A DNA stretch of 25,876 bases from a virus: IMG/VR virus record IMGVR_UViG_3300031749_000032, positions 1-25,876 of that record; one strand, 5' to 3'. The notes under the pieces are model-generated. The model ran no database searches, was not told the DNA's origin, and worked only from the letters and a program-made list of their open reading frames with translations. Of this stretch, positions 1-25,876 are shown in pieces; positions within the stretch are counted from its first letter, which is position 1, and every line of letters begins with the position of its first letter. The translations under genes were made by a program, and so were the position numbers.

Positions 1-25
1 TCTTGATTTCCATTTTTCCGCTCAT
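1..25 (-). CDS. Start of the next tail gene (partial, 8 codons)
   Basis: An ATG at 25-23 on the minus strand overlaps the TGA of the tail tube gene in an ATGA arrangement, and the reading frame stays open to the window edge. This overlap style is used throughout the operon, so it is probably the start of a further tail gene. In many myoviruses the gene after the tube encodes a tail assembly chaperone, but eight codons cannot show this. Confidence 0.45.
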
Positions 26-453
26 TTCTTGATCCTGGTGGACGCGACGAAGGAAACGCGCTGAATCACGTCTTTCTCAGCCTCGATGTCGCCGGCATCT
101 TCGTACAGTAAGACGACGCCCTGAAATTGGTAGGTCGAGATCGATCCATCGACTTCGCTGATGGTTTCCTGGATGTACCCGGAGGGAATGTTCGCCCCGG
201 CGTAATAAGCCGCTTCCCTTGCCGCGAAGTAGTCGTCGAGGGAACTGTCGATCCTCGAAACATCAAAGGAACCCTCCCATCCACCGTCCTCGAAAACAAG
301 CTGAATCGGGGCGCCTGTAATGGGCTTGATGGTCATCTTCTGATTGATCTTCTTCGCCGTGAATTTTAGAAGAGTGGGCAGAACGATATTGCCCTGCGCA
401 GTATAGAAATCGAATCGGTAATCCTTACCGATATTCAAGCCGTTCTGGGGCAT
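22..453 (-). CDS. Tail tube protein (putative)
   Basis: A 143-residue protein encoded directly after the tail sheath gene, 23 bases downstream, with an AAGGAG ribosome site before the ATG. Small soluble proteins of 140-170 residues in this position are the tail tube (inner tube) proteins of contractile phages, which polymerise into the channel that the sheath surrounds. The protein has no signal peptide or membrane segment. It is beta-rich and ends in a basic IKK, as expected for a tube protomer. Neighbours are the sheath upstream and a new gene starting in its stop codon downstream. The assignment rests mainly on position and size. No diagnostic motif is visible, so another small tail protein remains possible. 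Confidence 0.65.
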   Translation of the reverse strand: MPQNGLNIGKDYRFDFYTAQGNIVLPTLLKFTAKKINQKMTIKPITGAPIQLVFEDGGWEGSFDVSRIDSSLDDYFAAREAAYYAGANIPSGYIQETISEVDGSISTYQFQGVVLLYEDAGDIEAEKDVIQRVSFVASTRIKK

Positions 454-476
454 GATGAGGCTCCTTCAGAGATTGA

Positions 477-2024
477 TTACAGAGGCGTGACGGTGACGGA
501 TTGGCCGCCTTCGATGTTCACGAGGAAGTAGCGGACGATGGACAGGTAGGTAACGCGGATGTTTGCCTGCATGTATCCCAAGGCCACCTGAGACGATGGA
601 TTGTTCGCTGCGTCGATTTCGACGGACCATGCCGCCGAGGTGGGGTTATTCACATCCCCGATCATGCCGACGCGCTGGAGATTGGCGAAGAAGGCGTCCA
701 TCGATCCCTTCACGTTCCTGCGCAGGTCGATGGTCTGAACCTTGCCGGGCACATAACCGAATGCGGCCGCCATGGTGAAGGCGATGTAATTGGTCATGCG
801 TGTGTAATTGTCGCCGTTCGTGCCCGCGTTGCTCGAGATGTTGCGTCCGGTTCTGGCCGAGAAGATATTCCCGGCAGGGGCGCCAAGGGTCACGACTTCG
901 AGCCTGGATTGTGCGGCTTGCGCGATTTCGGCATCCGAATACGGCAGGTTCTGCATGCTTCGTTGGGTTGCCACGATCCCGTAGATCGGCTTGTTGAGAA
1001 TCGACTGCTCCGGGGAAAGCGCGGCCTGCTCTGCCGCGGTGAAGGTTGCGGGGGAAAGCATGCGCTGTACGCCGTTGACGTTATCCTGCCAGTAGCACCA
1101 GTCGCCGACCAGGCAGGCCATGCCATAGCCGTCGATCCCTGCGGTATTGAGCGCCGATGCGCTGGCCGTGACGCTTGTTCCGGGAGGGTTGGCGGAGTGA
1201 AAATAGATGCCTTCCTGAAGTCCGAAAGCAAGCTGATCCGTCCATGTGGATGAGGTTTGGCAGTCCACCAGGTTTCCGACCTGAACGCCGGATTTCCGCA
1301 GCGCATACATGCCGGTTCGGGTAAGCCCATCCGTTCCCACCAGTACGGTGTCAGTGATGGTAGTCGTGCCGTCCGTCCCGCCAGTCAGGGTGTAGGTGGT
1401 TGAGGTATTGGGCGCTGCTGTGGACGTCCCGATGGTCGCAACGACGATCTGAGAGGGTCCACGAAGTCCGGATTGACCGGAATTGACCGCAGATACCGCA
1501 TTTGTCCAGAACGTTGCGCCCGTCCCCGTGATGTTGTCGAACACTTCAGGGACGAATCCCTGGCGCTGGATGGACAGCTTGAAGGTGTTGGGTGCCGTTC
1601 CTGTGGAAATCGATGCCGTGATGGTATTGCCGACGACGCCGGTGTACATGGCCGTAAGGGTCATCCCGGTGGCTGGTGTCGGGGAAGCGGTATCCTTCAG
1701 GGCAATCGCTGCTGCCGTGTCGGTGCCGTCCGAAACCCTGACCAGGACCATGTTTTGCACGAAGTTCTGAACGCTGATGGCCGCCGCCGTCGCCAGATCA
1801 TGAGCGCGGAATGTGACTGGTCCTATCATCTGCTGCGCCTGGGCATTCGTTCCGATACCAAGGATAGGAGCATTGACTGGACCCCACGAACCCACTCCGA
1901 CGAGGCCGAGGCCGTCCGTGGGAACGCCGTTGATATACACCATGCCGGGAGGCTGAATGATGACGTAAAGGTCGGGGGCTTGCAGGCTGGTAACGTTCAG
2001 TTGTCCGGCTTGATAGACAGGCAT
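477..2024 (-). CDS. Contractile tail sheath protein
   Basis: A 515-residue protein that would form the contractile outer tube of a myovirus tail. The N-terminal 60 residues (PPGMVYINGVPTDGLGLVGV and following) show the typical sheath opening, in which a beta strand leads into a glycine-rich 'gsWGPvn' turn. The middle (roughly 100-260) is a Thr/Gly/Ala-rich insertion domain. The C-terminal third has the conserved sheath core with an IDLRRNVKGSMDAFFANL region near 430-450, and it ends in a beta strand region before 'GGQSVTVTPL'. Length is within the usual 450-520 residues. An AAGGA site precedes the ATG. Two hairpins with T-runs lie directly upstream. It is the main evidence that the phage is a myovirus. 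Confidence 0.93.
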   Translation of the reverse strand: MPVYQAGQLNVTSLQAPDLYVIIQPPGMVYINGVPTDGLGLVGVGSWGPVNAPILGIGTNAQAQQMIGPVTFRAHDLATAAAISVQNFVQNMVLVRVSDGTDTAAAIALKDTASPTPATGMTLTAMYTGVVGNTITASISTGTAPNTFKLSIQRQGFVPEVFDNITGTGATFWTNAVSAVNSGQSGLRGPSQIVVATIGTSTAAPNTSTTYTLTGGTDGTTTITDTVLVGTDGLTRTGMYALRKSGVQVGNLVDCQTSSTWTDQLAFGLQEGIYFHSANPPGTSVTASASALNTAGIDGYGMACLVGDWCYWQDNVNGVQRMLSPATFTAAEQAALSPEQSILNKPIYGIVATQRSMQNLPYSDAEIAQAAQSRLEVVTLGAPAGNIFSARTGRNISSNAGTNGDNYTRMTNYIAFTMAAAFGYVPGKVQTIDLRRNVKGSMDAFFANLQRVGMIGDVNNPTSAAWSVEIDAANNPSSQVALGYMQANIRVTYLSIVRYFLVNIEGGQSVTVTPL

Positions 2025-2045
2025 GATTCGGTCCTTTCGGGCATG

Positions 2046-2065
2046 AAAAAACCGCCCGGAGGCGG
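2046..2065 (-). terminator. Tetraloop hairpin with T-run before sheath gene (copy 1)
   Basis: On the minus strand CCGCC, a TCCG loop and GGCGG form a 5-bp GC-only stem followed by six T residues. It lies only 21 bases before the sheath start codon, which leaves no room for a new promoter. Transcription of the sheath must therefore pass through it. Confidence 0.7.
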
Positions 2066-2081
2066 TCTAGGAATGGGAAAC

Positions 2082-2101
2082 AAAAAACCGCCCGGAGGCG
2101 G
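2082..2101 (-). terminator. Tetraloop hairpin with T-run before sheath gene (copy 2)
   Basis: This is an identical copy of the neighbouring hairpin, with the same CCGCC stem, TCCG loop and T6, 36 bases upstream of it on the minus strand. It begins at the last base before the stop codon region of the 73-residue gene. Confidence 0.7.
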
Positions 2102-2323
2102 CTAGTGGGTGATCAACAGATCAGGTGGAATGATGAGGTTCGGGCTCTTCCCGTCCTTGAATTCCAGCTTGATGCGCCCGGCATCACGACTGAGATCGAC
2201 ACCGTTTCGCTTGGCGATTTCGATGAAGGCTTTCTTGATGCGATAAATCGTCTGCGGAGTCGCTTCCTTGCCATGAAAAGGCATCATGGCTTCGCGCAAC
2301 GATGCAACGATGATTTGATTCAC
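2102..2323 (-). CDS. Hypothetical 73-residue phage protein (GTG start)
   Basis: A small soluble protein that I do not recognise. It starts with GTG, which overlaps the last codon and TGA of the upstream 47-residue gene, so the two are probably translationally coupled. The sequence is mixed alpha/beta with a basic middle (IYRIKKAFIEIAKRNGVDL) and a hydrophobic C-terminus (IIPPDLLITH). It lies between the neck proteins and the sheath, where phages often keep small tail-completion or regulatory proteins. Its end abuts the tandem hairpins that precede the sheath gene. Confidence 0.6.
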   Translation of the reverse strand: MNQIIVASLREAMMPFHGKEATPQTIYRIKKAFIEIAKRNGVDLSRDAGRIKLEFKDGKSPNLIIPPDLLITH

Positions 2324-2463
2324 ACTGCTACCCTGCGGACGGAATGAACATTCTCGCTCACCAGGATGTCAGCAACGATGTCCGGGTCGGTGATTTCGTT
2401 GCCCCTGCGGTATTTGCCGAAAGCGTGGATCACCACGAGTTTGATGGAAGATTTCGAGGCCAT
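2320..2463 (-). CDS. Hypothetical 47-residue protein
   Basis: This short gene starts with ATG at 2463 after a good AAGGAG site seven bases away, and it ends with TGA at 2320, overlapping the GTG start of the next gene. The product begins MASKSSIKLVVIHAFGKYRR and continues with an acidic stretch (EITDPDIVADIL) that looks like a small beta-alpha fold. The motif resembles the short N-terminal strand and helix often seen in small phage 'FluMu-like' tail proteins, but I cannot assign a function. The tight spacing to both neighbours and the strong ribosome site support it as a real gene. Confidence 0.6.
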   Translation of the reverse strand: MASKSSIKLVVIHAFGKYRRGNEITDPDIVADILVSENVHSVRRVAV

Positions 2464-2474
2464 GACCTACTCCT

Positions 2475-3293
2475 TCAGATGTTGATGATGGTATTTCCGG
2501 TGCTGCTGAGCGTAATTCCGAGATCCGTGATCGTCTGGTCGGTTTCGGTCGCGGTGGTGGCGTACTCCACTTCATATCGGAGATCACGGCGATAAATCCG
2601 GGTCTTTTGCAGCTCGTCTGTCTGAAGGGTTCCCCGATAAATCAGTCTCGCCCATGTGTTGTCCGGCATGACTACGCGCCACTGTTGCTTGAAATAGACG
2701 TCAATGGCCTTGCAGATCGCATCCCGATTACCCGGATTGGGACACCACGCCGTCACCATGAAAACCCGCGTCTGCCGGGCTATTTCCGATTGCATTTCGA
2801 CCGGAACCGAAACAAGCGCTTCGATATCGAATGCGCCAATAGGCAGCGTGATCACATCGCCGGAGACGCTCGATCCGGGTATCAGGGCAGACAGCGCAGC
2901 GGCAACGCTTGTGAGGGTGTCGGTAGCCTTGATCTGGTAGCTGAACGGCTGATAATTGACCCGAAGCGTGGCTGCTTCGTTCGCGAGTATCGCGCCTCCT
3001 ACCGTGACCTGATTGCCGTTAATGGTCAGGGTCAGGTTCGCTGCCGGAATCGAGCTTTGGACCTGCGAATCACCCAGAAAGCGGCTCGTGTTCGCGTCCA
3101 TCCCCGGCATTGGATAGAGGCTGATCATCGAAGATCCAGCCGCGATCAACGCATCCAGTTGAGCCGGAACAGGCCAGCCAGGAATGATCGTAATCGGAGA
3201 TCCGCTTACGCTTGGATTCGTTGTGCCTGTCGGATAAACCGCGCTTTGTGTGAGCGACGCCAAGACATTGACGACATCGGATAGATCGGCCAT
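2475..3293 (-). CDS. Neck/tail-completion structural protein (putative)
   Basis: A 272-residue protein between the head-tail connectors and the sheath. The N-terminal half is rich in Ser, Thr, Pro and small residues and carries repeated short beta segments (ITIIPGWPVPAQLDALIAAG; VTVGGAILANEAATLRVNY). The C-terminal half contains a compact domain with VFMVTAWCPNPGNRDAICKA near 178-196 and an acidic-basic alternating end. Proteins in this slot usually complete the neck or terminate the tail tube. The start overlaps the stop of the upstream head-closure gene in a TAATG. No enzymatic motif is visible. The family is not recognised and the role is inferred from position. Confidence 0.55.
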   Translation of the reverse strand: MADLSDVVNVLASLTQSAVYPTGTTNPSVSGSPITIIPGWPVPAQLDALIAAGSSMISLYPMPGMDANTSRFLGDSQVQSSIPAANLTLTINGNQVTVGGAILANEAATLRVNYQPFSYQIKATDTLTSVAAALSALIPGSSVSGDVITLPIGAFDIEALVSVPVEMQSEIARQTRVFMVTAWCPNPGNRDAICKAIDVYFKQQWRVVMPDNTWARLIYRGTLQTDELQKTRIYRRDLRYEVEYATTATETDQTITDLGITLSSTGNTIINI

Positions 3294-3628
3294 TACGACT
3301 CCAGTCGCTCACAAAGACACTGGTAGCCAAAAAAATTCCAATATGCCGCTGTCACCTGATACCTCTGCCCGAGATCATCATGAATAACGTCCCCGTCCAA
3401 ACACAATCCAGCGCCGCCCTTGAACATGATACGCCAATATACCCGTTTCGACACATCGCCGGGAAGCCCCGCTGGATTCGATCCAGATTCTTTCCAGAGC
3501 TGAATGCTTGCTGAGATATCGGATGAAACCACCGTGTTTTCATTCGGATAGTTGTATCCCTGGACGCCCGGCGATGTATTCGGCAAATTTCGATAAATCG
3601 AAATCGTCCTCGGAAAAAGAAAGCTCAT
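3293..3628 (-). CDS. Head-tail joining / head closure protein (putative)
   Basis: A 111-residue protein in the usual place for a head closure or head-tail joining factor, directly after the long connector gene and before the neck protein. It is predicted to be beta-rich (VYWRIMFKGGAGLCLDGDVIHDD followed by RYQVTAAYWNFFGYQ), which matches the small beta-barrel 'head-tail joining' fold of SPP1 gp16 and related proteins. In that family a 'GD-hh-h-G-YxV' pattern near the C-terminus is common and can be recognised here. ATGA and TAATG overlaps couple it to both neighbours. The fold call is an inference from pattern and position. Confidence 0.55.
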   Translation of the reverse strand: MSFLFPRTISIYRNLPNTSPGVQGYNYPNENTVVSSDISASIQLWKESGSNPAGLPGDVSKRVYWRIMFKGGAGLCLDGDVIHDDLGQRYQVTAAYWNFFGYQCLCERLES

Positions 3629-4551
3629 GCCATAACCTGAGCAACGTATGGCTGCAAGAGTTGCTTTGTATCGTCGTCAATGACGAGACTATTGAGCACT
3701 CCGGGTTGAGTACCGAATCGCTGAAAACTCGTGTCTCCAGCCTGGAACTTCTGCGCCGTCCCTGGGAGGCCGTTCGTGCCCATGATATTGTTGATGATAT
3801 TCGCGCAGGCCTGCTTGATGGGAGCGGGAAGATTTGCCTGCGCCCAGCCGGCCACATAGTGCATGCGTACCTCAGTGTAATAGGCAAGGAGCACGCCTGC
3901 TGGAACCCATACCATTCCCGTTTTAGGATCGATCGAGTTTGCTTGTGGTGTCCATGCCTCCCAAGCGGGTGGGCCACCGAATTTCGACATCACCGCAAGC
4001 AGGTTGTAGGTATCTATGGAGCCGACAGAGTCCTCTGATCTGCGCATGTATCCGTAGCGGCCAACTCCAGAGATCATCCGCATGACCGGGGTTTTGCTTA
4101 CCGCCGTGATGGGGCGATTTTCAGGCATCGTGCGCTGCTCGACGATCGTGAGGCCCGAATCAAGCGTTGCATTTGCCGCGTGCGAGTTCGCGACACTTTC
4201 GAATGTCACGTTCTGGCCGGATACCGAAGCCACAACAAGCGCTTCAACCAGGCTCTGGTTTGCCCGGTCGGCAATCAACACCGATCCTACCTGCAGCATG
4301 CCCGTCGGCCCCGAAACTCCCACGACAACATTCTGACCAGGATTGATTGGAGAATTGAGGCTTAATGTAAGTTCAGGCTGCAGCCCAGACATATAGCAGG
4401 GATTACCATCCGAATCAGGAGACCACACGAGCCCCTCACTACGGCCAAGATAGGTATCTATTTGAAGCGATGCCTGCTGAATCTGAGAAGCGGTTGCATT
4501 AGGCACATTGTAAGCAGGCAGGTCTCCAGTCTGAAGATAGGCGCTCGGCAT
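3625..4551 (-). CDS. Head-tail connector protein (putative)
   Basis: A 308-residue protein downstream of the capsid gene. Its ends look like the helical gp6-type connector adaptor. The N-terminus (LPAYNVPNATASQIQQASLQIDTYL) forms a helix bundle, and the C-terminus has a helix with APIKQACANIINNIMG followed by a C-terminal 'LLQPYV' segment. Between them (about 55-140) is an inserted beta domain rich in Gly, Val and Ser, which makes the protein much longer than a normal 100-residue adaptor. It is coupled to the next gene by an ATGA overlap. The inserted domain could be a decoration or Ig-like module. The connector role is well supported by position and helical ends, though not proven. Confidence 0.55.
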   Translation of the reverse strand: MPSAYLQTGDLPAYNVPNATASQIQQASLQIDTYLGRSEGLVWSPDSDGNPCYMSGLQPELTLSLNSPINPGQNVVVGVSGPTGMLQVGSVLIADRANQSLVEALVVASVSGQNVTFESVANSHAANATLDSGLTIVEQRTMPENRPITAVSKTPVMRMISGVGRYGYMRRSEDSVGSIDTYNLLAVMSKFGGPPAWEAWTPQANSIDPKTGMVWVPAGVLLAYYTEVRMHYVAGWAQANLPAPIKQACANIINNIMGTNGLPGTAQKFQAGDTSFQRFGTQPGVLNSLVIDDDTKQLLQPYVAQVMA

Positions 4552-4913
4552 TATCGGCTCTGCAAAAGCGCCCCGACGTTGCTGAGCGTGCCGGCGCCGG
4601 TGATCTGCACGGTGAATGACAGAAACGGCAAACCGTCGGTCACATTCAGCACGCCAGCAGTTGCTGCCGTGAGCGCCTGAGTAAGCGGCGCACCTTGAGG
4701 AATCGTCCCGGCAACGTCAAGGTATCTTTGCACCACGATAGAGCCGGAGACTGAGTTCGTAGCCCCGACAGCGAGTTTCGTGTAGCCGCCGCTTTGCAGC
4801 AGATCGCTTATTCCAGGTGCAGTCAGCTTGAGCTGTGATGCCGATAGAAAAACCTGCGAGACAGGCCCCGCATCCATGACGACATGAGCGTCTTCCTGAT
4901 TTTTTGAGAGCAT
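4551..4913 (-). CDS. Small structural protein, possible capsid decoration
   Basis: A 120-residue soluble protein, Ala/Gly/Val/Thr-rich and low in charge, with short alternating beta stretches (GSIVVQRYLDVAGTIPQG; LPFLSFTVQITGAGTLSNVG). This composition is common for capsid decoration or other virion-surface proteins, and the gene lies two positions after the major capsid gene. It ends in the TAATG that starts the connector gene. No family is recognised, and an accessory connector protein is the main alternative. Confidence 0.5.
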   Translation of the reverse strand: MLSKNQEDAHVVMDAGPVSQVFLSASQLKLTAPGISDLLQSGGYTKLAVGATNSVSGSIVVQRYLDVAGTIPQGAPLTQALTAATAGVLNVTDGLPFLSFTVQITGAGTLSNVGALLQSR

Positions 4914-4916
4914 GGT

Positions 4917-5138
4917 CTACTCCGGCAAAATGATCGGGGAGGCTTGAGCCTGCCCCGAATCAATCAAATACTGGCCGAGGTTATTGGGAACCTCGGCACG
5001 GCCCCTGATGAAAACCACGTTGAACATCCGTGGCTTTCCTTTTTCGTCCATCCAGTCGGAGATTCGATGCTGGCTTCCGGGTTGGACGAAGATCACATGA
5101 CGAGCCCGAAGCTCGTCATGAGGGCGATAGACCAGCAT
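4917..5138 (-). CDS. Hypothetical 73-residue protein after the capsid gene
   Basis: A small basic/acidic mixed protein whose ATG overlaps the TAA of the major capsid gene (TAATG). The sequence contains RARHVIFVQPGSQHRISDWMDEKGKPRMFNV split over two beta-like segments and then an AEVPNNLGQYLIDSGQA helix. Short proteins with a 'hFxxGxAxVPxxlGxyLI' pattern follow capsid genes in several phages and are thought to be minor head proteins. The pattern (FIRGRAEVPNNLGQYLI) is visible here. The function is unknown and a head role is inferred from the place in the operon. Confidence 0.55.
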   Translation of the reverse strand: MLVYRPHDELRARHVIFVQPGSQHRISDWMDEKGKPRMFNVVFIRGRAEVPNNLGQYLIDSGQAQASPIILPE

Positions 5139-6142
5139 TACGGACGCTGGACTGCGACGGTCGCGTGGGCATAGGCTGCGCCCTTGGCGATGACCGAATT
5201 GAAGTGCACGCCGACAAACTGGCCGGAAAGGTTGCCAGTCAGCCCGAGTTGGAACAGCAGCGGGTTGGGGTTGTCGTCTTCGCCGGAGACGTAAGGACGC
5301 TCGACCATTTCCTCGGTCAGAATCACCGCGAAATAGTTGTTGTTTCCGGCGGGAGGTGCCCCGAAGCCATAGGCAGCGGCCGAGGACGCGGGCAGGAACG
5401 AGTCACCGATCAGCGGCAAGTCGCCGGCTTGGGTGGAGATCGCTTTGACCTTCACGCCCGCAACGACTTCAACCTCGTTGAGGAAGATCTGGCCGGCTTT
5501 CGCCTCACGATCGATGTAATCGCCAAGGATCGGGTTGACGTAGATCGCGGTCGGGCGCACGTCATAATCCGGGCTTCCGACCATTTCCGCCACCGCGCTC
5601 TTCAGGCCATCGATGATCGACGCTCCTGGAGCGACAGTGTACTGGAGGGTTGCGATCTGCGTCAGCAGACCCACGTATTGCGTGGTCGTGGGAGTGGTCA
5701 GGCTCGTGTCGTTTCCATTCCAGATATTCGAGCCCTCGAGGCGCAGGATACCGCTGACGATGTCCTCGATGTCCTTCGCGATGACGGACGCGAATTTCTT
5801 CTGTTGCTGCGTCACCATCTTGTCGAAGAGGCTGATGTTGGACTGGGCGACGATCGCCTTGACGAAGGCAGAGCGCTCTGCACGCGTCGGGCCCGAGGGC
5901 GTCGTGCTGATGGCCGAACCACCCTGTCCGCCGGTCGAGCTGAAAGTCGCAGTTGCGACAGCGGTCTGCTCGAAGTAGCGATGCGGTTGACCGGTTGCCG
6001 GAGAACCCTTCATGCGCTGAAGCGCAACAGAGCTGCGGCGCACCAGGTCGGTAATGACGGGTTCGTATTCGTTGACCTCAACCGCGCCGGTGCCGAGGTA
6101 ATCTGCAGCGGCCTCGAGGGTCATCATTTGTGCTTGCTTCAT
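5138..6142 (-). CDS. Major capsid protein (HK97-like)
   Basis: A 334-residue protein in the standard position after the protease/scaffold gene, with a strong AAAGGA ribosome site. The N-arm (1-70) contains the acidic-hydrophobic start and a Gly/Ser/Thr-rich extended loop (around 65-85). The central helix region (95-130) is followed by a P-domain-like segment and an A-domain with 'PTAIYVNPILGDYIDREAK' near 195-213. That pattern, 'hhxNPxhxxxI', is typical of HK97-fold capsids of this size. The C-terminal part has 'YFAVILTEEMVERPYVSGEDDNP', like the 'e-xxxerpyv' strand seen in many related phage capsids. A terminator-like hairpin lies just upstream. The identification is based on the fold pattern and the order of neighbours. 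Confidence 0.85.
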   Translation of the reverse strand: MKQAQMMTLEAAADYLGTGAVEVNEYEPVITDLVRRSSVALQRMKGSPATGQPHRYFEQTAVATATFSSTGGQGGSAISTTPSGPTRAERSAFVKAIVAQSNISLFDKMVTQQQKKFASVIAKDIEDIVSGILRLEGSNIWNGNDTSLTTPTTTQYVGLLTQIATLQYTVAPGASIIDGLKSAVAEMVGSPDYDVRPTAIYVNPILGDYIDREAKAGQIFLNEVEVVAGVKVKAISTQAGDLPLIGDSFLPASSAAAYGFGAPPAGNNNYFAVILTEEMVERPYVSGEDDNPNPLLFQLGLTGNLSGQFVGVHFNSVIAKGAAYAHATVAVQRP

Positions 6143-6165
6143 GGAAATTCCTTTCGCTGAAATGG

Positions 6166-6184
6166 AAAAACCACCCGAAGGCGG
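6166..6184 (-). terminator. UUCG-tetraloop hairpin with T-run before capsid gene
   Basis: On the minus strand CCGCC, a TTCG loop and GGTGG make a 5-bp stem with one G-U pair, followed by five T residues. It lies between the protease gene (ends 6208) and the capsid ATG (6142). It has the same design as the two hairpins before the sheath gene. Confidence 0.65.
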
Positions 6185-6207
6185 CTTTATGCTGAATTGG
6201 ATATGGA

Positions 6208-7572
6208 TTAGTGTGCCGTGGCACCCGCTCCCATCTTGCCGAGGGTGATCGCGACCAGGCGCTGATGAATCGTTGCGCCGCTTGCCTTCAGGTCGACGTC
6301 AAGTTTCTTGTAGTCGACGGACTCTGCGCCCGCGGCAAGGGCCGCTTTTTCGGCTGCCAGCGCTTCATCAGTGGGTCTCCCAGGGGCCGAGGACGCGCTG
6401 AATCCCTTCGCCTTCAATTCGGCGTTTTCCTTCTCGAGCGACTCCACCTTGGCCTTCAGATCTGCCGAAGCGGCATCCAGCCAGTCATGGTCATTCCAGA
6501 TATGCGGCAGCTTGCCCATGACGGCTTCTGCCTCCATCTTGTCGGCCATGCGGCGAAGATGGGCAACATGCCCCCTCTTCTCGTGACCGCCCATCCCTTC
6601 GGCTTCCAGGCCATCGGCGCAAGCCCTGATTGCGTCAGCATGCTTTTTGACCTTGTGAAGGACGCTTGCGGCTTCCATCTTGCCAGTGCTGGCCTTGATG
6701 TCGGCGAGTTCTTTTTGCAGGGGTTCGGTTGCCGCTTTGACCGCGGCGCCGATGATTGCTTCCAGTTCATTCTTGTCCATGGTTTCGATCTCCGTAGAGG
6801 CATGAGCCTCGAGTGATGTTGACGTATAGGCGGCCTTGTCCTTCAGCAGGATTGCGGCGCCAGTGAAAATGCACGTCGTGACCTCGACAGGGTCAGCGTT
6901 CCAGTCTGCAACAGCAGCTTGGGCTTCATAAGAAAAGCCCAGACGCTTCTTTTGCTTCCGAATCTCGCTGACGGCAGCCGGAAAATCCGAACCGTACAGA
7001 AAACCCTTGATGTGGATGCCATCACCTTCGATAGTTGCATCAGTGATGACGCCGATTTTGTTCTGGGCATCGTGACCGTCCAGAGACGGCTTGTAATCGA
7101 CACCCATGCCAAGCAGAGACGACAGGGCTGCTTCAGCAACCGATTTCGGAATGAGAACACGCTTTCCGTTTGCGCCTCCCACCGGATTGTCAGAAGGCTC
7201 GTCAATGCGCGTCATGATCCCTGAAAATGGTGCACGGTTCGGATGGTCCTTGACCTCCGGGACCTCAAGGCTCATCGCTTCGAAATGAAACGCCTGGATC
7301 TTGCCCCCGTCATTTTCACCAGACGGCTGCATTCCCATCCTTGCGGATTGGTGAGCCTCCCAGTCGGAAGTATCAATTCCGAGTTCCTTCGCGCGGTTCA
7401 AGATACGGCGCTTTCCTTCGGCTTTTTCGCTTTCAGTGAGGCCCTTGGTATGGTCAAGCATCGACCATGCCATCTTTACATGGTCCTTGTCATGGATTGG
7501 AAGCGCACGCTTTCCCGGGACAGCAAAGTCGGAATCAGGAAGCGCATTCCTCTGTTCGGTCGTGAGAGCCAT
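6208..7572 (-). CDS. Prohead protease fused to scaffold-like domain
   Basis: A 454-residue protein with three parts. Residues 1-75 carry the small DUF6582-like module (SDFAVPGKRALPIHDKDHV...GLTESEKAEGKRRI) often fused to phage head proteins. Residues 100-245 resemble a prohead serine protease, with a His at about 167 (SLDGHDAQNKIG) and a Ser at about 214 (LGFSYEAQ), the usual His/Ser pair. Residues 260-400 are Lys/Glu/Ala-rich and likely coiled coil (for example ELEAIIGAAVKAATEPLQKEL and AKVESLEKENAELKAKG), as in internal scaffolds. The fused protein would guide capsid assembly and then clear the scaffold. Its gene precedes the capsid gene, in the standard order. An AAGGAGG site supports the start. 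Confidence 0.75.
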   Translation of the reverse strand: MALTTEQRNALPDSDFAVPGKRALPIHDKDHVKMAWSMLDHTKGLTESEKAEGKRRILNRAKELGIDTSDWEAHQSARMGMQPSGENDGGKIQAFHFEAMSLEVPEVKDHPNRAPFSGIMTRIDEPSDNPVGGANGKRVLIPKSVAEAALSSLLGMGVDYKPSLDGHDAQNKIGVITDATIEGDGIHIKGFLYGSDFPAAVSEIRKQKKRLGFSYEAQAAVADWNADPVEVTTCIFTGAAILLKDKAAYTSTSLEAHASTEIETMDKNELEAIIGAAVKAATEPLQKELADIKASTGKMEAASVLHKVKKHADAIRACADGLEAEGMGGHEKRGHVAHLRRMADKMEAEAVMGKLPHIWNDHDWLDAASADLKAKVESLEKENAELKAKGFSASSAPGRPTDEALAAEKAALAAGAESVDYKKLDVDLKASGATIHQRLVAITLGKMGAGATAH

Positions 7573-7581
7573 TGCCCCTCC

Positions 7582-7803
7582 TTACAGTTCCTTGATGGCT
7601 TCGAGGATGTGGGAGAATTCTTCCTTCAGATGCCCGTCGACGGTTTTCGCCCGATTCTTCAAATCCGCGAGGGCGGACTCGATCGAATGGAGCGCTGCAA
7701 GCACCTCTCCTTGTGCCGATTCTTTCGCTTTGGCGATATTCTCGGAGATCCCGGAAATAGCAGACATTGCGGTCTGCGCCGCCTTTTCTTTCGGGGCGGC
7801 CAT
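7582..7803 (-). CDS. Small helical protein, 73 residues
   Basis: The gene starts at ATG 7803, which shares one base with the TAA of the upstream gene (TAATG). A longer reading with an upstream start would overlap the neighbour heavily and begins with unlikely sequence. The product (MAAPKEKAAQTAMSAISGIS... to ...EEFSHILEAIKEL) is almost entirely alanine, glutamate and lysine-rich helix and probably a coiled coil. It sits between portal and protease genes, so it may be a minor head or scaffold helper. I do not recognise the family. Confidence 0.6.
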   Translation of the reverse strand: MAAPKEKAAQTAMSAISGISENIAKAKESAQGEVLAALHSIESALADLKNRAKTVDGHLKEEFSHILEAIKEL

Positions 7804-8111
7804 TATGCGATCACCACGACATCGAACGAACCAGCAGCCAGCGTATTGGTGGACAACCTCGGATTTAGGGTCACATTGAATCCGGAGTTCGTCTTTCCTG
7901 AAACGAACCACGTTGCGTCCTGTCCGGGATTCACCAGAACAGAATATGACTCTGGCAGATTCTTCATCGCAACTGCGGTCACGACTGCCGCGCCGGCACT
8001 TCCACCGGCGACATTGGCTACGCCTGGAATCGAGCCGATGGTGGTCCGATCTTGACGGGCCGGAAGCGCGTCGTCGGGAATTTCGATTGTGTGCTGGTCT
8101 AACGGAGGCAT
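7803..8111 (-). CDS. Small virion-associated protein, possible decoration
   Basis: A 102-residue protein with a good AAGGAG site six bases before the ATG. It is low in charge and rich in Ala, Val, Gly, Asn and Thr. The second half (YSVLVNPGQDATWFVSGKTNSGFNVTLNPR) looks like an immunoglobulin-like or beta-sandwich strand pattern. Such composition suits a capsid-surface or head-filament protein. It lies directly after the portal gene with a one-base gap. The function is unassigned and the structural guess is inference. Confidence 0.5.
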   Translation of the reverse strand: MPPLDQHTIEIPDDALPARQDRTTIGSIPGVANVAGGSAGAAVVTAVAMKNLPESYSVLVNPGQDATWFVSGKTNSGFNVTLNPRLSTNTLAAGSFDVVVIA

Positions 8112-8112
8112 T

Positions 8113-9408
8113 TCATTCTCCTTGGTTGGTGAGTTCAGGGTCGTCTACTTCTTTCGCGCCTTGTGCTGCTTTCATCGCAATTTGCATATCGGCGTAGGTC
8201 TTCTTCGACCAAATTGAATCAGGCGCTTTCCACCCAAGCCTTTCGCAGATCTGCTCAGGGGTAAGCACGTTGTTCTGGTAGTACTTCGTCAGAATGTCGC
8301 AAGTGGCCTTTTCGTCCTCGCGATCCATTCCATTGAATTGAAATTTCAGGTACGGAATTCCCAGCCGTCCCTTGAGAATGTCTGAATTGATGTGATTCTC
8401 GATCAACGTTGCCATGGGAATGATGGCCTGATCCCAGTCGCGATCCTCCGCAACTTCAGACGTGTTGCGATTGACATCGCGCTCGATGCTGAGATTCTGG
8501 GGGCTGATGTCGAATGCCGTGGCTATCTCTCGGATCAGGAATTCCTGCCACTTCAGATACAGCGCCTCGTCACCTCCTTGATGGAGCTTCATGACCTCAG
8601 GTTTGCCCTTGTTGCCAAGAATAGGCGTCTGGCCGCGTCCCTCTATTTCGTTCCGCCAGTAATTACGGAATTTCAGAACCTGTTCATCTGTCGCCTCGCC
8701 CACAAAAATCATATTTTGAGGTTGAGCGTTGCTTGCGACGGCGGCGGCATATCTTCCTACGCCGAGTTGTCGGCTGATCGAGTCGTAGGCAATTTCCAGC
8801 GGCGCATATCCGTAGGGGCTTTCAGTCGACGGATTGAGCCGCATGTAGACGATGTCTTCGGCTTTGAGTTTTGCGGCGTTTAGATCAGAGAGAATAGAGC
8901 CGCCTGTGTATCCATTGGCCTGCAGGAATCGGATGGATTTCGGGTTTCCGTCCCACTTGATCACTGGCCTGATCGTTGTCGAATCCACCGGCCATAGCCA
9001 GAGCGGACGCAATGGGTCCGAGGACTCAGCTTGCTCAATCACGCCGGCGCCATTAACCAATGCGTCCTCGATGATCTGCTCCAGCAACGATCTCCAGGAG
9101 TCTCCTTGATTAGGCCTCTGAAAACAGGCTGTCAGAACTTCCGCCGCTTTTTCGTAGGGAGCCCCCTTTACACCGTCCAAGGTAATTTCCCAGCCAAGGC
9201 CGCAAATCGGATTTTTGATCGTGTTGATTGCGCGCCTGGCGTACACCGTTCTGGAAAAGTAGCGCAGATTCGTCGGTGTCGGTTTCGGCGTCCCAAGCGT
9301 GCGGTTCTGGCCCATGAGGCCGACGAGCTTTGGGTATGCCAGGCTTTCGCGTTCTGGCTGGAACCGGCGGCGAGCCGCCCAGAGCCTAATATTTTGGATA
9401 ATTCCCAT
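8113..9408 (-). CDS. Portal protein
   Basis: A 431-residue portal of the HK97-type family, which forms the dodecameric ring at one capsid vertex through which DNA enters. Visible family signs are the N-terminal 'RYFSRTVYARRAINTIKN' helix, the 'EDALVNGAGVIEQA' region, the 'LWPVDSTTIRPV' turn, 'SPYGYAPLEIAYDSI' near 195, and 'FDISPQNLSI' near 305 with the following clip/stem helices. Length is in the usual 400-450 range. The gene overlaps the end of the large terminase gene by one base and is followed by the small head genes, the expected order. An alternative such as a DUF935-type portal is less likely because of the shorter length. Confidence 0.9.
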   Translation of the reverse strand: MGIIQNIRLWAARRRFQPERESLAYPKLVGLMGQNRTLGTPKPTPTNLRYFSRTVYARRAINTIKNPICGLGWEITLDGVKGAPYEKAAEVLTACFQRPNQGDSWRSLLEQIIEDALVNGAGVIEQAESSDPLRPLWLWPVDSTTIRPVIKWDGNPKSIRFLQANGYTGGSILSDLNAAKLKAEDIVYMRLNPSTESPYGYAPLEIAYDSISRQLGVGRYAAAVASNAQPQNMIFVGEATDEQVLKFRNYWRNEIEGRGQTPILGNKGKPEVMKLHQGGDEALYLKWQEFLIREIATAFDISPQNLSIERDVNRNTSEVAEDRDWDQAIIPMATLIENHINSDILKGRLGIPYLKFQFNGMDREDEKATCDILTKYYQNNVLTPEQICERLGWKAPDSIWSKKTYADMQIAMKAAQGAKEVDDPELTNQGE

Positions 9409-10856
9409 CAGCCGAATACAAATCCCGTATCAGTGAGTAATCGATGGAATGCCCTGCTGAGAGAATCCACCTGGTCGTCGTTCGATCCGAAAGGAAACAT
9501 GCCGAGCTCGAGGGAAAGCTCATCATTCCATGCGGCGCGAAGCATGAACACATTTCCGGCTTCCATCTGCGCGGCAAGCGGTTTTGCCCGCGCCACCTTG
9601 CTCCCGGTCTCGGGTGTGAACTCGACATCGAATCCGGAAAGCATCTGAACGAATCTGAGTGCCTGTGCTTTTCCTGCTTGTCCTGGATCTTGTGGGCCGC
9701 TTATGGACACCTCCGATCCATCAGCATGGGCGGTATTGAGGATCAACTGCTCCACGCCATAGGGCGAATCCTGGACACGGCGAATATCAGCAATGATGTA
9801 GCGGCCATCAGGTGTTTTTCCGAGAAGCCCCCCAACAGTCCAGTCTGGTTTTTTCCCTGGCTCTGGAATGGTAGCCGCCAAATCCCAACCGCGAGCCCAT
9901 CTGCAACCAACTGGAATAGCATCGATGATGCCGATTCGATCCGGCCGGAAAAGTGCTCCACCTGGAGGGGCCGGTCTCTGTTGAAGCTGCGCCGACGCTT
10001 CATAAGCGCCGAGCGCCTTTTTTTGTTCGGCAATGGCATCCGCGCCGAACATTTCCGGCCAGAGTAAATCGCCCTCATTTTTCCTCGGATCGGTGAATCC
10101 GATGGAAGTCACGCAACGCCGATCAGACTCGAACTCCGCCGGAAGAATCAGCGTTTCCCAGTCGCCTTGTTCTATTGCCCATCCAGCAGGATCGTTCTCG
10201 TGAACCCGCTGCATGATGAGAACTTGGGAAAAAGTCTCCGGGTCAACGCCGCGAGTAGACATTGCCCGCATGTGAGAAAGCGCTTGAGCTCTCATCGCCG
10301 GAGAATCGGCATCATTTGCACGAATCAGGTCGTCGTTGACGACGATATGGACGCGCTCGCCAGTACCGACGCCTCCTACTGAAGTATTAACCCGAAACCC
10401 TGATTTATCGTTTGCGATAAAGGGCTCAGTCTCTTTCGTCAGCCGGAAGTTGTTCCCGAAATGTCGCTGATACCAGGGAGAACCGATGATCGTCCTCATC
10501 TTGTTTCCATCCCGGATTGAGAGATGGGCGGAATATGAACCGAACAGCCACCTGAAATGTGGCTTATCGATCCAGTGCCACGCCGGCCAGAATACACAAA
10601 CCGACATGGACTTCATGTGGCCAGGAGGTACATTGATCAGAAGCTTTCTGATCTGCCCACAGCTGACGGCTTCAAGGTGCTCGCAGACCGCGTCAACATG
10701 CCAGCCATGCCGATAAGGCGTTTCGGGCTCAAGAATTGACCATGCTTCCTTGACGAACGAAGAAAGGTTGCGCCTAGCCTTTTCTGCCCTGGTCTGCTCC
10801 AGACTTGGGAACGGTGAGCTTGAGCTGGATTGCCTCGAGGGCTGCGAGTTCTTCAT
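9408..10856 (-). CDS. terL: Large terminase subunit (packaging ATPase and nuclease)
   Basis: A 482-residue protein that drives DNA into the prohead and cuts the concatemer. The N-terminal ATPase has a Walker A-like motif at about 75-83 (NVPPGHMKSM), which is the form used by this terminase branch in place of GKT. It also has a Walker B-like IVVNDDLI near 171-178. The C-terminal RNase H-like nuclease starts at about 319 with RWARGWDLAAT, which supplies an Asp at 325, and ends with a conserved NDDQVDSLSRAF segment near 455-466. The start lies 83 bases inside the end of the small-subunit gene. The Ser/Pro-rich first 20 residues may not all be needed, and an internal start is possible. The portal follows directly. 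Confidence 0.92.
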   Translation of the reverse strand: MKNSQPSRQSSSSSPFPSLEQTRAEKARRNLSSFVKEAWSILEPETPYRHGWHVDAVCEHLEAVSCGQIRKLLINVPPGHMKSMSVCVFWPAWHWIDKPHFRWLFGSYSAHLSIRDGNKMRTIIGSPWYQRHFGNNFRLTKETEPFIANDKSGFRVNTSVGGVGTGERVHIVVNDDLIRANDADSPAMRAQALSHMRAMSTRGVDPETFSQVLIMQRVHENDPAGWAIEQGDWETLILPAEFESDRRCVTSIGFTDPRKNEGDLLWPEMFGADAIAEQKKALGAYEASAQLQQRPAPPGGALFRPDRIGIIDAIPVGCRWARGWDLAATIPEPGKKPDWTVGGLLGKTPDGRYIIADIRRVQDSPYGVEQLILNTAHADGSEVSISGPQDPGQAGKAQALRFVQMLSGFDVEFTPETGSKVARAKPLAAQMEAGNVFMLRAAWNDELSLELGMFPFGSNDDQVDSLSRAFHRLLTDTGFVFG

Positions 10857-11442
10857 CGGTCAATGCGGAAAGATCGATCGGCAACGCCTGATGCTGAATG
10901 GGCGCACCGTCTTTTCCTGTGATTTCCTTTCGTTCGATGAACATGCCCAAGTGCCTGGCCACGTTCTCCAGCGCCTTGTCGCGGTCGAGCATCAGAACCT
11001 TGATGCCATCCTTGCCGATCTGGACACCGTTGTACAGCCTTCTGGCTGCACCCTTGAGCTTTCGCGAATCCTGGATGTGCAGATGTCCGCGCCCTTCTCC
11101 ATGACATGACGGGCAATCTGGATTGGGGCTCACGGTATTGCTATCGTTTTCCCTGCAGCTTTCGCATGCTTCACGTCGGTATTCAACGATCTCGTTGAGA
11201 TCAACATTTGCCTGATCCCACCATAGCTGGAGAACTTTTTCAGGGGTGATGTCCGTATTCTTGGCAAGCTGTTCACGGCGTTCGATGAGGTATTCCCTCA
11301 CCCTAGTTTTCCCTAGCAGCTCGGGCCCGATTTTTCCTGCATTCCTGGCACTGTATCCAGACCTGATCGCAGCTTGAGTCGCGTTCAGGTCGATCAGATA
11401 TTCCTCGACAAACCTTTTTTGCCTGTCGGTAATTTTCGCCAT
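10774..11442 (-). CDS. terS: Small terminase subunit with inserted zinc ribbon
   Basis: A 222-residue Terminase_2-like DNA-recognition subunit. Residues 1-55 contain the family opening (KRFVEEYLIDLNATQAAIRSGYSA and then RVREYLIERR), which is a winged or simple HTH. An unusual insertion at 93-120 has two CxxC pairs (C93/C96 and C110/C113) and a nearby His, as in a zinc ribbon, before the helical oligomerisation region ('DRDKALENVARHLGMF' near 150). The C-terminus is basic, suitable for contact with the large subunit, and overlaps its start by 83 bases. It is the first gene of the late operon. The ribosome site is weak, so the 5' control may involve the long leader. Confidence 0.85.
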   Translation of the reverse strand: MAKITDRQKRFVEEYLIDLNATQAAIRSGYSARNAGKIGPELLGKTRVREYLIERREQLAKNTDITPEKVLQLWWDQANVDLNEIVEYRREACESCRENDSNTVSPNPDCPSCHGEGRGHLHIQDSRKLKGAARRLYNGVQIGKDGIKVLMLDRDKALENVARHLGMFIERKEITGKDGAPIQHQALPIDLSALTDEELAALEAIQLKLTVPKSGADQGRKG

Positions 11443-11568
11443 GATCGGAATCTCGTTGAATTAAGAGTGGCCGCACCCAGCATCTTTGATGCGCCGAAGC
11501 GAGAAGGAGGATTGCTGTTGCGGTCTGACGCGGTTTTTACCCACTCACGCCTTGGGTGAAGCGGAAAC

Positions 11569-11598
11569 AAAAAACCCCGCGCAGTTTCCTGGGCGAGG
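11569..11598 (-). terminator. Intrinsic terminator in the late leader (tR'-like)
   Basis: Read on the minus strand, CCTCGC, C, CAG, a GAAA tetraloop, CTG, C and GCGGGG form a stem with one C-C mismatch and one G-U pair, followed by six T residues (11574-11569). It lies about 20 bases after the likely start site of the late promoter. Late transcription must read through it to reach terS. Confidence 0.8.
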
Positions 11599-11622
11599 CT
11601 TGGAAGAGTATCAATATTTCGC

Positions 11623-11651
11623 ATTATTTGCCGTTTTTCGGCAAAGGTCAA
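11623..11651 (-). promoter_or_regulatory. Late promoter with 19-bp palindrome in its spacer (pR'-like)
   Basis: On the minus strand TTGACC (11651-11646), a 17-base spacer and AATAAT (11628-11623) form a strong sigma70-type promoter aimed at terS. The spacer is almost wholly a perfect inverted repeat, TTTGCCG-5-CGGCAAA (11627-11645). In lambda the Q-binding element also lies between -35 and -10 of pR'. The palindrome is therefore a candidate site for the Q-like regulator encoded just upstream. Confidence 0.75.
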
Positions 11652-11653
11652 GA

Positions 11654-11679
11654 ATTTTTTTCAACAGATTTTTTTCAAC
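11654..11679. repeat. Two 12-bp direct repeats upstream of the late promoter
   Basis: ATTTTTTTCAAC occurs at 11654-11665 and again at 11668-11679, one and a third helical turns apart. The repeats lie just upstream of the -35 element, and the second runs through the stop codon of the regulator gene. They are A/T-tract rich, so they could serve as an UP element for RNA polymerase or as a protein-binding pair. Confidence 0.7.
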
Positions 11680-12214
11680 CACAGATCCCGCTTTCTGAAA
11701 AGCGGCTGTAGAGATCGTTCAGCGCCTGGCTTTCGATCTTCGCGATCCGGGTCTTGATGTCTCGAATCTGATGGCGCAAGGTTCGCTCAGAGATGCCGTG
11801 CTCATCAGAAATTTGCTTCGCATCCCATTTTCTCCGGCAAACCGCCTTCTCGATCATGCCGTGTCGGATCTTTCGCGGATATCCTTCAAGACCCATCGAC
11901 CATGAAACAGCATCGAGTGCTTCCATCCATTCTTCTGACGGAGCCATTTGGCCACAGCACGGGCAGGAGTGCCTGACATCTCCGAATCTGATGAGCAGAA
12001 CATGCCGCTGCTGTTCGGACAGCCTGTCGAATTCAGCCAGGATGAGTCCGGCCTGCGCAGCCCCATCCAGGCCATGCAGCCCTTTTCCTGAGCCGATTCC
12101 ATGTCCACCGAGCAATTGCGTCATCGGCGATCTTGGTGACTGCTGGCCTGAATAGTGGAATGCAAAAATTAAAGCGGCATGCGCCGAGTTGAACAACGGG
12201 GAATCAGTTGTCAT
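11675..12214 (-). CDS. Late-gene regulator, antiterminator Q-like (putative)
   Basis: A 179-residue protein, the last gene of the early operon, directly upstream of the late promoter and its terminator. That is the place of Q in lambda-like phages. The first half is helical, with LSEQQRHVLLIRFGDV near 65-80. It has a cysteine cluster C84-P-C-C87 and a further Cys at 126 that may bind zinc, and a helix-turn-helix near 129-150 (WDAKQISDEHGISERTLRHQI). A helix-plus-HTH design with an 'R(F/Y)G' element is common in phage antitermination Q proteins. The ATG overlaps the preceding TGA in an ATGA. The assignment is inferred from layout and domain pattern. A sigma-like activator is the alternative. 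Confidence 0.6.
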   Translation of the reverse strand: MTTDSPLFNSAHAALIFAFHYSGQQSPRSPMTQLLGGHGIGSGKGLHGLDGAAQAGLILAEFDRLSEQQRHVLLIRFGDVRHSCPCCGQMAPSEEWMEALDAVSWSMGLEGYPRKIRHGMIEKAVCRRKWDAKQISDEHGISERTLRHQIRDIKTRIAKIESQALNDLYSRFSESGICG

Positions 12215-12836
12215 TCAGCGATCTCCTGGATTTCGATTCTGGCCCGAAAACGACGCACAATCCTGGTTTCCCAAACTTCGAAAATCTCGCCAGGATGTTT
12301 TCCGGCAAACAGCCTGGCAGTTTCCACGGCCTCGTCGAGCGATTCGAAATCATCAATACCCTTGACGTAGAATTTTTTGCCTGGACTCGGAGCCAGCCAG
12401 ATTTTCTGGAGACCGCAGTATTCTGATCTTCGCGCAAATGAGCAACATTGGCTTCTTCTAGCAGATTGACCGTAGGCTCGCTGTGTCGCATTTCCTGCAG
12501 CGGGTGCGCTTTTGTGAGATTGACTTTGCATTCGATTTCCGGCTTTTCATTCACTCTCGCGGATGGGCCCGGCCCAGAGTAAACAGATTGCTGCGCTGGA
12601 GTTGCGTTCTTGTCGAGTGAGAAATACGCCCATATCTCGCGCAACCCACCTTTTTCAGGATTCTTGATCTTCTCTCTGGAAATTCCTGAAGCTGGCTTAG
12701 ATGCCATCTTCTGCAGCTGCGCCTGGATTACCGTCAGGTTCTCAAACTGTCCGACATCGAATATTTCCTTGGCTGTAAGAAGTTTCCCATCAGGCTGCTC
12801 CCTGAGAATTTCCCGAATCTTGTGTTCAATGTTCAC
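12211..12836 (-). CDS. Early phage protein, apparently -1 frameshifted
   Basis: Two reading frames together look like one 208-residue gene. The first (from GTG 12836, with AAGGAG seven bases before it) encodes a helical, winged-helix-like N-terminal domain (KIREILREQPDGKLLTAKEI). The natural C-terminal part (IWLAPSPGKKFYVKGIDDFE and onward to EIQEIAE) is in the -1 frame. That frame ends at TGA 12211 and overlaps the next gene by ATGA, whereas the unshifted frame runs on to 12204 with unnatural, Ser/Arg-rich sequence. The change can occur at the A4 run (12402-12405) or at the A_AAA_AAT heptamer at 12372-12378. I do not know its function. The sequence may carry an error, a mutation, or a real slip site. 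Confidence 0.55.
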
Positions 12837-13056
12837 TTTCACTCTCCTTGTACCGTTTGCAACGATTGCCGTACTTCCTAAGCGGAAGATCGCATGAAAT
12901 ATGCGTAGACGCCCTACAATTTATCGATCCCCCGATATGCACAATGAGTTCGTGAACGCATCCCCTGCATGTGCCTGACTCGATGCGCTCATAGGCATAA
13001 GCAGGATCGCCATACATGTAGGCCGGCAGTGCATTCGAGTGTTCGTCATTCGGCAT
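12826..13056 (-). CDS. Small cysteine-rich early protein
   Basis: A 76-residue protein with five cysteines at about 30, 33, 47, 55 and 66 (C-R-G-C, then a longer spaced set), which may hold a zinc ion. The first 27 residues are acidic and aromatic (YMYGDPAYAYERIE), and the C-terminus is highly charged. The gene overlaps the previous gene by 11 bases and the start of the next by 11-17 bases, as expected for a nin-like region packed with small genes. Family and function are not recognised. Confidence 0.55.
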   Translation of the reverse strand: MPNDEHSNALPAYMYGDPAYAYERIESGTCRGCVHELIVHIGGSINCRASTHISCDLPLRKYGNRCKRYKESESEH

Positions 13057-13366
13057 TTTTTACCTTTCGATAACCCCACCCAGGGGGCATTCTGATTTTG
13101 ATCGCATACCCCTCTCGCATCATCGCCTCGCAGAATTCTTTCGCTATGATGTACTGGCAGCCCACCCCTCCACGCCTTTTTTCAGCGAGCTCGGCTGCGC
13201 TGAAATCGTGTTGAAGTGCCATAGCATCGAAAAGGACCCGGATGTTCTTGAGTGAATTTTCTTTTTTTCTGGTCAGGACCCTTGGGCTTCTTGGCTCTCG
13301 CGGTGGCTTCACTTCCTCAGGCATCGGCTTTGGAATGGTGAAATCAAAATCGTGTGCCGTCAGCAT
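13046..13366 (-). CDS. Hypothetical 106-residue early protein
   Basis: A small, basic, soluble protein. The first 45 residues are proline- and arginine-rich and disordered (PKPMPEEVKPPREPRSPR). The rest could fold as a helix-turn-helix-like domain (DAMALQHDFSAAELAEKRRGGV and IIAKEFCEAMMREGYAIKI). It lies three bases after the RusA gene, so the two are likely co-translated. I cannot assign a function. DNA binding is a possible reading of the charge and the helical half. Confidence 0.5.
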   Translation of the reverse strand: MLTAHDFDFTIPKPMPEEVKPPREPRSPRVLTRKKENSLKNIRVLFDAMALQHDFSAAELAEKRRGGVGCQYIIAKEFCEAMMREGYAIKIRMPPGWGYRKVKNAE

Positions 13367-13369
13367 TTT

Positions 13370-13822
13370 TCAATCTCCAAAGATGGTTTGTTGCTTCTGG
13401 ATGAGTGTAATTTCGGAAATCCGCAAGACCGCGCAAGCCTCGCCTTCAGGCTCCATACGTTGGGCTGTCAGCTTCCAAACTTGATTGTCGTCGTGGTAGG
13501 CGATGCCCTTGAGCGCGTCGATGGTAACTTTCAGAGCATTATCCAGGTCGATCGAGCGCACTGTATCGTCCCAGCCCTCGCCGTGCTTGCGCATGCGTTT
13601 CACCGCGTCTTTGGGTAGGCCAGGATAGAGCTGTACATCGACGTGGACGCGGCCGGCCAGACATTCGCGCAACCCGGAAACTATCGCGATCTCGTGCACC
13701 TGGAGCTTGTAAAGCTTGGCCTCGTCGGAGAGAACCACGATTGCCCGTTTATGCCCCCTCGGCACGAATGAGCGCCAGTAGCGATTCGCAGACACAGGCC
13801 ATGGCAATCTGAGCTCGATCAT
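13370..13822 (-). CDS. rusA: RusA-type Holliday junction resolvase
   Basis: A 150-residue nuclease that would cut four-way DNA junctions formed in phage recombination and replication. The ATG at 13822 overlaps the TGA of the HNH gene in an ATGA. Upstream in-frame sequence is Cys/Ser/Arg-rich and belongs to other genes. Family signs are the N-terminal 'LPWPVSANRYWR' strand, the central metal-binding acids in DxDN (D92, D94), a conserved 'ALKVTIDALKG' with D102 and Lys 98, and the D111/D112 pair in 'AYHDDNQV'. Length is slightly longer than E. coli RusA (120 residues). It lies in the nin-like cluster beside NinB. Confidence 0.88.
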   Translation of the reverse strand: MIELRLPWPVSANRYWRSFVPRGHKRAIVVLSDEAKLYKLQVHEIAIVSGLRECLAGRVHVDVQLYPGLPKDAVKRMRKHGEGWDDTVRSIDLDNALKVTIDALKGIAYHDDNQVWKLTAQRMEPEGEACAVLRISEITLIQKQQTIFGD

Positions 13823-14076
13823 TTCAACAACCTCTCGATCATCACCGCAAGAGCGTCCACCTCGTCCATTTTCATGATCCTCCACATGGCCTTCTCTCCA
13901 TGGATTCCGTTGTGCGGATCTTGATGGCATGACTTGCAAAGCGCCACCACTGAGAATGCTCTCGTCTGGCGGATATGATGAGCATCGCTCGGCCCCGGCT
14001 CGTTGCATACTGAGCACGGAAGCTCTTTCACGCGGGCAAGATGGACGCGCTGTGTTTTGGTGTAGGATTGGTTCAT
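13819..14076 (-). CDS. Small HNH-type nuclease
   Basis: An 85-residue zinc-bound HNH-like protein common in lambdoid nin regions. The ATG at 14076 overlaps the NinB stop (ATGA). A longer 99-residue form starting upstream would duplicate coding in the neighbour and has a Cys/Gly-rich start. Two CxxC pairs (C21/C24 and C47/C50) flank a central AHHI (residues 32-35) with a further His at 59, which is the zinc and metal site of this group. The sequence resembles the phage Ref-like/DUF968 nucleases that assist recombination. The exact substrate is not visible. Confidence 0.78.
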   Translation of the reverse strand: MNQSYTKTQRVHLARVKELPCSVCNEPGPSDAHHIRQTRAFSVVALCKSCHQDPHNGIHGEKAMWRIMKMDEVDALAVMIERLLK

Positions 14077-14507
14077 GCTGCATCCTCCGCATTCTCGGCC
14101 ATCCACGCCTTCAGCCATTCAATGAAAGCCGAGGCAGTCCTTTTCCCGAAGTGGCGCGTCTGGTAGCCAACCTGGACGATCCCTGAGCCATCCAGAGAGG
14201 GGATCATCTTCGAGGACTCACCTTCGAGGTCTTTTCTGATTCGCTCGTCGCAGGTCGGGTCGGCGAGCATTTCCCGGATGAATTGATCTACCAGCAGCCT
14301 TTTCCACGTTTCCAGATCAAAAGCCCGATTCAGGTGCCGGCATTTCTCGGCAGCTTCCCCAAAAATCGCGTGGTAATGGCATTCTTGATCTCGGGACTTG
14401 CTGGGAGGCTCAACCCTGACGACATACCCGTCAGGGGCATCCTGAACGGCCCTGAGCGCACCAGCGCGGGCGACTTGATGGGCTAGGATGTAGATGCGCT
14501 TGGTCAT
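14073..14507 (-). CDS. ninB: NinB recombination protein
   Basis: A 144-residue single-strand DNA-binding recombination accessory protein. The start is set at ATG 14507, since it overlaps the TGA of the PP-loop gene in the ATGA style used by all neighbours. Family features are a basic N-terminus, 'VVRVEPPSKSRDQECHYHAIFGE' near 30-52, a helix with 'FDLETWKRLLVDQFIREM', and the C-terminal 'QTRHFGKRTASAFIEWLKAW' region. Length and order fit NinB (Orf of lambda). It sits next to the HNH nuclease and RusA, so the three form a recombination block. Confidence 0.88.
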   Translation of the reverse strand: MTKRIYILAHQVARAGALRAVQDAPDGYVVRVEPPSKSRDQECHYHAIFGEAAEKCRHLNRAFDLETWKRLLVDQFIREMLADPTCDERIRKDLEGESSKMIPSLDGSGIVQVGYQTRHFGKRTASAFIEWLKAWMAENAEDAA

Positions 14508-15297
14508 TGTCCGCACATCCCTTCACATTCGTTCCCAAACAGATCAAACTGATCGCTTTCAGGATCGAAATCTATTTGATCCAAAGGAACACAAGACCGA
14601 TGCAAAAAAGGCGTTCCTCTGAATCCAGAAACATTACCCATCGTTTTTTGAAATTCTTTTTCCCAAATAACGGCTCTTTGGAAATCTTCTGGTTCTGCTG
14701 TTTTTAATCGTTTCCACTCTTCGTTCGAGTGGTAAGGGCAAAACACGCAGCTTGAACGTGGCGGAAGGGAGTAGCCGTTTTTCTTCATCCAGTTCAAGCA
14801 GTCCTGCCGTGTCATGCGTTTTTCAATCAGCGGCCAGCGGTTTTTTACCCACGCATCCCTAGAAGGTTTCATGCGGATGGCTTCATCGAGTGAAATTCCA
14901 ATGTACTGTTCGACTCCGGTTTTTTTCCCCCAAGTTCCCTGAGTTTTTTTCGAATCGGGATGATTTTGAAATCAGTGGTGCATTGCCTCATCATCAAGTT
15001 GGGTTTTGTTTCCCCATCATCAATTACCCATGCAGGAGGAGAAGATTGGCAATACTTTGAGCCAGATTTTTTTGATGTCTTGACCATCAAAGCTGCTTTT
15101 GACAAATCGCCTTTCGTCACGCGATGAACAGGAAATGGCAATTGTGTTTCCAGCCAATCCAGCCATGTATAAACCGATTCTGGCTCTGACTGGGTATCTG
15201 CAAAGATAGCGCAATCCGGCATTTCGATTTCGCCGTGTTTGCACATGAGAGCCAAAGTCGAGGATTGAACGCCAGCACCTAAAGACAAAACGCGCAT
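14504..15297 (-). CDS. PAPS-reductase-like PP-loop protein, split by a -1 frameshift
   Basis: The gene encodes a 264-residue phage PAPS-reductase/PP-loop protein, but the frame changes at a run of seven A. The first part (143 residues in frame) has the PP-loop 'LGAGVQSST' near 6-14 and 'MRQCTTDFKIIPI', and then reads out of frame from about 14919. The second frame continues naturally with 'TGVEQYIGISLDEAIRMKPS' and 'SSCVFCPYHSNEEWKRL', which are conserved in the family. The start ATG at 15297 overlaps the upstream TGA by one base. These proteins activate substrates with ATP, and phage copies may serve DNA modification. Lower GC than the neighbours suggests recent acquisition. It may be inactive, or made by frameshifting. 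Confidence 0.8.
14920..14926 (-). other. Slippery heptamer A_AAA_AAA in the PP-loop gene
   Basis: In the zero frame the codons read GGG GGA AAA AAA CCG, so A_AAA_AAA lies in the exact -1 slip register. After a one-base backward slip the frame opens into the rest of the family sequence. An undercalled eighth A would produce the same picture. Confidence 0.7.
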
Positions 15298-15476
15298 CAC
15301 CTCACCCCCTCAAAAATATCCGCCCTGCTCGGGCCACCGTTGCGCTCGATCACACCGAGCATTACCTTCGCCAGATCCTTCCTTGGCTTCGTGGACTTGA
15401 CCAGCCGAATGCAGCATTCCAGACAGTGCAGGTTGAAGCGACCAGAAGGCTCGGTGTGGGGAAGTGGGCAGGTCAT
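15297..15476 (-). CDS. Hypothetical 59-residue cysteine-bearing protein
   Basis: This short gene runs from ATG 15476 to TGA 15297. The start overlaps the TGA of the 65-residue gene upstream (ATGA), and the stop overlaps the PP-loop ATG (TGATG). The protein is small and basic with a CxxCC cluster at about 18-22 (HCLECCIRLVKS) and another Cys at 3, which could bind zinc. The middle is a helix (KDLAKVMLGVIERNG). Its exact fit between neighbours supports it better than other frames here. I do not recognise the family. Confidence 0.65.
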   Translation of the reverse strand: MTCPLPHTEPSGRFNLHCLECCIRLVKSTKPRKDLAKVMLGVIERNGGPSRADIFEGVR

Positions 15477-15670
15477 GGTGTTGACCCCTCATCCTCAACC
15501 CTCGAATAGCGGCTCACGTCCTCGCGCGCTTTCTTCTCGGCGACGAATCGCGGGAATCCTGCGTCGTATTCACGAATGGCGGCGCGCTCCTCAAAGAATT
15601 CTTGACAGGAGCAGGTTTCAGGCTGCCAGGCGTCGAGATTCATTCCGGAGCAAATGGCGAAGGCCTTCAT
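15473..15670 (-). CDS. Hypothetical 65-residue protein
   Basis: The gene starts at ATG 15670, overlapping the stop of the 24-residue peptide gene (ATGA), and ends in the ATGA that opens the next gene. A longer version starting upstream reads through a Gly/Cys/Arg-rich stretch and is unlikely. The product has CxC residues near 20-22 (ETCSCQEFFEERAA) and a helical, charged C-terminal half (FVAEKKAREDVSRYSRVEDEG). The function is unknown. Operon position between helicase loader and PP-loop gene gives no strong hint. Confidence 0.6.
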   Translation of the reverse strand: MKAFAICSGMNLDAWQPETCSCQEFFEERAAIREYDAGFPRFVAEKKAREDVSRYSRVEDEGSTP

Positions 15671-15741
15671 TTCATCGCCACCAAAACAGCCACCACACCC
15701 AGAACGCAGAGGATGTCGAAGATCAATGCGGTGTCGGTCAT
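15667..15741 (-). CDS. 24-residue membrane peptide
   Basis: An ATG at 15741 overlaps the TGA of the DnaC-like gene, and its TGA at 15667 overlaps the ATG of the next gene. Both junctions are ATGA, so this micro-gene fits the operon exactly. The peptide is MTDTALIFDILCVLGVVAVL followed by VAMK, a single hydrophobic segment of about 18 residues with a short polar start and a Lys at the end. It would span the inner membrane. It could affect membrane proteins or entry of a second phage. No homologue is known to me. Confidence 0.55.
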   Translation of the reverse strand: MTDTALIFDILCVLGVVAVLVAMK

Positions 15742-16508
15742 GCTGCTTTGCTCCTGAAACTCTCCCAGGCGAACACGACGCTTTCTGCCCCATCCTCGCG
15801 CAGCCGGTCATAGACCCGCTCGCCAAGGTACGGGACGATCTCCTTGAGGGTGAGATTCGAGATTAGAATTACGGGCTTGTTTCGCTCATATCGCTCGTTG
15901 ATGACATGGAACAGGATGTTCTTTTCGGTTTCGCTTCCGAACTGGACCCCGATTTCATCGAGCACCAGGAGATCTGGCCTCACGAAAACCTTGATCGCAT
16001 TCAGCTCGGATTCTTCCGATCTCGGGTTCCATGTCCCCTTGATGCGCTGAAGCATCTTCATGGCAGAAGTAAACAGCGCTGTGCTGCCGTGCAATTCCAT
16101 GATCATCTGGCAAATGCCGACCGAAAGATGCGTTTTGCCGGTCCCTGGAAGGCCGAGGAAAAGCAAGCTTTTTCCTGCGTTCGCAGGGAAGTCTTCAGCA
16201 AACTTCATGCAGATATCGAGGGCGTCCTGTTGCCCCTTACCATCTGCCGTAAAGTTGTCCAAGCGTCGCGATTTGAACCTTTCAGGAATGCATGCCTCAC
16301 CGAGCTTGGATTGCCACCGGATGGCAGATTCGTCGCGCGCTCTCTGTGCCTTCTCGCGAACCGATTTCTCATGTTCGATCCGACCGCATTCAGGACACTT
16401 CGAGAAGATCGCCCCGATAATCTGCCGGCTTTCGTATTCCCCGTGGATATCGCATTTCTCATGCTTGCTGGGTTCTTCAGGAAAATCGATCAGCGTCAGT
16501 TTGCTCAC
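15738..16508 (-). CDS. DnaC-like helicase loader (P-like)
   Basis: A 256-residue AAA+ ATPase that would load the host replicative helicase at the phage origin. The N-terminus carries a small zinc site (C19, H22, C38, C41), and the ATPase core has Walker A LGLPGTGKTH at about 118-127 and Walker B LLVLDEIG at 180-187. The sensor region with ISNLTLKEI and 'RVYDRLRED' (arginine finger area, near 230) follows. The order and sizes match the DnaC/IstB-like loaders. It overlaps the O-like gene by four bases (ATGA), so the pair works as an O-P unit. Confidence 0.9.
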   Translation of the reverse strand: MSKLTLIDFPEEPSKHEKCDIHGEYESRQIIGAIFSKCPECGRIEHEKSVREKAQRARDESAIRWQSKLGEACIPERFKSRRLDNFTADGKGQQDALDICMKFAEDFPANAGKSLLFLGLPGTGKTHLSVGICQMIMELHGSTALFTSAMKMLQRIKGTWNPRSEESELNAIKVFVRPDLLVLDEIGVQFGSETEKNILFHVINERYERNKPVILISNLTLKEIVPYLGERVYDRLREDGAESVVFAWESFRSKAA

Positions 16509-17410
16509 AATGGCCCTCCAGTTCCGTAGTCACGTTTTTGGAAATCTTCTGCTTTGGGACCTTGCCGGCCCACTTGAGTCTGGCGCACCCTCGTTTCAGC
16601 GCGCCGGTTTTTTACCATACCGAGGACGTAGGCGAATTTCTTGTGCCCCTTGGCTACGGATTCCGTGGCCGTGTTTCCGAATTCTTCTGGAGTGGCACCG
16701 GCTTCGATCAAGGCGAGAAGATCTGGGTGCGATTGGTTTACAGTTGTTGGCTCAATGCCGGCATCGATCATTGCCTTGCAAGATAGACCGACTACCGACA
16801 CGCTTTCGCCCCCCTTTACCGGGAAAGTGTTTCTAGTCTGTTTAGAAGTATCTTTAGGAATTTCCTTGTCCCTGTCCCTGTCCCTGTCTATGTCTATTGG
16901 ATGCCGTTTCCAGTGGGACAGATCAGGGACAATGACATCATGTCCCTGGGGACTTGTTCTTTTTGTCCCTCGGGACACGAACTCATCAAATGTTGGATAG
17001 GCGAGCTCTGTCCCATTACGCTGATTCTGCTTTTTGATCCGAGCGCATTCAGTTTTCCATGCCTGCTCGATCTTTCTGCCCCATGCTTCGATTGCTTTAT
17101 CCGCTATGACTGGATGATACAAACGACCGTCGGAACACAGAATCCATCCACGAAGCGCGCCAGATCGAACTTTCTTCCACTCCTTAATCACCCTGCCGAA
17201 CCCAGCAAGTTGCGCGAGAATCATGTCATCATCTGGAAGGCTTGCGGCCGGGATTTGATGCCATGAAGCGCACCATAAAAGGACAGCGGCCCTGAATTCC
17301 TCTCCAGATGAAACGGCTGCAATATCACTATCACGAAGCCGAACAACATCCAGAGGCATGAATGCGAAAGCTCGCAAATCGCAATCAGGAGGCACGAGAG
17401 GATCTGTCAC
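16505..17410 (-). CDS. Replication initiation protein with DUF1376 domain (O-like)
   Basis: A 301-residue protein with an N-terminal DUF1376-like domain (residues 1-115: 'LRAFAFMPLDVVRLRDSDI', 'EFRAAVLLWCASWHQIPAASLPDDD', 'GWILCSDGRLYHPVI'). The domain acts in phage replication initiation and is often paired with a DnaC-like loader. Residues 133-182 form a low-complexity linker that includes an IDIDRDRDRDKE segment. The DNA of this linker holds iteron-like repeats, as in lambda O. The C-terminal part has a small helical region (HPDLLALIEAGATPEEFGNT) and is basic. Its ATG overlaps the CII-like TGA. The origin link is inference. Confidence 0.75.
   Translation of the reverse strand: MTDPLVPPDCDLRAFAFMPLDVVRLRDSDIAAVSSGEEFRAAVLLWCASWHQIPAASLPDDDMILAQLAGFGRVIKEWKKVRSGALRGWILCSDGRLYHPVIADKAIEAWGRKIEQAWKTECARIKKQNQRNGTELAYPTFDEFVSRGTKRTSPQGHDVIVPDLSHWKRHPIDIDRDRDRDKEIPKDTSKQTRNTFPVKGGESVSVVGLSCKAMIDAGIEPTTVNQSHPDLLALIEAGATPEEFGNTATESVAKGHKKFAYVLGMVKNRRAETRVRQTQVGRQGPKAEDFQKRDYGTGGPL
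16826..17014. repeat. Iteron-like cluster and AT-rich block, candidate phage origin
   Basis: GTCCC or its complement occurs ten times in 147 bases (16868-17014), about 0.3 being expected by chance. Five tandem TGTCCC/TGTCTA units fill 16867-16896. Two palindromes, GTCCC-2-GGGAC, stand at 16942-16953 and 16965-16976, and further single copies at 16915, 16926 and 17010. The neighbouring 16826-16867 is about 69% A+T. All this lies inside the coding sequence of the replication protein, at the linker. The layout matches the lambda origin. Confidence 0.6.
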
Positions 17411-17805
17411 GCTCTGCTCCTCCCGGAAATTACGTTGGTAAGGAATTCGACCTGCTTTTCAAGCTCAGCTTTCTGCTCCCGCTCTTCTCTGAGAGCTTTT
17501 TCGAGCTCAGATTCGCGCTTCCTGATGCTGCCCAAGTCATATCCGCGCTGATGGAGCATCCAGAAAAGCGGGGCATCGTTCCCACAGGCATCCATGAGCT
17601 TTTCGAATTTTGGCCAGACAACGCCTTCCTGACCGGAGATCCATCTGGAGAATTGCGCCTTGTCGACGCCCAGCTCTTCCTGAAGCTGCTTGTCAAGCGC
17701 ATATCCAGCCAGCTCCGCACATAGCTCGATGGCCTGTCCGAGCGTCCTTTTCCGAGCTATTTCTTCAGTGCGGATTTCAACTGGAATGCTGATTTGATTA
17801 GGCAT
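17407..17805 (-). CDS. CII-like transcription activator
   Basis: A 132-residue protein encoded between the Cro-like gene and the replication genes, the place of cII in lambda. The ATG at 17805 has a GAGAGG site eight bases before it; an upstream TTG start would pass through the operator palindrome. The helix-turn-helix lies at about 40-58 (LQEELGVDKAQFSRWISG), followed by a conserved 'WPKFEKLMDACGNDAPLFWML' helix. A C-terminal coiled coil covers 96-125 (RKRESELEKALREEREQKAE). This is longer than lambda CII (97 residues) but of the same plan. Operator-like palindromes precede it. Its target promoters are not identified here. Confidence 0.7.
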   Translation of the reverse strand: MPNQISIPVEIRTEEIARKRTLGQAIELCAELAGYALDKQLQEELGVDKAQFSRWISGQEGVVWPKFEKLMDACGNDAPLFWMLHQRGYDLGSIRKRESELEKALREEREQKAELEKQVEFLTNVISGRSRA

Positions 17806-17813
17806 TTTAAGAC

Positions 17814-17848
17814 CTCTCAAATTTGTTGAGAGCGGTTGAGAAGCTCAA
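17814..17848. promoter_or_regulatory. Operator palindromes upstream of the CII-like gene
   Basis: CTCTCAA-5-TTGAGAG (17814-17832) is a perfect inverted repeat, and TTGAG-3-CTCAA (17836-17848) forms a second one a few bases away. The sites differ from the AGGCATTGCCT operators, so a different regulator is expected, perhaps the CII-like or Cro-like protein. Confidence 0.6.
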
Positions 17849-17881
17849 ATGGTCAAAAAAACCTAAACTGGCCTTGTGAAT

Positions 17882-17905
17882 AAAAAAGCCCGAATCGCAT
17901 CGGGC
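17882..17905 (-). terminator. Intrinsic terminator between Cro-like and CII-like genes (tR1-like)
   Basis: On the minus strand GCCCGA, a six-base loop and TCGGGC form a perfect 6-bp stem followed by six T residues. The hairpin lies after the Cro-like stop (17941) and before the CII-like gene, the same place as tR1 in lambda. Early transcription must pass it to reach the replication genes. Confidence 0.8.
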
Positions 17906-17940
17906 AAAGCTCCGCACAACAGTGAGGAGGGGTTGGGTGT

Positions 17941-18177
17941 TCATGCGGCGTTCTTATCGACGAGCTCGGGCCAGATCAGGTGCCAATCGTCGGGACGAAG
18001 ATCGCGGCGCGTGACAAGCCCGTCGGTTGCCTGTTCGATTTTCACGCACTTTTCGATAGGTACTGGACGATCTCCATTTTTCCATTCGCTCACAGTTGGC
18101 GATTTCACCTCAACGGCGATAGCGAATGCCGCTTGGGATGGGAAAAGAGAGATTGCTTTTTCGATAAATTGGTTCAT
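17941..18177 (-). CDS. YdaS/Cro-like regulator, possibly leaderless
   Basis: A 78-residue HTH protein of the YdaS family, which acts as Cro in many phages. The HTH is at about 13-33 (PSQAAFAIAVEVKSPTVSEW), and the family ending 'TRRDLRPDDWHLIWPEL' (56-72) is clear. The chosen ATG (18177) lies nine bases after the -10 element of the leftward promoter. An in-frame ATG at 18198 is upstream of the transcription start and within the operator, so it cannot be used from this promoter. No ribosome site is seen. The protein is the first in the leftward operon and would repress or tune the early promoter in the lytic phase. Confidence 0.85.
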   Translation of the reverse strand: MNQFIEKAISLFPSQAAFAIAVEVKSPTVSEWKNGDRPVPIEKCVKIEQATDGLVTRRDLRPDDWHLIWPELVDKNAA

Positions 18178-18186
18178 GAGAGCAAG

Positions 18187-18214
18187 TTTATAAGGCATTG
18201 CCTTATCTTGTCAA
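18187..18214 (-). promoter_or_regulatory. Leftward early promoter (PR-like)
   Basis: TTGACA (18214-18209), a 16-base spacer and TATAAA (18192-18187) give a near-consensus sigma70 promoter reading into the Cro-like gene. It is the start of the leftward replication operon. The spacer and -10 overlap operator O1, so bound repressor would block RNA polymerase. Confidence 0.85.
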
Positions 18215-18226
18215 TAGGCATTGCCT
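18191..18226. promoter_or_regulatory. Operators O1 and O2 of the leftward promoter
   Basis: O1 is TAAGGCATTGCCTTA (18191-18205), symmetric about one central base. O2 contains the same core AGGCATTGCCT at 18216-18226, a centre distance of 23 bases. They flank the TTGACA and are shared in sequence with the pair at 19389-19427. Confidence 0.8.
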
Positions 18227-18256
18227 TTCTATGGGGGCGTTTTGCTACATTGCGGA

Positions 18257-18604
18257 ATGGACTTTGAAAAAGAAGATCACCTGGGCGTATTCCTTGAGGC
18301 AGCCATGAAGGCAAAGGGCGTCACTCAGGCCGAGGTTGCGCGCGAATTTAAGGTTAAAGCCCCTTCAGTGGCGGACTGGCGAAAATATGGTCGAATTGAT
18401 AAAAAGCACTATCCGCACCTGGTGGAATATTTCGGATTACCTTATGAATGGTGGTTCGGATCGGCTAAAGTAGACAGGAAAGTTCTTGACGTCGTTTATC
18501 ATATGCAAAAAATGAACGAAACTCAAAAGGACGAGGTAGTAAAAACCGCTTTTTCTTCTTCGGAACCGAACCACACCCCTAACCATGGAAGCGCCAAGCA
18601 ATAA
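18257..18604 (+). CDS. Short CI-like repressor without protease domain
   Basis: A 115-residue HTH protein. The N-terminal domain (10-68) is the usual phage CI DNA-binding head: a recognition HTH at about 23-44 (TQAEVAREFKVKAPSVADW), then GRIDKKHYPHLVEYFGLPYEWWFG. After residue 70 there is a short helix (VLDVVYHMQKMNETQKDEVV) and a disordered tail, with no S24/LexA-type autocleavage domain. It would bind the four AGGCATTGCCT operators and hold lysogeny, but may not respond to RecA cleavage. The start at ATG 18257 has no strong ribosome site. The Mrr-type gene follows after 48 bases. Its own promoter is unclear; a TACATT at 18246 may be its -10. Confidence 0.8.
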   Translation: MDFEKEDHLGVFLEAAMKAKGVTQAEVAREFKVKAPSVADWRKYGRIDKKHYPHLVEYFGLPYEWWFGSAKVDRKVLDVVYHMQKMNETQKDEVVKTAFSSSEPNHTPNHGSAKQ

Positions 18605-18652
18605 TATTTTGAAGGTCTGGTTTCAGATGAGCTTCAATTTAAAGAATCCTTA

Positions 18653-19333
18653 ATGGAATATTTTTGGTTTGCCTTTTTATTATTATTATTTTTTTACTGG
18701 GTCTTTTCTGAACAAAAAGCCGAGCGGAAAAGACTCGTCAATTTGAAAATCCACGCTGCTGAGATAATTTATAAACACCAAGGTGAGCTAACAACAAAAA
18801 GAAGGCAACTGACCATCCAAATGGGATATGGCCTTGTTGATGATTCAAAGTGGAAAAAGGAAATTAATTTTTTTATTGAAAATCTCATTCTCCCAGGCAT
18901 CATAAAAATTAAAATCAAGCCCACTGATTTTGATCAGATGCGAACCATGATTTATAAAGCAACAGCGTCTTATGAAAAGTCTTCTGCAGTTTTTTCTCCT
19001 GCTATATCCCCCACTGACTATGAGGACCTAGTTGCGAGCAGGCTGCGTGAGTTCGGATGGTCTGCGCGAACCACTTCCGCAACCGGCGACCAGGGCATAG
19101 ATATAATTGCGGAAAAGGACGGCCTCAAGCTGGTCGTACAGTGCAAGCTCTACTCGTCGCCTGTAGGTAACAAGGCTGTTCAGGAAATCATCGCAGGCAA
19201 AACGTTCGAGCAGGCAGACGCCGCTGCGGTTATCTCGAATGCCACATATACCCCTTCCGCTCGACAACTGGCTTCTTCTGCAGGCGTCATGCTTTTGCAC
19301 CACGACGAAATCTCGTCCATCGATCTAGCTTAA
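18653..19333 (+). CDS. Membrane-anchored Mrr-type nuclease
   Basis: A 226-residue protein. Residues 3-19 (YFWFAFLLLLFFYWVFS) form one membrane segment, leaving the rest in the cytoplasm. Residues 119-222 are an Mrr-like restriction endonuclease domain, with E124, D150 in 'GDQGID', and the QCK motif at 163-165, together the D-(E/Q)xK active site. The 'TYTPSARQLASSAGVMLL' region follows as usual. The first 120 residues are unlike anything I know and are A+T-rich, while the nuclease part is G+C-rich, which suggests a join. Placed in the immunity region, it is likely expressed in the lysogen and may cut incoming or modified DNA. A terminator follows it. Confidence 0.8.
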   Translation: MEYFWFAFLLLLFFYWVFSEQKAERKRLVNLKIHAAEIIYKHQGELTTKRRQLTIQMGYGLVDDSKWKKEINFFIENLILPGIIKIKIKPTDFDQMRTMIYKATASYEKSSAVFSPAISPTDYEDLVASRLREFGWSARTTSATGDQGIDIIAEKDGLKLVVQCKLYSSPVGNKAVQEIIAGKTFEQADAAAVISNATYTPSARQLASSAGVMLLHHDEISSIDLA

Positions 19334-19352
19334 TTCCAACTTGTTCTAAACC

Positions 19353-19375
19353 AAGCCGCGCAGAGCGGCTTTTTT
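19353..19375 (+). terminator. Intrinsic terminator after the Mrr-type gene
   Basis: AAGCCGC, a five-base loop and GCGGCTT form a 7-bp stem (19353-19371) running into a T-rich tract to 19375. It ends the repressor-nuclease transcript before the rightward promoter. Confidence 0.85.
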
Positions 19376-19388
19376 ATTGTGAAATAAA

Positions 19389-19427
19389 TAAGGCATTGCC
19401 TATTGACATGCATTAGGCATTGCCTTA
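19389..19427. promoter_or_regulatory. Operators O3 and O4 of the rightward promoter
   Basis: TAAGGCATTGCCTA at 19389-19402 and TTAGGCATTGCCTTA at 19413-19427 carry the AGGCATTGCCT core 24 bases apart. O3 ends next to the -35, and O4 fills most of the spacer. They match O1 and O2. Confidence 0.8.
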
Positions 19428-19431
19428 TTAT
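19403..19431 (+). promoter_or_regulatory. Rightward early promoter (PL-like)
   Basis: TTGACA (19403-19408), a 17-base spacer and TATTAT (19426-19431) give a near-consensus sigma70 promoter aimed at the recombination operon. The transcription start is expected near 19438, so the first gene has a leader of about 25 bases with a GGAGG site. Confidence 0.85.
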
Positions 19432-19462
19432 TGATCCATACACAACGCAAACGGAGGCTGAG

Positions 19463-19762
19463 ATGGTCAAGAACACGAAACAGTCCTGGGATGTTGGGCA
19501 AACCGTCAAGGTCGGATTCCTGCAGCTGGTCGTCAAGGCTGCCGTAGCGACACCGGGCGACTATCTCCCCGACGCATACATCCTCGCCAACGTGTCCGGA
19601 ACGCAGCTTTACAAATTCGTGCCGCACAACGGCATCGAGAAAATCAGCATTGACGAGGCTCGCGCTCTGATGGATCAAGCCGAGATTTACGCGGCACGGA
19701 TCGCGGCCAAGGCGATTGCCACGGCGGCTGCTTCCAAGGCGATTGACGCGATTTTTGCGTAA
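19463..19762 (+). CDS. First gene of the rightward operon, 99 residues, unknown
   Basis: The start at ATG 19463 is chosen because GGAGG lies seven bases before it and because an upstream TTG would lie inside the promoter. The protein begins MVKNTKQSWDVGQTVKVGFL, has a middle with short beta strands (LPDAYILANVSGTQLYKFVPH), and ends in a helix rich in Ala and Ile (AKAIATAAASKAIDAIFA). The position is that of lambda N, but the sequence has no arginine-rich RNA-binding motif. The function is unknown. The next gene begins in its stop codon. Confidence 0.7.
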   Translation: MVKNTKQSWDVGQTVKVGFLQLVVKAAVATPGDYLPDAYILANVSGTQLYKFVPHNGIEKISIDEARALMDQAEIYAARIAAKAIATAAASKAIDAIFA

Positions 19763-19935
19763 TGACCACGAACCCGAACATCCGGATCGTGGAGCGTGCA
19801 GGTCGGTTCCACGTTGAGCACCAAGTCGGCACGAGGCACGAAATCTGGATCCCAAAGTCCTGGCACTGGACCAGAGGGGCGGCAGACAAAGCCCAACTCA
19901 GATTGAGCAGGAAAATTGAATTGGGGCTGATTTAG
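19762..19935 (+). CDS. Hypothetical 57-residue basic protein
   Basis: An ATG at 19762 shares one base with the TAA of the preceding gene (TAATG), and the frame closes at TAG 19933-19935. The product (MTTNPNIRIVERAGRFHVEH, then ...WIPKSWHWTRGAADKAQLRL...) is strongly basic with three Trp and several Arg and Lys, which suits nucleic-acid binding. It is a plausible small early phage protein, and its basic character makes it a candidate for an N-like role, though no match is known. The structured region starts directly after. Confidence 0.6.
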   Translation: MTTNPNIRIVERAGRFHVEHQVGTRHEIWIPKSWHWTRGAADKAQLRLSRKIELGLI

Positions 19936-20165
19936 CCCTCGCGAAAAGCCCGGCGTTACGGGACGGTGAGCTGTTCTGAGCGCGCCTGTAGGGGAAAGCG
20001 ACGACAGGAGATCAAGACCTTCAGCCTATCGAAAAGGCGCGATCCGGGTAGAGGCCGGATAGCTTAGCGAAGCCTGAACCGATACAGGCCGACTCCCATG
20101 TACGAAAAATTGGGCCGCACCCCGAGGCGGCATCTATAGACGGGGATGAATTCAAGGAGATCGTT
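19936..20165 (+). ncRNA. Structured RNA or long leader (candidate)
   Basis: This 230-base stretch has no gene but holds a chain of possible hairpins: CCCG/CGGG (19949-19962), CCTGT/ACAGG (19985-20008), GCCT/AGGC (20024-20038), ATCCGG/CCGGAT (20042-20059), GCTT/AAGC (20062-20073), which competes with GCCTG/CAGGC (20072-20089), and GCCGC/GCGGC (20114-20131). It ends with an AAGGAG site for the next gene. It may be a small RNA, a cis-acting antitermination element, or a regulated 5' leader. No known family is recognised. Confidence 0.5.
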
Positions 20166-20549
20166 ATGTCTGACAAAAAAATAGAATCACCACTTGTTCT
20201 GCCGCATTTCGAACTGGCGGATGGCGAAACCCTCGGTGGTTACTATTCCGGTCCTGATGGCCGTCTCACTCGCTTCATTCTTCTCCCAGGTGACAACGAT
20301 CGCGCTTCCTGGAAGAAACAGATGTCCTGGGCGCAGTCTATCGGAGGAAAGCTCTTCGACCGAACAGAAGGCGCATTCTTGCATGCCACCATGAATGACG
20401 AGTTCAAGCCGGAGGCCTACTGGACGCGCGAAGTCCATCAGACCGACAAAAGTTATGCCTGGTACCAGTACTTCCTCAATGGCCACCAGCATTGCTACGG
20501 CACCGGCAGCAAGCTGCGCGCCCGGGCCGTCCGCAGAGAAGTCATTTAG
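20166..20549 (+). CDS. DUF1566-like small protein
   Basis: A 127-residue soluble protein with a strong AAGGAG site before the ATG. The pattern 'WKKQMSWAQSIGGKLFDRTEGAFLH' followed by 'AYWTREVHQTDKSYAWYQYFLNGHQHCYGTGSK' resembles the C-type-lectin-like DUF1566 fold found in many phage proteins. A related protein begins at 25546 at the far end of the operon. The function of such proteins in early operons is not known. A binding rather than catalytic role is likely. Confidence 0.65.
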   Translation: MSDKKIESPLVLPHFELADGETLGGYYSGPDGRLTRFILLPGDNDRASWKKQMSWAQSIGGKLFDRTEGAFLHATMNDEFKPEAYWTREVHQTDKSYAWYQYFLNGHQHCYGTGSKLRARAVRREVI

Positions 20550-20577
20550 TCATTCATCAATTCACCGAGGGGAAATA

Positions 20578-20718
20578 ATGATCTTGTGGACCATCAGCCC
20601 TATCAAGTTATTTGTAGGCATCGGATTACTGATTCTGGCATTCGCCGGGATTGTGTCGGTTTTTCTCCGGGCTACAGATCCGGACTATGAGGAGGAGGAT
20701 GAGCATGAGCAAATATGA
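20578..20718 (+). CDS. 46-residue single-span membrane protein
   Basis: The ATG at 20578 has GAGGGG eight bases before it. The product has a membrane segment at about 9-30 (IKLFVGIGLLILAFAGIVSVFL) followed by an acidic tail (DPDYEEEDEHEQI). The stop overlaps the start of the next membrane gene. Small membrane proteins in phage early operons often alter host envelope functions or block superinfection. This one is not recognised. Confidence 0.6.
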   Translation: MILWTISPIKLFVGIGLLILAFAGIVSVFLRATDPDYEEEDEHEQI

Positions 20719-20980
20719 TCGTTTCTACCCTGTCGCACCATTGGCCGAGGAAGATACAAGGCCGCTGACAAGGTGGCACAAGCTGGCAATAGCCATGTTC
20801 GCTCTGGTTGCCTTGTGGGTATGGTTGACCCCGGACTCTCCGGCGCAGCCGATTCCGCTCCCCGTGAACATCCTGCACCCGATGCCGCACAGGGTCCACA
20901 CGATACACATCCATCAACGAATCTGCGATATGAAGCAATGCATGGTGGTGGACGTGATTCTGCATCCGAGGGTGATATGA
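20705..20980 (+). CDS. 91-residue membrane protein
   Basis: The gene begins at ATG 20705 with GAGGAGG upstream, 14 bases inside the preceding gene. The first 30 residues are polar. Residues 30-46 are hydrophobic (LAIAMFALVALWVWLTP), and then come a proline-rich segment and a His-rich region (HRVHTIHIHQRICDMKQCMV) with two Cys. The N-terminus is likely in the cytoplasm and the C-terminus in the periplasm, where the His and Cys could bind metal. The family is unknown. Its ATGA overlap with the next gene supports the frame. Confidence 0.6.
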   Translation: MSKYDRFYPVAPLAEEDTRPLTRWHKLAIAMFALVALWVWLTPDSPAQPIPLPVNILHPMPHRVHTIHIHQRICDMKQCMVVDVILHPRVI

Positions 20981-21267
20981 GCGATCTTAAGCCAGGTGTA
21001 TTTGCGGTTGTTCTCGGAAATTCCAAGTATGCGGGGATGATCGTGGAATTGATCAAGCCAGCCCCGGAACGTGATTTCCTTCTTCCTGACGGCGAATGGC
21101 ATCACGGATGCGACGGTGACGGTTGGGTCTTGAGGTTTCAAAAGAAAGTCACCGCTCCATTTGGGCAAACCACCAGGAAGACATATTACGGCGTGGGAAG
21201 CGCATCAAAACTTCAGGCTGTTTATCTTGGGGCTGATGCAGAAAAAGCGTTCAGGAAAAAATCATGA
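20977..21267 (+). CDS. Hypothetical 96-residue early protein
   Basis: The gene starts at ATG 20977, overlapping the TGA of the membrane protein (ATGA), rather than at earlier starts that run out of frame with it. The product (SDLKPGVFAVVLGNSKYAG..., WHHGCDGDGWVLRFQKKV, YYGVGSASKLQAVYLG) looks like a small beta-barrel with a glycine-rich strand order, like an SH3-type or KOW-like fold. No family is recognised. Its gene overlaps the next by four bases. Confidence 0.6.
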   Translation: MSDLKPGVFAVVLGNSKYAGMIVELIKPAPERDFLLPDGEWHHGCDGDGWVLRFQKKVTAPFGQTTRKTYYGVGSASKLQAVYLGADAEKAFRKKS

Positions 21268-21521
21268 CCATTTCCGCTGTCTCTCATCTTCTCGCCGCCC
21301 TCGATGAAGAGCTTGTGAGGAACGAAGCCGAATTCGCCAGGCTGATCAGCCTGCACCGGATGAACAGCATAGACATCGCAAGGAAGCAGGGCGAGAACGA
21401 ACAGATATTCCGCGAGCTGCAGGTTCTATTCGCCAAGCAGACGGCGATCCAGGAGGCGCTGGGAATCGCAAGGCAGACCCCGCATCCGTTTTATTCAATC
21501 AATGGAGGAAAAGCAGCATGA
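21264..21521 (+). CDS. Hypothetical 85-residue helical protein
   Basis: The start overlaps the preceding stop by ATGA and the end overlaps the YqaJ-type gene in the same way. The product is almost all helix with heptad-like spacing (ALDEELVRNEAEFARLISLH and GENEQIFRELQVLFAKQTAIQ), so a short coiled coil is likely. The position next to the recombinase suggests an accessory role in recombination or in inhibiting host RecBCD, but nothing in the sequence proves this. Confidence 0.6.
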   Translation: MTISAVSHLLAALDEELVRNEAEFARLISLHRMNSIDIARKQGENEQIFRELQVLFAKQTAIQEALGIARQTPHPFYSINGGKAA

Positions 21522-22420
21522 ACGCACCAATGAATGCGAGCCTCGATCGCCAGAAATACCTGGGCGGATCGGATGTCGCAGCGATTCTGGGGATTTCACC
21601 TTGGAAAACCGCCCTCGATGTCTATCTGGACAAGGTTCAGGGTCGCGTGGAAATCACCGATCCTGACCGGGTGAAGATCCTGACGCGTGGCAAGCGCATG
21701 GAGCCCTATGTCATCGACCTCTTGGCTGAGGAAACGGGGCTTGAGATCGTCGCTAGGGGAAACCGCTACATCGATGCAGAATACGGCTTCATTGCCGCCG
21801 AGATCGACGCAGAAGCATCCAGCGGCGAGAACATCGAGATCAAGACCGTCAGCCCATTCAAGGCGAAGGAATGGGGCGAAGTGAAAACCGACGAAATTCC
21901 CCTGCATTATGCCGCCCAGGCCATGCACGGTCTGATGGTGACAGACAAGGATGTCTGCGTGTTCGGCGTCCTGATCGGGGCCGACGATTTCCGCACCTAC
22001 CGAATCGAACGCGACGATATCACCATCCAGGCAATCCGAGAAAAGGAGGTTGAATTCTGGGGTCGCGTGCAGCGCATGGAAGCGCCGGAGCCTTCTTCTG
22101 TCGAGGACATCAAGCGGCTTTATGGCAAGGATGCCGGGCTGTTTATCGAAGCCTCTCAGGAAATCCAGGCCGACTTGATCGCGCTAAAGGCCTTGAAGGA
22201 CGAGGCGAAGCAGATCAACGCGCTGATCGAGGCGCGGGAGGATCGCATCAAGATTTTCATGGCGGACGCGGCAATCCTGACCATGCATGGCATGCAGGTC
22301 GCCAGCTGGAAATCTGGCATACAAAACCGATTCGATTCCAAGGCATTCGAAGCGGCGCACCCAGACCTGGCAGCGCAATTTCGCAAGACCATCGAAACCC
22401 GGACTTTCCGGATCAAATAG
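21518..22420 (+). CDS. YqaJ-type viral exonuclease
   Basis: A 300-residue PD-(D/E)xK exonuclease of the YqaJ/lambda Exo group, which degrades one strand from double-strand ends to prepare for annealing by RecT. Family marks are 'LGGSDVAAILGISPWKTALDVYL' near 15-37, an acid at D97 (AEIDAEA), the ExK pair E107/K109 (IEIKTVS), and Gln 134 in 'HYAAQAMHGLM'. The C-terminal half is a helical region with 'LKALKDEAKQINALIEAREDRIK'. A GGAGG site precedes the ATG. It is followed 12 bases later by recT, the classical pair. Confidence 0.9.
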   Translation: MNAPMNASLDRQKYLGGSDVAAILGISPWKTALDVYLDKVQGRVEITDPDRVKILTRGKRMEPYVIDLLAEETGLEIVARGNRYIDAEYGFIAAEIDAEASSGENIEIKTVSPFKAKEWGEVKTDEIPLHYAAQAMHGLMVTDKDVCVFGVLIGADDFRTYRIERDDITIQAIREKEVEFWGRVQRMEAPEPSSVEDIKRLYGKDAGLFIEASQEIQADLIALKALKDEAKQINALIEAREDRIKIFMADAAILTMHGMQVASWKSGIQNRFDSKAFEAAHPDLAAQFRKTIETRTFRIK

Positions 22421-22432
22421 GAGGAAGCAGCC

Positions 22433-23329
22433 ATGTCATCCGCACAAGCACTTCGAGAAGTGGCAACAGGCGAGGGAAAGAACCCTGTCATCGCATTCCG
22501 CTCTTTCCTGGAAAAGCAAAAGGCCCAGCTGGCCGCCGCGCTTCCCAAGCATCTGACCCCAGATCGCATGATCCGTCTGGCTACAACCGAATTCGCCAAG
22601 AATCCGAGGCTGCAGAAATGCGACCCGTTGACGGTATTCGGATCGATCATCCAGGCATCGCAGTTGGGACTCGAAATCGGGGTTCTTGGACAGGCCTATC
22701 TGGTGCCCTTCAACAACCGCAAAAAGGGAACCATCGAGGCGCAATTCATTCCCGGCTACAAGGGGCTGATTGCCCTTGCCAGGCGATCCGGTGAAGTGAC
22801 CAGCATTGAGACCCACATCGTCTATGAAAATGACGATTTTGACTTGAGACTGGGCATCGACTCCAACGTCAAGCATATTCCCTACCTTGACGGAGACCGC
22901 GGCAAGATCAGGCTTGTCTACGGGGTCGCCAAGTTCAAGGACGGTGGCCACCACTTCGAATGGATGAGCATTCAGGATGTGAACAAGATCCGCGCCAGAT
23001 CGAAGTCGGCCGATGATGGCCCGTGGGTAACGGACTATGAGCAGATGGTTCGGAAAACCCTGATCCGCCGCATGGCGAACTACCTGCCCATGTCCATCGA
23101 AATGGCGAACGCCATCCAGATCGGCGACGCAGTCGACGAAGGCAAAAAGGCATCTCTGGACGGCGATTTCGTGATCATCGAGGGTGAAGGGGAAGGTCAT
23201 CACGATACAGAGCAGTCTGGAAAGGGCGCCAAAGAGGATGAAACCACCAAGACTTTCGCCCAAGTCGACGGCGAACATCCCGGTAAAGAAGCCGAAGCAG
23301 GCCAGACTGGCCAGATGAACCTGGAGTAA
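22433..23329 (+). CDS. recT: RecT single-strand annealing protein
   Basis: A 298-residue RecT-family protein that anneals the single strands left by the exonuclease. The family region is at about 30-240, with 'RMIRLATTEFAKNPRLQKCDPLTVFGSIIQASQLGLEIG', then 'AYLVPFNNRK' and 'FIPGYKGLIALARRSGEV' and a 'TDYEQMVRKTLIRRMANYLP' helix. The C-terminus is acidic and disordered, as in many RecT proteins, which may contact host SSB. A GGAGG site lies 10 bases before the ATG. The pair with the YqaJ-type gene is a full two-component recombination set. Confidence 0.92.
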   Translation: MSSAQALREVATGEGKNPVIAFRSFLEKQKAQLAAALPKHLTPDRMIRLATTEFAKNPRLQKCDPLTVFGSIIQASQLGLEIGVLGQAYLVPFNNRKKGTIEAQFIPGYKGLIALARRSGEVTSIETHIVYENDDFDLRLGIDSNVKHIPYLDGDRGKIRLVYGVAKFKDGGHHFEWMSIQDVNKIRARSKSADDGPWVTDYEQMVRKTLIRRMANYLPMSIEMANAIQIGDAVDEGKKASLDGDFVIIEGEGEGHHDTEQSGKGAKEDETTKTFAQVDGEHPGKEAEAGQTGQMNLE

Positions 23330-23333
23330 TGCC

Positions 23334-23798
23334 ATGGCCATCGATCTCGACAATGCCGTCGCCAGCATCAAGCATTTAAACATCAGGAAGGAAGGTCCGG
23401 AGGATGACAAGGTTCTGGCCGTCGACATGAAGCTGGAAATCACCGCTGCAGCGGACGACATCCTCCCCTACTTCGACCCCGCACTTCGCCATTTTCTTTT
23501 CAATTATGAAACGAACCAGGTGCGCTTCAAGAGCATGGGCGCGATCAACTGGACCGGGGAAATGTTGAACATGGAAATGGAGATACATGGCCTGGAATTC
23601 AGGAACGTGAGGATTTCCAAGTTCATGATCGAGCCGAAGATGGAGAAGGAAGAGAAATTCGTCCACTTGACTCTCTCGGCAACTTTCCAGCCAGATGGTC
23701 GCAATGTTGCCCTGCTTGCGGAAAGTGTTCAGGAGAGCGGCCAGATCATCATTCGGCCGATGAACCAGCAGCTGTTTGATGAAAGGGCGCCAGCATGA
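23334..23798 (+). CDS. Hypothetical protein of the recombination operon
   Basis: A 154-residue protein between recT and the ATPase gene. The sequence is beta-rich with long strand-like repeats (KVLAVDMKLEITAAADDIL; GAINWTGEMLNMEMEIHGLEF; KFVHLTLSATFQPDGRNVALL). A start at 23334 has CTGGAG eight bases before it, and the stop overlaps the next gene by ATGA. Its place suggests a partner of the recombination system, possibly an SSB-like or nuclease-accessory factor. It has no known motif and I cannot name the family with confidence. Confidence 0.65.
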   Translation: MAIDLDNAVASIKHLNIRKEGPEDDKVLAVDMKLEITAAADDILPYFDPALRHFLFNYETNQVRFKSMGAINWTGEMLNMEMEIHGLEFRNVRISKFMIEPKMEKEEKFVHLTLSATFQPDGRNVALLAESVQESGQIIIRPMNQQLFDERAPA

Positions 23799-25528
23799 AA
23801 ATTACCCACATCATCGCCGAGAATTTCCTCGGCATCCGAAGCGTTGACGTGAAGCTTTCGCGCCAGATATCGATCTTTGCCGGGGCGAATCACTCCGGGA
23901 AGTCCAGCCTGCAGGAGGCTGTCAGGCATGCCATGGTTGGAGAGAGCGTCAGGATCGCCCAGAAAAAAGACTACGGGCGCATCATTTCCGAAGGTGCAGA
24001 CTCCGGTTTTGCGGAGGTAGAGTGCCACGGGGAGAAGTTCTCGATCGCCTTTCCCGCGGGAAAGGGCGCGCACAGCCAGAACGATTTTCTTCCCTACGTG
24101 CTCGACGCGCAGCGCTTCGCCGGACTTCCTGATGACCAGCGGCGACAATTCCTGTTCGGCCTGATGGGTCTGAAAGCCGCAGGCCAAGCCGTCAAAGAAC
24201 GACTGCAGGCCAAAGGGCTGAACATGGAAAAGGTCGAGATCGTCTTCCCCTTGCTGCGCTCCGGATTCGATGCCGCCGAGAAAGAAGCTGCAGCAAAGGC
24301 TCGGGACGCGAAAGCCTCGTGGAAAACCGCCACCGGAGGCGAGACCTGGGGGAAAGACAAGGCCGAGGGCTGGGCACCGAAGGCGATCGACGTCGAGAAG
24401 GCGCTCGACGTCGAGAAGGCGCAAAAGCTCTACGAGAATGCCAAGGGGCGCCTTGAGGAATTCGACGCGCAGATTGAGGACATATCCCAACAGATCGGGA
24501 TCGCCAAGGCCCTCGAACAGCGCATCAAGGCGAACCTGCAAACCCGGTCAAATCTCGAGGAAAACGCTGGCAAGTTCGCCCGTATTCAGGACAAGCTGAA
24601 CCGGGACGAAGTAGAGCTGAAGGAATGGGAGCAAAAACTCGAAAAGCTGAGAGCATCCAGAAAATCGCAAGATGCTCTCCCGTGCCCGTGCTGCAACGAA
24701 ATGCTGATGTTCTTCGACGGCAAGCTGGTCAAGGCCTCCATGCATGCGTATGGAACAGAAGACGACCTCGCGAAGATCCCAGAATGTGAGAAAGCGGTCG
24801 ACCTGTTAAAGAAGGCGGTCGCCAACGGCAAGCGCGACCTCGAGGAGGCCAACCGTGCGGCAGAGAAGCTCAAGGAGATAGACGCCGAAAAAACCGAAAT
24901 TCCAGACACCGCTGCGCTGCAGACAAAGATTGATGAGTTCAACGACCAGCGCCGGTCGTGGCGAGCCGATTCCGAGAAATACAAAGAGGCTGCCGAAGCC
25001 GCTGCATCGCGCGAATCCACAACCCAGAAAGCCGCGCAGCTTCACAAGAGCGTCGTGGAGTGGCTCGCGATCGCCGACGCGCTCTCCCCCTCCGGAATCC
25101 CAGGAGAAATGCTGGCCGAAGCACTGGGGCCAATCAATGAGCGTCTCGCGCATTCGGCGAACGAGGCTCAATGGCTGCGCATCAATATCGGCAAGGACAT
25201 GAGCATCTATGCAGCTGAGGAAGGCGCTTCGCCGCGCCCATATGCACTGCTTTCCGAATCCGAGAAGTGGCGCGTGGATGCCATGATCGCCGAGGCCATT
25301 TCCCATATTTCCGGCATGAAGCTGCTGGTGCTTGATCGCTTCGACGTGCTTGACCTGAAAGGTCGCGGACAGATGATCGTCTGGATGCACAGTCTTGCCC
25401 TCAAGGGAGAAATCGACACCGCGCTCATTTTCGGCACCATGAAAGCGCTTCCGTCCGGATTACCGGGCACGGTCGAGGCACTCTGGCTCGAGGATGGCAT
25501 TCTCACAAATCTTCAACAAGCCGCTTAA
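23795..25528 (+). CDS. SbcC/Rad50-like ATPase with CxxC hook
   Basis: A 577-residue SMC-type ATPase. The N-terminal ATPase lobe has Walker A GANHSGKSS at 30-38. Long coiled-coil arms (about 150-290 and 315-410) flank a small CPCC motif near 297-300, a possible zinc hook as in Rad50. The C-terminal lobe has an ABC-type signature LSESEKWRV near 485 and a Walker B-like LLVLDRFDVLD near 510, in which the usual glutamate after the Asp is replaced by Arg. It is shorter than SbcC (about 1050) and lies after recT, so it may handle ends with a nuclease partner. The gene overlaps the previous one by four bases. Confidence 0.8.
   Translation: MKITHIIAENFLGIRSVDVKLSRQISIFAGANHSGKSSLQEAVRHAMVGESVRIAQKKDYGRIISEGADSGFAEVECHGEKFSIAFPAGKGAHSQNDFLPYVLDAQRFAGLPDDQRRQFLFGLMGLKAAGQAVKERLQAKGLNMEKVEIVFPLLRSGFDAAEKEAAAKARDAKASWKTATGGETWGKDKAEGWAPKAIDVEKALDVEKAQKLYENAKGRLEEFDAQIEDISQQIGIAKALEQRIKANLQTRSNLEENAGKFARIQDKLNRDEVELKEWEQKLEKLRASRKSQDALPCPCCNEMLMFFDGKLVKASMHAYGTEDDLAKIPECEKAVDLLKKAVANGKRDLEEANRAAEKLKEIDAEKTEIPDTAALQTKIDEFNDQRRSWRADSEKYKEAAEAAASRESTTQKAAQLHKSVVEWLAIADALSPSGIPGEMLAEALGPINERLAHSANEAQWLRINIGKDMSIYAAEEGASPRPYALLSESEKWRVDAMIAEAISHISGMKLLVLDRFDVLDLKGRGQMIVWMHSLALKGEIDTALIFGTMKALPSGLPGTVEALWLEDGILTNLQQAA
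24387..24421. repeat. Tandem 17-bp repeat inside the ATPase gene
   Basis: TCGACGTCGAGAAGGCG occurs twice at 24387-24403 and 24405-24421, an 18-base period. It keeps the frame and duplicates six residues (DVEKA-type) at the start of a coiled-coil arm. It looks like a recent slip-type duplication. Confidence 0.7.
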
Positions 25529-25545
25529 CACTCAAAGGAGCCAAT

Positions 25546-25876
25546 ATGAATCATCCTAACGAAATCACCACAATTCTCGGAACCGTGATGGACGGCGGCT
25601 TCTACGCCGGACGCATCATGATCGATGACCAGGCCTTCGCGTTGATCGTGGCGCCCAAGTCCGAAGGCGAACATGCCCCGTCCATCTGGATCGACGACTA
25701 CAAGGACGTGCCGGGGGCACTGTCGTATAACGACGGACTCGCCAACACCAAGGCCATGGCCGCAGCTGGAAGCGATCTTGCGCAATGGGCGCTCGACCTC
25801 CGGATCGCTGGACACGCCGACTGGTATATCCCTGCGGTCGACGAGATCGAGGTCATCTACCGCAACTTGAAACCCG
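25546..25876 (+). CDS. DUF1566-like protein, partial at window end
   Basis: An ATG at 25546 with AAGGAG eight bases before it opens a frame that stays open to the end of the window (110 codons seen). The sequence has 'DLAQWALDLRIAGHADWYIPAVDEIEVIYRNLKP' split over the C-terminal part, matching the 'W..(L)..G..DW.(L)P...EL' core of DUF1566/C-type-lectin-like domains. It resembles the early gene at 20166 in type though not closely in sequence. Its function is unknown, and the remainder lies outside the window. Confidence 0.7.
   Translation, partial: MNHPNEITTILGTVMDGGFYAGRIMIDDQAFALIVAPKSEGEHAPSIWIDDYKDVPGALSYNDGLANTKAMAAAGSDLAQWALDLRIAGHADWYIPAVDEIEVIYRNLKP

Follow-up and report, generated by a model that had tools for sequence, protein, structure and literature searches.

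A predicted Q-type antiterminator of the AlpA fold and a palindromic late-promoter element in a myovirus and its relatives

The late operon and its promoter region

The DNA analysed here (the window) comprises 25,876 nucleotides, positions 1 to 25,876 of IMG/VR virus record IMGVR_UViG_3300031749_000032. Its minus strand specifies the small subunit of terminase (terS, the first late gene; 10774..11442; PF03592, 8.2e-33; phrog_51, 7e-41), the large subunit of terminase (9408..10856; phrog_38, 1.4e-71), a portal protein (8113..9408; PF04860, 5e-46) and a tail sheath protein (477..2024; phrog_23, 2.5e-28). Because terminase, portal and tail sheath are encoded there, this operon represents the late operon of a myovirus, and the sheath gene bears out the initial annotation of the virus as such. 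A gene for a 179-residue protein (11675..12214, minus strand) occupies the position of Q, and from an AlphaFold2 model, a Foldseek search of the PDB and a family profile its product is predicted to be an antiterminator of the AlpA fold. Promoter, palindrome and terminator lie on the same strand between the end of this gene (11675) and the start of terS (11442). The order of Q-like gene, promoter, terminator and late genes, which had been likened to lambda Q-pR'-tR', is present in the sequence with all of its elements.

The minus-strand promoter was found by inspection and by a promoter scan exactly as proposed (TTGACC-17-AATAAT, 11651-11623; 10 of 12 consensus positions), with the -35 element at 11646..11651, the -10 element at 11623..11628, and a spacer of 17 bp (11645-11629) between them. 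A consensus scan of the region returned two promoters where 2.2 were expected, so that the window promoter alone does not rise above chance and its significance comes from the relatives described below. The proposed binding element is a 7-5-7 palindrome, TTTGCCG-AAAAA-CGGCAAA (11627..11645, minus strand), which is perfect, as stated in the initial annotation, and fills the spacer plus the first two bases of the -10 element. Allowing up to two mismatches, it occurs once in the 25.9-kb record, and shuffling its 19 bases produced 7-bp arms in 1e-5 of cases. Inverted repeats of 7 bp are common in the window (29, against about 12 in shuffles), and what matters is therefore its location within the promoter. 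That the palindrome might act as an RNA terminator was rejected, as it has no following U run on either strand.

Two A-tract direct repeats of 12 bp, TTGAAAAAAAT(C/T), lie just upstream of the -35 element (11653..11678, minus strand), with TTGAAAAAAATC at 11678-11667 and TTGAAAAAAATT at 11664-11653; the stop codon of the 179-residue protein gene falls within the first. They are present as first noted, but are not a family feature. Their interpretation as a second binding site was dropped because the relatives lack them, and an A-tract or UP element is more likely.

The intrinsic terminator (11569..11601, minus strand) has its stem at 11601-11572, a GAAA loop, and a T6 tail at 11574-11569. Its stem holds a C-C mismatch; no shuffled sequence was equally stable (-17.4 kcal/mol, z -3.3). 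The stem begins 21 nt after the -10 element, in agreement with the distance of about 20 bases given originally, and transcription from about 11616 to 11569 would yield an RNA of about 47 nt, close to the 50 bases foreseen. This is much shorter than lambda 6S RNA, reportedly 194 nt according to the initial annotation, but a short leader is normal among the relatives, where terminators mostly end 45-66 nt after the -10 element.

The first bases predicted to be transcribed, TATTGATA (11616-11609, minus strand), belong to a conserved (T)T(C)GATAC element that had been missed. Sequence conservation makes this ATTCGATAC-like element a candidate pause element: GATA or ATA[CA] was found 7-19 nt after the -10 element in 29 of 52 non-redundant loci, compared with 5.7 in shuffles. 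Known Q and AlpA systems require a -10-like pause element. In the initially transcribed region of the relatives, hexamers that satisfy a strict -10-like definition (A2, T6, four or more of six matches) were not enriched (p 0.24), and no defined -10-like element is claimed for this reason.

Fold and family of the 179-residue protein

Single-sequence searches of Pfam, PHROGs, NCBIfam and the PDB with the 179-residue protein gave nothing above threshold. No antitermination model was found among the matches from Pfam, NCBIfam and PHROGs, and the Pfam families of lambda- and 82-type Q were not matched. In a Foldseek search of the PDB with the AlphaFold2 model (pLDDT 86.7, pTM 0.80; low confidence in loop 37-42), the only matches with E below 1e-3 were the AlpA-loading and AlpA-loaded transcription complexes (7xyb and 7xya, E 6e-4 and 8e-4, probability 1.00, TM 0.66-0.75), the next match having an E of 0.38. 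The parts of the AlpA fold recognized in the model are the N-terminal ring helices, the inserted helices and the C-terminal helix-turn-helix (HTH). A family profile searched against PDB sequences also placed AlpA on top, at E values (0.019 and 0.054) that are marginal and suggestive only; similarity to AlpA by sequence alone is not significant. On the model, the protein is of the AlpA fold and is not a member of the lambda or 82 Q sequence families. The description of a Q-like gene directly upstream thus holds for its position and for a fold seen in an antiterminator, but not for membership of those Q families.

Relatives were detected by tblastn in five phage records and one IMG/VR contig, and a family profile retrieved 268 from IMG/VR and 39 loci from bacterial genomes, mainly Burkholderiales prophages; later scans enlarged the set beyond these numbers. 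Family members occur in phage contigs by the hundred, and most of them lie upstream of terminase; in Bcep176, PHB09, QDWS and CF418P1 the gene closes the early region. In the first relatives examined, a TTGACN-type promoter directly follows the gene (in CF418P1 a tRNA intervenes); its spacer holds an inverted repeat of another sequence, and a terminator comes next. Among the large downstream ORFs, terminase large subunits of several families were identified in eight of ten sampled loci, which indicates that packaging modules of different types are combined with the switch.

Of the 122 family gene ends, 87 have a strong promoter, compared with 63 of 3245 (1.9%) among the other gene ends of the same loci; promoter and terminator together were found at 60 of 122 and 6 of 3245, respectively. 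The count of 60 is a lower bound, since the simple terminator rule missed the terminator of the window itself with its mismatched stem. After enlargement of the set, a TTGACN promoter lies within 70 bp of the gene end in 147 of 225 distinct loci, and in half of 52 non-redundant promoters the TGA stop codon of the gene lies inside the TTGAC of the -35 element. Where no close promoter was found (72 loci), a promoter with a palindromic spacer was located further downstream on the sense strand in 22, compared with three on the antisense strand and none upstream. An intrinsic terminator just downstream of the promoter, as in Q and AlpA systems, was found both in the window and in relatives. That promoter, palindrome and terminator merely coincide in an intergenic gap would fit the number of promoters in the region, which equals that in shuffles, and the frequency of 7-bp inverted repeats in the window, but the identical order of elements in most relatives, far more frequent than in controls, makes such a coincidence extremely improbable.

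Two further features of these loci were observed. In one clade (L025, L043, L055, L059, L064, L068, L070 and L188) the late promoter (TTTCGACA...TGTCGAAA) lies 0.3-1.4 kb downstream of the antiterminator gene. In several unrelated relatives, tRNA genes (Met, Gly, Val) directly follow the terminator or just precede the promoter (L001:2453-2526, L002:4653-4739, L028:6732-6807, L074:6694-6767, L075, L076 and L099:4663-4736).

Symmetric spacers and the recognition helix

Perfect spacer arms of at least 5 bp occur in 20 of the 52 non-redundant spacers, against 4.1% of chimeras in which the left and right halves of spacers from different loci were joined (p 5e-15). The arms vary widely (TTGTGCA, TCCGC, GGCGG, TCGACA, TGGGC, TGCGAG and others), indicating that symmetry and place are kept and not sequence. 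Looked for across the family, as had been suggested, the palindrome thus recurs as a symmetric spacer site but not as a fixed sequence, the arms differing between lineages and following the recognition helix. About 60% of non-redundant spacers are without a perfect palindrome, including that of L007, the closest relative overall, so that symmetric binding is not obligatory.

The relationship between protein and spacer was explored with partial Mantel tests on 74 proteins below 80% identity, with overall identity regressed out. The recognition helix correlated with spacer words (r 0.143, p 2e-4), and HTH segments 122-143 were likewise positive, while all 11 segments outside the HTH gave p values of 0.14 or more. 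The signal had been weak when half-site and helix were first compared in 45 proteins (r 0.10-0.13, p 0.018 and 0.005) and became clear with the 74. By these sequence comparisons, the recognition helix tracks the spacer beyond overall relatedness, and the two appear to have evolved together. Residues E143, R144, T145 and R147 of the window protein align with K138, S139, T140 and H142 of AlpA, so that the covarying residues of the phage family correspond to those with which AlpA contacts and reads its binding element (PMC9371919).

Among proteins with R143, residue 144 matched the half-site in 30 of 35 cases, against 12.0 by permutation (p 5e-5). Aspartate at this position went with CCGC in six of nine proteins, asparagine with [TG]GCA in 14 of 15, histidine with GCCA in three of four, and glutamine, glutamate or threonine with GACA in all six. 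The D and N classes were set on the first set of loci, before those from L126 onwards were fetched, and the H and Q/E/T classes afterwards. In the later-fetched loci, all eight RNT proteins carry [TG]GCA, while the D class matched CCGC in one of two. Of the far-downstream promoters found later, those of HRQT proteins have CGACA, as expected, although these loci are closely related and count as few independent cases; ARNT was paired with GGGCA, HRNT with GTGCA and DRHT with CGCCA. The helix ERTLR is present in proteins of three genomes, the window, L008 (47% identical to the window protein) and L087 (43%, Limnobacter), and all three have TTGCCG...CGGCAA, the half-site of the window palindrome being common to them. 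L007, at 51% identity, has the helix RSTTF, and neither ERTLR nor this site.

These pairings can be put together as a partial code, in which R-D-T would read CCGC, R-N-T [TG]GCA, R-H-T GCCA, R-Q/E/T-T GACA and E-R-T-L-R TTGCCG. We put the chances at about even for the joint proposal that this family of AlpA-fold phage antiterminators loads as a symmetric pair on late-promoter palindromes and has diversified in specificity through such a simple helix code. If the code is true, the binding site of each phage would be predictable from its protein, and a natural recognition code of this kind would make specificity testable by simple swaps.

The covariation also bears on whether the palindrome serves the neighbouring protein at all. 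It might be the operator of another regulator, such as a phage repressor or a host protein, with the 179-residue protein acting elsewhere; spacer operators do exist, and not every family member has the palindrome. This is very unlikely, given that the spacer follows the recognition helix of the adjacent protein and no tested segment outside its HTH, that the ERTLR proteins of three genomes all pair with TTGCCG, and that the record holds a single such site. Covariation of HTH and spacer would equally be expected of any DNA-binding regulator, and a position between -35 and -10 is the classical one for an operator, so that the protein might be an ordinary activator or repressor controlling initiation, beside an incidental terminator. 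Against this, the one significant match to the fold, which is also the best, is the antiterminator AlpA, and the pairing of promoter and terminator is far more frequent in relatives than at control gene ends. Moreover, an activator would be superfluous at a strong consensus promoter, and a pure repressor would be a strange thing to find immediately ahead of late genes. Control of initiation alone is therefore considered unlikely, and the 179-residue protein is very probably an AlpA-fold, Q-type processive antiterminator of the late genes, operating the switch as proposed.

Proposed mechanism and known systems

Q-type antitermination with a palindromic site on a myovirus late operon, as the initial annotation had it, is the best reading of a predicted fold, an architecture and a covariation that agree. 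In the absence of the protein, polymerase would start at the strong minus-strand promoter near 11616 and stop after about 47 nt at the terminator. The protein would be made late in the early operon, and its C-terminal HTH would bind the palindrome between -35 and -10, probably through two protomers related by the symmetry of the site; the covariation is what suggests that the HTH reads this element. It may then load onto polymerase held early in transcription, for which GATAC at about +4 to +8 is the candidate pause element, with its N-terminal part forming a nozzle in the RNA exit channel. Polymerase would then pass the terminator and transcribe terS and the structural genes. It counts against this scheme that it gives no account of the two-fold relation to polymerase: one of the protomers has to be turned towards the exit channel, and AlpA itself is monomeric on its DNA. 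The symmetric site raises the question of how a factor bound to DNA with two-fold symmetry would load a single nozzle onto RNA polymerase.

The closest system by structure is AlpA and its binding element in Pseudomonas aeruginosa (PDB 7XYA, 7XYB), which has the same fold, a C-terminal HTH, an element between -35 and -10, and a downstream intrinsic terminator (PMC7969949, PMC9371919). It differs from the phage family in several respects: a single AlpA molecule occupies the element, GGGACG, which is not palindromic; the -10-like sequence, CACGAT, is defined; and the programme that AlpA controls is one of host lysis (PMC7969949, PMC9371919). GafZ of the Caulobacter gene transfer agent, an antiterminator with a sigma-like HTH, drives a phage-like structural operon and has an element (ZBE) with a near-perfect inverted repeat (GCGCCCG-CTGGCGC) between -35 and -10 that is needed for binding (PMC11150451). 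A palindromic spacer element is likewise present in the window promoter, but GafZ also needs a partner, GafY, as well as IHF, and its terminator follows the first gene (PMC11150451). Phage 21 Q, and lambda Q at pR', share the order of Q, promoter with element, terminator and late genes, as well as an HTH, their N-terminal ring lying in the exit channel; 21Q uses direct repeats with two protomers and not a palindrome (PMC6606751).

With GafZ as its one precedent for a palindromic spacer element (PMC11150451), the switch is a variant of the Q/AlpA/GafZ kind. What is new is the size of the family and its lack of annotation, the recurring symmetric sites, and the covariation of protein and DNA; a search of open-licence papers found no description of this phage antiterminator family. 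To our knowledge, the number of known processive antiterminators is small, and in most non-enteric phages the control of late genes is unassigned. The results provide a concrete predicted function for hundreds of phage proteins, mostly of phages of Burkholderiales and other proteobacteria, and locate promoter, putative binding site and terminator for most family members.

Elsewhere in the window, a YqaJ recombinase (21518-22420) and an SbcC-like protein (phrog_77; 23795-25528) are encoded on the plus strand, divergent from the late strand, and a protein with an Mrr-type restriction endonuclease domain (PF04471, 6.8e-23) lies at 18653-19333 (plus strand). Two overlapping minus-strand ORFs (14504-14872 and 14869-15300) align with successive portions of a single PAPS reductase family (phrog_424), and the pair looks like one gene that a frame change has split.
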